From Dysgonomonas sp. BGC7 (GTDB lineage: Bacteria; Bacteroidota; Bacteroidia; Bacteroidales; Dysgonomonadaceae), in NCBI RefSeq assembly GCF_001261735.1, contig NZ_CVRP01000007.1, positions 62,001 through 126,000 of the forward strand: a DNA stretch of 64,000 nucleotides, written 5' to 3'. How positions within the stretch are numbered: position 1 is the first letter of the stretch; each line of letters opens with the position of its first letter. The translations under genes were made by a program, and so were the position numbers. Positions 1-64,000 of this stretch are shown here, piece after piece. The notes under the pieces are model-generated. The model was given only the letters and a program-made list of their open reading frames with translations. It had not been told where the DNA came from and ran no database searches.

Positions 1-148
1 TATAATAGTAGGAATTCTTCTTTTTAATTTATCGACTTTAGAGGGTGTGTTAGTTTATAGTATATATTTATTGATAATTGAAGTTTTTGTCAATCTATCC
101 TTTTTCTTTTTTAGGATTAAAAACTATAATCAACAGGTCGTAGGATGA
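1..148 (+). CDS. C-terminal end of a membrane protein, cut by the window edge (flippase-like?)
   Basis: A reading frame is open from base 2 and stops with TGA at 146-148. The 48 visible residues are strongly hydrophobic (an aliphatic stretch followed by VFVNLSFFFF) and finish in a short polar tail, RIKNYNQQVVG. This looks like the last transmembrane helix of a polytopic membrane protein. It lies directly before a run of polysaccharide genes on the same strand, so a Wzx-type flippase or another polysaccharide membrane protein is a reasonable guess, but there is no diagnostic motif in the visible part. It could also be an open frame by chance in AT-rich DNA. Confidence 0.4.
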   Translation, partial: IIVGILLFNLSTLEGVLVYSIYLLIIEVFVNLSFFFFRIKNYNQQVVG

Positions 149-245
149 TTATTTTGTTTAACTTAGTAAGTTAGATGAAAATAAAAGCAGATTATTTAAT
201 TCAAGAGGTGATTAAATCGGAATATTGTAATTTATAAATTTAAAT

Positions 246-1268
246 ATGAAATATTATTATATCGTAGAAGGAAAATATAGAGGTAACTTAGGAGATGTTT
301 TACAAGGAATGGTTGCCAAGCCATTTTTACCTCAGAATGCAATTCCTGCTGATCGAGAAGATTTAGCTTCTTTAGATAAGAATGAGCAAGGACTTCTTGT
401 TGGGAACGCTTGGTATATGCATAGTTGGGATCGTTTTCCGCCACCAGATAATATTCAGCCAGTTTATGTCTCTGTGCATATCGCAGAATCTAAAATGCTT
501 AAAGAAAAGTATGTAAGAGATCATTTCTTGAAAAATGCACCTATTGGATGTCGAGATAAGAAAACATTAAATTTATTTTTAGGCTGGGGGATACCAGCAT
601 ATTATTCTGGATGTTTAACAATAACAACTGAGCGAAGGCCTGAAATTAATAACACGGGAAAAGGAGAATATCTATTAGTGGATAATGTTGATCATCCAAT
701 TCCAGACAATGTGGTGATGGCTCTTGAAAAACAGTTCAAACAGCAATTTATAAGAGTTTCGCATAATCCTCCAGTCGCCGATATTTCATTTGATCAATAT
801 GTTGATGAAGCTTCTCTTTTAATGAATTCTTTATTAGAGAGATATTGTAAGGCTGCATTGGTTATTACAACAAAAATTCATTGTGCTTTACCTTGTTTAG
901 CTATGGGGGCAAACGTAGTTTTGATACATCCTAATTTAAACGACCCTAGAATTGCTTCTGTTAGTGAGTTTATGCAGATATATTCATATGAAGATGTTTT
1001 GAGGCAAGATAGATTGGAAAAGCCCAGAATAAATAGAAAAAGGATCGAATCAAGAAAGCAATTTCTATCTAATATTGTTGTGGAATCTGTTAAGGCTGGT
1101 TACAATATAATGAAAAGCCCTCAAGATTTAAAATTAAAAAAAATTAGAAGGACATCTTTTATTAAGGCAAGCATTTATAGTCGAGTGATATCCCTTTGGC
1201 TAAAGATAGGATTCTATCCTCCAAATTTGAAAAGAGTATATAGTCTAAAATCGAAAGGACATGACTAA
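246..1268 (+). CDS. Polysaccharide pyruvyl transferase family protein
   Basis: 340 residues. The N-terminal GNLGD segment (about residues 14-18) and the C-terminal segment TTKIHCALPCLAMGANVVLI (about residues 209-228) match the pattern of the polysaccharide pyruvyl transferase family, whose members move pyruvate from phosphoenolpyruvate onto sugars of extracellular polysaccharides, or act as related transferases. The enzyme is expected in the cytoplasm. It overlaps the following glycosyltransferase by 8 bases, which places both in one transcription unit of the polysaccharide locus. Pyruvylation would add negative charge to the polymer. The family assignment is fairly safe; the substrate is not visible. 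No strong ribosome binding site is seen before the ATG, as is usual in this phylum. Confidence 0.8.
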   Translation: MKYYYIVEGKYRGNLGDVLQGMVAKPFLPQNAIPADREDLASLDKNEQGLLVGNAWYMHSWDRFPPPDNIQPVYVSVHIAESKMLKEKYVRDHFLKNAPIGCRDKKTLNLFLGWGIPAYYSGCLTITTERRPEINNTGKGEYLLVDNVDHPIPDNVVMALEKQFKQQFIRVSHNPPVADISFDQYVDEASLLMNSLLERYCKAALVITTKIHCALPCLAMGANVVLIHPNLNDPRIASVSEFMQIYSYEDVLRQDRLEKPRINRKRIESRKQFLSNIVVESVKAGYNIMKSPQDLKLKKIRRTSFIKASIYSRVISLWLKIGFYPPNLKRVYSLKSKGHD

Positions 1269-2322
1269 GATTTTATTGTATTGTACTCAATTAACTGAGA
1301 CAGGAGGAATAGAAAATCATATCTTAGAATTTTGTCAAAAGATGTGCTCTGTGGGCGTTGAAATAGATCTTATTGTTCCTCGTTTTAAAATGTTGGATAG
1401 GGATCAACAAACACTAAGAGATAATTGCTTAAACACTTATTTTTACTATAGTCCTCAAAAATATAAAAGTACGTTGTGGTTAATAAAGACATTATTGAAA
1501 CTCCGTAATAAGAATTATGATGCCCTATATACTAATGGACAAGGTGAGAGTATTTATATTGTCGGAAAACTAATGGGAATCCCTAATTGGGTACATCACC
1601 ATCACTCCTCTGGAGGAAAAGGAGATCAAGAAACATGGGGAAACCAATATACAAAGGCCTTAAGGGGAGCGAAGACTATTATTGCTTGTTCTAATAAAAA
1701 TGCAAGAGAAATAGAGGATGTTGTAGGGCGAAGAATTGATTCTATACCATGTTTTTCTAGAGATCTTGGTGATAGTATTTCAGGGCCATTAGGAAACTCA
1801 GATATTCTTAACTTCGGATATTATGGACGTTTAATTAATGGTAAAGGTATAGAGCTAATTTGTCAGTTAAGTAATGATAAAGATTGTTCTCATATAGTGT
1901 TTAACCTTTGGGGGATAGGAGATGTTTTTACACCTAAATATTTTGAACAATTCCCCAATATCGTTTTTCATGGAGGATTTAAAACGAAAGAAGAACTTAT
2001 ACAAGTAAACTCATATATTGATGCTTTCTTACTTTTATCGGATTCAGAAGGGCTTCCAATTTCCTTATTAGAAGTAATGAGTGCAGGTATTCCTTGGATT
2101 GCATCTAATAAAGGAGGTATTAAAGATATTGCATGTTCCAAAGATTCAACAAGATTGGTAGAGGATCCATCAGATTATAATTTGATAAAAAGAGAGATTC
2201 TCTGTTTAGCTGATGATATTAAAAATGGAAGAATTTCCAGAGAGAAGCAAAAAGAACTCTATAAAAAGAAATTTGCGGCTAATATTCTTATCGATCAATG
2301 GCAGTCTATTTTTTTAATGTAA
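1261..2322 (+). CDS. Glycosyltransferase, GT4 family
   Basis: 353 residues. TGGIENHILEFC near residue 13 is the glycine-rich N-terminal loop of GT-B fold enzymes. SEGLPISLLE (about residues 262-271), followed by SAGIPWIASNKGG, is the EX7E motif of the C-terminal nucleotide-sugar domain typical of GT4 retaining transferases. It is expected to add a sugar to the lipid-linked repeat unit at the inner face of the cytoplasmic membrane. The donor and linkage cannot be read from the sequence. The start ATG overlaps the end of the pyruvyl transferase gene. There is a run of four histidines near residue 118, which is not a known family feature. Confidence 0.85.
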   Translation: MTKILLYCTQLTETGGIENHILEFCQKMCSVGVEIDLIVPRFKMLDRDQQTLRDNCLNTYFYYSPQKYKSTLWLIKTLLKLRNKNYDALYTNGQGESIYIVGKLMGIPNWVHHHHSSGGKGDQETWGNQYTKALRGAKTIIACSNKNAREIEDVVGRRIDSIPCFSRDLGDSISGPLGNSDILNFGYYGRLINGKGIELICQLSNDKDCSHIVFNLWGIGDVFTPKYFEQFPNIVFHGGFKTKEELIQVNSYIDAFLLLSDSEGLPISLLEVMSAGIPWIASNKGGIKDIACSKDSTRLVEDPSDYNLIKREILCLADDIKNGRISREKQKELYKKKFAANILIDQWQSIFLM

Positions 2323-2331
2323 TCAACAATA

Positions 2332-3564
2332 ATGAAAATTATTTTATCACATCCGACAGGAAATGCAAACTCAAGGGCTACAGCAGAAGGCTTTATTGAG
2401 GCGGGTTTACTAAGCTATTTCTATACAACAATTGCAGTTTTTCCTGAAACTTTATTGCATAAGTTAGGAAAATTACCCTTCCTTTCCCTTATACAGCGAA
2501 GAATGTATAATCCTGTATTGAGACAATATACAAAAACTTACTGTAGATATGAGCTTGGTCGCATGATCTCAATGAAAATGAAACTTAACAAGCTTATAGA
2601 GCATGACGAGGATCCTTTTAGTGTAGCATCTGTTTACAAGCATCTTGATAAAAAAATTGCGACAGACTTGCCTGCTTTAGCTCTTAAAGGAGCAGACTCT
2701 ATATATGCTTATTCTGATGGAGCAATGTACTCTTTTATAGAAGCAAAAAAGTGTGGTGTAAAATGCTTTTATGATTTATCAACAGGATATTGGCGGGCAT
2801 TTCATAAACTTTTGTCAGAGGAGAAAGAACGTTATCCACAATGGAGCGATACTTTTTCTGGCTTTAAAGATTCTAAGGAAAAATTAGAACGAAAAGACAG
2901 AGAAATAGCTTTAGCTGATATGATTATTGTTGCCAGTCGATTTACGGCTGAAACACTGAAGGAGTATCCAGGCAAGCTTCCTCCTATTAAAATTGTACCC
3001 TATGGCTTTCCTCCTATAGAGAAAGAAAACAGGGTCTATGATGATTTTAAAGATAATAGAAAATTGAAATTATTATTTGTTGGTAAGCTAACCCAACCTA
3101 AAGGCTTAGCTGATGTTTTTGAGGCTATAAGAGAGTTAAAAGATAAAGTCCAATTAACTTTAGTAGGATCAATGACCGATAATGAAGCCTTAAAGAATGA
3201 GATTTCAGAACATACTTACTTAGGCACTTTGCCACACAAAGAAGTCCTGAAAGTAATGAGAGAACATGATATTCTTCTTTTTCCTTCTTTATTTGATGGT
3301 TTTGGTATGGTTATGACAGAAGCAATGTCACAAGGGACTCCTGTAATAGCATCTGACCGATCTGCTGCACCAGATTTAATAGAGCATGGTAAGAATGGAT
3401 GGCTAATTCCATCCGGATCGGTAATTTCATTGAGTAGAATAATAGAAGAATTATCTGCTACCCCGTCAAATATTATAGAAGTTGGTAAAGCTGCTATGGA
3501 AACAGCAAGGAAACGTCCATGGAGTATGTACCAAAAAGAGTTAATTGACGCTATAAGATTGTGA
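2332..3564 (+). CDS. Glycosyltransferase, GT4 family
   Basis: 410 residues. The second half carries KLLFVGKLTQPKGLADVFEA, the usual opening of the C-terminal GT-B domain, and FDGFGMVMTEAMSQGTPVI near residues 321-339. The EX7E motif has aspartate in place of the first glutamate (D-GFGMVMT-E). It starts 9 bases after the previous stop and its own stop overlaps the next gene (GTGA at 3561-3564), so it belongs to the same operon. It probably transfers one residue of the polysaccharide repeat; the specificity is unknown. Confidence 0.82.
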   Translation: MKIILSHPTGNANSRATAEGFIEAGLLSYFYTTIAVFPETLLHKLGKLPFLSLIQRRMYNPVLRQYTKTYCRYELGRMISMKMKLNKLIEHDEDPFSVASVYKHLDKKIATDLPALALKGADSIYAYSDGAMYSFIEAKKCGVKCFYDLSTGYWRAFHKLLSEEKERYPQWSDTFSGFKDSKEKLERKDREIALADMIIVASRFTAETLKEYPGKLPPIKIVPYGFPPIEKENRVYDDFKDNRKLKLLFVGKLTQPKGLADVFEAIRELKDKVQLTLVGSMTDNEALKNEISEHTYLGTLPHKEVLKVMREHDILLFPSLFDGFGMVMTEAMSQGTPVIASDRSAAPDLIEHGKNGWLIPSGSVISLSRIIEELSATPSNIIEVGKAAMETARKRPWSMYQKELIDAIRL

Positions 3565-4886
3565 ATGAAATAGACATAACAAAGACAAAATATCTTGATA
3601 CCCTAAAAAAAGGTATTTGGATATATATATTTCTTCTAATATTTGAAGGAGCTTTAAGAAAATGGTTTTTACCATCTTTAGCTACGCCACTACTTGTAGT
3701 AAGAGATCCTCTTGCAATGTGGCTTATTCTTATGTCATGGAAAAGGGGAGTTTTAAAGATGAATGCCTATACTGCTGTTGTAGGATTTGTTGGGATTATT
3801 TCTTTCTTCATTGCAATTCTTTTTGGACACGGAGAGTTATTGATTGCCATATATGGTGCTCGCACTTTGTTGATCTATTTCCCATTGATGTTTGTTATAG
3901 GCCAGATTTTTAATAAAGAAGATGTTATTCGGGTCGGAAAATTAATTCTATGTATCTCTATAGGAATGGTTATAATAAATATATTTCAGTATATCAGTCC
4001 TCAATCAGCATGGATTAACAGAGGAGTCGGAGGGGATATAACTGGCTCTGGATTTGGAGGTGCTTTAGGTTACTTCCGTTCTTCTGGTACATTCTCTTTT
4101 GCAACAGGAAATGCTTCTTTTTGGGGGCTTACAGGAGCATTCTTATTCTACTTTTGGTTGGTTCCTAAAAAAATTAGTCGATGGTTGTTAATCATGTCAT
4201 CAATAGCATTTCTTATTGCTATTCCTATTTCTATAAGTAGAACTGTTTTTTTTCAAGCTTTGCTATCTTTATCCTTTGTCGGTTGTGTTTTACTTCGAAA
4301 ACCCCAATATTTATGGCGCTTTTTAGTAACTGTCTTTGTTATTGTCATAATAACTGCTGTTTTAGCCCAAACGTCTTTGTTTAATACAAGTATTGAGGTC
4401 TTTTTAGCTAGGTTTACATCAGCAAATGAAAGTGAAGGTGGAGCTGAAGGCGTACTGATAGATCGTTTCTTAGGAGGAATGGTTAATGCGATAACAGGTT
4501 CTGAAAACCTTCCTTTTTGGGGATATGGAATCGGAATCGGCTCTAATATGGCTGCTGTTTATCTTTCTGGAGATAGGGCATTTATATTAGGAGAAGCCGA
4601 ATGGGGGCGAATGATTGGTGAAATGGGAGTAATTTTAGGATTATCTGTAATTTTAATAAGAATAATTTTAGTAATACAATTGACTTTTAGAGCAATAAGA
4701 ATGCTAATACAAGAGGAGCCTCTAGCCTGGATGTTATTGAGTTTTGGAGGTCTTACTATCCTACAAGGGTTATGGGCACAGCCCACAGCTTTAGGGTTTA
4801 GTACCTTGATTGGAGGTTTACTTATTGCAGCAACATCAGAACATACCACTAAGAAAAATCAAATAATAGAAACTAAAGAGCTTTGA
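3561..4886 (+). CDS. O-antigen polymerase/ligase-like integral membrane protein
   Basis: 441 residues with about ten to twelve hydrophobic segments from residue 20 to 430. A longer, more polar loop (about residues 270-340, rich in glycine and acidic residues: SANESEGGAEG, WGYGIGIGSN) lies between the later helices. This is the layout of Wzy polymerases and WaaL-type ligases, which share low sequence identity, so the two cannot be told apart here. It would act in the inner membrane on undecaprenyl-linked chains. The start is GTG, fused to the previous stop as GTGA; the stop overlaps the next TTG start as TTGA. Unusual starts and tight overlaps suggest translational coupling. Confidence 0.7.
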   Translation: MNEIDITKTKYLDTLKKGIWIYIFLLIFEGALRKWFLPSLATPLLVVRDPLAMWLILMSWKRGVLKMNAYTAVVGFVGIISFFIAILFGHGELLIAIYGARTLLIYFPLMFVIGQIFNKEDVIRVGKLILCISIGMVIINIFQYISPQSAWINRGVGGDITGSGFGGALGYFRSSGTFSFATGNASFWGLTGAFLFYFWLVPKKISRWLLIMSSIAFLIAIPISISRTVFFQALLSLSFVGCVLLRKPQYLWRFLVTVFVIVIITAVLAQTSLFNTSIEVFLARFTSANESEGGAEGVLIDRFLGGMVNAITGSENLPFWGYGIGIGSNMAAVYLSGDRAFILGEAEWGRMIGEMGVILGLSVILIRIILVIQLTFRAIRMLIQEEPLAWMLLSFGGLTILQGLWAQPTALGFSTLIGGLLIAATSEHTTKKNQIIETKEL

Positions 4887-6091
4887 AAGATTCAAAAATA
4901 ATATTGATAACCAACGAATTTCCTTTTGGAAAAAGAGAAACATTTTTGGAAAGTGAAATTGAATTTTTGTCTCAAAAATTTGATAATATTGTTATAGTTC
5001 CTTCAAAAGGCTGTGATTGTATTCGAGAAACTCCACCTAATATTACTATTGATTATAGTTTAATCCATGAATTCAAAAAAAAATATTTTTGGATATTTAA
5101 ATCTATTTTTTCAATACACAGTTTTACAACGCTTATTATTTATGGGCGCTTATGTCTTAAACGGAAAAAAATGATGAATTTATTAAAATATATGGTTGCT
5201 TATACTATATTTGACGATAATATTCATACGTTGGTGAAAAAATATAGTTCCTCATTAGTTTATTCATATTGGTTTAGCCCTGTGGTCGAGGTACTAGTAA
5301 ACAAGAAGAAAGAAGACGATTCTTTTAAAATAATAACACGTGTTCATCGTGGAGATTTATATGAGGAAATTAGTCCTTTGGGTTTTTTTCCTTTTCGAGA
5401 CAAGATGATCTATAAGATAGATAAAGTAGTAGCAATATCTACGCATGGACTTTCCTATTTAAAAAATAAATATAATTTGGATAATATTGAAGTATCTAAA
5501 CTGGGGACAATCAATAAAAATGGTATTTCAAAATGCTCTTCTTCTGAAAATATATCAATAGTGTCTGTATCGAATATCATTGATGTAAAAAGAGTATATC
5601 TGATAGCGGAGTCAATTGTTGAACTAGCATCTTTAAATACAGGGTTTAATGTGATTTGGAATCATTTCGGAGATGGGCCTCAAAGATTATTCGTGGAAGA
5701 TATACTAGAAAAAGCAAATGTTGTAAACTTAAAATATAAGTTTCATGGAATGGTTTCTAATAATAAAATATTTGATTTTTATAGAAATGAGAATATCGAT
5801 TTATTTATAAATCTGAGTTCATCAGAGGGTGTTCCGGTTTCCATAATGGAAGCGATTTCTTTTGGCATTCCGATATTAGCTACAAATGTAGGTGGGGTCT
5901 CAGAAATAGTTAATGATACTACCGGTATTTTATTAGAGGAGGAACTTTTGAAAGAAAAAATTTCTGCATCTATTATAAAAATGAAGAAAATCAACTATGA
6001 TAGAAGCAAAATTATTAAATTCTGGGATGATAATTATAATGCAGAAATTAATTATAATTCGTTTTCAGATATTATTAAGTATATGCTATAA
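4883..6091 (+). CDS. Glycosyltransferase, GT4 family
   Basis: 402 residues, very AT-rich. NEFPFGKRETFLESE at residues 11-25 resembles the start of GT4 enzymes found with colanic-acid-like loci. The C-terminal part has SSSEGVPVSIMEAISFGIPI around residue 312, a clean EX7E motif, followed by ATNVGGVSEIV. The start codon is TTG overlapping the previous stop (TTGA); no ATG occurs before the conserved N-terminus, so TTG is needed. It is expected to act on the growing lipid-linked oligosaccharide. Donor and acceptor are unknown. Confidence 0.8.
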   Translation: MKDSKIILITNEFPFGKRETFLESEIEFLSQKFDNIVIVPSKGCDCIRETPPNITIDYSLIHEFKKKYFWIFKSIFSIHSFTTLIIYGRLCLKRKKMMNLLKYMVAYTIFDDNIHTLVKKYSSSLVYSYWFSPVVEVLVNKKKEDDSFKIITRVHRGDLYEEISPLGFFPFRDKMIYKIDKVVAISTHGLSYLKNKYNLDNIEVSKLGTINKNGISKCSSSENISIVSVSNIIDVKRVYLIAESIVELASLNTGFNVIWNHFGDGPQRLFVEDILEKANVVNLKYKFHGMVSNNKIFDFYRNENIDLFINLSSSEGVPVSIMEAISFGIPILATNVGGVSEIVNDTTGILLEEELLKEKISASIIKMKKINYDRSKIIKFWDDNYNAEINYNSFSDIIKYML

Positions 6092-7264
6092 ATGAAAATA
6101 TTACGTGTAATATCTAGTATGGATCCTAAAGGAGGAGGGCCTTGTCAGGGAATTCGTAACTCTATTTCTGAATTTAAAAGAAGAGGGATAGATAATGATG
6201 TTTTATGTTTCGATTCCTCCGATGTTGAATATTTAGGAACAGACGATTTTACGATATATACTATTGGTCCGTCTACTGGCCCGTATGCTTATTGTCCAGA
6301 TTTGAAAAGATGGTTGCTTGATAATATTTTGAAATACGATGTAGTGATTATACACGGACTGTGGCTATATCACAGTTATGGCACATATAAAGTTTGGAAT
6401 AACTTAAAGAAGTCTGGGGTAAAAGTGCCTCGTTTGTATGTGATGCCACATGGAATGCTCGATCCCTATTTTCAGAAAGCAAAAGGGCGGAAATTGAAAG
6501 CAATACGTAATTGGTTGTTTTGGAAATTAATAGAAAATAGAGTTGTAAATAATGTCGATGGAATCCTTTTTACATGTAAAGAAGAACTCCTTTTGGCAAG
6601 AGAGCCTTTCTTTCCTTATAAACCAAAGAGGGAATTGAATATCGGATATGGAGTACTACCTCCTCCTGAATATAATACAGAAATGGGAAATGTTTTTTTT
6701 GAGAAATGTATTCATTGGAACAAGAAACCACTTTGGTTATTTCTTAGCCGTATTCACGAAAAAAAAGGTGTAGATATTCTCATAAAAGCATATCTTAAAT
6801 TGAAATTAGAAAACAATGAACTACCCCAATTGATTGTTGCGGGCCCTGGGCTCGGTACTAACTTTGGAAAGGAAATACAGAAAATAGCCAAGAATAATAT
6901 GGATATCTTGTTTCCGGGAATGCTTGCTGGCGACAGTAAATGGGGAGCTTTTTATAATTGCGAAGCATTTATTCTTCCAAGCCATCAAGAAAATTTTGGT
7001 ATTGCAATCGTTGAGGCCATGGCATGTGCCAAACCTGTTCTTATTACAAATAAGGTAAATATTTGGAGAGAAATAAAGGCTGGAGAAGGTGGATTCATCG
7101 GTTTTGATACAGAAGAAAGTGTATATGAAATGTTGAAAGATTGGCTATCTTTGTCTTCTCAGAAGAAAATAGAAATAGGCGAAAACGCTCAAAATACATA
7201 TGTACAGTCTTTCTCTATAAAAGAAATGGCTGATAAAATGATTAATGTTTTTAAGGATGCATAA
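6092..7264 (+). CDS. Glycosyltransferase, GT4 family
   Basis: 390 residues. The N-terminus, with SSMDPKGGGPCQGIRN near residue 8, is the glycine-rich donor loop of a GT4 group common in Bacteroidetes polysaccharide loci. The C-terminal domain has FLSRIHEKKGVDILIKAYL and SHQENFGIAIVEAMACAKPV (about residues 296-315), a complete EX7E motif. The ATG follows the previous stop with no gap. It probably builds one linkage of the exopolysaccharide repeat. The sugar is not predictable from sequence alone. Confidence 0.85.
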   Translation: MKILRVISSMDPKGGGPCQGIRNSISEFKRRGIDNDVLCFDSSDVEYLGTDDFTIYTIGPSTGPYAYCPDLKRWLLDNILKYDVVIIHGLWLYHSYGTYKVWNNLKKSGVKVPRLYVMPHGMLDPYFQKAKGRKLKAIRNWLFWKLIENRVVNNVDGILFTCKEELLLAREPFFPYKPKRELNIGYGVLPPPEYNTEMGNVFFEKCIHWNKKPLWLFLSRIHEKKGVDILIKAYLKLKLENNELPQLIVAGPGLGTNFGKEIQKIAKNNMDILFPGMLAGDSKWGAFYNCEAFILPSHQENFGIAIVEAMACAKPVLITNKVNIWREIKAGEGGFIGFDTEESVYEMLKDWLSLSSQKKIEIGENAQNTYVQSFSIKEMADKMINVFKDA

Positions 7265-7802
7265 TACAGACACACATACAGGGCCTTCTTTCTCTCTGAA
7301 AAACAGATTGGCTAGACTTGTCTGGATAATAACATATATCTTGTTTTTCCGATATTCACCTCGTCCGTTTCATATTTGGCGCTCTTTCGTCTTAAAGCTG
7401 TTTGGCGCAAAAATAGGACAGGGGGTACATGTATATCCAAAAGTTAAAATTTGGGCTCCATGGAATTTGGAACTAAAAAAAGAATGTGGGATTGGTAATG
7501 ATGCAACATTATATTCTCAAGGGAGAATAACTATTGGAGAAAGATCCGTTATTTCACAAGGTGTGCATATTTGTACTGGCACACATGATTACACTCTATT
7601 GGGATTTCCTCTTTTTACAAATCCTATTACAATAGGAGATCAAGTCTGGATAGCAGCAGAGGCTTTCGTTGCCCCAGGAGTAACTGTTGGAGATGGTGCT
7701 GTTGTTGCTGCGAGGGCTGTAGTAGTTAAAGATGTCGCCCCATGGACAGTCGTTGGAGGCAATCCTGCAAAATTGATAAAGAAAAGAGAAATTTTAAACT
7801 AA
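7257..7802 (+). CDS. wcaF: WcaF-like putative acetyltransferase (left-handed beta-helix)
   Basis: About 181 residues. An upstream in-frame ATG exists at 7245, but the family usually begins with a short NTDTHTGPSFSLKNR-type N-terminus, so 7257 is preferred; it overlaps the previous gene by 8 bases. The body contains isoleucine/valine hexapeptide repeats (IGDQVWIAAEAFVAPGVTVG) and a GTHDY segment with a probable catalytic histidine. It is an acetyl-CoA dependent O-acetyltransferase by family, likely decorating a sugar of the polysaccharide. Together with the WcaI-like gene downstream it gives the locus a colanic-acid-like flavour. Confidence 0.82.
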   Translation: MHNTDTHTGPSFSLKNRLARLVWIITYILFFRYSPRPFHIWRSFVLKLFGAKIGQGVHVYPKVKIWAPWNLELKKECGIGNDATLYSQGRITIGERSVISQGVHICTGTHDYTLLGFPLFTNPITIGDQVWIAAEAFVAPGVTVGDGAVVAARAVVVKDVAPWTVVGGNPAKLIKKREILN

Positions 7803-7857
7803 TTATGATTTCAGATCTAACAATAATATAAATTTTCAATAAAGATTTGAATTAAAA

Positions 7858-8664
7858 ATGATTTCTATAATTATTTTAACTAAGAATGAAGAGAGAGATT
7901 TACCTAAATGTCTCGATTCTTTAAAATGGTCTGATGACGTTCATATCTTAGATTCTGGCAGTACAGATAAGACAATTAACATAGCCGAACAATATGGGGC
8001 AAAGCTAAGTTTCAATCCTTTTAAAAGTTTTGGTGATCAACGTAATTTTGCTTTAGATAATCTGGATATAAAATATGGCTGGGTATTGTTTCTTGATGCT
8101 GATGAAATTGCAACAACTGGATTTGTTGAAGCAATCAAAGAAGGAATTAATAATGCAGATGAATCTGTAGCCGGCTTTTATTGTTGTTGGAAAATGATGC
8201 TTGAAAATAGATGGTTAAAGCATTGCGACAATTTTCCAAAATGGCAATTTCGTTTACTAAGAAAAGGAAGAGCTTCCTTCACTGATTTTGGGCATGGACA
8301 AAAAGAAGGAGAAGTTAAAGGGGATATCATGTATATAAAAGAACCATATCTACACTATGGATTTTCGAAAGGCTGGGCACAGTGGCTTGATAGACATAAT
8401 CGTTATTCTTCTTTAGAAGCTATTGATAGATTGAAAAAGTGCCCTCCTCTTAGAAATATTTTTTCTAAAAGCAAGAGTATTAGAAATGTTGCTTTAAAAA
8501 GTTGGTTAATAAGAATACCTGGATGGCCTTTCCTGCGTTTCTTTCATGCATATGTATTAAATCTAGGTTTTTTAGAAGGAACACCGGGTTTGATATATTG
8601 TGCTAATATGGCTTATTATGAGTTTCTTATAAAAATTAAAATAAGAGAAGCTAAGTTTAAATGA
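7858..8664 (+). CDS. Glycosyltransferase, GT2 family (WaaE/KdtX-like)
   Basis: 268 residues. The N-terminal ISIIILTKNEERDLPKCLDS and VHILDSGSTDKT are typical GT-A fold motifs of GT2 enzymes, and FLDADE at about residues 79-84 supplies the DXD-type metal and nucleotide site. The length and the WXXH/HYGFSKG region fit the WaaE/KdtX branch, inverting transferases acting on lipopolysaccharide core or polysaccharide repeat units. It follows a 55-base gap after the acetyltransferase. Its last codon overlaps the next gene as ATGA. Confidence 0.82.
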   Translation: MISIIILTKNEERDLPKCLDSLKWSDDVHILDSGSTDKTINIAEQYGAKLSFNPFKSFGDQRNFALDNLDIKYGWVLFLDADEIATTGFVEAIKEGINNADESVAGFYCCWKMMLENRWLKHCDNFPKWQFRLLRKGRASFTDFGHGQKEGEVKGDIMYIKEPYLHYGFSKGWAQWLDRHNRYSSLEAIDRLKKCPPLRNIFSKSKSIRNVALKSWLIRIPGWPFLRFFHAYVLNLGFLEGTPGLIYCANMAYYEFLIKIKIREAKFK

Positions 8665-9893
8665 TTAATATGCGCATTTTAATATACGGTATTAACTACA
8701 CCCCGGAACTCACAGGTATTGGAAAATATACAGGCGAAATGGCAGAGTGGTTTGCAAAAGAAGGTAATGATGTACATGTAATTACGGCTATGCCTTACTA
8801 TCCCGAATGGGAAATTCATCCCCGATACAGAGGGAAATGGTGGCGCAAGGAAGAGCTGAACGGTGTGAAAGTATATCGTTGTCCGTTTTATGTACCTAAA
8901 CAAGTTGACTCAAAGAAGCGCATGATCCATGAGTTTTCTTTCCTTTGCAGTAGTTCTTTTCGGTGGTTCGCTGCTCTGTTCAAGAAAAAATACGATTTGG
9001 TTATAACCGTTTGTCCTCCGTTCCATATCGGTATTTCCCCTTATATATACTCCATATTCAGAAAAACAATACAGGTAACTCATATTCAAGATCTACAGAT
9101 AGATGCGGCAAAAGATCTGAATATGCTTTCAAACGGGACATTATTATCATTGATGTTTCGGTTAGAGAAGTTTTTACTCAAGAGAAGCGATTATGTTTCA
9201 ACCCTTACTTTAGGTATGAGGCAGCGTATTGAGAATAAGGGTATTCCGGAAGATAAAATTGTAATGCTACCCAACTGGGTTGATATAGACTTTATAAAAC
9301 CCTTACCTGTTGAACAGAGCCTAAGAAACAAATTGAATATTCCTTTCGGAGATAAAGTAATTTTGTATTCCGGCAATATGGGCAAAAAGCAAGGCCTAGA
9401 TCTACTCATCAATGTGGCGGCAGAATATAGAGATCAAAAAAATATCCATTTCATAATGGTTGGCTCAGGAGCCGAAAAGAATAATCTCGAAAAACTGGCG
9501 ATGGGTAGGAATCTTGTTAATATGAAGTTTTATCCACTACAGCCATACGAAGAGCTATCGGCTTTGCTTTCATCTGCCGATATTCATTTGGTTTTGCAAA
9601 AAAAGGAAGCCTCCGATTTGGTTATGCCCAGTAAGTTGACAGGAATTCTCGCTGCCGGAGGCTGTGCTATTGTTACAGCGGCAGCAGGCACTTCTCTATA
9701 CGAAGATGTGAAGAAAAATAATATGGGGATATTATGCGAGCCTGAGTCGGAGCAAGATTTGAAAGAAGCGATCGATAAAGCCCTATCTATGGATACTTCA
9801 GAAATAAGAAGAAATGCAAGGGAGTATGCTGAAAACTATCTTAATAAAGACAGAATATTATCCCGGTTCTTAGAAACAGTTACCAAAAAGTAA
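8661..9893 (+). CDS. wcaI: WcaI-like glycosyltransferase, GT4
   Basis: 410 residues from the ATG that overlaps the previous stop, or 407 from the ATG at 8670, which starts directly at the conserved MRILIYGINYTPELTGIGKY. This opening, with YTGEMAEWFAKEGNDVHVITAMPYYPEW after it (split here over about residues 25-52), is characteristic of the colanic acid WcaI family. A C-terminal GT-B domain begins near KVILYSGNMGKKQG. In enterobacteria WcaI is assigned as a fucosyltransferase of colanic acid; that specificity is only an analogy here, although GDP-fucose genes (gmd, fcl) are present in this window. Confidence 0.85.
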   Translation: MINMRILIYGINYTPELTGIGKYTGEMAEWFAKEGNDVHVITAMPYYPEWEIHPRYRGKWWRKEELNGVKVYRCPFYVPKQVDSKKRMIHEFSFLCSSSFRWFAALFKKKYDLVITVCPPFHIGISPYIYSIFRKTIQVTHIQDLQIDAAKDLNMLSNGTLLSLMFRLEKFLLKRSDYVSTLTLGMRQRIENKGIPEDKIVMLPNWVDIDFIKPLPVEQSLRNKLNIPFGDKVILYSGNMGKKQGLDLLINVAAEYRDQKNIHFIMVGSGAEKNNLEKLAMGRNLVNMKFYPLQPYEELSALLSSADIHLVLQKKEASDLVMPSKLTGILAAGGCAIVTAAAGTSLYEDVKKNNMGILCEPESEQDLKEAIDKALSMDTSEIRRNAREYAENYLNKDRILSRFLETVTKK

Positions 9894-9897
9894 AATT

Positions 9898-10380
9898 ATG
9901 GCAGAATCTCTCCTGATAAATAATGATCTTCCCAAAGAGGAAAAATATAAGTTGCTTCTTCCTCAGCTGAAAGCATTGATAGAGGCAGAGCCTGATACAA
10001 TAGCCAATATGGCTAATATATCATCAGCCTTAAAAATGACTTTCGGATTTTTCTGGGTAGGCTTTTATATCGTAAAGAGAGAAGAGCTCGTGTTAGGCCC
10101 TTTTCAGGGTACTATTGCCTGCACCCGAATAAAGTATGGCAAAGGCGTTTGTGGCACTGCATGGAAAGAAAAACGTATTGTGATAGTGGAAGATGTAGAC
10201 CAGTTTCCCGGACATATCGCTTGTGATGCAAACTCCCGTTCAGAAATTGTACTACCATTGTTCGATAAAGATGAAGTGTTTGCAGTACTTGATATAGACA
10301 GTAATCAGGTCAATCATTTTGATGCTACAGACGCTCACTATCTAGAAGAGATAGTTCGACTTATCGAATTCCAATATTGA
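9898..10380 (+). CDS. msrC: Free methionine-(R)-sulfoxide reductase, GAF domain
   Basis: 160 residues, a single GAF domain. Cysteines at 75, 85 and 109 have the same spacing (10 and 24) as the catalytic and resolving cysteines of the E. coli fRMsr enzyme (84, 94, 118), and the surrounding KYGKGVCGTAW and HIACDANSRSEIVLP are typical. It reduces free methionine-R-sulfoxide in the cytoplasm, using thioredoxin. It starts 4 bases after the WcaI gene, so it may ride on the end of the polysaccharide transcript, and it converges with the SLC13 transporter gene with only 12 bases between stops. Confidence 0.92.
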   Translation: MAESLLINNDLPKEEKYKLLLPQLKALIEAEPDTIANMANISSALKMTFGFFWVGFYIVKREELVLGPFQGTIACTRIKYGKGVCGTAWKEKRIVIVEDVDQFPGHIACDANSRSEIVLPLFDKDEVFAVLDIDSNQVNHFDATDAHYLEEIVRLIEFQY

Positions 10381-10392
10381 TCTTTTCTTCTC

Positions 10393-12261
10393 TTAAAAAG
10401 GGAATATAAAAGGAAGTACAAGTATCATTACAATACCCATAATCAGCTGCAAGGGCAGTCCTACTTTTATGTAATCCATAAAGCTATAACGTCCGGCAGT
10501 CATAACCAGAGCATTCGGCGGCGTTGAGAATGGAGATGCAAAACACATACTGGCAGCAACCGCAACTGCAAATAAGAATGGATACGGACTCACTCCCATG
10601 CCGATTGCTGCTTTGAGTGCTATCGGAGCAAATAATACTGCTGTAGCTGTATTGCTTATAAACATAGTGAGAAGAGAGGTGCAAAAGTATATCCCTGCAA
10701 GCAAAGCGTAAGGAGCTAATTCTCCAAATCTATCTCCCCCTAGAGTATCTACTAATTTCCCTGATATCAAGGTGTCTACTCCTGTGTTCTGAAATGCGGT
10801 TGCCATAGGCAGCATTGCTCCAATCAAAACAACACTTTCCCAGTTGATACTACCGTAAGCCTCTTCTACATTCCGTAAACAGCCAGTTATAACCATGGCT
10901 ACAGCAGCCAGCATAATTGCTATAACAGACGGCAATATCTCAAAAACCATTGCTATTACCATCAGTATCATTATACCTGCCGCAACAGGGGCTTTTTGGT
11001 CTAAGGTAACTTTTGCTGCTTCCTTTAGTGGTTGCCCAACCAATACAAGGTCGTCCTGCCTGCTGTCGAGGTTGGCAAGGTCCTTCCATGTTCCTTGTAT
11101 CAGTAATGCGTCTCCCGAATGTAATTTAGTATCTTTTATGTCATGCATTTGATATTCTTTTTGTCGCTGAATACCTAGTACATTGACATTATATTCTTCT
11201 CGAAACTGTATTTCCGATATTGTACGATTTATCAACCTCGAGTTAGGCATAATAAAAACTTCTGCAATTCCCGATTCTTGAAAATCTGAAAAGGAATTAG
11301 GTTTACGTTCTTTCTCAAAGTGAAGGTTGTTTTCGGTAACAAATCTTTGAATATTTTCTATATCACCATGGCAATAAAGTTCGTCTCCTTTTTGTATAAT
11401 TGTTTTCGGTCCTGCAACCTCTTCTGTATAGTTCTTTCTGAATCGCGAATTCTTATTTGTCCTTATTACTTTACTTATACTAATATCATATATTGTTGCT
11501 ATTTTCAGTTCAGCAAGAGTTTTGTTTAGTATAGGAGAGTCTTCGTTGACTTCTATTTTATACGATTGATGCAACAGATTATATTCTTCTGCAAGTTCTT
11601 TTAAAGATTTACCTTTTTTCTTCGAAGATGAGGAGTCCTCTTTAGTAACAAGTAATTTGCTTAAGAAGAATAAAACAACTATTCCCACCGATAGGGCAAC
11701 AAAACCAATAGGAGCAAACGAAAAGAATGAAAGAGCTTCGTATCCGGCATTTACCAATGCGTCTTGTATCACAAGGTTTGGAGGAGTACTGATCAGCGTA
11801 AACATCCCCATACTGCTGGCAAAAGCCAAAGGCATAAGATAGCGCCGCGAGCTTATATTAGCACTGGCTGCCATACTAACTATAATAGGCATCATCACAG
11901 CCACAGTTCCCGTATTGCTCACAAATGCGCCTATAGAAGCCGTAACAAGCATGACTAATATGAACAACTTATTCTCGTTACTGCCAGCGGTTTGTAATAT
12001 CTTACTACTTATCATTTTGGCTAGTCCTGTACGAAATATACCTGCCCCTACAACGAATAAGCCTATCATCATGATAACAACTGAGTTGGAAAAGCCGGCA
12101 AGAGCTTCGCTAGGGGACAATATTCCAAATATAGCCAAAGCGAGAAGTGCGCATACGGCGACCAGATCTGAACGTACTTTTCCACTCATGAAAAATGCTG
12201 ATGCTATAACCAGTACTATGAGAGTAATATTCATTTGAGACAGTAAAGAAGATAGTTCCAT
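10393..12261 (-). CDS. SLC13/DASS family anion permease with two RCK-C (TrkA-C) domains
   Basis: 622 residues. The N-terminal third and the C-terminal third are hydrophobic and contain the paired family signatures SNTGTVAVMMPIIV and ISNTATAVLFAPIAL, each with the SNT motif that binds sodium and substrate in this superfamily. The middle (about residues 215-405) is soluble and holds two RCK C-terminal domains (LAELKIATIYDISI..., ISEIQFREEYNVNV...). This layout is that of SLC13-type permeases for sulfate, dicarboxylates or other anions with a regulatory cytosolic insert. The substrate is unknown. A perfect -7 type box lies about 38 bases upstream of the start. Confidence 0.88.
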   Translation of the reverse strand: MELSSLLSQMNITLIVLVIASAFFMSGKVRSDLVAVCALLALAIFGILSPSEALAGFSNSVVIMMIGLFVVGAGIFRTGLAKMISSKILQTAGSNENKLFILVMLVTASIGAFVSNTGTVAVMMPIIVSMAASANISSRRYLMPLAFASSMGMFTLISTPPNLVIQDALVNAGYEALSFFSFAPIGFVALSVGIVVLFFLSKLLVTKEDSSSSKKKGKSLKELAEEYNLLHQSYKIEVNEDSPILNKTLAELKIATIYDISISKVIRTNKNSRFRKNYTEEVAGPKTIIQKGDELYCHGDIENIQRFVTENNLHFEKERKPNSFSDFQESGIAEVFIMPNSRLINRTISEIQFREEYNVNVLGIQRQKEYQMHDIKDTKLHSGDALLIQGTWKDLANLDSRQDDLVLVGQPLKEAAKVTLDQKAPVAAGIMILMVIAMVFEILPSVIAIMLAAVAMVITGCLRNVEEAYGSINWESVVLIGAMLPMATAFQNTGVDTLISGKLVDTLGGDRFGELAPYALLAGIYFCTSLLTMFISNTATAVLFAPIALKAAIGMGVSPYPFLFAVAVAASMCFASPFSTPPNALVMTAGRYSFMDYIKVGLPLQLIMGIVMILVLPFIFPF

Positions 12262-12591
12262 GTTGATTTGTAAATTACTTATTCTCCATCAATAATTACA
12301 AAGATAGAAATCCTCTCTCATGTACTCCCGCCTTTCTACTGTGATTATAGATAAGATAGGATTTATTTACTATTTTTTGCTTTTATAAATACAATCTATC
12401 AGTTTGAAGCTTCATTTTGTACAATGTATTTAGGCATCTGATCGAAATATATTACTTTTGCTCTCGCTTATCGAGTTTTGGCAAGCCTTTTGTTGTATAA
12501 GTAATAACGTGAGATTATACAGATGGATCATTTAGTGGTGATTTGTCTTTGCTCCCGATTAATTGATTAAGAATAAGATAAATACTAAGAT
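12262..12591. other. Divergent intergenic region between SLC13 permease and grpE
   Basis: 330 bases without a gene. It holds the permease -7 box (12299-12306, minus), a TGTCTTTG box at 12544-12551 that matches the -7 consensus except one base and may serve grpE, a small dyad CTCG-N5-CGAG near 12465, and a weak sigma54-like sequence near 12479-12493 that lacks the -12 GC. A TATAGATAA sequence at about 12346 resembles the second block of the repeated element described elsewhere, but its partner is missing. Confidence 0.4.
12299..12306 (-). promoter_or_regulatory. Predicted -7 promoter box for the SLC13 permease gene
   Basis: On the minus strand this reads TATCTTTG, a perfect match to the Bacteroidetes TAnnTTTG consensus. 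It would start transcription about 30 bases before the ATG. No clear TTTG -33 box is seen. Confidence 0.45.
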
Positions 12592-13134
12592 ATGGAGGAT
12601 AAATACACCGATACAGAAAGTTCGGAAGAACTAAAAGATCTGACAAATGATCAGTTGGAAGATGTAAAACAAGATGACATCAGTGACAATGTGACCGATT
12701 GGGAAACAAAATATAATGAGCTGAATGATTCTTATTTGCGGCTGAACGCAGAGTTTGACAACTATCGTAAGCGTACATTAAAGGAAAAAGCTGAGTTGCT
12801 GAAGTTGGGCAGCGAAAGAGTCTTATTAGATGTTATTTCTGTGGTTGACGATTTTGAAAGAGCTTTAGATAATATCTCTAAAACAGAAGATATAGAAGCT
12901 GTAAAAGAAGGAGTAGAACTTATCTATAGTAAGTTTAAGAATTTCCTTACCAAGCATGGAGTAACCGAAATAGAGACTATTGGTCAGCCTTTCGATACTG
13001 ACAAACATGAAGCTTTAACTACTGTTCCGGCTCAGTCAGAGGACGATAAAGATAAAATAGTAGATAGTGTGCAAAAAGGGTATATGCTTGATGATAAGGT
13101 TATTCGTTATCCCAAAGTAATTGTTGCAAAATAA
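12592..13134 (+). CDS. grpE: GrpE, nucleotide exchange factor of DnaK
   Basis: 180 residues. An acidic, disordered N-terminus (residues 1-40) is followed by a long helix (about 40-90, with LNAEFDNYRKRTLKEKAELL) and a C-terminal beta domain containing PFDTDKHEALTTVP, the GrpE signature region. It releases ADP from DnaK in the cytoplasmic Hsp70 cycle. It is followed after 22 bases by dnaJ, so the two cochaperones are co-transcribed; dnaK itself is not in the window. Confidence 0.96.
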   Translation: MEDKYTDTESSEELKDLTNDQLEDVKQDDISDNVTDWETKYNELNDSYLRLNAEFDNYRKRTLKEKAELLKLGSERVLLDVISVVDDFERALDNISKTEDIEAVKEGVELIYSKFKNFLTKHGVTEIETIGQPFDTDKHEALTTVPAQSEDDKDKIVDSVQKGYMLDDKVIRYPKVIVAK

Positions 13135-13156
13135 CAGAAAATAGAAAAGGAGATTG

Positions 13157-14299
13157 ATGGCAACAAAACGAGACTATTATGAAGTGCTGGAAGTAACAAA
13201 GACAGCTACTTTTGAAGAAATAAAAAAAGCATATCGTAAGAAAGCAATCCAGTATCATCCCGATAAGAATCCGGGTGACGAGGAGGCCGAAGATAAATTT
13301 AAAGAAGCCGCAGAAGCATATGAGATTTTGAGCGATGAACAAAAACGTGCAAAATATGATAGATATGGACATTCTGCACCTGGTGGATTTGGAAGCAGTC
13401 ATTCGGGTGGTTTCTCAATGGACGATATATTCTCTCAGTTTGGTGATATTTTTGGTGGTCACTTCGGTGGTGGCTTTGGCGGATTCGGAGGGCAACGTGG
13501 CCCGAGAGCCAATAGAGGCTCGGATCTTCGAGTAAAAGTTAAACTTACCCTGAAAGATATTGCTGCGGGAGTAGAGAAAAAAATAAAAGTCAACAAGTTT
13601 GTTGCATGTACCTATTGTAAGGGTACAGGAGCCGATGGTGGAACAGCTTACGAAACTTGTTCTACTTGTAAAGGATCGGGAGTAGTTACTCGTGTAATGA
13701 ATACGATATTGGGACAAATGCAGACGCAGTCTACTTGTCCTACCTGCAACGGTGAAGGAAAAACAATAACAAAGAAGTGCTCGCACTGTGCAGGCGAAGG
13801 TATCGTCAAAGAAGAAGAAGTTATTTCGATAAATATACCTGCGGGGGTAGCAGAAGGTATGCAACTCTCGATGAGCGGAAAAGGTAACGCTGCTCGCCAT
13901 GGAGGTGTGAATGGAGATTTGCTTATACTTGTAGAAGAAGAACAACATCCGGAATTGTTTAGAGATGATAATGATGTAGTTTATAATCTTCTTTTAAGCT
14001 TTTCTACGGCTGCTCTTGGTGGCAATGTTGTTGTTCCTACAATAGACGGAAAAGTAAAAGTAACCATAGAACCCGGAACTCAACCGGGCAAAGTATTACG
14101 CCTTAAGAATAAGGGATTGCCTAGTATTAACAGGTATGGAACAGGAGATTTGCTGATAAATATAAGTGTATATATCCCTGAAACTTTAAGTGATAGCGAA
14201 AAGTCAACTCTGACAGGATTGGAGAATTCTCCTAATTTTCAACCTAGCAAATCTGTAAAGGATAAAATATTCAGGCATTTTAGGAAAATGTTTGATTAA
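13157..14299 (+). CDS. dnaJ: DnaJ (Hsp40) co-chaperone
   Basis: About 380 residues from the ATG at 13157; a TTG lies one codon earlier, but the ATG is well placed behind an AAAAGGAG sequence, a rare clear Shine-Dalgarno in this phylum. The J domain carries HPD at about residues 34-36, followed by a glycine/phenylalanine-rich region (about 68-112), four CXXCXGXG zinc motifs ([32 protein letters not shown]) and the C-terminal peptide-binding domains. It stimulates DnaK ATPase. A strong terminator follows at 14339-14365. Confidence 0.97.
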
Positions 14300-14338
14300 A
14301 CATAAGGTCTAAGACCTGTTTATATACTGAGAGAGGAA

Positions 14339-14365
14339 AGCAATCTGAAAAGATTGCTTTTTTTT
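14339..14365 (+). terminator. Intrinsic terminator of grpE-dnaJ
   Basis: Perfect 8-base stem AGCAATCT / AGATTGCT with a GAAA loop, followed by a run of eight T. It separates the operon from the convergent outer-membrane protein gene, whose stop is only 12 bases further. Confidence 0.85.
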
Positions 14366-14376
14366 GTACAGGTATT

Positions 14377-16953
14377 CTAAAAACCCATACCTAGTTCGAA
14401 ACTAAAACGACTCCCGTCTTCTGATCCAAAGTATGAGAATTTTCCGGTGAATTTGCGAAGTAAAGTTAGCCAGAAGCCTCCACCATACGAAGAGTGCCAT
14501 TTCCCTGAATCTTCTAAAGGATACCAAACTCTACCATGATCTATTCCTGCAAATACTCCATAGTTTAGTGGTGTGAATGGGTTTTGCAAGCGCCCAAGAT
14601 CGAAGCGTATATCTGAATATTGATATAGAGACTGTTTTCCTATAAAGCGGTTGTCTCGATATCCTCTAAGTTCTGTCGTGGCTGCCTGAAAAAACTCATA
14701 CTTGTTAGATGAAAGAGCTTTTCCTTTTATTAAAGTCGCTAATGTGATTCTGTCAGTTAGTTTTATATTTAGTCCGAGACTAGCTGTAGAGTATGCATAG
14801 TTCTTCACCGGATCGATTATGTTGATATTCCATCCGGCTGATAAAGAGAACTTAAAGGAAGATAAGGCACCTTTGAACTTCTTATTTATTTCATACTCAG
14901 CTCCTGTATTCAGATAGTATCTTGGAGAAAAGATAGAATTTCCATCTTCATATACCTTATTAATGTATCGGTCTCTGTCTTTTGGATTCTTTACTTTATA
15001 TAGTTCAAAAGATCCGAATACATTTACCGTTTGCACTTTGCTAATATTATAATATAGAGAAGGGCTAATCATGTATTTGCTAATATTTACCCGATTATAG
15101 TTCTTCTTCTCTCCTTTATATCCTTTAGTATCGTTTCCAAAGCCGAAAAAGTTAGAGAAATATGCCGGACTGCCAATAAATGCTACTACATGTAAACTCT
15201 TTTTCTCATCATAGCTGGGGAATATTCCCTGATAAGTAAAACCATGACTGTAATCGTAGCTTATCTGATGGCGTCTGCTATAAGGGGCTCTTCTGAATCC
15301 ATATATTGTATATGATAGTGATGTTCCTAGATTCAGCCCCAAATCAGAGTCATATATACCTATCGGGGTGAGTGCTAGTTTTGTGTAGCGGAGTTGACGA
15401 TAATCGTAATTCATCGCTTCTTCATCGTTCGGAACAATTACTTTAGTTTTCGAGTGTTTATATTTTCTTGTTAGTTCCTCTTTTCTTAAAGATGTCTCGT
15501 AAATGGAAACATTGTTACCTGTCTTTATTTGGTAATTGTTATCTCCTTTGCCTCCTATGAGTAAAAGAGGTATGTTTCTTTTAGACTTGCTGACGCTCAA
15601 AATGTCATTTCCATCTAAAGGGTAAACCCATATCTCTTTAGTATATTTCCCTCTGTACTCTTTATCCAGCACCAGAATATTGTTGTCTCTGTCATATATT
15701 CTTATGCGTAGAGTCTTATTCTTACCTTGCTCTATCAATATACTGTCATTGCTGTTTGTGCCTGTCAATACAGGAGTCTTCTGAATGTGCAGATAGTATT
15801 TGGATGCTGTATGCTCCAGATTGTCCCTTCTTTGTTTTAGGTTCTCTTTTAGCTTTTCTGTGCTCTCATTTTGCATTTCTATTGGGAGCGAGGCAAAGGC
15901 TTTGTCTATTGTTTTATCAGTTATTGTACTTTTTATAAATCGTGCTTGTTCCAGCCAATTGCTTTCTTTGCTGTTTTGAGTAATGGCTATATCCTGAGCG
16001 TAGGCTAGTTTGTTAAATTTTTCCACCTTGTTCAATTCCTTGTCGTAATTGGTAATAAATCCCAGTCCCAACATATTTAGCAATTCTTTGAATAGTGCGC
16101 CATCTACCTTGGAGAATGCGTGACTTCTGTCGTATACGTGTGGTGTATAGATTGTTGAGTCTCCCTTTGATGAAGGTAGCCAGTACCAGTTCTCCGAAAC
16201 TTTATTCCAGTCTCCGATCAGCATGTCGAATAAACGGGTGCGGATATACAGTTTTTGATCTACTTTATATTTTTTGTCATTTTGTATATTGAATAATAAA
16301 GTATCAATGCCATGCAGAACATCTTTACTTTTCGTCTTAGGTAGTTTAGCTATACTCGCAAGTTTGTTCTTTACGAGACTACCGTCAGCTATTGTGTCAG
16401 ATTCAATACCGCCGGTAACAAATAGTATTTCCGGATTTGTAGAGCTTATGTTAATTGATTTTGCTAATCTGTCGGAGACCGTGATCATATACGGATGTAT
16501 TATTGTGTATGCCTCCATAATGAAGTCGTTGAGATAGGTGTCTTTAAAGTCCTCTTTTTTGTAGATATCTGTAAAGAATTTTGATTCGAGAAAGCTCGAA
16601 GAACCGCCCAGAGGCTTTAGTAAATAAGGTTGCTTATATTTGTTGGTTAATATAATGGCGTGTAGAGATGGTATTTGTTGTACAATATCTAATCCACCAA
16701 ACAGAGAGTTTAACGATACTGCTTTAGTCGTAACAGGCTCATAATATAAGTGTGAGTAATGTTTGCCCCAAGCCCAGTTGTAGAAAGCTCCATGTCTCTT
16801 TTGCTTACCTTGATAAAGAGGTTTTTTTATATTCTTTCCCAGTTGTATTACTATAGAATCTTCATAGGTATCTTGTGCCCTCATTTTTAGAGGAGCTAAG
16901 ATGCAGCTAAGAATACAAAAGCTTGCGATAAGTTGTCTTGCGTAAAAGTTCAA
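14377..16953 (-). CDS. Large outer-membrane beta-barrel protein with a soluble N-terminal domain
   Basis: 858 residues. A signal peptide (to about residue 26, MRAQ) is followed by a soluble region of about 480 residues and a C-terminal barrel (about 510-858) made of alternating aromatic strands and ending in FSFELGMGF, a terminal-phenylalanine beta-signal for BAM insertion. The barrel resembles Omp85/surface-antigen type C-termini of Bacteroidetes. In the soluble part, LLKPLGGSSS (about 111-120), LIGDWNKVSENWYW (245-258) and YDRSHAF (274-280) form a pattern that faintly recalls the catalytic Lys, the D-x-x-x-x-N loop and the metal-binding Asp of atypical kinase folds; this is speculative. No function is assigned. 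It is transcribed alone. Confidence 0.7.
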   Translation of the reverse strand: MNFYARQLIASFCILSCILAPLKMRAQDTYEDSIVIQLGKNIKKPLYQGKQKRHGAFYNWAWGKHYSHLYYEPVTTKAVSLNSLFGGLDIVQQIPSLHAIILTNKYKQPYLLKPLGGSSSFLESKFFTDIYKKEDFKDTYLNDFIMEAYTIIHPYMITVSDRLAKSINISSTNPEILFVTGGIESDTIADGSLVKNKLASIAKLPKTKSKDVLHGIDTLLFNIQNDKKYKVDQKLYIRTRLFDMLIGDWNKVSENWYWLPSSKGDSTIYTPHVYDRSHAFSKVDGALFKELLNMLGLGFITNYDKELNKVEKFNKLAYAQDIAITQNSKESNWLEQARFIKSTITDKTIDKAFASLPIEMQNESTEKLKENLKQRRDNLEHTASKYYLHIQKTPVLTGTNSNDSILIEQGKNKTLRIRIYDRDNNILVLDKEYRGKYTKEIWVYPLDGNDILSVSKSKRNIPLLLIGGKGDNNYQIKTGNNVSIYETSLRKEELTRKYKHSKTKVIVPNDEEAMNYDYRQLRYTKLALTPIGIYDSDLGLNLGTSLSYTIYGFRRAPYSRRHQISYDYSHGFTYQGIFPSYDEKKSLHVVAFIGSPAYFSNFFGFGNDTKGYKGEKKNYNRVNISKYMISPSLYYNISKVQTVNVFGSFELYKVKNPKDRDRYINKVYEDGNSIFSPRYYLNTGAEYEINKKFKGALSSFKFSLSAGWNINIIDPVKNYAYSTASLGLNIKLTDRITLATLIKGKALSSNKYEFFQAATTELRGYRDNRFIGKQSLYQYSDIRFDLGRLQNPFTPLNYGVFAGIDHGRVWYPLEDSGKWHSSYGGGFWLTLLRKFTGKFSYFGSEDGSRFSFELGMGF

Positions 16954-17319
16954 ATTTTTCTTTTTCTATAATTAACAGTAAAATTATGAAAAAGATCATT
17001 TCTATATCGATAAAGTATATAAAAAGTTGATATATACTATATGGCTTCCGCTGAGTAAGATGAATTTGCCGTTTATTTTATGACAGTATCCTGTTAATTT
17101 TATCTATAAAGAAAATATCCTTTGTCGAATAATGTTAAAAGCGATAAACAGAGAAAGAATGAAAAGTGTACAACTTTGTCAGTTTTTAGTTAAAATTATG
17201 GTTGGGCGAAAGTTGATAGAATGATTGTTAAAAGTAAAGTCATTCTTTGATTTCTATGAATATTCAATATTTACGATTATTTTTATACCTTTCTAATGTC
17301 AAGGACTAATTTTAGTATT
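16954..17319. other. Divergent intergenic region between outer-membrane protein and nif3 genes
   Basis: 366 bases without a gene. It contains one copy of the repeated bipartite element (17099-17195, see separate entry). No perfect -7 box was found for either flanking gene; TACCTTTC at about 17287-17294 is a near match oriented toward nif3, just before an in-frame ATG at 17296 that is therefore unlikely to be the start. Confidence 0.4.
17099..17195 (-). repeat. Repeated bipartite intergenic element, copy C
   Basis: Read on the minus strand: TTTTAACTAAAA (17195-17184), ACTGACAAAGT, TGTACA (17172-17167), then after 58 bases TATAGATAAA (17108-17099). On the plus strand the motif reads TGTACAACTTTGTCAG followed by TTTTAGTTAAAA, pointing at nif3. 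The spacing and both halves match copies A, B and D elsewhere in the window. Confidence 0.65.
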
Positions 17320-18414
17320 ATGAAAATAAAAGAAATATTACACGCCATAGAGCTTATAGCTCCTATTCCTTTACAGGAAGGGTTCGATAATAGTGGAATT
17401 CAGATAGGAGATATAGGGCAGGAGGCTAAAGGTGCTGTTGTTTGTATCGATGTAACAGAAGCTGTGGTAGATGAGGCTATCGCTCTGGGTTGTAATCTGA
17501 TAATATCTCACCATCCATTGATGTTTAAGAGCCTTAAATCTCTCACCGGACGGAACTATATTGAGCGTTGTGTAATAAAGGCGTGTAAGCATGACATCGT
17601 TATTTATGCTGCACATACTAATCTGGATAATGCTCACCAAGGTATCAACCGTTATCTGGCAGAAATGCTCAACTTGCAGCATGTAAGGATATTGGAGCCG
17701 CAAAAAGAAAAATTGCTTAAGCTGGTTACTTTTGTTCCTTATTCCCATGCCGATTTAGTGAGAAGTACTCTGTTTGGTATTGGAGCCGGAAGTATAGGTA
17801 ATTACGATTGGTGCAGCTATAATATAAAAGGAGAAGGTACCTTTAGGGCAGGAGAAAATACAAACCCATTTGTAGGAGATAAAAACGAATTGCATACCGA
17901 GCCGGAAGTTCGTATAGAGATGGTACTGCCTGCATTTAAAAGAGGTGAGGCTTTACGTGCTTTGATCTCGGTACATCCTTATGAAGAGCCCGCATATGAC
18001 TTTTATGCTTTAGAAAATCTTTGGGAACAGGCCGGTAGTGGTGTTGTAGGCACTCTGCCCGAAGAGCTGGAAGAAGAAGACTTTTTGTATTTGCTGAAAG
18101 ATACATTTCACCTGAAAACGATACAGTATTCAGCATTGAGAGGGAAGCCCGTACGGGATGTCGCCTTGTGTAGTGGAAGTGGAGCATTTCTTATTCCTAA
18201 GGCAATCTCTTATAGTGCAGATGTGTTTATAACCGGAGAGGCAAAATATAACGACTACTATGATGTAGAGGATAAACTGCTTCTTGCTGTAGTGGGGCAT
18301 TATGAGTCCGAGATTTTTACAAAGAATATCTTTTTTGATATAATTTCAAAAAAATATCCTACCTTTGCGGTATATATGTCAGGGTTTGATGTAAATCCTG
18401 TCAACTATTTATAA
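17320..18414 (+). CDS. Nif3-like dinuclear metal centre protein (YbgI/YqfO family)
   Basis: About 364 residues from the ATG at 17320 (MKIKEILHAIE, the usual family start); the in-frame ATG at 17296 would add eight untypical residues. Metal ligands are visible in LIISHHPLMF (about 57-66), YAAHTNLDN (about 96-104) and VGHYESE near the end. The extra central domain (about 120-230, with VHPYEEPAYDFY) is the PII-like insertion of the long form. Proteins of this family form toroidal hexamers with two metals per subunit; the older label GTP cyclohydrolase I type 2 is not firmly established. The true substrate is unknown. Confidence 0.9.
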   Translation: MKIKEILHAIELIAPIPLQEGFDNSGIQIGDIGQEAKGAVVCIDVTEAVVDEAIALGCNLIISHHPLMFKSLKSLTGRNYIERCVIKACKHDIVIYAAHTNLDNAHQGINRYLAEMLNLQHVRILEPQKEKLLKLVTFVPYSHADLVRSTLFGIGAGSIGNYDWCSYNIKGEGTFRAGENTNPFVGDKNELHTEPEVRIEMVLPAFKRGEALRALISVHPYEEPAYDFYALENLWEQAGSGVVGTLPEELEEEDFLYLLKDTFHLKTIQYSALRGKPVRDVALCSGSGAFLIPKAISYSADVFITGEAKYNDYYDVEDKLLLAVVGHYESEIFTKNIFFDIISKKYPTFAVYMSGFDVNPVNYL

Positions 18415-18538
18415 ACAGAGGTGATTTACTCCCTGCGTTTATGGATGATGTAGTAAGAAGATAGTTCTTGAATAGCTATTTGATTACTGCATTTTTTTAT
18501 TATTAGGATTATAGTATAATAATTAAATATCAATAAGT

Positions 18539-19294
18539 ATGGCTAAAAAACAATCAGACAAAGAAATCGCAGTAGAGGATAAGCTGAAAACTCTTTATGC
18601 GCTGCAACAGAAGTTGTCAGAGATAGATAATATTAAGATTCTACGTGGAGAACTTCCTCTTGAGGTTGCAGACCTTGAAGATGAAATAATCGGCTTAGAA
18701 ACTCGTATAAAAAAATATGAGACTGAGCTGAAAGAGGCAGATACAGCTGTTTCTCATCAGAAACAAAAAGCTAAAGACAGTACATTGAAAATTGAGAAAT
18801 ATAAAGAGCAATTAGATAATGTGCGCAACAATAGAGAGTTTGATCATTTGAGTAAAGAAATTGAATTTGAAACTCTTGAGATAGAATTGTCCGAAAAACG
18901 TGTTCGTGAATTTACTCAGGAGTCAAAAAACTTAGGAGAGCAGGTTGAAAAAAGTAAAGCTTTTTTAGAAGATCGTTCAGCAGATTTAGCACAGAAAAAA
19001 GAAGAGCTTGATAGTATCGTCTCTGAGACCAAACAACAGGAAGAGCAGTTGAGAGAAGAAGTTAAGGGTATTGAGGCAGATGTAGAGCCTCGCTTATTGA
19101 CGGCATTCAAACGTATTCGTAAAAGTGCCCGTAATGGATTAGCTCTTGTTTGTATCGAACGTGGTGCATGTGGAGGTTGTTTCAATAAAATTCCACCACA
19201 AAAGCAAATGGATATAAAAATAGGGAAGAAGATTATAGTATGTGAATACTGTGGACGTATTATGATAGACCCGGAACTTATAGGTGCTGAATAA
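18539..19294 (+). CDS. Coiled-coil protein with C-terminal C4 zinc ribbon (DUF164 family)
   Basis: 251 residues. Residues 10-180 are a charged, heptad-rich coiled coil with almost no helix breakers. The C-terminus has CGGCFNKIPPQ (about 206-216) and CEYCGRIMIDPE (about 231-242), four cysteines forming a zinc ribbon. This is the CT398/DUF164 family, often placed beside Nif3 in Bacteroidetes; a nucleic acid role has been suggested for it but no activity is established. It sits 124 bases after nif3 and ends at a strong palindromic terminator. Confidence 0.88.
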   Translation: MAKKQSDKEIAVEDKLKTLYALQQKLSEIDNIKILRGELPLEVADLEDEIIGLETRIKKYETELKEADTAVSHQKQKAKDSTLKIEKYKEQLDNVRNNREFDHLSKEIEFETLEIELSEKRVREFTQESKNLGEQVEKSKAFLEDRSADLAQKKEELDSIVSETKQQEEQLREEVKGIEADVEPRLLTAFKRIRKSARNGLALVCIERGACGGCFNKIPPQKQMDIKIGKKIIVCEYCGRIMIDPELIGAE

Positions 19295-19318
19295 ATTATA
19301 ATTTTTCTAAAATAGATT

Positions 19319-19353
19319 ATAGCCGAAAAATATATTTTTCGGCTATTTTTTTT
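19319..19353 (+). terminator. Intrinsic terminator after the zinc-ribbon gene
   Basis: A perfect palindrome with arms ATAGCCGAAAAATA / TATTTTTCGGCTAT is followed by eight T. It ends the nif3 / zinc-ribbon transcription unit. Confidence 0.88.
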
Positions 19354-19518
19354 GCTTTTTATAATGAACTTTATTATATTGTTGTTCGTTTATCTTTATG
19401 TGAAATTGCAAAAAGGAAATTTTTTTGGATTTTGTAAAATATTAATATTCTTATTGTTAATTATTTATGATTTAAAAAGGAAAACTTTATTGTTTGTTGA
19501 TAAAATGATCTTGCAAAA

Positions 19519-19550
19519 TTTGTTTCATCTTTACTTATTCAGTAATATTG
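19519..19550 (+). promoter_or_regulatory. Predicted promoter of nrdJ
   Basis: TTTG at 19519-19522, 20 bases, then TAATATTG at 19543-19550, which matches the TAnnTTTG box except one base. The spacing is that of the Bacteroidetes housekeeping promoter. Transcription would begin about 50 bases before the nrdJ ATG. Confidence 0.5.
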
Positions 19551-19608
19551 CATGTAAATCTGAATACATAGACTTTGCAAGAATTAAAATATCTAAAATA
19601 TAATTTAA

Positions 19609-22158
19609 ATGGAACAGAATATTTACACTTTTGATGAAGCTTATAACGCTGCATTAGATTACTTTAACGGCGATGAATTAGCTGCTAAGGTATGGGTGAA
19701 TAAATATGCCTTGAAGGATGCCTCAGGGAAGATTTATGAGCGTTCACCTGAAGATATGCACTGGCGCTTGGCTAACGAAATAGGACGAGTTGAGTCTAAG
19801 TATAAAAATGGATTGACAAGCAAAGAGCTATATGACTTGTTCGATCATTTTAAATATATCGTACCACAAGGAAGTCCTATGACTGGGATTGGGAACGAAT
19901 TTCAGATAGCCTCACTATCTAACTGTTTTGTTATTGGTCTTGATGGACCCTCCGATTCTTATGGTGCAATTATACGCATAGATGAAGAGCAGGTGCAGTT
20001 AATGAAGCGTCGTGGAGGTGTAGGACATGATTTGTCTCATATTCGTCCAAAAGGTTCTCCTGTTAAGAACTCAGCGTTGACTTCTACGGGCTTAGTTCCT
20101 TTCATGGAGAGATATTCTAACTCTACGCGAGAAGTGGCTCAGGATGGTCGCCGTGGTGCATTGATGTTGAGTGTAAGTATTAAACATCCCGATTCAGAGT
20201 CTTTCATCGATGCCAAGATGGTGGAAGGGAAAGTAACAGGTGCAAATGTTTCCGTAAGGGTAGATGATACCTTTATGCAAGCCGTTGTCGATAGTTCTGT
20301 ATATACTCAGCAATATCCCATCGATTCAAAGAAGCCTACAACTGTAAAAGATATTGATGCTACTCAACTTTGGCGAAAAATTGTACATAATGCATGGAAA
20401 TCGGCAGAGCCGGGAGTCCTATTTTGGGATACGATAATAAAAGAGTCTGTTCCGGATTGTTATGCTGATCTTGGATTCAGAACAATATCAACTAACCCTT
20501 GTGGCGAGATACCTCTTTGTCCGTATGATAGTTGTCGTTTGTTGGCGATCAATCTATATTCTTATGTAGTCAATCCGTTTAAAAAAGATGCTTATTTTGA
20601 CTTTGAGTTATTCAAAAAGCATGTAGCGCTGGCTCAGCGTATAATGGATGATATTATTGATCTTGAGACAGAGAAAATAGATAAAATCTTGTCAAAAATA
20701 GATGAAGATCCTGAAACGGATGAGGTGAGATGGCCGGAAAGACACCTTTGGGAAAAGATTCGTAAAAAGACATTGCAAGGTCGTCGTACAGGAGTTGGTA
20801 TTACTGCCGAGGGAGATATGATTGCTGCTATGGGCTTTCGTTATGGTACTGAAGAAGCTACTGCGTTTGCTGAAGAAGTACATCGTGTATTGGCTTTGGC
20901 TGCTTACCGATCGTCTGTAGACTTGGCTAAGGAACGGGGTGCTTTTGAAATATTCGATTTCAAACGCGAGAAAGACAATCCTTTCATTAATCGTTTGGCC
21001 GAGGCCGATCCTCAACTGCTGAAAGATATGGAGAAATATGGACGTCGAAATATTGCATGTCTTACAGTTGCTCCTACCGGAACTACCAGTTTGATGACTC
21101 AGTCTACATCAGGTATCGAGCCTGTCTTTATGCCTGTATATAAGCGTCGCCGTAAGGTAAATCCCAACGATAAGGAAGTGCGGGTTGATTTTGTGGATGA
21201 GAATGGCGATTCGTGGGAAGAGTATATTGTATTCCATCACAAATTTGTGACTTGGATGGAAAGTAAAGGATACCCGACATCTAAAAAATACACCAACGAA
21301 GAAGTGGAAACCATGGTTGCAGAATCTCCATACTACAAAGCTACATCTAATGATGTTGATTGGTTGGAGAAAGTAAAGATGCAAGGGCGTATCCAAAAAT
21401 GGGTAGACCATTCTATTAGTGTAACGATAAACTTACCTGCCGATGTCTCGGAAGACTTAGTGAATGACCTTTATATAGAAGCGTGGAAGAGTGGATGTAA
21501 AGGTTGTACCGTTTATCGTGATGGTTCGCGTGCAGGCGTACTTGTTGCTGCTGATGATAAATCTAAGAAAGAAGAAGATAATTGCGATGACTGCTATGAA
21601 CGTCCGGCCATAGTGCCTACACGTCCTCGTGAATTGGAAGCTGACGTTATTAAATTCCAGAATAATAAAGAAAAGTGGATTGCTTTTATCGGGCTGTTGG
21701 ATGGTCGTCCATATGAGGTCTTTACCGGTATTGCAGATGACGATGAAGGACTTGTCTTACCTAAGAATGTAAATCATGGTGCCATTATCAAGACTGTAAA
21801 TGATGAAGGTGAGCGCTCATATGACTTCCAGTTTAAGAATAAGAGAGGCTATAAAACAACAATAGAAGGACTGAATGATAAATTCAATCCGGAATTTTGG
21901 AACTATGCTAAACTTATCTCTGGAGTACTTCGTTATGGTATGCCTATAGATCAGGTAGTTAAATTGGTGCAAGGACTCGAACTGAATAGTGAGACAATCA
22001 ACACATGGAAGAATGGTGTTGAACGGGCGCTGAAAAAATACCTGCCTAACGAAACCGAGGCTAAAGGACAGAAATGTCCGGTGTGTGGTCTCGAAACGTT
22101 GATATATCAGGAAGGGTGTATGAAGTGTACCAATTGTGGAGCATCTAAATGCGGATAA
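19609..22158 (+). CDS. nrdJ: Adenosylcobalamin-dependent (class II) ribonucleotide reductase
   Basis: 849 residues. STNPCGEIPLCPYDSC around residue 298 contains the thiyl-radical cysteine and the active-site NPCGEIPL motif; APTGTTSLM near residue 490 is the phosphate-binding loop. The C-terminus has CPVCGLETLIYQEGCMKCTNC-type cysteines, the redox-active/zinc-ribbon tail of class II enzymes. It reduces ribonucleotides to deoxyribonucleotides without needing oxygen, in the cytoplasm, using coenzyme B12. It is monocistronic: own promoter upstream and hairpin directly downstream. Confidence 0.95.
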   Translation: MEQNIYTFDEAYNAALDYFNGDELAAKVWVNKYALKDASGKIYERSPEDMHWRLANEIGRVESKYKNGLTSKELYDLFDHFKYIVPQGSPMTGIGNEFQIASLSNCFVIGLDGPSDSYGAIIRIDEEQVQLMKRRGGVGHDLSHIRPKGSPVKNSALTSTGLVPFMERYSNSTREVAQDGRRGALMLSVSIKHPDSESFIDAKMVEGKVTGANVSVRVDDTFMQAVVDSSVYTQQYPIDSKKPTTVKDIDATQLWRKIVHNAWKSAEPGVLFWDTIIKESVPDCYADLGFRTISTNPCGEIPLCPYDSCRLLAINLYSYVVNPFKKDAYFDFELFKKHVALAQRIMDDIIDLETEKIDKILSKIDEDPETDEVRWPERHLWEKIRKKTLQGRRTGVGITAEGDMIAAMGFRYGTEEATAFAEEVHRVLALAAYRSSVDLAKERGAFEIFDFKREKDNPFINRLAEADPQLLKDMEKYGRRNIACLTVAPTGTTSLMTQSTSGIEPVFMPVYKRRRKVNPNDKEVRVDFVDENGDSWEEYIVFHHKFVTWMESKGYPTSKKYTNEEVETMVAESPYYKATSNDVDWLEKVKMQGRIQKWVDHSISVTINLPADVSEDLVNDLYIEAWKSGCKGCTVYRDGSRAGVLVAADDKSKKEEDNCDDCYERPAIVPTRPRELEADVIKFQNNKEKWIAFIGLLDGRPYEVFTGIADDDEGLVLPKNVNHGAIIKTVNDEGERSYDFQFKNKRGYKTTIEGLNDKFNPEFWNYAKLISGVLRYGMPIDQVVKLVQGLELNSETINTWKNGVERALKKYLPNETEAKGQKCPVCGLETLIYQEGCMKCTNCGASKCG

Positions 22159-22184
22159 TGTAATACAAATATTATGATATGAGT

Positions 22185-22212
22185 GGGAGTGGCTTTTGTC
22201 ACTCCCGCTTTT
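22185..22212 (+). terminator. Hairpin terminator of nrdJ, overlapping the next promoter
   Basis: GGGAGTG-N8-CACTCCC followed by GCTTTTGTCTT. The loop contains the TTTG that could serve as -33 box of the next gene, so terminator and promoter share bases. Confidence 0.65.
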
Positions 22213-22224
22213 GTCTTATCTTTG
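22195..22224 (+). promoter_or_regulatory. Predicted promoter of the PNPOx-like gene
   Basis: TTTG at 22195-22198, 18 bases, then TATCTTTG at 22217-22224, a perfect -7 box. The start of transcription would fall near 22231, which rules out the in-frame ATG at 22183 as the gene's start. Confidence 0.55.
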
Positions 22225-22251
22225 TCGCAAATATTAAAAAGCCGAGACACT

Positions 22252-22755
22252 ATGATGACAGTAACTGTAGAAGAGCGACACCTTATAGAAGAGATCATAT
22301 CTAAGAACAAGGTCTGCTATGTAGGGATGATTACCACAGAGGGATTACCTTATGTCATTCCTATGAATTTTGGGTATAAAAACGATGTTCTGTTTTTGCA
22401 TTCGGCTCAGGAGGGCAATAGTGTTACTTCGTTGGAGAACAACCCAAATGTATGTATAACCTTCTGTACCGAGCCTACTCTTACTTATCAGAATGAAGAG
22501 GTCGCATGTAGCTACCGCATGAAGGGTAGTAGTGTTATCTGTAGAGGTAAAGTCGTATTTGAAGAAGATTTCGACAAAAAGGTCGAAGCCTTGAATATTA
22601 TAATGAAACAATATACAGACAGGTCTTTTACTTACTCTGTTCCGGCTGTAAATAATGTAAGGGTATGGAAAGTCGAAATAGAAGATATTTCTACCAAGGT
22701 GTTTGGTGTTCCTCACCCCAATTCTCGCAATTATAAGGATAAGCTAGAGTTTTAG
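22252..22755 (+). CDS. Pyridoxamine 5'-phosphate oxidase-like flavin-binding protein
   Basis: 167 residues from the ATG at 22252 (a second ATG follows directly at 22255). An in-frame ATG at 22183 lies inside the preceding terminator hairpin and upstream of the promoter, so it is rejected. LIEEIISKNKVCYVGM and GLPYVIPMNFGYKNDVLFLH (about residues 28-55) followed by SYRMKGSSVICRGKVVF are typical of the small split-barrel PNPOx-like family that binds FMN or a related cofactor, related to NimA nitroimidazole-resistance proteins. The exact reaction is unknown. Confidence 0.82.
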   Translation: MMTVTVEERHLIEEIISKNKVCYVGMITTEGLPYVIPMNFGYKNDVLFLHSAQEGNSVTSLENNPNVCITFCTEPTLTYQNEEVACSYRMKGSSVICRGKVVFEEDFDKKVEALNIIMKQYTDRSFTYSVPAVNNVRVWKVEIEDISTKVFGVPHPNSRNYKDKLEF

Positions 22756-22767
22756 GCCTGTGTTTTA

Positions 22768-23328
22768 TTATGTCAAATGATTTATAGCCAGATATTTCCA
22801 GAGAGGAGCTGCTTGGACAGCCTGTTTGATACCGTCTTTGCTAAGTAACTCGATCAACTCCTTCAGTGTTAGTAAGTGAACTGTAATATCCTCAGTAGCT
22901 TCCAAATTTTGTTCTGAAACTTTTTCTACATCGGTGGCTACAAAGCAATAAGTCATATTAGTATGCGTACCCGGATTGACCGAAAATTCCGAAAATAGTT
23001 CCCAGTTACCCTTACTGTAACCTGTTTCTTCGAGCAATTCACGTTTGGCAGATACAAGAGGTGATTCGTCTTCTTTCTCACAGACTCCTGCGCATAGTTC
23101 CATTGCTGTATAGCCTAGGCCATGTCTGTATTGTCGTATAAGAACAAACTCCTTATCCTTAGTAATGGCAATAATGTTTACCCAATCAGGATAGTCAAGG
23201 ATGTAATAGTCCGGTATTTCATTTCCATTCGGAAGTTGCACATGTTCTCTGCGAATAGTTAACCATGGTTCTTGAAACAAGTACTCACTTTTTAGTACTT
23301 TCCATGCTTTATCATCTTTTTTTGTCAT
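22768..23328 (-). CDS. Nudix hydrolase, ADP-ribose pyrophosphatase-like
   Basis: 186 residues. The Nudix box is visible around residues 99-121 (GVCEKEDESPLVSAKRELLE then ETGY), with the REXXEEXG core intact and one extra residue between the first glycine and glutamate. IRQYRHGLGYTAMELCAG just before it is the pattern of ADP-ribose/NDP-sugar pyrophosphatases. It hydrolyses a nucleoside diphosphate linked to another moiety. A copy of the repeated bipartite element lies only 27 bases upstream of its start. Confidence 0.85.
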   Translation of the reverse strand: MTKKDDKAWKVLKSEYLFQEPWLTIRREHVQLPNGNEIPDYYILDYPDWVNIIAITKDKEFVLIRQYRHGLGYTAMELCAGVCEKEDESPLVSAKRELLEETGYSKGNWELFSEFSVNPGTHTNMTYCFVATDVEKVSEQNLEATEDITVHLLTLKELIELLSKDGIKQAVQAAPLWKYLAINHLT

Positions 23329-23355
23329 TCTATATTTATTTTCAAGGTAATTTGA

Positions 23356-23454
23356 TTTTAACTAAAAAGTAACGAAAGTAACATTTTCATATAGTTTTTG
23401 TTATGTTGCATTTCTTCTTTTCCTTCAGTCTTGTTCTATATAGTATATAGATAA
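23356..23454 (+). repeat. Repeated bipartite intergenic element, copy D
   Basis: TTTTAACTAAAA at 23356-23367, then AGTAACGAAAGTAAC in the place where other copies have CTGACAAAGTTGTACA, then TATAGATAA at 23446-23454. The GTAC core is not conserved, so this is the most divergent copy. It lies between two minus-strand genes, upstream of the Nudix gene, in the same relative orientation as the others. Confidence 0.5.
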
Positions 23455-23462
23455 TCGAATCC

Positions 23463-24275
23463 TTATTTCTCTAATACGACCATATCCATCACTACTTTTT
23501 GTATAGGTTTGTCTCTGCCGTTTGTTTCTACATTTTGTATTTTGTCTACCACATCCATTCCTTCTATAACTTCACCAAATACTGTATATTCACCATCCAA
23601 AAAAGGTGTACCTCCCTTCGTTTTGTAAAACTCGCGCTGACTTTCGCTATATCTTGTTTCAGCTTTTCTGCTTTCCGCTTCTTTGATAGCCTGTGCCTGC
23701 CACTCGTTTCTTAGTTCCGTGATTTTCTCTTTATTACCTTCTTTGTACAATGTCTTTATCACCTCTTTGTTGTCAGATTGTATGTCGTTGTAAATTTGCT
23801 GTTTCAATCGTTCGAAACGTTTTTTCTCTAGGTTGTTTAATTCTTCATCAAATATTAGTTCACCCGTTACGATGTAGAATTGCGATATGCTGGAAGCCTT
23901 TGTCGGATTTTCCGAATCGCCCCATCTTGCAGCAGCTAGTGCTCCACGTTTGTGATAATAGAGGGGGAATTTTATTTCGGCAGAGATTGTGTCTCCTATC
24001 GTCTTTTCTTCAGACAGAGAGTCGGCATCATTTTTCGTTCTTAGATCACCTCCCTGTATCATAAAATCTTTTATAACCCGATGGAATATTAAATCTTTGT
24101 AAAAACCTTCTTCGGCTTTCTTTAGGAAATTATCCCTGTGTATTGGTGTTTTGTTATACAGTCTTACTTTAATGTTTCCATAGTTTGTTTTAATCAGTAC
24201 TATAGGATCTTTGGGTTTGTTGCTACACATAGTTGTTAATAATATTATAGGGAGTATAATCCACAAATTTCTCAT
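23463..24275 (-). CDS. Cyclophilin-type peptidyl-prolyl isomerase, lipoprotein
   Basis: 270 residues. The N-terminus is a lipoprotein signal with the lipidated cysteine at position 17 (LLTTMCSNK). The cyclophilin fold follows, with VRLYNKTPIHRDNF, FHRVIKDFMIQGGD (about 62-75) and, after an insertion of about 80 charged residues, FGEVIEGMDVVDKIQNV. The insertion carries the second half of the fold apart, as in other Bacteroidetes periplasmic cyclophilins. It isomerises prolyl bonds of exported proteins, probably attached to the outer or inner membrane facing the periplasm. Copy A of the repeated element is 80 bases upstream. Confidence 0.9.
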   Translation of the reverse strand: MRNLWIILPIILLTTMCSNKPKDPIVLIKTNYGNIKVRLYNKTPIHRDNFLKKAEEGFYKDLIFHRVIKDFMIQGGDLRTKNDADSLSEEKTIGDTISAEIKFPLYYHKRGALAAARWGDSENPTKASSISQFYIVTGELIFDEELNNLEKKRFERLKQQIYNDIQSDNKEVIKTLYKEGNKEKITELRNEWQAQAIKEAESRKAETRYSESQREFYKTKGGTPFLDGEYTVFGEVIEGMDVVDKIQNVETNGRDKPIQKVVMDMVVLEK

Positions 24276-24355
24276 AATTGATATCTTTAAATAGATAGCA
24301 AATGTAATTCTTTTTTGGGTGAAACAATCGTTTTACCGATTCCTGTAAAATACAA

Positions 24356-24487
24356 TTTTAACTAAAACCTGACAAACTTGTACACTATTTTCCTCATTTA
24401 ATTAATTATTCAATCCTCTTAGCTTCGCTTAAGCCTCCCTTCGTCAGGAGGGCTTTTATAGATAAACTTTTATTACCCTTATGGTAA
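24356..24487 (+). repeat. Repeated bipartite intergenic element, copy A
   Basis: TTTTAACTAAAA (24356-24367), CCTGACAAACT, TGTACA (24379-24384), a 72-base spacer with a small hairpin, then TATAGATAAACTTTT (from 24457) and TTACCCTTATGGTAA, itself an inverted repeat TTACC/GGTAA. The second block is almost the same as in copy B. Read toward the cyclophilin gene on the minus strand it is TGTACAAGTTTGTCAGG then TTTTAGTTAAAA. Confidence 0.68.
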
Positions 24488-24746
24488 GCAACAGGTGATT
24501 TGCATTGTACTTTGTGTTTCTTTTCCTTTGTTGCAGGAAATAATAAATGTACAACACATAATCAGTGTATAGATTCTGTAAAACTCTGTGTTTGTTTCAT
24601 GGTTTTTATTTTTTAGTGAAAGTAATATGTTTTATTAAAGGTTTAATAACTCTTTTTTCCATAACCATTAACAAACTATTTTTATAGAATAGCTTTGACA
24701 TGTCTATCTTTATATCTTTCAAAAGAATTGTATTATAGAATAACAC

Positions 24747-24777
24747 TTTTATTATTTCGTAAAATATACTAGATTTG
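24747..24777 (+). promoter_or_regulatory. Predicted promoter of pyrH
   Basis: TTTT at 24747-24750, 19 bases, then TAGATTTG at 24770-24777, a perfect -7 box. It would give a leader of about 105 bases. Confidence 0.5.
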
Positions 24778-24810
24778 CATTATATAAACAGAAGTCAAAT
24801 TCTAATCGTC

Positions 24811-24853
24811 TACACCTAGGTTACAACTTGCGTTGACATTTGGTTTAGGTGTA
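24811..24853 (+). promoter_or_regulatory. Leader inverted repeat before pyrH
   Basis: TACACCTA (24811-24818) and TAGGTGTA (24846-24853) are a perfect 8-base inverted repeat in the predicted mRNA leader, 38 bases before the GTG start. It has no T-run, so it is not an intrinsic terminator. It could be an RNA control element or a protein site. Confidence 0.4.
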
Positions 24854-24890
24854 AAACAAATAGTTTTACGAACTTTAAAAACGAAATATA

Positions 24891-25598
24891 GTGAAATACG
24901 GAAGAATACTACTCAAGCTCAGTGGAGAATCCCTGATGGGAGGACAACAATATGGAATAGATGTAAATCGCCTTAACGAATATGCTACTCAAATAAAAAC
25001 AGTTGTGGATATGGGTGTGCAAGTGAGTATCGTTATTGGAGGAGGAAATATCTTTCGTGGGCTTAGTGGAGCTTCTAAAGGCTATGATAGAGTAAAAGGC
25101 GATCAGATGGGAATGCTGGCAACCGTAATCAATAGTCTGGCTCTAAGCTCGGCTTTGGTTGCAATCGGGCAAAAAGCAAGAGTGCTTACAGCCATCCGCA
25201 TGGAGCCTATTGGTGAAATATATAGTAAATGGAAGGCAATAGAAGCCATGGAAAATGGAGAAGTTGCTATTCTGTCTTGTGGTACAGGTAATCCGTTTTT
25301 TACTACCGATACGGGCTCTTCGCTTCGTGGAGTTGAGATAGAGGCCGATGCTATGCTTAAGGGTACGCGTGTAGATGGTATTTATACAGCCGATCCGGAG
25401 AAAGATCCTACAGCTACAAAATTTGATACTATTTCTTACGATGAAGTTTATAGTCGAGGGTTGAAAGTGATGGATATGACAGCAACGGTAATGTGTAAAG
25501 AAAATAATTTGCCTATTGTTGTTTTTGATATGGATACTCCCGGCAACTTAGAAAGGTTGATGAAAGGAGAGAACATCGGTACATATGTACATGCATAA
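24891..25598 (+). CDS. pyrH: UMP kinase
   Basis: 235 residues from a GTG start (MKYGRILLKLSGESLMG). KLSGESL, IVIGGGNIFRG (about 45-55) and GTGNPFFTTDTGSSLRG (about 131-147) are the amino-acid-kinase motifs of bacterial UMP kinase. It phosphorylates UMP to UDP, is hexameric and cytoplasmic, and is usually essential. It is followed by frr after 39 bases, a widespread pairing. The GTG start and the structured leader suggest moderated translation. Confidence 0.96.
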   Translation: MKYGRILLKLSGESLMGGQQYGIDVNRLNEYATQIKTVVDMGVQVSIVIGGGNIFRGLSGASKGYDRVKGDQMGMLATVINSLALSSALVAIGQKARVLTAIRMEPIGEIYSKWKAIEAMENGEVAILSCGTGNPFFTTDTGSSLRGVEIEADAMLKGTRVDGIYTADPEKDPTATKFDTISYDEVYSRGLKVMDMTATVMCKENNLPIVVFDMDTPGNLERLMKGENIGTYVHA

Positions 25599-25637
25599 AA
25601 TAAAAAACTAGAAATATTAATATAAAGTCTACTAAAA

Positions 25638-26201
25638 ATGGCAGCAGACCTAAAACAAATTGAACAAAAGGCAGAAGCGAAAATGCAATCATCTGTCGAA
25701 TTCTTGGATGAAACATTGGTGCGCATACGCGCAGGCAAAGCCAATCCACACATCCTTGATGGTATTAAATTAGAATATTACGGAACTATTACTCCTCTGA
25801 GTGGTGTAGCAGCTATCAATACACCCGATGCCCGAACTATAATTATTCAGCCATGGGAAAAACAGATGATAAAAGAGGTTGAAAAAGCTATATTGAATTC
25901 TGATGTGGGCATCACACCGGACAACAATGGAGAGGTTATTCGTCTTACTATACCTCCGCTTACAGAAGAGCGCCGCAAGCAGCTAGTGAAGCAGGCTAAA
26001 CAAGAGGCTGAAGATGCAAAAGTAAGCATACGCAATGCTCGCCGTGATGCAATAGACTCTATTAAAAAGTCTGTGAAAGACGGTGTTGCCGAAGATGTGG
26101 CAAAAGACGCAGAAAACAATATGCAAAAAGTTCATGATAAATATATCAAGAAAATAGATGAAGTTTTTGCTGCAAAAGAAAAAGAAATATTGACAGTATA
26201 A
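25638..26201 (+). CDS. frr: Ribosome recycling factor
   Basis: 187 residues, matching the usual 185. [29 protein letters not shown]-like segments (about 29-55) and [13 protein letters not shown] (about 107-119) are diagnostic. With EF-G it splits the post-termination ribosome. It is co-oriented with pyrH and precedes rsgA, so three translation or nucleotide genes form one cluster. Confidence 0.97.
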
Positions 26202-26222
26202 AGCAATATACCAATGGATTAT

Positions 26223-26272
26223 ATGCCAATATGCCGATAAGCAGATATTTCTCTGTATTGGCACATTGGCAC
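26223..26272 (+). repeat. Long hairpin between frr and rsgA
   Basis: Arms of 16 bases (26223-26238 and 26257-26272; ATGCCAATATGCCGAT against ATTGGCACATTGGCAC) pair with two or three mismatches around an 18-base loop. Each arm itself contains two copies of a GCCAAT/TGCC unit. No T-run follows. It could be an mRNA stability or processing hairpin, or a remnant of a repeat family. Confidence 0.5.
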
Positions 26273-26295
26273 ATTTGTATATTACACATTGATAG

Positions 26296-27222
26296 ATGGA
26301 TGGTCTTGTAATAAAAAATACAGGTAGTTGGTATCAGGTTCGTACCGATGACGGGCGTGATATAGAGTGTAAGATAAAAGGTAACTTTCGTCTTAAAGGT
26401 ATACGCAGTACAAATCCTATTGCAGTAGGTGATAGAGTATCTATCATAGAAAACAATGAAGGTACTGCTCTGATAACGGAAATAGAAGACCGTAGAAACT
26501 ATATTATCCGTCGCTCTTCCAACTTGTCTAAGCAATCCCACATTATTGCGGCCAATGTAGATATGTGTTTTCTTATAGTTACTATAAACCATCCTGTAAC
26601 ATCGACAGTCTTTATAGATCGATTTTTAGCTTCGGCTGAGGCATATCAGGTTCCTGTTAGTTTACTATTTAATAAAACGGATATATATACAGAGGACGAG
26701 ATCGAGTATATGGATGCTCTCATAGGTATGTATGAATATATAGGCTATCCGTGTATAAAAATATCGGCGCTACATAAGGAAGGCTTACATTCTTTACAAG
26801 ATAGAATCAAAGGAAAAGTAACTCTCTTTTCCGGACATTCGGGTGTGGGTAAATCTACACTCATAAACTCTCTTATACCTCATGCTGCTCTTAAAACCGG
26901 GGCTATCTCTGGTTACCATGGAAAAGGAATGCATACGACAACTTTTTCTGAAATGATAGAATTGCCCGAAGGTGGATTTATTATCGACACTCCCGGTATT
27001 AAAGGGTTTGGAACAGTATCTATGGAAAAGAATGAAATATTTCATTTCTTTCCCGATATATTCAAATTTTCCAAAGATTGTCGCTTCAATAATTGCATCC
27101 ATATCAATGAACCGGGCTGTGCAGTACGTGATGCTGTCGAAAATCACTATATAAGTGAAAGCCGCTATAAGTCATATCTAAGTATGATGGAGGAGGATAT
27201 AGACGAGAAGTACAGGAAATAG
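26296..27222 (+). CDS. rsgA: Small ribosomal subunit biogenesis GTPase RsgA
   Basis: 308 residues. The GTPase motifs are in the circularly permuted order of this family: FNKTD (G4, about 126) before [12 protein letters not shown] (G1, about 180), then DTPGIKGFG (G3). An N-terminal OB fold precedes them and a C-terminal zinc motif [14 protein letters not shown] (about 262-275) follows. It checks maturation of the 30S subunit. The ATG at 26296 follows the hairpin described above. Confidence 0.95.
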
Positions 27223-27295
27223 ATATTCTACACAAACTTGATGAGATTACAAATTAAGGATAATAATTTTTGCCTTGATATATAGATTTTTATTT

Positions 27296-27303
27296 TAACT
27301 TTG
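27296..27303 (+). promoter_or_regulatory. Predicted -7 box of the cardiolipin synthase gene
   Basis: TAACTTTG, a perfect TAnnTTTG match, 26 bases before the ATG; a CTTG lies 18 bases upstream as a weak -33 box. Confidence 0.5.
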
Positions 27304-27328
27304 AAACTACAGATTTATACATACCTGT

Positions 27329-28762
27329 ATGGAACCAATGGAAACAGCAAGTAATGTAATCCTTATTTTCCAAATCCTGTATGTGGCTACAGCCTTGGGA
27401 ACGATGATTGTCGTTATTTCGGAAAATAGGAATCCCCTGAAAACTATTTCATGGGTGCTTGTTCTGTTGCTTCTGCCTTTGGTTGGCCTTATTATTTATT
27501 ACTTTTTTGGAGAGGATAGTCGTAAGCAGCGTCTTATATCTCATAAGATGTATAAAAAGCTCAATCGTCGTTCCATTGGGCGTAAAGAGCTGATGGAAAC
27601 ACTTAATCCTCCCGTTGAGCATAAAGGACTAGTCAGCTTGCTTAATCGATTGAAAGCATCACCATTGTATGGTGGCACTAATGTTACGTTTTATTCTGAT
27701 GGAGTCTCAAAATTCGAGGCTTTGTTCAAAGAGATGGAAAAAGCAGAAAAGCATATTCATATCCAATATTACATTTTTTTAGATGATGAAATTGGGTTGA
27801 AAACTCGGGATATCCTTGTGCGGAAAGCGTCGGAAGGGGTTGAGGTACGCCTTATATATGATGATGTAGGCTCGTGGAAGGCTAAGCGTAATTTCTTCAA
27901 AGATATGCAAACTTGTGGGGTAGAGGTTCAGCCTTTCCTGAAAGTGGCTTTTAAGATTTTAACAAGTAGGGTTAATTACCGTAACCACCGTAAGATTGTT
28001 GTAATAGATGGTAAAGTCGGATTTGTTGGAGGAATGAATGTGGCTGACAGATATATAAAAGGCGTTAATAATGGAATATGGCGCGATAGTCATATAAAGG
28101 TTGAAGGAAAGGGCGTAGCAGGGCTTCAGACTTCTTTTCTTATCGACTGGTATTCGTCCCGAAAAGAATTTTTGGCCTCTGATTCGTATTATCCCATTCT
28201 TGAAAACAAAGGTGATAATCTTATGCAATTGGTTACAAGTGGCCCTGTCGGACAATTTAAAGATATACATCTAGGTATATTGCAGGCCATAACGAATGCT
28301 AAAGAATGTGTATATATTCAGACACCATACTTTGTACCTACCGATTCATTACTATTAGCTATTCAAATGGCAGCTATGCGTGGAGTCGATGTGAGGTTAA
28401 TGTTGCCACGACATTCCGATACTACATTTGTGCATATTGCCTCAATGTCTTTTCTTAAAGAAGTGTTGGACGCCAAGGTGAATGTTTTTTTCTTCGAGGC
28501 CGGCTTCTTGCATTCCAAGCTGATGGTTATAGATAGCTCGTTAACTATAACCGGTTCAGCCAATATGGATGTACGAAGCTTTGAACATAATTTTGAGATA
28601 GATGCCTTTATTTATAATGAAGAAACGTGTAATAAAGCAAAAGAGATTTTCTTCAGAGATATAGAACAATCCACATTGTTGACTATCGAAGAATGGGAGA
28701 AACGTTCCCGTATCGAGAAATTTAAGGAGTCTGTGACGAGATTGTTTTCTCCACTGCTTTAA
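27329..28762 (+). CDS. cls: Cardiolipin synthase, phospholipase D type
   Basis: 477 residues. Two N-terminal transmembrane helices (about 8-30 and 38-60) anchor two PLD domains, with HKD motifs NHRKIVVIDGKVGFVGG (about 219-235) and LHSKLMVIDSSLTITGSANMD (split over about 393-413). It joins two phosphatidylglycerols, or a related pair of phospholipids, to make cardiolipin in the inner membrane. The next gene follows after 8 bases. Confidence 0.92.
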   Translation: MEPMETASNVILIFQILYVATALGTMIVVISENRNPLKTISWVLVLLLLPLVGLIIYYFFGEDSRKQRLISHKMYKKLNRRSIGRKELMETLNPPVEHKGLVSLLNRLKASPLYGGTNVTFYSDGVSKFEALFKEMEKAEKHIHIQYYIFLDDEIGLKTRDILVRKASEGVEVRLIYDDVGSWKAKRNFFKDMQTCGVEVQPFLKVAFKILTSRVNYRNHRKIVVIDGKVGFVGGMNVADRYIKGVNNGIWRDSHIKVEGKGVAGLQTSFLIDWYSSRKEFLASDSYYPILENKGDNLMQLVTSGPVGQFKDIHLGILQAITNAKECVYIQTPYFVPTDSLLLAIQMAAMRGVDVRLMLPRHSDTTFVHIASMSFLKEVLDAKVNVFFFEAGFLHSKLMVIDSSLTITGSANMDVRSFEHNFEIDAFIYNEETCNKAKEIFFRDIEQSTLLTIEEWEKRSRIEKFKESVTRLFSPLL

Positions 28763-28770
28763 AAAATAAA

Positions 28771-29967
28771 ATGATGAAAATATATAGATATATAATATTA
28801 TCAGTCTGTCTCGTTGCAACTGTTGTGGCAAAAACGCAGACAATAAAAGTAAAACTTCCAGCCGAAGCAAATAAAGACTATGTTCTTATTTTAAATAAAG
28901 GAATAAAGCAGGACACGATAGTAAAAGGGCATCTTTCCTTTCTAGGGGAAGCTGTTCTTAATATTCCGAAGAAGGATGCAGGGTATATTGGGATGGGTAC
29001 ATTATTGATAAATGAAGGGGCTCATGTCAACTTTATAATTAATAATGAGAACTTTGAAGTAGAGCAAGGGGATGATAAGAAATATCAATTTACACATTCC
29101 CGAGAAAACGAGTATCTCTATTCCATTATGCAAAATGGAGCACATCCTACCGATGATACATCCTTATATGCCCCACATTTCGTTGGCTTTATTCGTTATA
29201 TGCAAGCGTTAAATAGAGTTTCTACAAATAATGTAAGCTTGATGGAAAAGGCAAATGTTAGATCATATGCATTAGATCAGTTAGATATGGATCGTTTATA
29301 TACAAGTAGTATTTGGTATAATGTGATAGATGGTATTGTACGTTTAGGTCCTGATCAGGAATCTTTTGGTAGTAATATGGTTCAAATAATGAAGCGTATA
29401 AAGTCGCAGGAGGTCTTTGAACATTTGGCCGATAATCTTGTTACTATAACAGAACAATATGGATGGGACGACGCTTTTGATATAATAGTTCCATATATTC
29501 AAGAGTCTGGGAGAATAGAGTTCCCTCAAGGTAAAATGTATTCGGCTTTTTCTATGGCTAAAGTGAAAAAAGGAACGTATGCTCCTATTATTGATGGGCT
29601 TAAGACTCCATTGAAAGGAGCAAAAGCAAATAAAACTTTGCTAGTTTTTTATCAGCCCGACTGTGAGAATTGTCATATTCAGCTAGAAAAATTAATAAAA
29701 AATTATTCAAAATTAAACCAAATGGGGGTTCGAGTAGTCTCATTATCGTCAGACCACGAAAAAGAGATGTTTGAAAAAGATGTAAAACGCTTTCCTTGGG
29801 CCGAAGAAGATAAATTGTGCGATTATAAAGGGTTTGCAGGTGTGAATTTTATTAATTACGGGATAATGAGTACACCTACTTTCTTCTTATTAGATAAGGA
29901 TAGCCGTGTAATAAAACGGTATGCTTTATTCGCAGATATTGACTTCTCAAGCGGGATTAGCGAATAA
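28771..29967 (+). CDS. Exported thioredoxin-fold (redoxin) protein
   Basis: 398 residues; a second ATG follows the first directly. A signal peptide ends near residue 22. The N-terminal part (about 25-110) resembles the beta-rich domain that precedes thioredoxin folds in Bacteroidetes TlpA-like proteins, a helical middle follows, and the C-terminal thioredoxin fold carries LLVFYQPDCENCHIQLEKL with the CENC redox pair near residues 296-299 and a MSTPTFFLLD cis-proline segment. It is probably a periplasmic thiol-disulfide protein. It is likely co-transcribed with cls. Confidence 0.82.
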   Translation: MMKIYRYIILSVCLVATVVAKTQTIKVKLPAEANKDYVLILNKGIKQDTIVKGHLSFLGEAVLNIPKKDAGYIGMGTLLINEGAHVNFIINNENFEVEQGDDKKYQFTHSRENEYLYSIMQNGAHPTDDTSLYAPHFVGFIRYMQALNRVSTNNVSLMEKANVRSYALDQLDMDRLYTSSIWYNVIDGIVRLGPDQESFGSNMVQIMKRIKSQEVFEHLADNLVTITEQYGWDDAFDIIVPYIQESGRIEFPQGKMYSAFSMAKVKKGTYAPIIDGLKTPLKGAKANKTLLVFYQPDCENCHIQLEKLIKNYSKLNQMGVRVVSLSSDHEKEMFEKDVKRFPWAEEDKLCDYKGFAGVNFINYGIMSTPTFFLLDKDSRVIKRYALFADIDFSSGISE

Positions 29968-30003
29968 AAAAAGTAGAAAAGGCCAAAATATAGATATTTT
30001 ATA

Positions 30004-30033
30004 TTTGTATTGGTTAAAAAAAATATATCTTTG
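30004..30033 (+). promoter_or_regulatory. Predicted promoter of gmd-fcl
   Basis: TTTG at 30004-30007, 18 bases, then TATCTTTG at 30026-30033, a perfect -7 box. The leader would be about 100 bases long. Confidence 0.55.
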
Positions 30034-30138
30034 TGGCTTGTATGTTTTGTTTGGAGAAACCGGACATCAATTCAATAGAAAAAGAATAAAAGTTTAAAGA
30101 CAATCTTAATAAGTTAGATTTATTAAGTTTTATATTAT

Positions 30139-31293
30139 ATGAGCAAAAAAGTTGCACTCATCACAGGCGTTACAGGACAAGATGGAGCATATCTGTCGGA
30201 GTATTTGATAAAAAAGGGCTATACAGTGCATGGCCTTAAAAGGAGATCTTCGCTCTTCAATACAGATCGCATCGACCATCTATATCAGGATCCTCATGAC
30301 GAAAATAGAAATATGATTCTTCACTATGGCGATATGACCGATAGTATGAATCTTACTCGTATCATTGGAGATATTCAACCTGATGAGATTTATAATCTTG
30401 CAGCTATGAGCCATGTGAAAGTGAGTTTCGATACTCCGGAATATACAGCTAATGCAGATGGAATTGGTACTCTTCGTGTGCTGGAGGCGGTTCGTTTGTT
30501 AAATCTGACAGATAAAACTCGTATATATCAGGCGTCTACATCTGAGCTTTATGGGTTGGTGCAAGAGATTCCTCAGAAGGAAACAACACCTTTCTACCCT
30601 AGAAGCCCATATGCTGTAGCAAAATTATATGCATATTGGATTACTGTAAACTATAGAGAGGCTTATGGTATGCATGCGAGCAATGGGATATTGTTTAATC
30701 ACGAATCTCCTTTAAGAGGAGAGACTTTTGTAACAAGAAAGGTAACTCGTGCTGTAGCTCGTATTGTACTCAATCTTCAAGATAAGGTTTTCATGGGAAA
30801 TCTATCCAGCAAGAGAGACTGGGGGCATGCCAAAGACTATATAAAAGCAATGTATCTTATATTGCAACAAGATAAACCGGACGATTATGTTATATCTACA
30901 GGTGTGACAACTACTATACGCGATTTCATTAAAATGTCTTTTGCCGAAGTTGGAGTTGAAGTGGATTTTCGCGGTGTTGAAGATAAAGAGGAAGGCTTTA
31001 TAGTAAATGTTGATGATGATATGTTCGCTAAAAAAGTAGGAGAAGAGCATCTTGCTGCCTTCAAAAAGAGAATAGGAAGTTCTGTTGTTGGTGTTGATCC
31101 TGCTTATTTCCGTCCAACAGAAGTTGATATATTGATTGGTGATAATACAAAAGCCCGGACTCAACTGGGTTGGGAACCTACATACGATCTTAAAGCTCTT
31201 TGTCAGGATATGGTTGTACATGATCTGGACTTGATGAAAAAAGAAGAGTTTTTGAAAAATGGTGGATATAGGATTTTAAATTACTTTGAGTAA
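30139..31293 (+). CDS. gmd: GDP-mannose 4,6-dehydratase
   Basis: 384 residues. [14 protein letters not shown] at residues 9-22 is the nucleotide-binding glycine motif of this extended short-chain dehydrogenase; the catalytic YXXXK is in [15 protein letters not shown] (about 154-168), and [16 protein letters not shown] is a GMD signature. It converts GDP-mannose to GDP-4-keto-6-deoxymannose, the first step to GDP-fucose. The next gene encodes the second step. Confidence 0.96.
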
Positions 31294-31300
31294 GCTATCA

Positions 31301-32401
31301 ATGATAGATAAAAATGCTAAAATATATATAGCAGGACATCGAGGGCTTGTTGGCTCGGCTATTTTACGAAATCTGCAAAATAAAGGTTATTCAAATTTCG
31401 TTTTAAGAACACATGCCGAACTGGATCTTACTAATCAGAACGAAGTTGCTGATTTCTTTCTGAAAGAGAAGCCTGAGTATGTCTTTCTTGCGGCAGCTAA
31501 AGTTGGAGGTATTGTTGCAAATAATACCTATAGAGGACAGTTTATATATGAGAATTTGATGATTCAAAATAATGTTATTCATCAATCGTATATGAATAAT
31601 GTTAAAAAATTAGTATTTTTGGGGAGTTCTTGTATATATCCGAAAGAGGCACCTCAACCAATGGGAGAAGATGCTTTGTTGACAGGGCCTTTAGAATATA
31701 CAAATGAACCATATGCAATAGCTAAAATTGCAGGCTTGAAAATGTGCGAAAGTTATAACCTTCAATATGGTACAAACTTTATAGCAGTAATGCCTACAAA
31801 CCTATATGGGCCTAACGATAATTTTAATCTGGAAACTTCCCATGTTTTACCGGCTATGATCCGTAAAATCCATTTAGGTAAATGTTTAGAGGCAAATGAA
31901 TGGGACACAATAAGAACGGACTTGAACATGCGCCCCATAGAAAATGTTAATGGAGAGTCAACTGAAGAAAGTATTCTTGAGGTTTTATCTAAGTATGGAG
32001 TACGCAAAAATACAGAAGGAGTTCAGGTCGAAATATGGGGCTCAGGAAAGCCTATGAGAGAGTTCCTTTGGAGCGATGAAATGGCTGATGCGACAGTTTT
32101 TGTTATGGAATCTGTAAACTTTTTTGACTTAACTAATGTTATAGAAAGTAGAGAAATACGAAATACGCATATAAATGTAGGTACTGGCGAAGAAATTTCA
32201 ATAAAGGATGTCGCTAATTTGATAAAAGGAATTGTTGGTTTTTCTGGCGAATTGTGGTTTAATACCAGCAAGCCCGATGGAACAATGAGGAAATTGTCGG
32301 ATGTAACTAAGCTTAATCAATTAGGCTGGAAGCATAAAATAGGAATTAATGATGGACTTTATAGAATGTACTCTTGGTACAATAAGTATACAATAGAATA
32401 A
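31301..32401 (+). CDS. fcl: GDP-L-fucose synthase
   Basis: About 366 residues from the ATG at 31301; an in-frame TTG at 31286 overlaps the gmd stop but the conserved start NAKIYIAGHRGLVGSAI favours the ATG. LGSSCIYPKEAPQPM and the YXXXK in NEPYAIAKIAG (about 135-145) are typical of the epimerase-reductase. It is longer than the roughly 315-320 residues usual for the family because of an insertion (about 195-240, rich in polar residues) before EIWGSGKPMREFLW. It completes GDP-L-fucose synthesis. Confidence 0.94.
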   Translation: MIDKNAKIYIAGHRGLVGSAILRNLQNKGYSNFVLRTHAELDLTNQNEVADFFLKEKPEYVFLAAAKVGGIVANNTYRGQFIYENLMIQNNVIHQSYMNNVKKLVFLGSSCIYPKEAPQPMGEDALLTGPLEYTNEPYAIAKIAGLKMCESYNLQYGTNFIAVMPTNLYGPNDNFNLETSHVLPAMIRKIHLGKCLEANEWDTIRTDLNMRPIENVNGESTEESILEVLSKYGVRKNTEGVQVEIWGSGKPMREFLWSDEMADATVFVMESVNFFDLTNVIESREIRNTHINVGTGEEISIKDVANLIKGIVGFSGELWFNTSKPDGTMRKLSDVTKLNQLGWKHKIGINDGLYRMYSWYNKYTIE

Positions 32402-32433
32402 ATAGTGTTTAATTATAATTTAAAAGATTGATT

Positions 32434-33597
32434 ATGAAAAAAGTAAGTTTACTTTTAGTTTTAGTTTTTGCGGCTATTACTATGTCTGCTCAAGAAAGTG
32501 GATTTAGTACTAAACCAGGTCGTAATACTACTTTTGCTGATAACGGTTTTTGGGATAATTGGTTTATCGGTATTGGTGCCGGAGCTAATGTTTATTTGGG
32601 AGATAACGATAGCGATGCAAAATTCCTTAGTCGTCCAACTGTAGCTCCTCAGCTTCAATTTGGTAAATGGTTTAATCCTTATATTGGAGGCCGTTTCAAA
32701 TTTACAGGTGGTGCAATTCACACATTTGAGAATAATGCAAATGATATGATGCACCATAAATATGTAGGTGGAGAATTCGATTTTATGTGGAATGTTTCCG
32801 ACTACTTGTTGAAGTATAATTCTAAACGTGTATATAGCTTTATTCCATTTGTTGGTCTTGGAGCTGCATATGGTTGGGATTATAAAGTAAAAGGAACAGA
32901 ATTACATCCGACTAGCCAAAAATCATTGACTCTTAATGCTGGTATCATCAACAACTTCAGACTTTCTAACAGACTGTCTTTAGCTATTGAAATCTCTGCA
33001 TCTACATTGAAAGATGATTTTGACAAGGCAAACAATGTTAATAAGATTTCTTATGACATCTTGGCTAATGCTTCTGCTAGTTTAGTTTACAAATTAGGTA
33101 GCAAAACAGACTTCTCTGAAGCTCTATTGATGGATCAAGGTCTTGTTGATGATTTGAACAACCAAATCAACAAACTTCGTCAAGAAAATGCAAGACTTTC
33201 TCAACGTCCTGAAAATTGCCCTAAATGTCCTGAAGTTAAAACAGTAGAAAAAGTTGTTGAAGTTAATAAAGGTTCATTTGTTTCTAATGTAGTATTCTTC
33301 CGTCTAGGAAGTGCTAACATTGACAAAAATCAAGAAGTTAGCATCTTCAATACAGCTAAATATCTACAAGACAATCCTAACGCTAAAGTTAAGATCGTAG
33401 GTTATGCTGATAAGAAAACTGGTAACCCAACTATCAACAATAAACTTTCTGAAAAACGTGCTAAAAATGTTGCTAATGCGTTAATCAACAAATACAACAT
33501 CAACAGCAACCGTGTAACAGTAGAATGGAAAGGCGATACAGAACAACCATATGCAGAAAATGCATGGAACCGTGTTGCAATCTTCTTCGCTGAATAA
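32434..33597 (+). CDS. OmpA-family outer-membrane protein
   Basis: About 387 residues from the ATG at 32434 (a TTG at 32428 would add two). The signal peptide ends at about residue 20 (ITMSAQ). Residues 25-220 alternate in the pattern of an eight-stranded barrel. A short coiled-coil linker and CPKCPEVKTVEKVVEVNKG lead to the C-terminal OmpA domain (about 280-387), with NPNAKVKIVGYADKKTGNP and LSEKRAKNVANALI that bind peptidoglycan. It tethers the outer membrane to the wall. It is 32 bases after fcl and probably has additional expression of its own. Confidence 0.92.
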   Translation: MKKVSLLLVLVFAAITMSAQESGFSTKPGRNTTFADNGFWDNWFIGIGAGANVYLGDNDSDAKFLSRPTVAPQLQFGKWFNPYIGGRFKFTGGAIHTFENNANDMMHHKYVGGEFDFMWNVSDYLLKYNSKRVYSFIPFVGLGAAYGWDYKVKGTELHPTSQKSLTLNAGIINNFRLSNRLSLAIEISASTLKDDFDKANNVNKISYDILANASASLVYKLGSKTDFSEALLMDQGLVDDLNNQINKLRQENARLSQRPENCPKCPEVKTVEKVVEVNKGSFVSNVVFFRLGSANIDKNQEVSIFNTAKYLQDNPNAKVKIVGYADKKTGNPTINNKLSEKRAKNVANALINKYNINSNRVTVEWKGDTEQPYAENAWNRVAIFFAE

Positions 33598-33621
33598 TTT
33601 CAGAGAACAGATACAAAAAAA

Positions 33622-33651
33622 AGAGAGCAGATAGATCTGCTCTCTTTTTTT
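33622..33651. terminator. Bidirectional intrinsic terminator
   Basis: Perfect 11-base stem AGAGAGCAGAT / ATCTGCTCTCT with a two-base loop, A-run before and T-run after. It serves the OmpA gene on plus and the GH3-like gene on minus. Confidence 0.85.
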
Positions 33652-33702
33652 GTTTTTATAATTTGCTGAGTTGCCTTTTCTCTTATTAACGTAGAGATGT
33701 GT

Positions 33703-35214
33703 TTAGTTATTCTTTTCTAAGAAGAGTAATAACTTATCCATATAGTCTCTGTTGTTTGAGAGACGAGGTACTTTATTTTGTCCTCCTAGCTTGCCTATAG
33801 ATTTCATCCATTCGTTGAAGGTGCCTTTTGGTAAGCTATTTACTATAGGTGTTCCTAAAGATAGATTATAAGAGCGTTTAGCTTCGTAGTCGGAGTTTAC
33901 TTTCTTTAAGCTGTTGTCTAGTACTTGAATGAAAGTATCTAGTCTGTCCGGTTCTACAGAAAATTCGATAAGCCATTCGTGTGCACCCGTGTTATTGTCT
34001 CCGAAGTAAACAGGAGCAGCTGTATATTCTTCTATTTGGGCATTAGTTGCTTTACAGGCATCAGCTAAAGCTTTCTCGGCATTGTCTATAATCACCTCTT
34101 CTCCAAATGCATTGATGAAATTCTTCGTTCTTCCTGTGATTCTAAACAAGAATGGGTTGGTGGAGGTGAATTCTATAGTATCTCCAATCATATATCTCCA
34201 AAGTCCACCATTTGTTGATATCAGTATAGCATAGTTTTGTCCGGTTTCAACCTCATCTAAAGTTAAAGTTCTAGGATTCTCACTGTTCCATTCATTTATG
34301 GGAATAAACTCGTAGTAGATGTTATTATCGAGCATGAGGAGTAGATCTTTAGAATCATTTGAGTACTGAACACCGAAGAAACCCTCCGAGGCATTATATG
34401 TCTCCCAATAATACATATTAGGTTTCTTTATAATCTTATGATATTGCTCTTCGAACGGCGTGAAGCTGACTCCACCATGAAAAAATACTTCCAGATTGGG
34501 CCAGATGTCTGTTAATTCTCTACCTGTTTCAGCTTTTATTTTTTTTAGCAGTACCAGAAGCCAGGAAGGAACTCCCATAAAAGCTCTTACGTCATTTTTT
34601 ACGGCATATTCCGTCAAAGCGTGTAGTTTCAGCTCCCAGTCGGGTAAAAGAGAAATGCGCTCCGGCGTTCTGCTCAGTTTTGCCCAGAAGTACAGATTTT
34701 TTATTAAGATCGCAGATATATCTCCGGTAAATATACCATCTCCGATATTATTTATCTGCTTACTTCCTCCCAACACTAAAGTTTTGCCAAAAAAGAACTT
34801 GGCATTATGATTGCTTTGCCCGTAAATGGCAAGCATCTGTTCTCCACATTTGTAGTGTCCTTTAGTCAGGGATTCTTGGGTTACGGGTATGTATTTACTC
34901 TTGTCTTCGGTTGTTCCCGACGACATAGCAAACCACTTTACAGGCTTATTCCATAAAACATCTTGTTGTTTATCTACAATTATTTTATCCAGATAAGGTC
35001 GTAGATCTTCATAGTGGAATACAGGTACGGTTTTTCTATAATCGTCTTTGGTCTTTATGTGAGCAAAGTTATATTGTTGTCCAATAACTGTTTGGCTTCC
35101 ATTCTGAAGAAGATAGTCAAGTATTCTGTTTTGTGTATCGAATGGTTGGTTGATAAATCTGTCAACTTCTTTGTATCGGTATTCCAGATACTTTCTGGCA
35201 ATATTAGTTATCAT
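33703..35214 (-). CDS. GH3-like acyl-adenylating enzyme
   Basis: 503 residues. The arrangement FAMSSGTTEDKSKYIPVT (about 92-109, the phosphate-binding loop of the acyl-adenylate-forming superfamily), YNASEGFFGVQ (about 270-280) and FRITGRTKNFINAFGEEV (about 355-372) is that of the GH3 family. In plants GH3 enzymes conjugate amino acids to auxin or jasmonate through an acyl-adenylate; bacterial members are found in many Bacteroidetes with no known substrate. Its start overlaps the Crp/Fnr stop (ATGA), so the regulator and enzyme are one transcription unit. Confidence 0.88.
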   Translation of the reverse strand: MITNIARKYLEYRYKEVDRFINQPFDTQNRILDYLLQNGSQTVIGQQYNFAHIKTKDDYRKTVPVFHYEDLRPYLDKIIVDKQQDVLWNKPVKWFAMSSGTTEDKSKYIPVTQESLTKGHYKCGEQMLAIYGQSNHNAKFFFGKTLVLGGSKQINNIGDGIFTGDISAILIKNLYFWAKLSRTPERISLLPDWELKLHALTEYAVKNDVRAFMGVPSWLLVLLKKIKAETGRELTDIWPNLEVFFHGGVSFTPFEEQYHKIIKKPNMYYWETYNASEGFFGVQYSNDSKDLLLMLDNNIYYEFIPINEWNSENPRTLTLDEVETGQNYAILISTNGGLWRYMIGDTIEFTSTNPFLFRITGRTKNFINAFGEEVIIDNAEKALADACKATNAQIEEYTAAPVYFGDNNTGAHEWLIEFSVEPDRLDTFIQVLDNSLKKVNSDYEAKRSYNLSLGTPIVNSLPKGTFNEWMKSIGKLGGQNKVPRLSNNRDYMDKLLLFLEKNN

Positions 35215-35909
35215 CCGATTTTACTTATTCTACGTAGTTTTTCTTCGTCAATAATCTTTATTTTCCGCCCATCGAGAGTTATAATATGCTCATCTACAAA
35301 CGTGGATAAAGTCCTTATCGCATTAGACGTTGTCATGTTAGAAAGGTTAGCCAGATCTTCTCGCGACAGGTATATACTTATTGTTGCGCCATCCTCTTCC
35401 AACCCATAGTTTTCTATCAGGAATATTAAGGATTCTGCTAAACGTCCGCGAATATGCTTTTGTGTAAGATTTACTACCCGTTCGTCGGCTATACCCAAAT
35501 CAGTAGACAATTCTTTGATGAAGAACATGCCAAGCTTTGGGTTACTTACAACAATCTCCTCTATTATTTTCATAGAAATAAGGCATATAGTAGAGGCCTC
35601 AAAGGCAGAAGCGGCAGTGACATATGGTTGGTTGGCAAAATAGGCTCTATAACCAAAATATTGGGTAGGTCTTATCATTCTTATTATTTGACTGCGACCG
35701 CCTACACCATCTTTGTATATCTTTACTTTCCCGTTGCAGAGACACATCAATTCCAAAGGCATTTCCTCTTCACGGTATATTACCTCATTTTTCTTGAAGT
35801 CTAGTATTTTAGCATTTGCTGAGATCAATTCTCTTTCTTTGCTATTCAGCAAATCCCATATTTCAGGAATGCTTTCCGATAAACTTACAACATTGCTGCT
35901 ATCTGTCAT
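35211..35909 (-). CDS. Crp/Fnr family transcriptional regulator
   Basis: 232 residues. An N-terminal cyclic-nucleotide-binding type beta roll (about 35-120, with YREEEMPLELMCLCNGKVKI) is joined by a long helix to a C-terminal winged helix (about 150-225, YLSREDLANLSNMTTSNAIR being the recognition helix region). No cluster of cysteines for an iron-sulfur centre is seen at the N-terminus. The effector is unknown. It is the first gene of the regulator/GH3 pair and likely controls it. Confidence 0.9.
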   Translation of the reverse strand: MTDSSNVVSLSESIPEIWDLLNSKERELISANAKILDFKKNEVIYREEEMPLELMCLCNGKVKIYKDGVGGRSQIIRMIRPTQYFGYRAYFANQPYVTAASAFEASTICLISMKIIEEIVVSNPKLGMFFIKELSTDLGIADERVVNLTQKHIRGRLAESLIFLIENYGLEEDGATISIYLSREDLANLSNMTTSNAIRTLSTFVDEHIITLDGRKIKIIDEEKLRRISKIG

Positions 35910-35947
35910 TATATGAAAAGTTTGAAAAAAATACTATTAATCTAAAA

Positions 35948-35955
35948 CAAAGTTA
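35948..35955 (-). promoter_or_regulatory. Predicted -7 box of the Crp/Fnr gene
   Basis: On the minus strand this reads TAACTTTG, a perfect match to TAnnTTTG, about 39 bases before the ATG. Confidence 0.45.
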
Positions 35956-36050
35956 AGATTTTTTTAATATGAAACATGTTGCACAACATCTTTTTAACCC
36001 CGTACTCACTTTTTTTATAAAAAAAGAAAAGATATTAATATTTATTTCCC

Positions 36051-36081
36051 TTTGAAAATTACAATAATAAGAGTATTTTTG
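36051..36081 (+). promoter_or_regulatory. Predicted promoter of tig
   Basis: TTTG at 36051-36054, exactly 19 bases, then TATTTTTG at 36074-36081: both boxes match the Bacteroidetes consensus. The transcript would start near 36088. Confidence 0.65.
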
Positions 36082-36088
36082 CACCACC

Positions 36089-36128
36089 AAAAAGAGACGT
36101 TAAGTGTTTAGTTTGGGTTTCTCTTTTT
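36089..36128 (+). promoter_or_regulatory. Leader hairpin of tig, possible attenuator
   Basis: AAAAAGAGA (36089-36097) and TCTCTTTTT (36120-36128) are a perfect 9-base inverted repeat starting about where transcription should begin. The right arm ends in five T, which resembles a weak intrinsic terminator about 40 nucleotides into the message. Confidence 0.4.
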
Positions 36129-36182
36129 GATTGTTTTAGAATGTATTAGAATTAGAACAATAATTAAAATAAGATCGTTAAG

Positions 36183-37553
36183 ATGAATGTATCTCTGACA
36201 AATTTAGATAGTGTGAATGCTATCTTACAGATAAGTGTAGCAAAAGCAGACTATCAAGAACAATTAGATAAAGCGTTAAAGACTTTCCGTAAGAAAGCTA
36301 ATGTACCGGGATTTCGTCCGGGAACTGTGCCAACAGGTATGGTGAAGAAGATGTATGGTAAATCTATAATGGCTGAAGAGATCAACAAAATAGTAGGAGA
36401 GAGTTTATATAATTATATTCAGGAAAATAAATTGAATGTATTGGGCGAGCCTCTACCAAACGAAGAGAAACAGCAGCCAATAGATTTCTCGATAGAAGGA
36501 GATTATGAGTTTTTCTTTGATATTGCTCTTGCTCCCGAAATCAAGTTGTCTTTGACTAAGAAAGATAAAATCACTTACTATAAAATCAATGTTGATGAGG
36601 AGTTGGTGAATAAACAAATCGAATCATATAAAGCTAATTATGGAAAATATGATAAGATCGAAGAAGGTGCTAAGGAAACAGATCTTATAAGAGGCGTTAT
36701 CCATGAATTGGAAAACGGAGAAGTAAAAGAAAACGGTATATATGTAGAGGCAGGAATCGTTATGCCATCTTATATGAAAGAAGCAACAGAGCAGGCAAAA
36801 TTTGTAGGGGCTAAATCTGGTGATAAGATTGTATTCAATCCGGGAAAAGCTTATGAAGGAAACGAAACAGAAATAGCTTCTCTACTTCATATCGACAAAA
36901 ATGCTGTGGAAGCGATTGCTCCTGAATTTAGTTTCGAAGTAACAGAAGTTACACGTTACCAAGAGGCAGAATTGGATAAGGAACTTTTCGATAAAGTATT
37001 TGGTGAAGGAAACGTGAAAGATGTGACTGAGTTTACTGACAAAGTAAAAGAAGTTATATCCGAACAGTTTGCTCCTGATAGTGATTATAAGTTCTTGCTT
37101 GACGCTAAGGTGTTACTCGAAAATAAAATTGGAGATGTTCAATTCCCTGATGCTTTCCTAAAAAGATGGTTGTTGGCTTCGGGTGAAGAAAGAACAGCAG
37201 AATCTGTAGAAAATGATTATCCAAAGATTGTTGAAGATTTGAAGTTCCATTTGATTAAAGAACAGATTGCCAAAGATAAGGACATTAAAATAGAGAACGA
37301 TGATATGAAGATCATAGCTATGCAGGCAGCAAGAGCTCAGTTTGCACAGTATGGAATGATGAATCTTCCTGATGAGATGGTAGAAAACTATGCAAATGAT
37401 ATGTTGAAAAACAAGGATAATGCACGTAATCTACTCGATAGAGCAATGGAAAATAAGATTATAGATTCTCTAAAAACTACACTAGGAGTTGTTGAGAAAG
37501 AAATTTCGTTAGACGAATTCCGTAAGTTTTTCGAAAAGGAAGAAGAAGCTTAA
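36183..37553 (+). CDS. tig: Trigger factor
   Basis: 456 residues. The ribosome-binding N-terminus includes FRKKANVPGFRPGTVPTGMV (about 35-54), a form of the family's GFRxGxxP signature. A degenerate FKBP-like domain (about 155-245) and a helical C-terminal chaperone domain follow. It binds nascent chains at the ribosome exit tunnel. In many Bacteroidales it is followed directly by clpP-clpX; here an opposite-strand phosphoesterase gene lies between. Confidence 0.93.
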   Translation: MNVSLTNLDSVNAILQISVAKADYQEQLDKALKTFRKKANVPGFRPGTVPTGMVKKMYGKSIMAEEINKIVGESLYNYIQENKLNVLGEPLPNEEKQQPIDFSIEGDYEFFFDIALAPEIKLSLTKKDKITYYKINVDEELVNKQIESYKANYGKYDKIEEGAKETDLIRGVIHELENGEVKENGIYVEAGIVMPSYMKEATEQAKFVGAKSGDKIVFNPGKAYEGNETEIASLLHIDKNAVEAIAPEFSFEVTEVTRYQEAELDKELFDKVFGEGNVKDVTEFTDKVKEVISEQFAPDSDYKFLLDAKVLLENKIGDVQFPDAFLKRWLLASGEERTAESVENDYPKIVEDLKFHLIKEQIAKDKDIKIENDDMKIIAMQAARAQFAQYGMMNLPDEMVENYANDMLKNKDNARNLLDRAMENKIIDSLKTTLGVVEKEISLDEFRKFFEKEEEA

Positions 37554-37582
37554 TTCGATCTGAATAAACTTATAAATATACG

Positions 37583-37625
37583 ACAGGCGGCAAGAAACTG
37601 AAAATCTTGCTGCCTGTTCTTTTTT
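37583..37625 (+). terminator. Intrinsic terminator of tig
   Basis: 13-base stem ACAGGCGGCAAGA / TCTTGCTGCCTGT (one G-T pair), a 9-base loop, and a T-rich tail. It separates tig from the convergent phosphoesterase gene and blocks read-through toward clpP. Confidence 0.85.
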
Positions 37626-37653
37626 CTTGTTATGCTAGTATTTCTGTTTGATA

Positions 37654-38556
37654 TTAAAAGTTTATCTCTCTGGAGGGAACTCGCCCTCTTCCTTTTATTT
37701 TTATAGTGTCATTGTATACTTCTACTATGGCATAAGCATTTTCTTTTTCAGTCTCTATCATTCCTTCTATAGTGATGAATGGAATACCGCTATAATAACC
37801 GAAATTTCCAAAATGATTGTGTCCCGAGAGCACGACTTTTATACACTTGTATTTGCTCATTATCTCTAAGGTTTCTAAATTATTGAGGAGATTGTGATTG
37901 TTTTCCGGGAAAATAGTGTGGTGTAGACATATGATAACTTTCGTATTGCTGCTCCCTGCTGTTTTTAATTGTTCTTCCAGCCACATTAGTTGCTCATTGC
38001 TGAATGCTCCATTCCAATTTTGATTATTTTTTCTGCCTTCAGTTTTTAGTTTGTTTTTTATTACTGTAAGCTCGGTAAGTTTGGCTGTGTCTGTAACATT
38101 AGAGTATGTAGACAGTTCATTAGAATTTAAAAAGATGAAACGATACTTAAGGCGTGGTAAGTCTATGCTATAATAGTCTGATGGCATTGAAAGTCGGTCG
38201 TATAGCAACTGATTGTTATCTACACTCGCATAGTCATGGTTTCCTGTTGTATTGTATATATTGCTATTCAACTTGTCTAGTTCCGATAATACAGCGTCTA
38301 AGTCTGCCGGACTTCTGTCAGTGAAGTCTCCCAGATTGATAGTAAAAGAAACACCTGTTTGGTTTATATCTTCTACAGCATCTCTCAATTTATCTAATGA
38401 GTTCCTGTAAAAACGGCTGCCCTTAGTTTCACAATCTCCATATTGAGGGTCAGCTATAAGTCCAAATTTAAGTATGGGTTTTTCGCTTGCGGTCTGAGCT
38501 GTGGAAGAGTTGAGTAAAGTAAATGTGAAAAGTAAAATAATAATAATATTTTTCAT
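37654..38556 (-). CDS. Exported metallophosphoesterase, ADPRibase-Mn-like
   Basis: 300 residues. A signal peptide ends near residue 20 (NSSTAQT). The calcineurin-like metal motifs are complete: LIADPQYGD, INLGDFTDR, TTGNHDY, CLHHTIFPENNH and LSGHNHFGNFGY. The DPQYGD opening and spacing resemble the Mn2+-dependent ADP-ribose/CDP-alcohol pyrophosphatase group. It would act in the periplasm or outside. It is a single gene inserted, in reverse orientation, between tig and clpP. Confidence 0.85.
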   Translation of the reverse strand: MKNIIIILLFTFTLLNSSTAQTASEKPILKFGLIADPQYGDCETKGSRFYRNSLDKLRDAVEDINQTGVSFTINLGDFTDRSPADLDAVLSELDKLNSNIYNTTGNHDYASVDNNQLLYDRLSMPSDYYSIDLPRLKYRFIFLNSNELSTYSNVTDTAKLTELTVIKNKLKTEGRKNNQNWNGAFSNEQLMWLEEQLKTAGSSNTKVIICLHHTIFPENNHNLLNNLETLEIMSKYKCIKVVLSGHNHFGNFGYYSGIPFITIEGMIETEKENAYAIVEVYNDTIKIKGRGRVPSREINF

Positions 38557-38611
38557 AATCTTTTTACAGTAAAGTTAGTATAATATTTCTTAGACATTCC
38601 ATTTTTTATTA

Positions 38612-38619
38612 TACCTTTG
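38612..38619 (+). promoter_or_regulatory. Predicted -7 box upstream of the clpP leader terminator
   Basis: TACCTTTG, a perfect -7 match. The transcript would begin about 12 bases before the hairpin at 38631 and would end after about 35 nucleotides unless the terminator is read through. Confidence 0.45.
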
Positions 38620-38630
38620 CTCTCATAAGC

Positions 38631-38655
38631 AGAGGCTAACCTTAGCCTCTTTTTT
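38631..38655 (+). terminator. Orphan intrinsic terminator in the clpP upstream region
   Basis: Perfect 9-base stem AGAGGCTAA / TTAGCCTCT with a two-base loop and a run of six T. The tail points along plus, yet the nearest plus-strand gene upstream (tig) already has its own terminator 1 kb earlier and the gene in between is on minus. It therefore either attenuates clpP mRNA started at 38612 or ends a very short RNA. Confidence 0.7.
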
Positions 38656-38667
38656 ATGTCAAAAAGG

Positions 38668-38683
38668 TGGCATGATAATTGCC
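38668..38683 (+). promoter_or_regulatory. Sigma54-type promoter candidate for clpP
   Basis: TGGCATG-N4-TTGC fits the sigma54 consensus TGGCAyG-N4-TTGC, with GG at -24 and GC at -12, and lies 45 bases before the clpP ATG, downstream of the orphan terminator. The same bases also form a short dyad (GGCA-N7-TGCC), so a repressor site is an alternative. Confidence 0.5.
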
Positions 38684-38728
38684 TATAGTACAATGATACT
38701 ATATTGATTAAACTAAAAAAAGAGCTTT

Positions 38729-39397
38729 ATGAACAACGATTTTAAAAAATACGCAACAAAGCATCTAGGAATGAATGGCCTTGCTTTGGATAAATATGTA
38801 GATATTACAAGCAGCTATATATCACCTACTATAATAGAAGAGCGTCAGTTGAATGTGGCTCAGATGGATGTTTTCTCCCGTCTGATGATGGATCGCATTA
38901 TATTTTTAGGTACCCAGATTGATGATTATACAGCAAATGTTATTCAGGCTCAGCTACTTTATTTAGATTCGGCTGATTCTGGGAAAGATATTTCTATTTA
39001 TATCAATTCTCCTGGCGGATCTGTATATGCCGGTTATGGTATATACGATACTATGCAGTTTATAAACAGTAATGTTTCTACTATCTGTACCGGTATAGCA
39101 GCCTCTATGGCAGCAGTATTGCTTGTAGCTGGCGAAAAAGGTAAACGTTTTGCATTGAAGCATTCCCGCGTAATGATACATCAGCCTTTAGGGGGTGCTC
39201 AGGGACAGGCTTCGGATATCGAAATCACAGCCCGCGAAATAGGAAAGGTGAAGAAAGAGCTATATACTATAATTTCTGATCATTCAGGACAGCCGTTCGA
39301 CAGGGTAGCGCAAGATTCAGATCGTGATTATTGGATGACTTCAGGCGAAGCCAAAGAATATGGTATGGTAGATGAAGTGCTTCTTAAAAATAAATAA
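38729..39397 (+). CDS. clpP: ATP-dependent Clp protease proteolytic subunit
   Basis: 222 residues. The catalytic triad is visible: Ser126 in GIAASMAA, His151 in RVMIHQPLGG and Asp200 in DSDRDYWM. YINSPGGSVYAGYGIYDTM is a ClpP signature. It forms a double heptamer that degrades proteins unfolded by ClpX or ClpA/ClpC in the cytoplasm. The N-terminal extension of about 30 residues before the mature start is usual. clpX follows after 37 bases. Confidence 0.97.
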   Translation: MNNDFKKYATKHLGMNGLALDKYVDITSSYISPTIIEERQLNVAQMDVFSRLMMDRIIFLGTQIDDYTANVIQAQLLYLDSADSGKDISIYINSPGGSVYAGYGIYDTMQFINSNVSTICTGIAASMAAVLLVAGEKGKRFALKHSRVMIHQPLGGAQGQASDIEITAREIGKVKKELYTIISDHSGQPFDRVAQDSDRDYWMTSGEAKEYGMVDEVLLKNK

Positions 39398-39434
39398 TAA
39401 CCAATAATTATATCTTCTACTTACTAACAGATAG

Positions 39435-40673
39435 ATGTCAAAAAAAGATAATAATAGTCATTGCAGCTTTTGCGGCCGGAGTGATAAAGATGTGAATATG
39501 CTTATAGCCGGTTTGTCGGCCGATATTTGCGATAGCTGTGCCGAACAGGCATATCAGATAGTAAAAGAGAGTTTTGAGGCAAAAAAACAATCCACACTTG
39601 GTATTGATAGAGATAGTTTGCCCGGTCCAAAACAAATAAAAGAATATTTGGATGGATATATTATCGGACAAGATAATGCCAAACGTTATCTGTCAGTAGC
39701 AGTTTACAATCATTACAAGCGTATCTTACAGGAAAAGAATGACGATATTGAAATTGAGAAGTCGAATATAATACTTGTTGGCCCTACCGGTACAGGAAAG
39801 ACGCTATTGGCTCGTACTATTGCAAAATTACTGCATGTACCATTTGCTATCGTAGACGCTACCGTTTTGACGGAGGCCGGATATGTAGGAGAAGATATAG
39901 AAAGTATACTCACCCGACTGCTGCAAGCCGCAGATTATGACGTTGCAGCAGCCGAGAGAGGTATCGTCTTTATTGACGAAATAGATAAAATAGCACGTAA
40001 AAGTGACAATCCTTCTATAACACGTGATGTTAGCGGAGAAGGCGTTCAACAGGGTCTTTTGAAACTGTTGGAAGGTTCTATCGTAAATGTACCACCTCAG
40101 GGAGGGCGTAAGCATCCCGATCAGAAAATGATAGCAGTAGATACAAAGAATATACTTTTTGTGTGTGGAGGTGCTTTCGATGGAATAGAACGAAAAATTG
40201 CGCAACGCCTCAATACGATGGTGGTCGGATATGCATCTACAAAAAATAATGCACAAGTAGACCGCGAAAATCTGTTGCAGTATGTTGCTCCTCAGGATTT
40301 AAAGTCTTACGGACTTATCCCTGAAATAATAGGACGTTTGCCTATATTGACCTATCTCGACGCTTTGGATAGAAGCGCATTGAGAAGAATTTTGACTGAG
40401 CCTAAAAATTCGATAATAAAGCAGTATGTAAAACTCTTCCAGATGGATAATGTAGAGTTAACCTTCGACGATGCAGTTTATGAATATATTGTAGATAAAG
40501 CTATAGAATACAAGTTAGGAGCAAGGGGGTTACGCTCTATAGTAGAGAGTATTATGATGGATGCGATGTTCAATATTCCTTCATCTAACGAGGCTAAGTT
40601 GCATATTTCGAAAGAATATGCAGAACAGCAGCTTGAGAAGTCCCAGATGCTTAAGTTGAAAAATTCACAATAA
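39435..40673 (+). CDS. clpX: ATP-dependent Clp protease ATP-binding subunit ClpX
   Basis: 412 residues. The N-terminal zinc-binding domain has [11 protein letters not shown] and [20 protein letters not shown] (about 118-128) is Walker A and FIDEIDKIA (about 177-185) Walker B; the sensor and pore loops follow in family order. It unfolds tagged proteins for ClpP. It is co-transcribed with clpP. Confidence 0.97.
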
Positions 40674-40706
40674 ATTCAATAATTTATAAAAAATAGTCCG
40701 TATAAA

Positions 40707-40738
40707 GTTGGAGTTTTAAACTTAGCATTTTATCTTCG
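40707..40738 (+). promoter_or_regulatory. Predicted promoter of recQ
   Basis: GTTG at 40707-40710, 20 bases, then TATCTTCG at 40731-40738, one mismatch from TAnnTTTG. It suggests recQ can be transcribed apart from clpPX. Confidence 0.4.
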
Positions 40739-40767
40739 TATATAACAACGGTCTATTTTAATTGAAT

Positions 40768-42963
40768 ATGTCTGAAAGAGACGATATACTATCGCTTGCA
40801 CTGAAGAAGCATTTTGGGTTCAGTAAGTTTAAAGGAAACCAGAAAGCTATTATCCAAAACTTGTTGGACGGAAGAGATACATTCGTTCTGATGCCAACAG
40901 GAGGAGGTAAATCTCTTTGTTATCAATTGCCGGCCCTATTGATGGATGGTACAGCTGTTATCATATCACCTTTAATTGCGCTGATGAAGAATCAGGTAGA
41001 TGCTATGCGCAATTTTAGTGAAGAAGATGGAGTTGCCCATTTTATAAATTCATCACTGAATAAGGCTGCTATTGAGCTTGTAAAAGGAGACATTCTTTCA
41101 GGAGAGACTAAATTGTTATATGTAGCGCCGGAATCTCTGACCAAAGAAGAGAATATTGATTTCTTACGACAGATAAAGATTTCGTTTTATGCGATTGACG
41201 AAGCACATTGTATTTCTGAATGGGGACACGATTTTCGTCCGGAATATAGACGTATTCGTCCGATTGTTGCAGAGATAGGGAAAAGTCCTATAATAGCATT
41301 AACAGCTACAGCAACTCCAAAAGTGCAATTGGATATCCAGAAAAATCTGGGAATGATAGATGCCGATGTCTTTAAAGCTTCTTTCAACAGAGAGAATCTT
41401 TTTTATGAAGTTCGTTCGAAAACGAACAATGTAGATAAAGATATTATTAAGTATATTAAGACGCAAGGTCATAAATCCGGTATTATATATTGTCTCAGTA
41501 GAAAAAAAGTGGAAGAATTTGCAGAAATACTGCAAACCAATAATATAAATGCCTTACCCTATCATGCTGGTTTAGATGCGGGAACCCGATCTGCTAACCA
41601 AGATGCATTCCTAATGGAACAGGTAGACGTTATAGTAGCAACTATAGCTTTTGGAATGGGAATTGATAAACCCGACGTGAGATATGTCATACACTACGAC
41701 ATGCCTAAGAGTTTGGAAGGCTACTATCAGGAGACCGGACGTGCCGGGCGCGATGGAGGTGAAGGAAAGTGTATTGCTTTCTACTCCTTCAAAGATTTAC
41801 AGAAATTAGAAAAATTTATGCAAGGCAAGCCGGTTGCCGAACAGGAAATAGGAAAACAGCTACTTCTTGAAACAGCTGCTTATGCAGAAACAGCTATTTG
41901 CCGGAAAAAGGTACTCCTTCATTATTTTGGAGAAGAATATAAAGAAAGAAATTGTGGAAACTGCGACAATTGTGTAAACCCTAAAAAACAAGTGGAAGCT
42001 AAAGATTTATTATTGACGGCTATTGAAGCTGTCGTTGCGCTGAAAGAAAAGTTCAAATCAGATTATGTTATTAATGTTCTTAGAGGTAAAGAAACATCAG
42101 AGATAGAAACTTACGGACATCAGGATTTGGATGTCTTTGGTTCGGGTGATGATGCCGACGAAGATACATGGAATGCAGTAATTCGTCAGTCCTTAATTGC
42201 CGGTTATTTCGAAAAAGATATTGAGAACTACGGCTTATTGAAAGTTACTAAAAAAGGAAAAGACTTCTTAAAGAAGCCAGCCTCTTTCAAAATAACTACA
42301 GCAGACGAAGACGATATGGACGATGATGAAAGTATCGATGATGTAGTTGTAAAAGGTGGGGGCGGAGGCTCTGCTGTCGATCCCGTTCTCTTCTCTATAA
42401 TGAAAGATCTGCGGAAAAAGATGGCTAAAAACCATAATGTGCCACCATATGTTATCTTTCAGGATCCTTCACTCGAAGCTATGGCTACGATATATCCTAT
42501 TACAGTGGAAGAATTACAGAATATTCCAGGTGTGGGTGCGGGTAAAGCAAAGAGATATGGGGCAGAGTTTCTACAAATAATAAAAAAACACGTAGAAGAA
42601 AATGAAATAGAGCGTCCCGAAGATCTTAGAGTACGTACCGTTGCCAATAAGTCGAAACTAAAAGTTGCTATTGTTCAGGCTATAGACCGAAAAGTGGCTC
42701 TTGACGATTTGGCAGAATCTAAAGGTATTGAGTTTTCTGAGCTGTTGACAGAAGTTGAGGCTATTGTCTTCTCCGGAACCAAAATAAATATAGATTATTT
42801 TTTGCATGAAGTAATAGATGAAGATCATATGGATGACATATTCGAATATTTTCAGGAAGCAGAATCTGATGACTTGGAGGATGCTATTAAGGAACTGGGA
42901 GAATATTCAGAAGATGAAATCCGTTTAGTTAGGATCAAATTTATCTCCGATATGGCAAATTGA
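40768..42963 (+). CDS. recQ: ATP-dependent DNA helicase RecQ
   Basis: About 731 residues from the ATG at 40768; a TTG two codons earlier is also in frame. Motif I is LMPTGGGKSLCYQLPAL, motif II DEAHCISEWGHDFRPEY, and QETGRAGRDGG is motif VI. A zinc-binding region (CRKKVLLHYFGEEYKERNCGNCDNC, split over about 380-405), a winged helix, an acidic/glycine linker (about 510-540) and a C-terminal HRDC domain follow, then about 110 further residues. It unwinds DNA 3'-5' in recombination and fork repair. Confidence 0.96.
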   Translation: MSERDDILSLALKKHFGFSKFKGNQKAIIQNLLDGRDTFVLMPTGGGKSLCYQLPALLMDGTAVIISPLIALMKNQVDAMRNFSEEDGVAHFINSSLNKAAIELVKGDILSGETKLLYVAPESLTKEENIDFLRQIKISFYAIDEAHCISEWGHDFRPEYRRIRPIVAEIGKSPIIALTATATPKVQLDIQKNLGMIDADVFKASFNRENLFYEVRSKTNNVDKDIIKYIKTQGHKSGIIYCLSRKKVEEFAEILQTNNINALPYHAGLDAGTRSANQDAFLMEQVDVIVATIAFGMGIDKPDVRYVIHYDMPKSLEGYYQETGRAGRDGGEGKCIAFYSFKDLQKLEKFMQGKPVAEQEIGKQLLLETAAYAETAICRKKVLLHYFGEEYKERNCGNCDNCVNPKKQVEAKDLLLTAIEAVVALKEKFKSDYVINVLRGKETSEIETYGHQDLDVFGSGDDADEDTWNAVIRQSLIAGYFEKDIENYGLLKVTKKGKDFLKKPASFKITTADEDDMDDDESIDDVVVKGGGGGSAVDPVLFSIMKDLRKKMAKNHNVPPYVIFQDPSLEAMATIYPITVEELQNIPGVGAGKAKRYGAEFLQIIKKHVEENEIERPEDLRVRTVANKSKLKVAIVQAIDRKVALDDLAESKGIEFSELLTEVEAIVFSGTKINIDYFLHEVIDEDHMDDIFEYFQEAESDDLEDAIKELGEYSEDEIRLVRIKFISDMAN

Positions 42964-42967
42964 TAGA

Positions 42968-43429
42968 ATGAAAAAAAAAGGTGTATTTCCCGGAACATTC
43001 GATCCTTTTACAATAGGACACCATTCAATGGTTAAACGATCTCTTGATTTATTCGATGAGATCGTTATTGCCATTGGTAAGAACGATTCTAAAAGTCATT
43101 TTTTTTCTTTAGAAAGCCGTTTAGATATGATACGCTCTTTGTACAGAGAGGAGCTTCGTATCAGTGTCGAAGCCTATGATACGCTAACGGTAGATTATGC
43201 AAAAACAATTGATGCCGGGTTTATAGTAAGAGGCATCCGTTCGGTAAATGATTTTGAGTATGAAAAAACAATTGCCGATATGAATAGAAAAATATCAGGA
43301 ATAGAAACTGTTATAATGTTTACAGAGCCAGAATATACTCATATAAGCTCTACAATAGTAAGAGAACTGCTTAGATATGGACATGATGTAACGCAGTTTT
43401 TACCCGAAGGATTGATTCTTAAGCACTAA
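42968..43429 (+). CDS. coaD: Phosphopantetheine adenylyltransferase
   Basis: 153 residues. FPGTFDPFTIGHHSMV (about 7-22) contains the T/HXGH nucleotidyltransferase motif and YTHISSTIVRELLRYG (about 118-133) the ISS(T/S)xxRE motif. It makes dephospho-CoA from 4'-phosphopantetheine and ATP, the penultimate step of CoA synthesis. It starts 4 bases after recQ and is probably co-transcribed with it. Confidence 0.96.
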   Translation: MKKKGVFPGTFDPFTIGHHSMVKRSLDLFDEIVIAIGKNDSKSHFFSLESRLDMIRSLYREELRISVEAYDTLTVDYAKTIDAGFIVRGIRSVNDFEYEKTIADMNRKISGIETVIMFTEPEYTHISSTIVRELLRYGHDVTQFLPEGLILKH

Positions 43430-43496
43430 GAAGGTACATTTATTTGCCCGTAGGCTTCTGACTTTCGCTAAGGATTGATGTAAAATAAAATAAAAT

Positions 43497-45092
43497 ATGA
43501 AGAAAATAACAATAGCTGTTCTTTCCTTTTTTGTGATAGCGACAGGTGTTTCTGCTCAGTTTAAAATGAGCGAAGGCTCAAAGAAAGTAGCCACTACAAT
43601 GGCTATAATCGAAAATCTATATGTAGATAATGTTGATGATAAAAAGCTGGCAGAGGATGCTATAAAATCTTTACTAACTAAGCTCGATCCTCATTCTACA
43701 TATATAAGCGCCGATGAAGTCAAAGATATGAATGAGCCGCTCGAAGGTAATTTCGATGGGATAGGTATATCTTTTAATATGATGACTGATACGCTGTATG
43801 TTATCGAGACAATACCGGGAGGTCCTTCCGAGAAAGTCGGATTGCGGGCAGGTGATAAAATTATGTATGTAAACGACACACTGATTGCCGGAGTAAAACG
43901 CTCTACAAAATTTGTTATGTCTCACCTCAAAGGGCCAAAAGGAACGAAGGTGACAGTGAAGGTTTTGAGAAAAGGTGTTCCCGATCTGCTGACTTTCAAA
44001 ATCACTCGTGATAAAATACCTGTATATAGTATAGATGCCAGCTACATGGTCGATCATACCACAGGCTATATTCGCATTATGCGCTTTGGAGCAACTACTA
44101 CTAACGAATTTAAACAGGCCTTAGCCAAACTACAAAGTCAAGGGATGAAGAACCTTATACTAGATCTGGAAAGTAATGGAGGTGGGTATATGGCTCCGGC
44201 TATTGACCTTTCCGATGCATTCTTGGGTAAGGGTAAACTTATTGTCTATACTGAAGGTAGCCGACAACCGAGACGAGATGAAATATCTTCCGGTAAAGGA
44301 GCTTTCGAAGATGGTCGCCTTGTAATATTAATAAATGAAGGCTCTGCCTCTGCTAGTGAGATTCTTTCTGGTGCTGTTCAAGACTGGGATAGAGGAGTAA
44401 TTGTTGGACGAAGAAGTTTTGGAAAAGGTTTAGTACAACGTCAAATTCCTTTGCCTGACGAATCTATGATACGGCTTACTGTTGCTCGTTATTTTACTCC
44501 AACAGGCCGCTCTATTCAAAAACCATATACGAGTGGAGATGTAACTTCATACAATATGGATGTTATAGATCGTTACAATAAAGGAGAAATGATGCATGCC
44601 GATAGTATTCATTTTCCTGATTCTCTAAAATATCAAACTTTGGTTAATCATCGTACTGTTTATGGAGGTGGAGGTATTATGCCAGATTTTTTTGTACCTC
44701 TCGATACTACAAAATATACTCCTTATCTGGCTAATGTGGCAAATAGAGGCATCATAAATAAAATTGCTTATGGAGAGGTTGATAATCACAGAGACGATAT
44801 ACTGAAAAAATATCCGACAAAGGAGAAGTTTTATAAGAACTATATTGTGTCGGACGATATATTGGACAAACTTAAAGTTGCTGCCACAGAAGAGAAAATT
44901 GAATTTAAAGAAGACGAATATTTAAAATCGGAAGATATTCTTAAGATGCAAATAAAAGCTCTTATTGGCCGTGATGTGTACGATATGGAGACGTTGGTGA
45001 GAATATTCAATGAATATAGCGATACATTCAAAAAAGGCTATGATATTATTCGTGATGAGCATCTGTATCAAGAACTATTGAGAAAACGGTAA
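43497..45092 (+). CDS. C-terminal processing peptidase, S41 family (CtpA-like)
   Basis: 531 residues. A signal peptide ends near residue 20 (GVSAQ). A PDZ domain (about 80-165, IETIPGGPSEKVGLRAGDKI) precedes the S41 protease core, whose catalytic serine lies in NEGSASASEILSGAVQDW and catalytic lysine in GRRSFGKGLVQRQ, about 25 residues later. It cleaves proteins from the C-terminus in the periplasm. A long C-terminal region (about 370-531) without a recognised domain follows. It is bounded by a terminator. Confidence 0.93.
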   Translation: MKKITIAVLSFFVIATGVSAQFKMSEGSKKVATTMAIIENLYVDNVDDKKLAEDAIKSLLTKLDPHSTYISADEVKDMNEPLEGNFDGIGISFNMMTDTLYVIETIPGGPSEKVGLRAGDKIMYVNDTLIAGVKRSTKFVMSHLKGPKGTKVTVKVLRKGVPDLLTFKITRDKIPVYSIDASYMVDHTTGYIRIMRFGATTTNEFKQALAKLQSQGMKNLILDLESNGGGYMAPAIDLSDAFLGKGKLIVYTEGSRQPRRDEISSGKGAFEDGRLVILINEGSASASEILSGAVQDWDRGVIVGRRSFGKGLVQRQIPLPDESMIRLTVARYFTPTGRSIQKPYTSGDVTSYNMDVIDRYNKGEMMHADSIHFPDSLKYQTLVNHRTVYGGGGIMPDFFVPLDTTKYTPYLANVANRGIINKIAYGEVDNHRDDILKKYPTKEKFYKNYIVSDDILDKLKVAATEEKIEFKEDEYLKSEDILKMQIKALIGRDVYDMETLVRIFNEYSDTFKKGYDIIRDEHLYQELLRKR

Positions 45093-45117
45093 ATTTTCTA
45101 TTATATATAAATTGACA

Positions 45118-45151
45118 AAAAAGGAATGACTCGTGAGAATCATTCCTTTTT
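45118..45151. terminator. Bidirectional intrinsic terminator
   Basis: 12-base stem AAAAAGGAATGA / TCATTCCTTTTT with a 10-base loop; A-run and T-run on either side let it serve both the S41 peptidase gene (+) and the DUF5606 gene (-). Confidence 0.82.
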
Positions 45152-45177
45152 ATATTATAATATACTTATAATATGTA

Positions 45178-45600
45178 TTATTCAGCAGCTTCTTCTTTTT
45201 CTTCAGCGGCTTCTTCTTTTTCGAAGTCTATGCCTGCATCGGTAAGAATATCATACCAATTAAGCATCTTTTTTATGTCGTTGGTATAAACACGATTTTT
45301 GTCAAAATCAGGAAGTATTTCTTCAAAGTATTTTCTCAATTCCTCAGGTTTTCCCGATTTATTTATAGAAACTTTGCCCCCGTTTTCTTTTCCTTTTATC
45401 GAGGAGAAAATAGTTTTTAAAGGTACATCATCGGCTTCGGTGTATATAGATATATCTCCTAACGATACCACTTTATCGCGGGCATGAATAGGCATTTTCT
45501 TACTATCAATTAGAGATTCTACTATAACCATATTCTTGGCACTTGATAATAATTTGTATAATCCCGGTTTACCCGATACTGATAAGATAGTCTTTAGCAT
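45178..45600 (-). CDS. DUF5606 domain protein
   Basis: 140 residues, Bacteroidetes-specific. The start LKTILSVSGKPGLYKLLSSAKNMVIVESL and KMPIHARDKVVSLGDISIYT resemble the DUF5606 family; the C-terminus ends in an acidic repeat of EEAAEEKEEAAE. No signal peptide or transmembrane segment. The N-terminal fold looks like a small beta domain, and a possible RNA or protein-binding role is only a guess. It is transcribed alone. Confidence 0.85.
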   Translation of the reverse strand: MLKTILSVSGKPGLYKLLSSAKNMVIVESLIDSKKMPIHARDKVVSLGDISIYTEADDVPLKTIFSSIKGKENGGKVSINKSGKPEELRKYFEEILPDFDKNRVYTNDIKKMLNWYDILTDAGIDFEKEEAAEEKEEAAE

Positions 45601-45696
45601 ATTGATTCAATTTAATTAAGTATATAAGTTAGTTTTTATAAAATGTTGTCATCACTTCTGATAATAATGTTCGGCTGACCGACAAAAATAATGTTT

Positions 45697-45724
45697 AGGT
45701 CTCAAATTACGTAATTTGAGACCT
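45697..45724. repeat. 28-base perfect palindrome
   Basis: AGGTCTCAAATTAC joined to its exact reverse complement GTAATTTGAGACCT. It lies 42 bases after the MsrB-MsrA stop and about 97 bases before the DUF5606 start, both on minus. There is no good T-run, so it may be a factor-dependent terminator hairpin or a protein site. Confidence 0.7.
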
Positions 45725-45765
45725 GAAAAATAAAGAATAACTATTCAATTATTTTTGCTACTTGC

Positions 45766-46698
45766 TTAGAAAATCTTTTTATATATATGACAATAAGGCT
45801 TAGTTCCTTTATGCTCATAGTATTGCTGATGGTAATCTTCTGCTTTCCAAAATTGAGAAACAGATTTGAGCATAGTAGCAACCTTGAAGCCTTTGTCTTC
45901 AAGTTTCTTTACATATTCCTCTGCTATCTCTTTTTCTTCATCATTGGAATAAAAGATACAAGAAAGATACTGAGGTCCTATGTCTGGCCCTTGCCCGTCT
46001 GTTTGAGTGAAATCATGAGTTTCGAAGAATAGCTTCACCATGTCTTCATATGAAGTTTTCGATGAGTCATACTCCACTTCTGTTGTTTCCAGATGCCCTG
46101 TATTTTTCTGACAAACTTGCTGATAAGTGGGATTATCAACATGTCCACCCATAAAGCCTACAGCGGTGTGCTTCACTCCTTGGGCTTTCATAAAGTAATA
46201 TTCAGTGCCCCAGAAACAACCCGAGGCAAAATAAGCTTTCTTGATCATTTTATTTTCTTCTTGTATAAATTTTAATGATATTGAGTTCACGCAATGACGG
46301 GTATTCTTAGTCGTAAATCCTTCATTAAGGAAGACATGCCCGAGATGTGCGCCACAGTTGTTGCAGATAATCTCTGTTCGCTGTCCATCAGCATCCGGTA
46401 TACGCTTTACTGCACCTTCTATTTCATCGTCAAAAGAGGGCCATCCACAATGGGAGTCGAATTTGTCACTCGAATTATATAATGGAGCGTTACATCTTCT
46501 GCATACATATATTCCACTGCGTTTGTTATTTATATATTCTCCTGTATATGGTGCCTCTGTACCTTTATATATTATTACACGCTCTTCTTCAGGGGTTAAT
46601 TCGTTGTATTTCATAATTTCTTTTGTTTTATTTTGGTTTTGAGCACATGAGGATATGCTTATTATAAAGATTCCCAAAAAGTATAATATATTTTTCAT
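45766..46698 (-). CDS. Exported MsrB-MsrA fusion, lipoprotein
   Basis: 310 residues. A lipoprotein signal with Cys18 (ISISSCAQ) is followed by an MsrB domain (zinc cysteines 66, 69, 112, 115; catalytic Cys136 in RHCVNS) and then an MsrA domain with catalytic Cys161 in GCFWGTE. Together they reduce both the R and S forms of protein methionine sulfoxide. The B-then-A order is the reverse of the common PilB-type A-then-B fusion. Location is the periplasm, membrane anchored. It overlaps the upstream HExxH gene (ATGA), forming a two-gene operon. Confidence 0.92.
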   Translation of the reverse strand: MKNILYFLGIFIISISSCAQNQNKTKEIMKYNELTPEEERVIIYKGTEAPYTGEYINNKRSGIYVCRRCNAPLYNSSDKFDSHCGWPSFDDEIEGAVKRIPDADGQRTEIICNNCGAHLGHVFLNEGFTTKNTRHCVNSISLKFIQEENKMIKKAYFASGCFWGTEYYFMKAQGVKHTAVGFMGGHVDNPTYQQVCQKNTGHLETTEVEYDSSKTSYEDMVKLFFETHDFTQTDGQGPDIGPQYLSCIFYSNDEEKEIAEEYVKKLEDKGFKVATMLKSVSQFWKAEDYHQQYYEHKGTKPYCHIYKKIF

Positions 46699-47036
46699 AT
46701 CTTCTCCTTTCTGTAATAATGAATGAAACTATATGGTTTCCTTCTTTTTAGATAGTCAAGGTTATACATGTTAGAGTATGCTTCTCTTTCATATGATATA
46801 TTCTTGTATGCCTCATGGCTGTTTTTATATTTTACTAGCTTTATAAGCCATTCTATAACATACAATAGATAAAATAATATAATAAACATCTCCAGCATCT
46901 GACGAGTATGAATCCTCTCATGATTTTTTTCTACATCCGAGAGTTCTCCGTAATCTTCTCTTACAATAATCAGTCCGAATAGATTTATTGCACTAAAGTT
47001 TTTGGGAGGGAAGTTTCTGCTTCTTATGATCTTCAT
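46695..47036 (-). CDS. Small membrane protein with HExxH motif (M56-like fragment family)
   Basis: About 113 residues from the ATG at 47036, where the conserved KIIRSRNFPPKNF begins; a GTG at 47072 would extend it by 12 residues through a TATTTTTG promoter-like box. NHERIHTRQMLE (about 38-49 from this start) contains HExxH, followed by one or two hydrophobic helices and then NISYEREAYSN, a possible third zinc ligand. It recalls the protease core of BlaR1/M56 reduced to a minimum. Catalysis is unproven. It is the first gene of the operon with the exported Msr fusion. Confidence 0.65.
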   Translation of the reverse strand: MKIIRSRNFPPKNFSAINLFGLIIVREDYGELSDVEKNHERIHTRQMLEMFIILFYLLYVIEWLIKLVKYKNSHEAYKNISYEREAYSNMYNLDYLKRRKPYSFIHYYRKEKI

Positions 47037-47090
47037 TGTCTGACAAAAATATTTCGGATAGCTATTGTTCACAAGTTTTTTGAGGCAAAT

Positions 47091-47121
47091 TTTGTTAACA
47101 CTGATATTTTAAATACCTTTC
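47091..47121 (+). promoter_or_regulatory. Predicted promoter of rmuC
   Basis: TTTG at 47091-47094, exactly 19 bases, then TACCTTTC at 47114-47121, one mismatch from the -7 consensus; 23 bases before the ATG. Confidence 0.5.
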
Positions 47122-47144
47122 GTTTCTTTAAAAACAAACGATAT

Positions 47145-48404
47145 ATGGAATTAGTTTTCACTTTAATAATACTTATTATTGCTGCTGTATTTATTTGTCT
47201 TCTGGCGAGAAATAGCAAAATGAAAGAAAATGAATTGCGCTCACAAATTGATCGTCTCATACAGGAAAAAGACGCTTTGGGAGAAGAGAGAATAGAAAAT
47301 ATACGCCAGATAGCAGAAGCAGAAGCTATGCTACAAGCCAAGGATATGCAGATGAAAAGTCAGCAGGAAGAACTGACGAATACCCGAAATCAGCTAAATA
47401 AAGACTTCCAGATATTAGCTAATCAGATATTAGAAGAGAAAACCCTGCGATTTACCGATGTCAATAAGTCCAATATGGAGGCGATACTAAAGCCTTTGAA
47501 TGAAAAGCTCGTAGAGTTCAGGACGAAAGTTGAGGAGACGTATGATAAGGAGTCGAAGCAGCGATTTTCGTTAGAAGAACGTATTCGAGAGCTTGTGGCG
47601 TTGAATAATCAGATAAGTGAAGATGCCAATAATCTGACGAAAGCACTGAAGGGGAATAATAAGGTGCAAGGTAACTGGGGTGAGATGATTCTCGAATCTA
47701 TATTGGAGAAATCGGGGCTAAAGAAGGGTGAGGAGTATTTCGCTCAGGAATATATAGTGGACGAAAACGGAAACCGAGTGCGAAATGAACTCGAGAATTA
47801 TATGCAGCCGGATATTGTTGTTGCCTATCCGGGTGGACGTAAGATTATCATAGACTCTAAAGTCTCATTGAGCGCGTATGTAAAATATGTAGAGTCCGAA
47901 ACCGATGAGTTGAAAATCGTAGCAGAGAAGGAGCATGTATTATCTATAAAACAGCATATAGACGAGCTTAGCCGTAAATCGTATCAGGATTATGTAGAAT
48001 CCCTCGATTTTGTAATGATGTTCATCCCCAACGAACCGGCATATATATTGGCAATGCAGCTCGATTCAGGACTTTGGGATTATGCCTACAAAAAACGTAT
48101 ATTGCTGATTAGTCCTACCAATCTGATAGCATCACTAAAGGTCGTTGCCGACTTGTGGAAGCGGGAGTATCAAAGCCGTAATGCTATTGAAATTGCCAAG
48201 CGCGGAGCCGCTCTATACGATAAGTTTGCTGGCTTTGTAGATACATTGCAAGATGTAGGGAAAAATATCGAGCGTTCTCAAAAAGCATATGATAAAGCCT
48301 TTTCTCAGTTGAAAGAAGGTAATGGAAATTTGATACGGCAGGCAGAAATGCTTAAAGAACTGGGTATTAAAGCTCAAAAAGAACTTCCAGATAGCGATGT
48401 ATAG
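47145..48404 (+). CDS. rmuC: RmuC family protein
   Basis: 419 residues. One N-terminal membrane helix (about 3-22), a long coiled coil (about 25-100), then the RmuC domain with NNKVQGNWGEMILESILEKSG (split at about 167-187), PDIVVAYPGGRKIIIDSKVS and FIPNEPAYILAM. The core is a PD-(D/E)XK-like nuclease fold. In E. coli RmuC limits inversions at short repeats. It is divergent from the HExxH-Msr operon. Confidence 0.93.
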   Translation: MELVFTLIILIIAAVFICLLARNSKMKENELRSQIDRLIQEKDALGEERIENIRQIAEAEAMLQAKDMQMKSQQEELTNTRNQLNKDFQILANQILEEKTLRFTDVNKSNMEAILKPLNEKLVEFRTKVEETYDKESKQRFSLEERIRELVALNNQISEDANNLTKALKGNNKVQGNWGEMILESILEKSGLKKGEEYFAQEYIVDENGNRVRNELENYMQPDIVVAYPGGRKIIIDSKVSLSAYVKYVESETDELKIVAEKEHVLSIKQHIDELSRKSYQDYVESLDFVMMFIPNEPAYILAMQLDSGLWDYAYKKRILLISPTNLIASLKVVADLWKREYQSRNAIEIAKRGAALYDKFAGFVDTLQDVGKNIERSQKAYDKAFSQLKEGNGNLIRQAEMLKELGIKAQKELPDSDV

Positions 48405-48414
48405 TTAAATTATA

Positions 48415-48556
48415 TTAATATTCGCAATAAAAACAGGTAAACATGTTTTATAACATAAAAAATAGCTTATCTTTGTACTGTGTTTTTCATGGTATTAGAT
48501 TTAAGGTTAACAATGAAGATTGGTTGTCGTGATGACAACCTTTTCTTTTTTATATA
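48415..48556 (+). repeat. Duplicated intergenic unit, copy 1
   Basis: About 142 bases that recur at 50468-50609 with about four differences, all in the first third; the last 88 bases are identical. The unit spans a promoter, a short transcribed region and a terminator. It also contains an AAACATGTTT palindrome at 48439-48448 just upstream of the promoter box. Confidence 0.9.
48480..48551 (+). ncRNA. Predicted small RNA, copy 1
   Basis: A perfect -7 box TATCTTTG (48468-48475) is followed by about 72 transcribed bases ending in the stem GGTTGTC-N5-GACAACC and a TTTTCTTTTTT tail. The palindrome AAACATGTTT overlaps the expected -33 region and could be an operator. A 22-codon open frame starting at 48489 runs through the hairpin; since the terminator is inside it, RNA function is more likely than peptide. 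The gene follows rmuC by 75 bases. The RNA family is not named with certainty; it may belong to the paralogous small RNAs known in Bacteroidales. Confidence 0.65.
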
Positions 48557-48581
48557 AGTTTACTTTTGCAATTAATAGGCC

Positions 48582-49436
48582 TTACAATCTGTCATAAGCT
48601 ATAGAAAATGTATCTCCGTTATCAATATTTCCTGTTTGTAGCCCTTTTTTTAGCCACCTAGTACGTTGAGCAGAGGTTCCATGATTGAAACTGTCAGGCA
48701 CAGTATAACCTTGCGATTGCATTTGCAAACGATCATCCCCTATCTGAGAAGCAGCATTCAAGCCTTCTTCTATATCGCCATCTTCTAACGAATTAAAGTT
48801 TTCGTTATCGTGGTAAGCCCATACTCCGGCATAAAAGTCTGCTTGTAATTCTAGTCTTACATTGAATTGATTACTTTCTTTCTCACTTAGCCGTTGTTGT
48901 TGATTGTGCACTTTATCTAATGTCCCAAGGAGGTATTGAACATGATGTCCTACTTCGTGTGCTATAACATAGGCATAAGCAAAATCTCCTCCTGCATTTA
49001 GGCGGCTATTCATCTCGTTGAAGAATGACAAATCTATATAAACAGTTTGATCGGCGGGACAATAAAACGGGCCTGTAGATGACGATGCGTTGCCACAACC
49101 GGAACGTGTAACTCCACTGAATAAGACCATACGTGGCGGAGTATACTTAGCTCCTCGTTGTTTAAATATTTCTGTCCATACATCCTCTGTTCCTGCCAGA
49201 ATAGTTTTAGCAAAAGTAGCGGCTTTTTCTTCTTCTGCTGAGGGTGTATAGTTCTTCTCCGTTTCTATACCATCAGATACTTGTTGTGTAATTACATCAA
49301 GAGGGTTACCTCCCATAATCCAGATCAATAGTCCTACTATTATAGTTCCTCCTATGCCAAGAGATATTTTTCCAGACGATCCTTTGCCTCTGCGATCGTC
49401 AACATTGTCGCTCGTTCTTCTTCCTCCAAGTCTCAT
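48582..49436 (-). CDS. Neutral zinc metallopeptidase, YpfJ-like
   Basis: 284 residues. A short basic N-terminus, one membrane helix (about 26-43), then a soluble domain containing YVIAHEVGHHVQYLLG (HExxH zinc site, near residue 160) and LQADFYAGVWA with the third ligand. This is the putative neutral zinc metallopeptidase family (YpfJ). The substrate is unknown; it likely faces the periplasm. The gene lies between the two small-RNA copies and has copy B of the bipartite element 74 bases upstream. Confidence 0.9.
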   Translation of the reverse strand: MRLGGRRTSDNVDDRRGKGSSGKISLGIGGTIIVGLLIWIMGGNPLDVITQQVSDGIETEKNYTPSAEEEKAATFAKTILAGTEDVWTEIFKQRGAKYTPPRMVLFSGVTRSGCGNASSSTGPFYCPADQTVYIDLSFFNEMNSRLNAGGDFAYAYVIAHEVGHHVQYLLGTLDKVHNQQQRLSEKESNQFNVRLELQADFYAGVWAYHDNENFNSLEDGDIEEGLNAASQIGDDRLQMQSQGYTVPDSFNHGTSAQRTRWLKKGLQTGNIDNGDTFSIAYDRL

Positions 49437-49910
49437 ATCTTAATATTTATGTGAATCAATAGTTTGTTTTAACTGAAACATCTGCTTACCCGACTACGGT
49501 AAAAATACGATTTTAACTAAAACCTGACAAAGTTGTACAACTTTCCTTTAAATTTTTCATATTCATCACTTTTTTTCTTCTTTCTATCAATCTACCTATT
49601 CACCTTTATATAGATAAACTTTTGTTACCCTTACAGTAAATCTTTATCCGGCGTAAGTATAATCTAAATACTCATTATCAATATTTATAATTATGTGTAT
49701 TTTACTAGAGTGATAATGTATTTGGATTTAAACGTATATACTTTCTTTTTTGTTTGAAAATAAGGTGCTTAATCTATTCTTGTTTAAATATTCTTAAATT
49801 GGATATTGTTTTCTAGAAAGTACCTCTCCGTATACAAACAAAAAGAGAATTGTAATGTTTCTATTATATATATTCTTAAGTGTTTAGAGAAGATACTAAA
49901 AATCAACAAT
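49437..49910. other. Divergent intergenic region between YpfJ-like and DUF4251 genes
   Basis: About 474 bases when the downstream start is taken at 49911. It holds copy B of the bipartite element (49511-49639). The remaining 270 bases are AT-rich; an in-frame upstream ATG at 49806 leads to residues unlike a signal peptide and is not used. No good -7 box was seen for the DUF4251 gene. Confidence 0.45.
49511..49639 (+). repeat. Repeated bipartite intergenic element, copy B
   Basis: TTTTAACTAAAA (49511-49522), CCTGAC, then AAAGTTGTACAACTTT (49529-49544), a perfect 16-base palindrome, a 65-70 base pyrimidine-rich spacer, and TATAGATAAACTTTTG with TTACCCTTACAGTAA (49609-49639). Read on minus it points at the YpfJ-like gene. 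Confidence 0.7.
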
Positions 49911-50447
49911 ATGAAAGCAATAAAATTTTTGTCAATGTTATTAATTGTTACATTGACCGGATGTAAAACTCAACAGAATCCTGTTAAGCAAGCATTACAA
50001 GACGCAGAGAATAGAGCATGGTTCGAGAAAGCTGTTCAGGCATTAAATGAACAGGCATTTGTACTGGAAGCAGATAAGATTACCTTTAAGCATGGACATT
50101 TTACTTATGTAACATCAAATACTAATTTTATATCTATGCATGATAAAAAAGCAACTATACAAATGGCTTTTAATTCTCCATATGCAGGTCCTAATGGCAT
50201 AGGTGGTATTACTGTAGACGGTACTGTTTCGAATGTGCAAATGAGTACAGATAAGAAAGGAAATATATCTTATAGCATGATGGTAACTGGTATTGGGGTA
50301 TCTGCCTCTGTTTTTATCAATATGTATGAGGGCACAAATCAATGTACAGCTACAATATATCCTAATTTTAGTGGTAATATAATAACTTTCTCAGGTAATT
50401 TATATCCTGAGGATGAGTCAAATGTATTTAAAGGACGAGCTCTATAA
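49911..50447 (+). CDS. DUF4251 family lipoprotein
   Basis: About 178 residues from the ATG at 49911, which begins a clear lipoprotein signal (LLIVTLTGCKTQ, Cys at about 17). The mature part (residues 35-178) matches the DUF4251 pattern: a helix, then beta strands with NSPYAGPNGIGGITVDGTVS and a closing NIITFSGNLYPEDESNVFKG. The family is Bacteroidetes-specific, exported, of unknown function. The gene is directly followed (20 bases) by copy 2 of the duplicated small-RNA unit. Confidence 0.82.
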   Translation: MKAIKFLSMLLIVTLTGCKTQQNPVKQALQDAENRAWFEKAVQALNEQAFVLEADKITFKHGHFTYVTSNTNFISMHDKKATIQMAFNSPYAGPNGIGGITVDGTVSNVQMSTDKKGNISYSMMVTGIGVSASVFINMYEGTNQCTATIYPNFSGNIITFSGNLYPEDESNVFKGRAL

Positions 50448-50467
50448 TACAATTTAGTTAAATAACG

Positions 50468-50609
50468 TTAATATTGCTAATAAAAACAGGTAAACATGTT
50501 TTATAACATAAAAAATCGCTTATCTTTGTACTGTGTTTTTCATGGTATTAGATTTAAGGTTAACAATGAAGATTGGTTGTCGTGATGACAACCTTTTCTT
50601 TTTTATATA
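50468..50609 (+). repeat. Duplicated intergenic unit, copy 2
   Basis: Near-identical to 48415-48556, offset by exactly 2053 bases. The differences are ATTGCTAAT versus ATTCGCAAT at the left end and one base (TCGC versus TAGC) just before the promoter box. Confidence 0.9.
50533..50604 (+). ncRNA. Predicted small RNA, copy 2
   Basis: The same architecture as copy 1: TATCTTTG at 50521-50528, about 72 bases, terminator stem at 50575-50593 and T-rich tail. It lies between the DUF4251 gene (same strand) and rsmD (opposite strand). Its predicted transcript is identical in sequence to copy 1 over the whole length except possibly the last bases after the T-run. Confidence 0.65.
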
Positions 50610-50620
50610 CATCTAATCTG

Positions 50621-51166
50621 TTATTCGGAAGGTTTTCTAAAGATACTGAAGTTTACACTGCCATACACACGTTTATTTTCAAATAGTGGTAAATCTGAAA
50701 AATCATACTCCTTCGAATGTTCCAGAATAAATATTCCACCTGCTTTTATTAAATCTTTTTCGAAAACCAGCCGGGGAACTTCTGTGAAGTTTTTCATATC
50801 GTAAGGAGGGTCGGCAAAGATAAGGTCAAATTGCTCTTTACAATGTTCCAGATAGCTGAATACATCCATTTTGAGTAGTATCATTTCCGAACCAATCTTA
50901 AGCTCCGCTTTTGTTTTTTCGATGAATGATGTGTGATTGAAATTCTTTTCTACACAGACTACACGAGGGCACTCTCTCGACACCAGTTCGAAACTTATAC
51001 CACCTGTTCCTCCAAATAGATCTAAAGCTGTTGTATCTTCCCAGTCTATTTCATTATTTAGTACATTAAACAGATTTTCTTTTGCAAAATCTGTGGTCGG
51101 ACGTGCTTTGAAACTTTTAGGTGGGTTGAACCTGCGACCTTTATATTTTCCGCTGATAATTCTCAT
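50621..51166 (-). CDS. rsmD: 16S rRNA (guanine966-N2)-methyltransferase RsmD
   Basis: 181 residues. RIISGKYKGRRFNPP and RPTTDFAKENLFNVLNN are the family's N-terminal signature; ALDLFGGTGGISFELVSR is the SAM-binding loop and FADPPYDMK the (N/D)PPY catalytic motif. It methylates G966 of 16S rRNA during 30S assembly. Its start overlaps the DUF3822 stop, a conserved pairing in Bacteroidetes. Confidence 0.95.
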   Translation of the reverse strand: MRIISGKYKGRRFNPPKSFKARPTTDFAKENLFNVLNNEIDWEDTTALDLFGGTGGISFELVSRECPRVVCVEKNFNHTSFIEKTKAELKIGSEMILLKMDVFSYLEHCKEQFDLIFADPPYDMKNFTEVPRLVFEKDLIKAGGIFILEHSKEYDFSDLPLFENKRVYGSVNFSIFRKPSE

Positions 51167-51972
51167 AGTGCAAGGGTAAGTAAGTCTAGTGGTGCTCGGT
51201 TAGCGTCCTCATTCCAAAAGTGAATCTCGCTCGGAGCATTTATTGTATTTATATTTTTAATGTATTCTGATAATTTATTTTTTATTGCCGCATCGGTATC
51301 TCCGGCTATGTAGGCATAGTCTTCAATCTGGTCAAACTCGCATTGTTCCCACATCTTTAGTATATAATAAAGCTGATTTGTCAGAGGCTCACTTTCATAA
51401 GTGATGCTATGTAGTAATTTTGCATCTCGGAAACAGATGATATCCATATATTTACCATGGAGATTGATAAACATCTTTGCTGTTCTGCCCGCTACTAATC
51501 CTCTTTCTTCAAGCATATTAATTGTCAGATGTGAATGATGAAAGAATTGAGGAGACCATAAGTTTCTGGATAAAAAATTTACGATTTTGTCGTCCGCATC
51601 GTATAATAAGATTATATCTTGTTTGTCTATCAAGCCAGATAATAGATGACTAGACTTATCGAAGTGCGAAAAGTCATATAATTCTTTTTGGTGTTTAGAA
51701 TCGTAGAATGCAGCCGGTACAAGATCATATTTCTTTGAGACAAAGACCACGTTTGTCTGCTTAAACTCCTGTGTAAGAAAATTAAGATCGAAAATAATTC
51801 TTTGAATATTGCTTAATAAGTCATCTGTGGTAGAAAATGTTGTTTCTCGCAGACAATAATTTTTCCCGTTTTCGGGGTCGGAAATAGAGAACATAAAACC
51901 GTCAGGATTTATACGTATCGATAGTATATATCTTTCGGAATGTCCAAGATCGATATTGTCAGGTAAAAACAT
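51163..51972 (-). CDS. DUF3822 family protein
   Basis: 269 residues, cytoplasmic, no membrane segment. It shows the family pattern SERYILSIRINPDGFMFSIS near residue 14 and VFVSKKYDLVPAAFYD around 100, within an actin/ASKHA-like order of strands. DUF3822 genes are commonly found just before rsmD in Bacteroidetes; function unknown. It is the first gene of this two-gene operon. Confidence 0.85.
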   Translation of the reverse strand: MFLPDNIDLGHSERYILSIRINPDGFMFSISDPENGKNYCLRETTFSTTDDLLSNIQRIIFDLNFLTQEFKQTNVVFVSKKYDLVPAAFYDSKHQKELYDFSHFDKSSHLLSGLIDKQDIILLYDADDKIVNFLSRNLWSPQFFHHSHLTINMLEERGLVAGRTAKMFINLHGKYMDIICFRDAKLLHSITYESEPLTNQLYYILKMWEQCEFDQIEDYAYIAGDTDAAIKNKLSEYIKNINTINAPSEIHFWNEDANRAPLDLLTLAL

Positions 51973-51991
51973 AATTTCAATTTTCTGTACA

Positions 51992-51999
51992 CAAAGTTA
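51992..51999 (-). promoter_or_regulatory. Predicted -7 box of DUF3822-rsmD
   Basis: On minus it reads TAACTTTG, a perfect match, giving a leader of only about 15 bases. Confidence 0.4.
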
Positions 52000-52054
52000 G
52001 AAAAAGATATTTTTATCTACTACTTTTAACTTCCAATAAAAGAAAGTAGACCAA

Positions 52055-53467
52055 ATGCTAAGTAATTTTTTCAGAGCTAAAGTAAAAGAAAATTTTCCAT
52101 TCGAACTAACCGAAGAGCAAAATGCAGCTTTAGAAAAGATTATCGACTATCTGTTTTTACCAAAAGATGAAGCTATTTTCTTATTGAAAGGCTATGCCGG
52201 TACAGGAAAATCGTCGCTTTTGGGTGCATTGGTAAAGACGATGACTGAATTTAAGCAAAAAACAGTATTGCTCGCACCCACCGGACGTGCTGCTAAGGTT
52301 TTCTCTTCCTATTCAGATCATCCTGCATTCACTATACATAAGAAGATATACAGGCAGGAAAAATATTCGGGCGACTTTGGTAGTTTCGGTATCATGGATA
52401 ATCTACATAAAGATACCCTTTTTATAGTAGATGAGGCATCTATGATAAGTAATTCGGGAACAGATATTTCTGTTTTTGGTACGGGCAGGCTACTCGACGA
52501 TCTTATTCACTACGTATATTCGGGTGAAAACTGTCGCTTGTTATTAATCGGAGATTCGGCACAGTTGCCACCCGTTGGCGAAGAAGATAGTCCTGCACTG
52601 CAAATACCAGTGCTGGAAGGTTACGGGCTGGAGGTCAGAGATGCTATGTTGTTACAGATTGTGCGTCAGGCAGAGAGTTCGGGCATACTATATAATGCTA
52701 CAGCCATACGAAATACCCTGAATAAAGGGAAAACGGAGGCGTATCCAAAACTTAAACTGAATAAATTTACAGACATACTCCGAATATCGGGTGAAGATCT
52801 TATTGACGAAATATCAGCCGCTTATGATCGCCATGGTATAGAGAATACAATGATAATATCACGATCTAATAAGCGGTGCAATATTTATAATCAGGGAGTT
52901 CGCAACCGTATTCTTTACAGGGAAGAAGAACTGTCGGCAGGAGACATGTTGATGATTACAAAGAACAACTATTTCTGGACAGAGAACATAGAAAAAATAG
53001 ACTTCCTTGCAAACGGAGAGATTGTTGAAGTAGTCAGAGTTCGTAAAGAACAAGAACTGTATGGCTTTCGTTTTTGTGATGTTCTGGTCAGAAGTCTTGA
53101 TTATGATATGGAGCTAGAAGTGAAGATTCTTTTGGATACCCTCCATTCTGATGCTGCAGGTCTTACACGAGAAAGAGGTGAGGAGCTATTCTTAAATATC
53201 CTTGAAGACTATGCAGACATATCTACAAAAGCAGGGAAAATGAGAAAGCTTAAAGTTGATCCGTATTTTAATGCTGTACAGGTAAAGTTTGCTTATGCGG
53301 TCACATGCCATAAGGCGCAGGGTGGCGAGTGGGCAAATGTATTTCTCGACTTAGGATATATTTCGGAAGATCATTTGGGTGTAAACTTTTACCGATGGTT
53401 GTATACTGCAATTACAAGGGCCAGTTCTAAATTATATCTGGTTAATCTTCCAGACGAATTTGTATAA
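52055..53467 (+). CDS. RecD-like ATP-dependent DNA helicase (AAA / UvrD C2)
   Basis: 470 residues. GYAGTGKSSLLGALV (about 48-62) is Walker A, FIVDEASMIS (about 125-134) the DEA(S) helicase motif II, and ATNLAPTGRAAKVF-like LAPTGRAAKVF motif Ia. The C-terminal domain has AVTCHKAQGGEWANVFLDLG, motif V of superfamily 1 helicases, and YTAITRASSKLYLV motif VI. It resembles stand-alone RecD2-like or viral-type SF1 helicases without the N-terminal RecD2 extension. It probably acts in DNA repair. Confidence 0.88.
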   Translation: MLSNFFRAKVKENFPFELTEEQNAALEKIIDYLFLPKDEAIFLLKGYAGTGKSSLLGALVKTMTEFKQKTVLLAPTGRAAKVFSSYSDHPAFTIHKKIYRQEKYSGDFGSFGIMDNLHKDTLFIVDEASMISNSGTDISVFGTGRLLDDLIHYVYSGENCRLLLIGDSAQLPPVGEEDSPALQIPVLEGYGLEVRDAMLLQIVRQAESSGILYNATAIRNTLNKGKTEAYPKLKLNKFTDILRISGEDLIDEISAAYDRHGIENTMIISRSNKRCNIYNQGVRNRILYREEELSAGDMLMITKNNYFWTENIEKIDFLANGEIVEVVRVRKEQELYGFRFCDVLVRSLDYDMELEVKILLDTLHSDAAGLTRERGEELFLNILEDYADISTKAGKMRKLKVDPYFNAVQVKFAYAVTCHKAQGGEWANVFLDLGYISEDHLGVNFYRWLYTAITRASSKLYLVNLPDEFV

Positions 53468-53500
53468 AAGAAGCTCTTCGTTAAGAAGAGCTTCTTATTT
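53468..53500. terminator. Terminator hairpin between helicase and barrel protein genes
   Basis: 11-base stem AAGAAGCTCTT / AAGAGCTTCTT with a 7-base loop; the tail (ATTTATTTT) is only moderately T-rich. It lies between convergent genes. Confidence 0.65.
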
Positions 53501-53514
53501 ATTTTAAGCAACTA

Positions 53515-54111
53515 TTAGAAATATACACCTGCCGATATAGACCAAATTCTCTCTTTTACAGAATAGTTTCCATCGCTGAGTTTATAGTTATCGGTTAGTC
53601 CCAAGTCATAGCTTGCACCAACTTGTAACATTTTGAATAATTCAACACCGGCTCCAAATTTCAATCCTCCACCAAAGCTTTTAGATTTCCATTGCCCTTG
53701 GATATCATCCTTAATAACGTCAAATTTATCATCTCCGGAAACTTTGAAACTAATATATGGACCTGCTGTTAAATATGGTCTAACAGTTCCTTCTACAGGA
53801 AAACGATATTTCAGACTAACAGGAACTTCAATATAACCGGTACGATGACTCTTGTCATCTTTAAATTTGATTCCTTTCTCTGAGTAGAGCACACTTCCTT
53901 CTAGCCCAAATGATCCATCTAATAACCATTCTACGGTAGGCCCAATATGGAATCCTGTAAGGTTATTATCTACAAAATCGCCGATGTTGTCTCCAGATAC
54001 TCCGGATATATTAACTCCGCCTTTTACTCCTAATCTAATTTGAGCTTGCAATGATGTAACTGCAAATAATGATAAGACTATCAATGATAAAGCTATTTTT
54101 CTCATAATCAT
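53515..54111 (-). CDS. Small outer-membrane beta-barrel protein (porin-like)
   Basis: 198 residues. Signal peptide to about residue 23 (TSLQAQ), then IRLGVKGGVNISGVSGD and repeated aromatic-ended strands typical of the eight-stranded PorT/OmpX-like barrel family of Bacteroidetes, ending IWSISAGVYF with terminal phenylalanine. It is inserted in the outer membrane; function unknown. An inverted repeat ATGTAGT-N9-ACTACAT lies just upstream. Confidence 0.88.
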   Translation of the reverse strand: MIMRKIALSLIVLSLFAVTSLQAQIRLGVKGGVNISGVSGDNIGDFVDNNLTGFHIGPTVEWLLDGSFGLEGSVLYSEKGIKFKDDKSHRTGYIEVPVSLKYRFPVEGTVRPYLTAGPYISFKVSGDDKFDVIKDDIQGQWKSKSFGGGLKFGAGVELFKMLQVGASYDLGLTDNYKLSDGNYSVKERIWSISAGVYF

Positions 54112-54128
54112 AATATTTAGTTTATAGT

Positions 54129-54151
54129 ATGTAGTAATTAAGACACTACAT
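54129..54151. promoter_or_regulatory. Inverted repeat upstream of the barrel protein gene
   Basis: ATGTAGT-N9-ACTACAT, perfect arms of seven, about 18 bases before the ATG on minus. It may be an operator or a leader hairpin. Confidence 0.35.
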
Positions 54152-54201
54152 CTATAATAACAGATTTACTTTAGTTTTAGTTTTCGTAGCTGAAAAGATA
54201 A

Positions 54202-54233
54202 ATCGCCTTTGCTGATTATACGGCAAAGGCGAT
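54202..54233 (-). terminator. Terminator of the amn-holA-esterase operon
   Basis: 11-base perfect stem ATCGCCTTTGC / GCAAAGGCGAT with a 10-base loop, followed on minus by TTATCTTTTC. It is 21 bases past the esterase stop. Confidence 0.65.
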
Positions 54234-54253
54234 CTGATATTTATAAATATAAT

Positions 54254-55210
54254 TTAATGTGCAAAATTCGATTTAATATAGTCCATCAATTCGAAATCCT
54301 TTTTCATCTCAGGTTTGTCTATTTGCTTTACTGTAGTATTTATAATTTTCTGTTCTTTATTTTCTACTAGTTGATTCAAATAAGCATCTATATCTGATAG
54401 GTTCAATTTCATTGGAGTATTCGATATTTCATGTGCCGCATTTTCTATTTTATAGAAGTAATGAGGGTAATTCTTTTCACTTAGCTGAACTGCGATGTGT
54501 TTCGAACCGTAAAATCCAATGTTATATAATTCTATTTTGTCATAAGGCACATTACTATCGGCATCGCCATGAAATAGCAGCATTGGTGCAGGAGACGATT
54601 GCCAGTTAAGGTCTCCGTTTGTGCTAAATATTGCTCCAGCAAAAGAAATTACTCCGGCATAATTAAAATTCTCGGGGAGCTTTTTAGCTTGTTCTTCTTT
54701 GTTAGCTATTGCATATTCACCATGCAATACGGATATTGCTCCGGCACTGGATCCACTTGTTATTATGGTACCGGTGTCTATATTCCAGTCGTTAGCATTG
54801 CTTATAACAAAAGAGGTTGCATCGAACAAGTCTTCTACAGCAATCGATATACTGTTGGTAAGTAATGAGACAAATTGCATAGGCTCGGTTTTCGGATCAA
54901 TATTTTTTAATCCTAGACGATAGTCGATAGAAACAACCGTGTAACCCTTCTTAACTAAATGGTCGAAGTAAGTAAGATAGCTTTGCTGGTCTCTTGTTCC
55001 TCTTACAAATCCACCGCCAAACATAAATATAACACAAGGTTTTGCGTTGCCAGGAGTAATTGCCGGCAGGTCGTATTTGTCTAATCTCAGAGTATCACTC
55101 CCTTTTATTGAATAAGCGAAAGTCTCTTTTTTTATATCATTGCCTGCATAAGTATGTGCTGTAATCAGAGAACATACAAAAAATAGAAAAAGAACAAGAT
55201 TTCTTCTCAT
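54254..55210 (-). CDS. Secreted alpha/beta hydrolase (carboxylesterase-like)
   Basis: 318 residues. Signal peptide to about residue 22 (ITAHTYAG). VIFMFGGGFVRGTRDQQS holds the oxyanion-hole glycines, SGSSAGAISVLHGE the nucleophile serine (about 153-156), FHGDADSNVPYDK the aspartate and NAAHEISNTP the histidine. It is an exported esterase of unknown substrate. It follows holA after 13 bases on the same strand. Confidence 0.85.
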   Translation of the reverse strand: MRRNLVLFLFFVCSLITAHTYAGNDIKKETFAYSIKGSDTLRLDKYDLPAITPGNAKPCVIFMFGGGFVRGTRDQQSYLTYFDHLVKKGYTVVSIDYRLGLKNIDPKTEPMQFVSLLTNSISIAVEDLFDATSFVISNANDWNIDTGTIITSGSSAGAISVLHGEYAIANKEEQAKKLPENFNYAGVISFAGAIFSTNGDLNWQSSPAPMLLFHGDADSNVPYDKIELYNIGFYGSKHIAVQLSEKNYPHYFYKIENAAHEISNTPMKLNLSDIDAYLNQLVENKEQKIINTTVKQIDKPEMKKDFELMDYIKSNFAH

Positions 55211-55223
55211 AAATCGAGATAGT

Positions 55224-56228
55224 TTAATGTGTTATCTTATATAATAATTCTTTTAGCAATTCTCCATCAGGAGTAGATGGATTATCGACACCTTTGCCTT
55301 TGGCATCGTATGTACGCAGTAGGGCTAGTATCTCCATACATTTAAAGGCGTTGTAATTCTTCAGAGCGACAACATAATCTTTTGCTTGATATGGATTTCT
55401 TAATCCTAATTCGGTTGCAATACCTTGTTCTGTTTTATTCTTAGCCCAATAGCATATCATCAGGTTGCTGAAAAAATTAAACAAGACAACAAGTGTTACG
55501 ATCATGGGATTGTTTTTCGGGTTCTTTTCGAAATAATCTGCTATTTGGTTGACTTTGAATATGTTTTTTTCTATAATGGCTTTTAGTAGTTCAAAGTTAT
55601 TGAAATCTTTACTGATTCCGATATTTTCTTCTATTAGTTCGGCCGTAATTTGTTTACTATTCTGCGGTAATGCTATTAATAATTTTGTGATCTCATTTGT
55701 AACCTTACTAAGGTCGTTTCCCAGATAATCAGATAACATTTGTGACGACTTCTGGTCTATAGAGAGCCCTTTCGTCTGTATATAAGATGAAATAAATGCA
55801 GACATCTTATAGTCCGGTATTTTTTTCGATTCGAATGTTATTCCATGCTTATCGATCTCTGCATATAATTTTTTTCGCTTATCGAGAGTTCCATTCTTAT
55901 AGTTAAGAACTAATACTGTGCTTTGAAGTGGGTTGCGGACATAAACTTCCAATTCCTCAATTTTACTTAGGTTTTGCGCTTCTTTAACGACTACTAGCTG
56001 ATATTCCGACATCATAGGAAAACTGCGAGCCAGCGTTATAACAGATGCGACATCGGTTTCCATTCCATAGAGGATGGTTTGGTTGAAATCTCGTTCATCT
56101 TCGGGCAATACCGTATTGACCAAAGAGTCTGTCAGCTCATCAATATAATAAGGTTCATCGCCCATAAGGAGATAAACGGGCTTAAACTTTCGTGAATGTA
56201 TATCCGATTTTATTTGTTCAAATGTCAT
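55224..56228 (-). CDS. holA: DNA polymerase III delta subunit
   Basis: 334 residues. FKPVYLLMGDEPYYIDELTDSL near the start and SMFPMMSEYQLVVVKEAQ-type strands, then a central AAA-like domain and the C-terminal helical part with NFFSNLMICYWAKN, follow HolA order. Walker A is degenerate, as is normal for delta. It opens the sliding clamp within the clamp loader. It lies 5 bases after amn. Confidence 0.9.
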   Translation of the reverse strand: MTFEQIKSDIHSRKFKPVYLLMGDEPYYIDELTDSLVNTVLPEDERDFNQTILYGMETDVASVITLARSFPMMSEYQLVVVKEAQNLSKIEELEVYVRNPLQSTVLVLNYKNGTLDKRKKLYAEIDKHGITFESKKIPDYKMSAFISSYIQTKGLSIDQKSSQMLSDYLGNDLSKVTNEITKLLIALPQNSKQITAELIEENIGISKDFNNFELLKAIIEKNIFKVNQIADYFEKNPKNNPMIVTLVVLFNFFSNLMICYWAKNKTEQGIATELGLRNPYQAKDYVVALKNYNAFKCMEILALLRTYDAKGKGVDNPSTPDGELLKELLYKITH

Positions 56229-56233
56229 ATATC

Positions 56234-57007
56234 TTATTCAAAACGCAGGTGTTTTACTGTCTCTCCGTTATTTATGAGGGTAGTAAGAGCTTTGATCCCT
56301 ATCATAACGTGTTCATCTACAAAATTCTTAGTGACAACGTTGTCGCTCTTCTCTGTTTTCACACCATCCGAGATCATTGGCTGATCTGATACCAGCAATA
56401 ATGCTCCTGTCGGTATCTGATTGGCAAATCCGCATGTAAATAAAGTTGCAGTTTCCATATCGACGGCCATTGTACGTATCTTCCTTAAGTATTCTTTGAA
56501 TACTTCGTCATATTCCCATACACGACGATTTGTGGTGTAGACCGTACCTGTCCAATAATCTCTGTTATGGTTTCTTATTGTTGAAGATACCGATCTCAGA
56601 AGGCTAAATGCAGGAAGAGAAGGGACTTCGGGCGGGAAATAGTCGTTAGATGTTCCTTCTCCCCTTATAGCGGCAATGGGAAGAATGTAGTCTCCCAGAT
56701 TGTTATGTTTTTTTATCCCACCACATTTTCCTAAAAACAGGACAGCTTCGGGTTCTATTGCACTTAATAGATCCATTACTGTGGCCGCGTTTGCACTACC
56801 CATTCCAAAATTAATGATCGTAATTCCGTTTGCTGAAGCATTAGGCATATTACCATCGAGTCCAACAATAGGTACATTGAAATAATTGGCAAATACTTCT
56901 ACATATTTGGCAAAGTTGGTGAGTAGTATATGTTTGGTAAATTGCTCCAAAGGTCTTTTAGTATAGCGTGGAAGCCAATTTTCTACTATTTCTTGTTTTG
57001 TTTTCAT
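56234..57007 (-). CDS. amn: AMP nucleosidase
   Basis: 257 residues, the short Bacteroidetes form. It is a nucleoside-phosphorylase-like fold: INFGMGSANAATVMDLLSAI (about 65-84), LFLGKCGGIK and VDMETATLFTCGF (the purine-binding methionine-glutamate) near residue 175-187. It splits AMP into adenine and ribose 5-phosphate. It is the first gene of amn-holA-esterase; a -7 box TACCTTTG (57077-57070 on minus) lies just before the divergent gene's start. Confidence 0.92.
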   Translation of the reverse strand: MKTKQEIVENWLPRYTKRPLEQFTKHILLTNFAKYVEVFANYFNVPIVGLDGNMPNASANGITIINFGMGSANAATVMDLLSAIEPEAVLFLGKCGGIKKHNNLGDYILPIAAIRGEGTSNDYFPPEVPSLPAFSLLRSVSSTIRNHNRDYWTGTVYTTNRRVWEYDEVFKEYLRKIRTMAVDMETATLFTCGFANQIPTGALLLVSDQPMISDGVKTEKSDNVVTKNFVDEHVMIGIKALTTLINNGETVKHLRFE

Positions 57008-57069
57008 ATAAGCTTTACTTTTGTTTCTTATTAAACAAGGATTTCACGTTCATTGTTGACGGTGATTAA

Positions 57070-57077
57070 CAAAGGTA
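57070..57077 (-). promoter_or_regulatory. Predicted -7 box of amn
   Basis: TACCTTTG on minus, perfect match, 63 bases before the amn ATG and only 5 bases before the ATG of the divergent HsdR_N gene. Confidence 0.4.
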
Positions 57078-57081
57078 ACAA

Positions 57082-57531
57082 ATGTTGGATTTAAATTTAC
57101 CCCCTTTCGATATAAATGTAAAAAAAACAGCAGGAAAGCTAACTGTTTTTGACCGTTTGCGCCGAAAGTTCATAGCTCTCACTCCCGAGGAATGGGTGCG
57201 CCAGCACTTTGTAAATTATCTAATAGTAAATAAAGGGTATTCGGCTTCTTTGATTGCTAATGAGATACAGATAAATTTGCACAATCAAAAGCGACGATGT
57301 GATACCGTTATTTATGATAAAGGGTTATCCCCCATTATGATAGTTGAATATAAGGCGCCTGAAGTAAATATTACGCAGGATGTCTTCGATCAGATTGTAA
57401 GATATAATATTGTTCTTAGAGTGAAATACCTTGTCGTATCTAATGGGCTAAACCATTATTGTTGTAAGTTGAATTACGAAACTCAGTCGTTCGAATATTT
57501 GTCGGATATACCTTCATATAATGATCTATAA
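57082..57531 (+). CDS. Lone HsdR N-terminal (PD-(D/E)XK) nuclease-domain protein
   Basis: 149 residues. It corresponds to the N-terminal nuclease domain of type I restriction R subunits, without the helicase motor: EEWVRQHF (Glu-x-x-x-Arg helix, about 36-43), Asp74 in RRCDTVIYDK and Glu89-Tyr-Lys91 in MIVEYKAPE form the D...ExK site. No HsdM or HsdS gene is near. Such single-domain proteins are widespread in Bacteroidetes and are probably not restriction enzymes; function unknown. Confidence 0.88.
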   Translation: MLDLNLPPFDINVKKTAGKLTVFDRLRRKFIALTPEEWVRQHFVNYLIVNKGYSASLIANEIQINLHNQKRRCDTVIYDKGLSPIMIVEYKAPEVNITQDVFDQIVRYNIVLRVKYLVVSNGLNHYCCKLNYETQSFEYLSDIPSYNDL

Positions 57532-57533
57532 AA

Positions 57534-57560
57534 AAAGCTTCTCTAATTTAGAGAAGCTTT
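57534..57560. terminator. Bidirectional terminator hairpin
   Basis: Perfect 13-base stem AAAGCTTCTCTAA / TTAGAGAAGCTTT with a one-base centre, flanked by A-run and T-rich tail. It lies between the HsdR_N gene (+) and secG (-). Confidence 0.82.
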
Positions 57561-57587
57561 ATATTTCTTATATCCTATATTACTTTA

Positions 57588-57959
57588 TTATTTAGCAGGA
57601 GGTGTTGTCGGTTGATCTCCAGCCGGAGCAGGAAGTGTAGTCGTGTTAGGACTAGGTAATGTTGTTGACATATCCGGAACAGCTGTGTTTGTTGGAGTCG
57701 GAGCGCCAATTATTGGAGCTGAAGCATCGCCCGCTGTTTTAGGCTTAATCATAACACATACTATACTCATCACCATAATAAAGACTGCAAGTCCCCATGT
57801 TGCTTTTTCTACAAAATCGGTAGTCTTACGAACACCCATAACAGCATTCGAAGAAGAGAAACCGGAAGCTAGTCCGCCTCCCTTAGAATTTTGAACAAGG
57901 ACTATTAGTATTAGGGCAATGGCTGCAATTACAATTAATACAGTAATAAGTGTGATCAT
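57588..57959 (-). CDS. secG: Preprotein translocase subunit SecG
   Basis: 123 residues. Two membrane helices (about 3-22 and 55-72) flank QNSKGGGLASGFSSSNAVMGVRK, the SecG signature. The C-terminal 45 residues are a proline-, threonine- and alanine-rich tail typical of the Bacteroidetes version. It assists SecYE in export. Its start overlaps the previous gene's stop (ATGA); last gene of the sigma54 activator operon. Confidence 0.93.
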   Translation of the reverse strand: MITLITVLIVIAAIALILIVLVQNSKGGGLASGFSSSNAVMGVRKTTDFVEKATWGLAVFIMVMSIVCVMIKPKTAGDASAPIIGAPTPTNTAVPDMSTTLPSPNTTTLPAPAGDQPTTPPAK

Positions 57960-58747
57960 TTCGTATCTTTAAATTTCGTATTTATAATCAATTTCTCGAG
58001 AAAACTCAATTGGTCTGCAAAGTAAATATTTTTTTTCGGATAATTCAAGCTTAAATGTTTAATAATTTTGTAAGCCTTCTCATACTTTTTCTGTTTTATA
58101 TATATTTTGGCAAGGGTTTCTGTAAAAAATACATCCTCGTTTAGTTCGCTGTTTTCTTCCTCTGTTTCGTTCTTAAGGGCTGTTACCTGTTCGTTTTCCT
58201 CTTTTAGCTGAATGCTTATTCCTTCCTCCGATTCTGATTTAGTAATAAAAGAATCTATTATATTCTGATGTTTTAATTGAATCTGGCTGATTTCTGGATC
58301 AGGCGTATCTGTCTGCTCTTCCTGATGGGTAGACTGAACATAGGAGAAATAGTCCGTAGACGCCAACGTTGTATGAAAAATACCATATTCCAGATTATCG
58401 TGCTCGTCTTGATTCTCACCTCTGGAGTCGAAAAATGCATTTAATAATACACTGGTCTTATCTTCAGATATCTCTTTCTTTGTTGTCTTTTCAAAATACT
58501 GACTATATTCTTCACTGAAAATGTAATAGAAAAGAGCTTTTCTGTCATTTATAAATATACTTACTCTGTGTAGCTCATCCTCGAAACTTTCGAAGTCTGA
58601 TATATATAAAGATCTTAAATAGGCAAATAGTCCTGCCTGAAAATAAGGATATTCAGTAATTATATTTTTCAATTCAGATATATCCGAAGCATACTTATTA
58701 TTGTCTGCCTCACCTTGTATTATCTGATACAATTGCTGTATATCCAT
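57956..58747 (-). CDS. TPR-like hypothetical protein of the lptE-secG operon
   Basis: 263 residues, no signal peptide. The N-terminal 120 residues are helical (LYQIIQGEADNNKYASDISE...YPYFQAGLFAYL), followed by an acidic linker and a C-terminal helical segment FFTETLAKIYIKQKKYEKAYK-IIKHLSLNYPKKN-YFADQ that looks like one or two tetratricopeptide repeats. Conserved between lptE and secG in Bacteroidetes. Probably cytoplasmic; function unknown. Confidence 0.8.
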   Translation of the reverse strand: MDIQQLYQIIQGEADNNKYASDISELKNIITEYPYFQAGLFAYLRSLYISDFESFEDELHRVSIFINDRKALFYYIFSEEYSQYFEKTTKKEISEDKTSVLLNAFFDSRGENQDEHDNLEYGIFHTTLASTDYFSYVQSTHQEEQTDTPDPEISQIQLKHQNIIDSFITKSESEEGISIQLKEENEQVTALKNETEEENSELNEDVFFTETLAKIYIKQKKYEKAYKIIKHLSLNYPKKNIYFADQLSFLEKLIINTKFKDTK

Positions 58748-58752
58748 ATTGT

Positions 58753-59256
58753 TTACCAGTTAGACATAGTTGCGTTGAAAATTTGGTCTACTATATCTTC
58801 CGTAAGTTCTTTTATCAACTGATCTTGCACGTCTGTCAGCATAAGGCTGCTAGAGAAATCTCTGTAGGCTGAAATTGTTTCTTCTTTGTCTTGTTCGGGT
58901 CTTTTATTGTTCCGATAGCGAAACTTAACGGCCATAGTTAAGCGGGTTTGTGCTGCCAGATTATTTTCCTGTACAGCCTGTGGAGTCAGATCGTAACGCA
59001 CAATTTCTCCTTCTATTTCCAAAGCCGGATTAACCGTTGTGAACCTTAGTTTTGTATTACGTGTAAATACATCTTTCATCCGCTCATTGAATACCTGTGT
59101 AAGCAAAGGGTATACTAAAGGAGCTTGATTCTGAAATTCGCGCAAATCTATATCCGGAGTTTCCTGATAGTTGATTGATGCACCATTAAATTTATATGAT
59201 ACAGTACAGGAGATAACTACAACAGAGAGTAAGCAGAATAGAATGATCTTTCTCAT
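58753..59256 (-). CDS. lptE: LptE-like LPS-assembly lipoprotein
   Basis: 167 residues. Lipoprotein signal with Cys at about 17 (SVVVISCTVSYKF). The mature part follows the LptE family: FNGASINY, then an alpha/beta fold with LPQVFNERMKDVF-like helix and a closing LIKELTEDIVDQIFNATMSNW helix. It would plug the LptD barrel and help place LPS in the outer membrane. Its start overlaps the sigma54 activator gene by 4 bases. Confidence 0.87.
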   Translation of the reverse strand: MRKIILFCLLSVVVISCTVSYKFNGASINYQETPDIDLREFQNQAPLVYPLLTQVFNERMKDVFTRNTKLRFTTVNPALEIEGEIVRYDLTPQAVQENNLAAQTRLTMAVKFRYRNNKRPEQDKEETISAYRDFSSSLMLTDVQDQLIKELTEDIVDQIFNATMSNW

Positions 59257-60527
59257 AAATTTTCGAGATTATATTCTTTAATTTTTCTATATAATGTACG
59301 TTCCGATATTTTTAGGTCTTGTGCAGCATTCTTACGTTTTCCGTTGTGGCGCTCCAGAGCTTTTATTATCATGTCCTTTTCTACATCCTGCAAAGAAAGT
59401 GTTTCCTCCTCGTATTCCGGCGCATCTATTACATCTGCTTCACTGATGCTGGCAGGAGGTATTATAGCGTGTGCATCGTCTTTTACAGATAGGCTTGTTG
59501 TTCGGTCTCCCGCACTTACTACTACTGGAGTTAAAACCTTATCATGTTTGTCCATTGCAGAAGCCGATACAATATCGGATGGTTTCAGAGTTCCGGCTAC
59601 AATATCATGAACAATCTTTTTTAGTTCGTTCATGTCTTTCTTCATATCGAACAATACCTGATAGAGTATTTCCCGTTCGTTGCTGAAACTTTTTTGGTCG
59701 CTGTGATTTATAGCTCCTATTGGTACTAGTCCTACTTCATTGGCAGGCAAGTATAGTTTCAGTATTTCAGAAGTAATTTCTCTGGTTTGTTCTATTATCG
59801 AAATCTGTTCTGTTATATTCTTTAGTTGGCGGATATTTCCCGGCCAATAATATTCTTTCAACATCTGCTTAGCACTCTCGGTCAAAGATATTGGAGGCAT
59901 ACTATACTTTTCGGCACAGTCGCTTGCAAATTTACGGAAGAGGAGAGGTATGTCGTCCTTTCTGTCTCTTAGTGCAGGTATGCGGATAGGTACTGTATTA
60001 AGACGATAGTAAAGGTCTTCTCTGAAACGGCCATTACGGGTAGCTGTTATCATATCCAGATTGGTGGCAGCTACTACTCGCACGTCTGTTTTCTCTACTT
60101 TCGAAGATCCTACTTTTATAAATTCTCCCGTTTCCAGTACGCGAAGTAGTCTGGCTTGTGTAGAAAGAGGTAGTTCGCCCACCTCGTCAAGAAATAGAGT
60201 TCCCCCATTGGCTACTTCAAAATAACCTTTACGTTCACCGGTAGCTCCGGTAAACGAGCCTTTCTCATGACCGAACAGTTCCGAATCGATAGTGCCTTCC
60301 GGAATAGAACCGCAGTTTACTGCGATATAAGTTCCATGTTTACGATGGCTGAATTGATGTATTATCTGAGGGAAATTCTCCTTACCAACTCCACTTTCTC
60401 CCGTAACCAATACTGACATATCGGTTGGGGCAACTTGCAGAGCAATGTCGATAGCGCGATTCAGATCGGGACTGTTGCCTATGATTCCAAAGCGTTGTTT
60501 TACCTGTTGTATATCTGGTTTTGCCAT
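59253..60527 (-). CDS. Sigma54-dependent activator without N-terminal sensor domain
   Basis: 424 residues. The AAA+ domain starts almost at the N-terminus: Walker A GESGVGKE (43-50), the sigma54-contacting loop GSFTGA (90-95), Walker B LFLDE (111-115). A linker of about 110 residues (260-370) leads to a C-terminal Fis-type helix-turn-helix (about 385-424, KNAAQDLKISERTLYRKIKEY). There is no receiver, GAF or PAS domain, so control is by other means. It is the first gene of an operon with lptE, a TPR-like gene and secG. Confidence 0.93.
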   Translation of the reverse strand: MAKPDIQQVKQRFGIIGNSPDLNRAIDIALQVAPTDMSVLVTGESGVGKENFPQIIHQFSHRKHGTYIAVNCGSIPEGTIDSELFGHEKGSFTGATGERKGYFEVANGGTLFLDEVGELPLSTQARLLRVLETGEFIKVGSSKVEKTDVRVVAATNLDMITATRNGRFREDLYYRLNTVPIRIPALRDRKDDIPLLFRKFASDCAEKYSMPPISLTESAKQMLKEYYWPGNIRQLKNITEQISIIEQTREITSEILKLYLPANEVGLVPIGAINHSDQKSFSNEREILYQVLFDMKKDMNELKKIVHDIVAGTLKPSDIVSASAMDKHDKVLTPVVVSAGDRTTSLSVKDDAHAIIPPASISEADVIDAPEYEEETLSLQDVEKDMIIKALERHNGKRKNAAQDLKISERTLYRKIKEYNLENL

Positions 60528-60589
60528 TCTTTTACTACAAATTAATATGATGAATAAATGTTGTATTTATTCACATTCTATTTCCAAAC

Positions 60590-60624
60590 CTGACAAAATT
60601 ACATATTTATTCCAATCTTGTCAG
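60590..60624. promoter_or_regulatory. Dyad upstream of the sigma54 activator gene, related to the bipartite element
   Basis: CTGACAAAATT (60590-60600) and AATCTTGTCAG (60614-60624) form an inverted repeat with one mismatch. On minus, the downstream arm reads TAATTTTGTCAGGTTT, a perfect -7 box followed by the same TCAGGTTT found in copies A and B of the bipartite element. Confidence 0.5.
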
Positions 60625-60658
60625 TCTTTTTTAGTGAAGATTTGTAAAGAGTGGCCTA

Positions 60659-61495
60659 TTAATCTGTAGCCTTAGCTAAGGCGTATGTTTTAGCTTTTAA
60701 GAATTCACCGTATTCCTTTATGTCTGTATACTTTGCTTGTTCTTCCGGAAGAATAGGTGTACCAAAGCGGAGATATATTGTTTTGCCTCTCTTGTTGTAT
60801 ACTTCGTGACCAAGCCGCAGTGAACGCAATCTCCAATTGACCAGATCGAGAAAGTTGAAGAACCAAGAGTTCTTACCGCTAAAATACATGGGGATAATGG
60901 GGACTTTTACTTTTTTTATCAGTTTCAAAACAGGCTCTTGCCATTCCCGGTCTTCTACTTCCATCTTGAATTTTCGGACTTTTGTTTTAGATACTGCGCC
61001 TGCCGGAAAAAATCCCATTGGATGTCCTGATCGGAGATGGTCTATTGATTGTTTTATTCCTTCTACACTCGATTTTTGTGCAATCTTTCCACTCTGAAAA
61101 GGGTTGACTGCAATAAAATTGGGCGACATAGTGTCTATCATTCCAAGTATGAAATTTACCATCATTTTGTAATCAGGGCGTACTGAACCTACTGTAGCTA
61201 TGGCCGCAATGCCGTCTATGTGTCCGTAGGCATGATTGGATACTGTGATGAATGCTTTTCCTGTATATTGCTTCAGTACATCTATATTCTCTACCACAAT
61301 GTTTACACCAACGTCCTTTAGTAAATGCTTGCAAAAATCAACTCCTTCATATTGCTTCGATGCGTCGTATATCCTATTCACCTTGTTCATGCCAGTGAGC
61401 CACATGGCGAATTTTATTAATATATTTCCAAACGGGCCACGCAGAACAGGGCTCATTTTTCGGACATCATCGTAGCTTAATAGTTTTTCTTTCAT
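60659..61495 (-). CDS. PlsC-family acyltransferase (HX5D variant)
   Basis: 278 residues. VSNHAYGHIDGIAAIATVG (about 86-104) is the acyltransferase catalytic segment, but His and Asp are separated by five residues (NH-AYGHI-D) instead of the usual four. GFFPAGAVSK (about 156-165) is the second conserved block. This form resembles Bacteroidetes acyltransferases with NHPxGGxDG, some of which make amino-acid lipids (O-acylation by GlsA/OlsF type enzymes). The substrate here is open: lysophosphatidate or an acylated amino acid. Inner membrane. Confidence 0.82.
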   Translation of the reverse strand: MKEKLLSYDDVRKMSPVLRGPFGNILIKFAMWLTGMNKVNRIYDASKQYEGVDFCKHLLKDVGVNIVVENIDVLKQYTGKAFITVSNHAYGHIDGIAAIATVGSVRPDYKMMVNFILGMIDTMSPNFIAVNPFQSGKIAQKSSVEGIKQSIDHLRSGHPMGFFPAGAVSKTKVRKFKMEVEDREWQEPVLKLIKKVKVPIIPMYFSGKNSWFFNFLDLVNWRLRSLRLGHEVYNKRGKTIYLRFGTPILPEEQAKYTDIKEYGEFLKAKTYALAKATD

Positions 61496-61582
61496 TCTGA
61501 ATTTACGGTCGTAGACCTATTTGATTTTAAGAGTATCTTTCTGCAAATTTCGCTAAAAATGCTATAATAGGCAAATAAGAGA

Positions 61583-62074
61583 TTAGTCATTTAATTCTAT
61601 AACCTCAAGGTCTGATATATTTCCTCTGTCCAGAACAAAGCGAACGAGTGTTCTTACTTTGTGAAATCCGTACTTGCCCGCTGCACCGGGATTTATGTGT
61701 AAACAGTTTAGCTTTTTGTCGAACATTACTTTCAGTATATGGGAATGTCCGGTGATGAATAGTTTTGGAGGTTTGGCAAATAATATGGGGCGTATACGTG
61801 GATCGTATCTTCCGGGGTAACCGCCAATATGAGTTATAAGGACATCCACATCTTCGAGCGAAAAGCGAAGATTTTCAGGATATGCTGCACGAACCTTGCT
61901 GTCATCTATATTTCCATACACAGCACGAAATGGTTTTAATGCTTCAAACTGTATGGCCAAGTCAATTGATCCTATATCGCCGGCATGCCATATTTCGTCG
62001 CAGTCGGCAAAATATTTTTCGTATTTGTCATCCCACCAGTTATGGGTATCTGATAAAAGTCCTATTTTTTTCAT
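61583..62074 (-). CDS. YfcE-like metallophosphoesterase
   Basis: About 163 residues from the ATG at 62074, where the catalytic opening MKKIGLLSDTHNWWD begins; longer upstream frames run through menA and are not expected. Motifs: LLSDTHN, WHAGDIGS, VYGNIDD (in place of GNxD), and ITGHSHILKV. It is a small cytoplasmic manganese phosphodiesterase by family. Its start overlaps the menA stop as TAATG, so the two are coupled. Confidence 0.88.
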   Translation of the reverse strand: MKKIGLLSDTHNWWDDKYEKYFADCDEIWHAGDIGSIDLAIQFEALKPFRAVYGNIDDSKVRAAYPENLRFSLEDVDVLITHIGGYPGRYDPRIRPILFAKPPKLFITGHSHILKVMFDKKLNCLHINPGAAGKYGFHKVRTLVRFVLDRGNISDLEVIELND

Positions 62075-62979
62075 TACAAGTTGATACAGATAGAAAAACA
62101 TACCGATAAGAAAAAGGTTCCCATAGATGTATATTTCAGATATGGATCCAATAGCCTGTTTTCTTTTATTCTGAATATATCGGTCAGTAGTTTTATGAAA
62201 ATACCAAAGCATAAAAGGTACAGATATTGATACCAGTGTGCAGAGTAGAGTAGGGAATAACCTATGAAGCAGAGCAAAGAGCCAATAGTAAGAACGGCGT
62301 GATACAGCTTGGCATTGTGTAAACCTATTCGTACGGGGATTGTGATCTTACCGGATTTTTTGTCATTGTCCAGATCTCTCATGTTGTTCAGGTTGAGGAC
62401 AGCAACTGTAAGAAACCCTAGTCCGATGGCAGGTAGCCAAGGTCGGGAATCAATAAGGTGTGTGTGCAGAAAGTATGTACCTACTACAGACACTAAACCA
62501 AAAAAGACAAAAGAAAATATGTCTCCGAAGCCTTTATAGCCATAGGGATTCTTCCCTGCAGTATATTTTATGGCAGCAATAATACATAGTATACCCAATA
62601 CTAAGAATGCAGTAATATATATTGGATTCATAAATTGAAGAGCTATATATATAAGGAGTAAACCTACTATGGCAGCGCAGGCAATAGCCACAATAATTGC
62701 TCTTTTCATTTGTGAGGGAGTAATGGCTCCGCTTTGTACAGTGCGTTTAGGACCTACACGTTCGCCGGTTATATCTGTTCCATGTTGAAAATCCCCCAAA
62801 TCGTTCGCCATATTGGATAATAATTGCAATATGGTCGCAATCATCAATGTAAGGAAAAATACACTAATACTGAATTGGTTTACACTAAGAGCAATAGCGC
62901 TTCCTGATAAGGCTGTAGCAACGGCTAAAAAGAGTGTGCGAGGGCGCAGAGCCGATATCCAGGATTTTAAAGATGCCAT
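62074..62979 (-). CDS. menA: 1,4-dihydroxy-2-naphthoate polyprenyltransferase
   Basis: 301 residues, eight or nine membrane helices. NDLGDFQHGTDITGERVGPK (about 59-78) and NNMRDLDNDKKSGKITIPV (about 195-213) are the two Asp-rich motifs of the UbiA superfamily in the MenA form. It attaches a polyprenyl chain to DHNA, making demethylmenaquinone in the inner membrane, so the organism respires with menaquinone. Followed by the YfcE-like gene. Confidence 0.95.
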   Translation of the reverse strand: MASLKSWISALRPRTLFLAVATALSGSAIALSVNQFSISVFFLTLMIATILQLLSNMANDLGDFQHGTDITGERVGPKRTVQSGAITPSQMKRAIIVAIACAAIVGLLLIYIALQFMNPIYITAFLVLGILCIIAAIKYTAGKNPYGYKGFGDIFSFVFFGLVSVVGTYFLHTHLIDSRPWLPAIGLGFLTVAVLNLNNMRDLDNDKKSGKITIPVRIGLHNAKLYHAVLTIGSLLCFIGYSLLYSAHWYQYLYLLCFGIFIKLLTDIFRIKENRLLDPYLKYTSMGTFFLSVCFSICINL

Positions 62980-63001
62980 AAATTATAGATTTTTCAAGGT
63001 G

Positions 63002-63009
63002 CAAAGATA
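63002..63009 (-). promoter_or_regulatory. Predicted -7 box of menA
   Basis: TATCTTTG on minus, perfect match, followed by CACC, about 23 bases before the ATG. No clear -33 box. Confidence 0.5.
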
Positions 63010-63187
63010 CGTTTTTTGTCGTTTTCTTATTCCTTTAAAGAGTAAATAAACGATCAAGGATTGTATTCTGGCTAGTTTATTATTTCTTTTTTATTCTGAT
63101 TTTCTTTTGTTTTTGGTTTTCTGTATTTATTTTAGATTAGATATATTACATTAATACTTTATAATACATATAATGAGATTATTTTAT

Positions 63188-63195
63188 TATTTTTG
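63188..63195 (+). promoter_or_regulatory. Predicted -7 box of the aspartate kinase gene
   Basis: TATTTTTG followed by CACC, the same sequence as in the tig promoter, 33 bases before the ATG. Confidence 0.5.
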
Positions 63196-63228
63196 CACCG
63201 ATCAAAAAAGTTCAAACTTATTATAAAA

Positions 63229-64000
63229 ATGCTTACTGTAGAGAAGATTGGCGGGACTTCAATGTCTAAGTTTAAAGAAGCCCTGGATAATGTAATTGTC
63301 GGAAAACGTTCTCAGGATGAGATGTATAACCGTATTTTCGTAGTGTCTGCTTATAACAATGTGACTAACTGGTTGCTGGAGCATAAGAAAACCGGAGAGC
63401 CTGGTGTGTATGTGCAGTTTCTCGAAAATAGTGATTACAGTATCGGGCTGGATAGTCTTTGTCAACGTTTGTTACTTATTAATAAAGGATTTGAAGAAAT
63501 TGGACTCGATCTTCAGGAGGCCAGAGAGTTTATCACTTTTCGTATAAAACAGGCTAAGACAATGCTACACAGTCTTAGCAAAGTTATGGCTTCGGGCTAT
63601 GTGAGGGCAGATGATATTTGTCTGGCTGCCCGTGAAATTCTGGCGTCGATAGGTGAAGCTCATTCAGCATGGAATACTGTCAATATTCTAAATAATAATG
63701 GTATATCTGCCCGTTTTATAGATTTATGCGGTTTTAATGACTCTATGCCTTTGACTATTGATGAACGTATTCACAGAGCATTCAAAAATATTGACTTCAG
63801 TAAAGATCTTTGCATTGCTACCGGCTATACGAAAGGTACCGAGGGGATTATGAGAGCATTCGATCGAGGCTATACAGAAGTGACTTTTAGTAAGATCGCT
63901 GTAGAAGTGAAGGCTCAGGAGGCCATTATTCATAAGGAATATCATTTGTCGAGTGCTGATCCTAATATTGTCGGGGTAGATAAGACTGTACCTGTTGGAC
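63229..64000 (+). CDS. Aspartate kinase (partial, runs off the right edge)
   Basis: 257 residues are visible with no stop. The start LTVEKIGGTSMSKF carries the KxGGTS phosphate/aspartate motif of aspartokinases. Later GYTKGTEGIMRAFDRGYTEV (about 203-222), FSKIAVEVKA and EYHLSSADPNIVG are the catalytic domain's closing motifs. The EKIGGTSM opening resembles the aspartokinase type found in ectoine gene clusters (Ask_Ect) rather than the LysC/ThrA type. It phosphorylates aspartate for lysine, threonine and methionine or a related pathway. What lies beyond residue 257 cannot be seen. Confidence 0.85.
   Translation, partial: MLTVEKIGGTSMSKFKEALDNVIVGKRSQDEMYNRIFVVSAYNNVTNWLLEHKKTGEPGVYVQFLENSDYSIGLDSLCQRLLLINKGFEEIGLDLQEAREFITFRIKQAKTMLHSLSKVMASGYVRADDICLAAREILASIGEAHSAWNTVNILNNNGISARFIDLCGFNDSMPLTIDERIHRAFKNIDFSKDLCIATGYTKGTEGIMRAFDRGYTEVTFSKIAVEVKAQEAIIHKEYHLSSADPNIVGVDKTVPVG

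Follow-up and report, generated by a model that had tools for sequence, protein, structure and literature searches.

Twin FopS small-RNA genes of Dysgonomonas carry a Cur-type palindrome at their promoters and may relay carbon status to SusC translation

Spot 42 and CyaR of E. coli are CRP-controlled small RNAs that repress uptake or outer-membrane genes. The small RNA FopS of B. thetaiotaomicron has been shown by others to repress SusC translation and to be bound by RbpB. There are 14 copies of FopS in B. thetaiotaomicron and their promoters are reported to be of the canonical sigma-ABfr type (-33 TTTG, -7 TAnnTTTG), a trait that lies outside the Rfam model of the family. Another small RNA of this organism, MasB, is described as being activated by Cur (PMC10994844). 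MasB would resemble the FopS genes discussed below in being a small RNA under Cur, but it differs in its target, BT_1675 (PMC10994844). The published consensus of Cur/BT4338 is 22 bp long with 20 specified positions, wwwTATGTTnTAnAACATAwww (PMC3878776), and BT4338 is described as highly conserved across Bacteroidetes (PMC6989115).

The DNA analysed here (the window) is a stretch of 64,000 nt from Dysgonomonas sp. BGC7 (GCF_001261735.1, contig NZ_CVRP01000007.1, positions 62,001-126,000, forward strand). A sequence-only reading of the window had described two 142-base units on the same strand, 2053 bases apart and differing at about four positions, as a duplicated locus of paralogous Bacteroidales small RNAs. 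The units are exact to the base (48415-48556 and 50468-50609, four differences) and the repeat extends to 155 bases at the same spacing (48402-48556 and 50455-50609 on the plus strand, 95% identity, seven differences), each copy comprising a promoter, a small-RNA gene and a terminator. The covariance-model search of Rfam that the reading had proposed was run and assigned both copies to FopS (RF04319) with a full-length match of 81.4 bits against a gathering cut-off of 56 (model positions 1-71 of 71), which supports the duplicated small-RNA locus and names the family. The genes lie on the plus strand at 48480..48552 and 50533..50605, with seed regions at about 48480-48510 and 50533-50563. By the model the length of the small RNA is 73 nt, instead of the about 72 transcribed bases of the earlier reading. 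The transcript start used throughout is the 5' end of the Rfam model, on which all minus positions depend. Membership in the GibS family (RF04182) was rejected, as the two copies, at 42.5 and 41.7 bits, fall well short of the cut-off of 115, and none of the 149 Bacteroidales genomes searched has a GibS match over the cut-off; a 5' R1 seed stretch is common to GibS and the window copies.

The window copies resemble B. thetaiotaomicron FopS in sequence, length, a single-stranded 5' seed and a terminator hairpin, as well as in the presence of several paralogues per genome (five in this genome as compared to the 14 of B. thetaiotaomicron) and in having SusC start regions as predicted targets. They differ at seed nucleotide 12, which is G in the window copies and A in the Bacteroides-type copies that were read. 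Matches to RF04319 over the cut-off were found in all 25 Dysgonomonas genomes (one to eight in each) and in 34 of 149 Bacteroidales genomes. The genus total is 130 matches, of which 110 were read and 20 were not fetched, and the upstream region was unreadable in three of the 110. FopS is also present on phage records; in L304 and L323 the letters hinted that the phage-borne seeds directly adjoin a tRNA, but ARAGORN did not bear this out. The hairpin GGTTGTC-N5-GACAACC with a T-rich tail noted earlier is present in both copies (plus strand, 48522..48540 and 50575..50593, identical in letters). All seven pairs of the stem are formed in 65/65 distinct aligned sequences and five of the seven show two-sided changes, the compensatory pattern that the earlier reading had suggested looking for; row L219 (wrong stretch) and rows L028 and L029 (truncated transcripts) were left out of this alignment. 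The full-length covariance match, the five copies in this genome and the matches in all 25 genus genomes indicate more than a chance resemblance. Against this, the sequence taken singly does not fold exceptionally well (z -1.44; 17 of 200 shuffles were equally or more stable).

Both twins have the 5' seed GUGUUUUUCAUGGUAUUAGAUUUAAGG, and the expectation that they share targets is borne out in that the predicted targets of this identical seed are SusC start regions. In the BGC7 genome the mean seed-SusC duplex energy is -16.2 kcal/mol for 55 SusC start regions (56 were collected and one was too short), compared to -13.0 kcal/mol for the starts of 56 other mechanically called open reading frames of the window (P 6e-8), and none of 60 dinucleotide-shuffled seeds matched the real seed. 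In a second genome, G002, the mean is -16.4 for 30 SusC start regions (the best 30 of 33 over the cut-off) and again 0 of 60 shuffled seeds were as good. Other gene starts near susC in G002 reach -14.8 and also beat the shuffled seeds (0/60), and the SusC excess over these local gene starts is weak (P 0.037). Seed and susC translation starts are complementary, less strikingly so when compared with the local controls of G002. A search for 22-base complements with up to three mismatches picked up the five FopS genes themselves and another three sites, each at three mismatches; duplex energies served better than this search for finding targets.

The promoters of the window copies depart from those reported for B. 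thetaiotaomicron. The perfect promoter box of the sequence-only reading was found in both copies as the -7 box TATCTTTG (plus strand, 48468..48475 and 50521..50528, by letter comparison), but the -33 position is occupied in both by the palindrome ATGTTNTANAACAT, which replaces the -33 box of the canonical sigma-ABfr promoter. Most FopS copies at the rmuC-rsmD locus across Dysgonomonas also carry ATGTTNTANAACAT at this position. The centre of the window site is at about -30.5, unlike the class II sites of E. coli CRP, which are centred at -41.5. Compared letter by letter, ATGTTNTANAACAT coincides with the core of the consensus published for Cur/BT4338, the master regulator of carbohydrate use. 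The 22-bp palindromic sites at 48439..48460 (core ATGTTTTATAACAT, 48443-48456) and 50492..50513 (core 50496-50509) each match the consensus at 19 of 20 specified positions, with C for T at the fourth position as the only deviation, and they are the best matches of the entire window (next best 17/20). The tested fusA2 site of B. thetaiotaomicron scores just 15/20 on the same consensus, so the consensus score does not tell bound sites from unbound ones. An E. coli CRP query for Cur against 2.18 Mb of fetched DNA gave no convincing match, and among plasmid records no Bacteroides appeared among the 60 of 1212 CRP matches listed or among the 60 of 118 EF-G matches listed, the latter meant for the fusA2 geometry.

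The palindrome is present in 51 of the 110 genus FopS copies read, starting at -38 to -35, and in 47 of these 51 it agrees with the Cur consensus at 19 or more of the 20 specified positions. The best score among copies of classes B, C and E (n=53) is 16, and 10 of the 53 reach 15 or 16. The palindrome followed by the -7 box, with 7-14 bases between as the one spacing range admitted, occurs at 51 places in the 25 Dysgonomonas genomes, 49 of them at FopS, while a reversed control pattern occurs at one. This near confinement raises the possibility that the palindrome is bound not by Cur but by a different and possibly FopS-dedicated regulator, for example of envelope or bile stress, since more sites might be expected for a global sugar regulator; bile salts affect FopS of B. 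thetaiotaomicron, possibly through an unnamed regulator (PMC11697453). We consider this possible but rather unlikely. The core agrees with the published Cur consensus letter for letter although the search pattern was defined before the comparison was made, and the single spacing range bears on the count, as the bare palindrome also precedes gapA in the BGC7 genome. Outside the genus the same geometry is found ahead of other genes: the 149 Bacteroidales genomes have 25 such places, 24 of them in the 34 FopS-bearing genomes, and 17 are at FopS, those away from it including pflB, gapA and other central metabolism genes. Ravcheev et al. assigned pflB to the Cur regulon.

It is improbable that the palindrome is an intrinsic promoter element of a FopS subfamily, i.e., a variant upstream box with no regulator. 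It does occupy the position of the -33 box of the other classes and it travels with FopS, but its dyad symmetry suits a dimeric protein, as do its shifting centre and its varying distance from the -7 box, and it also lies ahead of unrelated genes.

A divergence of the twins in expression was also considered. The earlier reading had placed the differences upstream of the promoter box and had suggested that operator changes could make the copies differ in expression. The four differences per 142 bases (48423-48425, three adjacent, and 48464 in copy 1; about -57 to -55 and -16 relative to the transcript start) do all lie upstream of the -7 box, and letter comparison confirms that the predicted transcript is the same in both copies, the 92-base run 48465-48556 being fully shared. 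The operator part is not supported, however, as the palindrome core (48443-48456 and 50496-50509) and the -7 box are identical in both twins and the differences fall in stretches that are variable among class A FopS copies, so that divergent expression of the twins is a shade less probable still. Promoter diversification is real between the window twins and the three other FopS genes of this genome. The promoter types of Dysgonomonas FopS paralogues include a canonical one near ackA, a canonical one near clpC and an alternative-sigma-like one (GAAC-N15-18-CGTTAATATTA), for which the sole match in the BGC7 genome at that strictness is the FopS copy itself.

The twins are bordered on the left by rmuC (47145..48404, plus strand, PF02646) and on the right by an rsmD-like methyltransferase gene (50621..51166, minus strand, PF03602), and enclose a YpfJ-like neutral zinc metallopeptidase gene (48582..49436, minus strand, Zn_peptidase PF04228) and a DUF4251 lipoprotein gene (about 49911..50447, plus strand, PF14059, scanned from 49914). 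The metallopeptidase gave no further tblastn match in the fetched genus stretches. A class A FopS follows rmuC in 21 of the 25 genus genomes, and in the other four rmuC lies outside the fetched stretches. The twins seem to have arisen by local duplication at the rmuC-rsmD locus, where the genes that separate the copies are unrelated from one species to another, and the duplication looks as if it raises dosage and not diversity. That the unit is only a mobile-element end or a read-through terminator, as direct repeats flanking genes that differ between species and the phage-borne copies might suggest, is very improbable given the full covariance match, the retained promoter and terminator, the two-sided stem changes, the rmuC linkage and the fact that no transposase was recognised among the open frames between the copies, those of the window having been searched by family.

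We consider it probable, from the sequence comparisons above, that the twins pass carbon status on to SusC translation under Cur-type control. Both are copies of a single FopS small RNA, whose predicted 73-nt transcript has an unstructured 5' seed and ends in an intrinsic terminator; the seed would pair over the start codon of mRNAs for SusC-like importers and block their translation. Single-RRM proteins of the RbpB type are predicted as likely partners, and the BGC7 genome has three RRM_1 genes. An orthologue of Cur (BT4338), a carbon regulator of the Crp family, may control both copies through the -33 palindrome, so that the level of FopS would report carbon status. If it activates FopS at carbon limitation, an incoherent feed-forward loop would result that restrains the SusC proteins of idle loci.

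Bacteroides-type FopS copies carry the canonical boxes plus an upstream Cur-like core with zero to three mismatches. This core is placed at -67 in 12 distinct copies and in three others at -79, with the right arm decayed in most; it shows in 100 upstream bases, beyond the first 62. These elements are centred at about -60.5 or -72.5, close to where CRP of E. coli activates from class I sites. We lean to activation under carbon limitation because this element sits near class I positions and because the Cur sites tested in B. thetaiotaomicron (fusA2, masB) activate. Repression is nearly as likely for the twins of the window, in which the site overlies the -33 position. In E. coli, CRP represses Spot 42. 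On balance, but with less assurance than for the twins themselves, we favour FopS as the small-RNA arm of the Cur regulon across Bacteroidales and Cur as the sought regulator of FopS, with two putative wirings: the palindrome at the -33 position in Dysgonomonas and other families, and a class-I-like element at -67 or -79 ahead of a canonical promoter in the Bacteroides type. FopS would then be a counterpart of the CRP-controlled Spot 42 or CyaR, which are unrelated RNAs and analogous in wiring alone, and paralogues with differing promoter types may allow one SusC-silencing seed to collect several signals.

The FopS family and SusC repression were already known; what is new is the Cur-type palindrome conserved at FopS promoters. 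The founding FopS paper leaves control to an "unknown transcriptional regulator". In the supposition of Pearce et al. (2023), the action of Cur on Roc runs via an unidentified small RNA or RNA-binding protein. Conservation of a Cur-type site at the promoters of FopS would join this gap with that supposition. If true, transcriptional sugar choice and translational silencing of SusC would stand under one master switch, and two halves of the carbon control of gut bacteria could be connected by this link.

The sequence-only reading had described two 142-base units on the same strand, 2053 bases apart and with four differences, and this was exact; the differences are at 48423-48425 and 48464, the 92 bases from 48465 onward are identical, and the full repeat is 155 bases. 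The covariance check against Rfam that it had proposed placed both units, at 48480-48552 and 50533-50605, in RF04319 (BTncRNA_FopS) at full length with 81.4 bits each (cut-off 56). GibS (RF04182), which has the 5' seed in common with FopS, was rejected as the identity with 42 bits against a cut-off of 115. The fold of a single twin sequence showed no exceptional stability. The compensatory stem changes that had been suggested as evidence were found: in an alignment of 65 distinct copies every one can form all 7 pairs of the stem, and 5 of these pairs have two-sided changes. The neighbours are likewise as read, a PF04228 zinc peptidase and a DUF4251 protein, with RmuC and an RsmD-like methyltransferase further out. 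In sequence the twins are ordinary members of FopS, and it is the promoter feature that is worth follow-up.

FopS was above the cut-off in all 25 Dysgonomonas genus genomes searched, a set that includes metagenome bins, and the genome that holds the twins has five copies. Among 149 Bacteroidales genomes, 34 had a match at E 0.001 and 27 were above the cut-off. The founding paper reports conservation within Bacteroidaceae, and Dysgonomonas is not named in the portions of its text available to us (PMC11697453). A literature search for Dysgonomonas and small RNA found no paper.

The FopS copies of the genus can be divided into classes by promoter and seed, as determined for 110 copies out of 130 matches. 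Class A (51/110) has a palindrome, ATGTTNTANAACAT, whose first base lies between -38 and -35, and class B (22/110) has the canonical -33 TTTG and a -7 box; 14 of the 22 adjoin what we take from the protein start to be ackA. Class E (15/110, L005 among them) has mostly canonical boxes and a variant seed, which for the majority reads GTATTTTT...TTTATGGTTAGGAG. Its targets may differ from those of other FopS; 11 adjoin a gene that is presumably clpC, again from the protein start. Class C (16/110) is without the -7 box and has an AAC...GTTAATATTAT-like element that resembles an alternative (ECF-type) sigma promoter and may be related to B. thetaiotaomicron PM2. In these 16 copies, L004 (G000:C7:338811-338883, in the genome of the twins) and 15 others, the element that replaces the -7 box is AAC...CGTTAATATTAT-like. 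The remaining copies have a -7 box only (3) or were unreadable (3). The twins are the two class A copies of their genome, which has one each of B, C and E. Seed position 12, which pairs directly before the AUG of the target, is G in 49/51 class A and A in 22/22 class B copies, so that the seed variant goes with the type of promoter.

The palindrome pattern was fixed from FopS upstream alignments before it was compared with a published consensus, wwwTATGTTnTAnAACATAwww, that Ravcheev et al. (2013) gave for a global sugar regulon and assigned to Crp-family BT4338 (PMC3878776). Townsend et al. (2020) reported that BT4338, the master carbohydrate regulator Cur, requires such a site for binding and activation of fusA2 (PMC6989115). 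The twin sites match 19 of the 20 specified positions, and no other site in the 64-kb window scores above 17. A score of at least 19 was found in 47/51 class A sites, and the highest in classes B, C and E (53 copies) was 16. The tested fusA2 site scores only 15, so Cur may also bind at lower-scoring sites. The palindrome with a -7 box at 7-14 bases occurs at 51 places in the 25 genus genomes, 49 of them at FopS (assigned by coordinates; three unclear places were read and two were FopS), and the reversed control occurs once. In the 149 Bacteroidales genomes there are 25 places, 17 at FopS and 8 elsewhere (reversed control 3); the 8 include pflB twice, gapA, a biotin carboxylase, a PRPP synthetase and a DUF2582 gene. 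Of the 25 places, 24 belong to the 34 genomes that have a match to FopS. In a scan of named genomes, 54 stretches combined the palindrome with TTTGTACT and the G12 seed. They range from Dysgonomonas to records with Muribaculaceae, Tannerellaceae, Symbiothrix and Paludibacter in the title; no Bacteroides-titled record was among them, with a pattern that is blind to A12-seed copies. In the genome of the twins the same palindrome also precedes a GAPDH gene by ~70 bases, and a TATTTTTG box lies upstream of it (L208, G000:C17:12408-12421).

Two FopS copies of Parabacteroides distasonis have a site that closely resembles that of class A (16 and 17 of 20). Canonical -33 and -7 boxes are found in B. 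ovatus (L329), B. finegoldii (L331), the induced Bacteroides phage BX-TP2 (L328), genome G082 and several viral contigs. Above such boxes a ATGTTATAARACAY-like element stands at -67 in 12 distinct Bacteroides-type copies and at -79 in 3, a common position that is partly ancestry because these copies are related. It differs from the 12-letter core at 0 to 3 positions, with the left arm conserved and the right arm frequently decayed. L305, L321 and L329 (identical in letters to L305) are without it, as is most of Dysgonomonas class B (at least 4 mismatches in 21/22). The exact seed is present in 24 viral-contig stretches (L304-L327), of which L304, L308, L309, L314, L316-L318, L320, L322 and L323 have other hairpins and no host-type promoter. 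BX-TP2 carries a complete FopS gene, and phage-made FopS could silence SusC proteins, the sugar importers, of the host.

Class A FopS lies immediately downstream of rmuC in 21/25 genus genomes, rmuC being outside the stretches compared in the other 4, and adjoins rsmD in 11/13 genomes where rsmD was seen. The rmuC-rsmD locus holds a single copy between the two genes in G021, two copies 0.4 kb apart in G002, G004 and G020, and four in G006. A conserved cassette of twins and peptidase is the less favoured reading, since the intervening genes differ between genomes (the zinc peptidase and DUF4251 in the window, a small HTH-like gene in G010, what we take to be groES-groEL in G015 and, between class A and class B copies, in G014) and the peptidase and DUF4251 of the window had no match in genus stretches from other genomes. 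Class A upstream similarity is 0.829 within a genome (39 pairs) versus 0.786 between genomes (1236 pairs), an excess reached by 0/500 label shuffles, which fits local duplication or gene conversion. On these grounds our preferred reading of the twins is a tandem pair of FopS genes that insertion of other genes has separated. In G001, G005 and G019 rmuC and rsmD are separated and each retains FopS, which suggests recombination at FopS repeats. The two genes are ~12 to 87 kb apart, or inverted, in G001:C17, G005:C23, G012:C3 and G019:C1.

The seed of the twins is complementary to SusC starts. In their own genome the duplex averaged -16.2 (55 of 56 usable) versus -12.7 +/- 0.5 for shuffled seeds, and in G002 -16.4 (best 30 of 33 SusC) versus -12.7, with 0/60 shuffles as good in either. 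No gain over shuffled seeds was found at 56 mechanical window ORF starts of at least 150 aa (37/60 as good) or in 30 SusC interiors (24/60), and -18 kcal/mol was attained by 17/55 SusC, 0/56 window ORFs and 1/30 interiors. As counter-evidence, non-SusC starts near susC in G002 were also better than shuffles (-14.8; 0/60); there -18 kcal/mol was attained by 13/30 SusC (best 30 of 33) versus 7/54 neighbouring starts, and the SusC excess over nearby starts has only P 0.037. CTAATA(N)CATG-like letters cover the start codon at several top target sites. SusC repression and binding of the RRM protein RbpB by FopS have been demonstrated by others in B. thetaiotaomicron, and the genome of the twins has three RRM_1 genes.

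Pearce et al. (2023) proposed that Cur reaches Roc via an unidentified small RNA or RNA-binding protein, and overproduction of BTnc140, BTnc195 and BTnc364 left Roc unaffected (PMC10294740, in part). Ryan et al. (2024) reported that MasB is activated by Cur (PMC10994844, in part). In the main text of the FopS paper BT4338 is absent and Cur appears in one passage, as a comparison (PMC11697453). Our literature search, in a scope with few subscription journals, found no paper linking Cur with FopS. From the site we infer that the twins would be under the control of Cur. The centres of the upstream elements, at about -60.5 and -72.5, are close to the class I CRP positions of E. coli, and for this reason we lean to the view that Cur would act on FopS as an activator.
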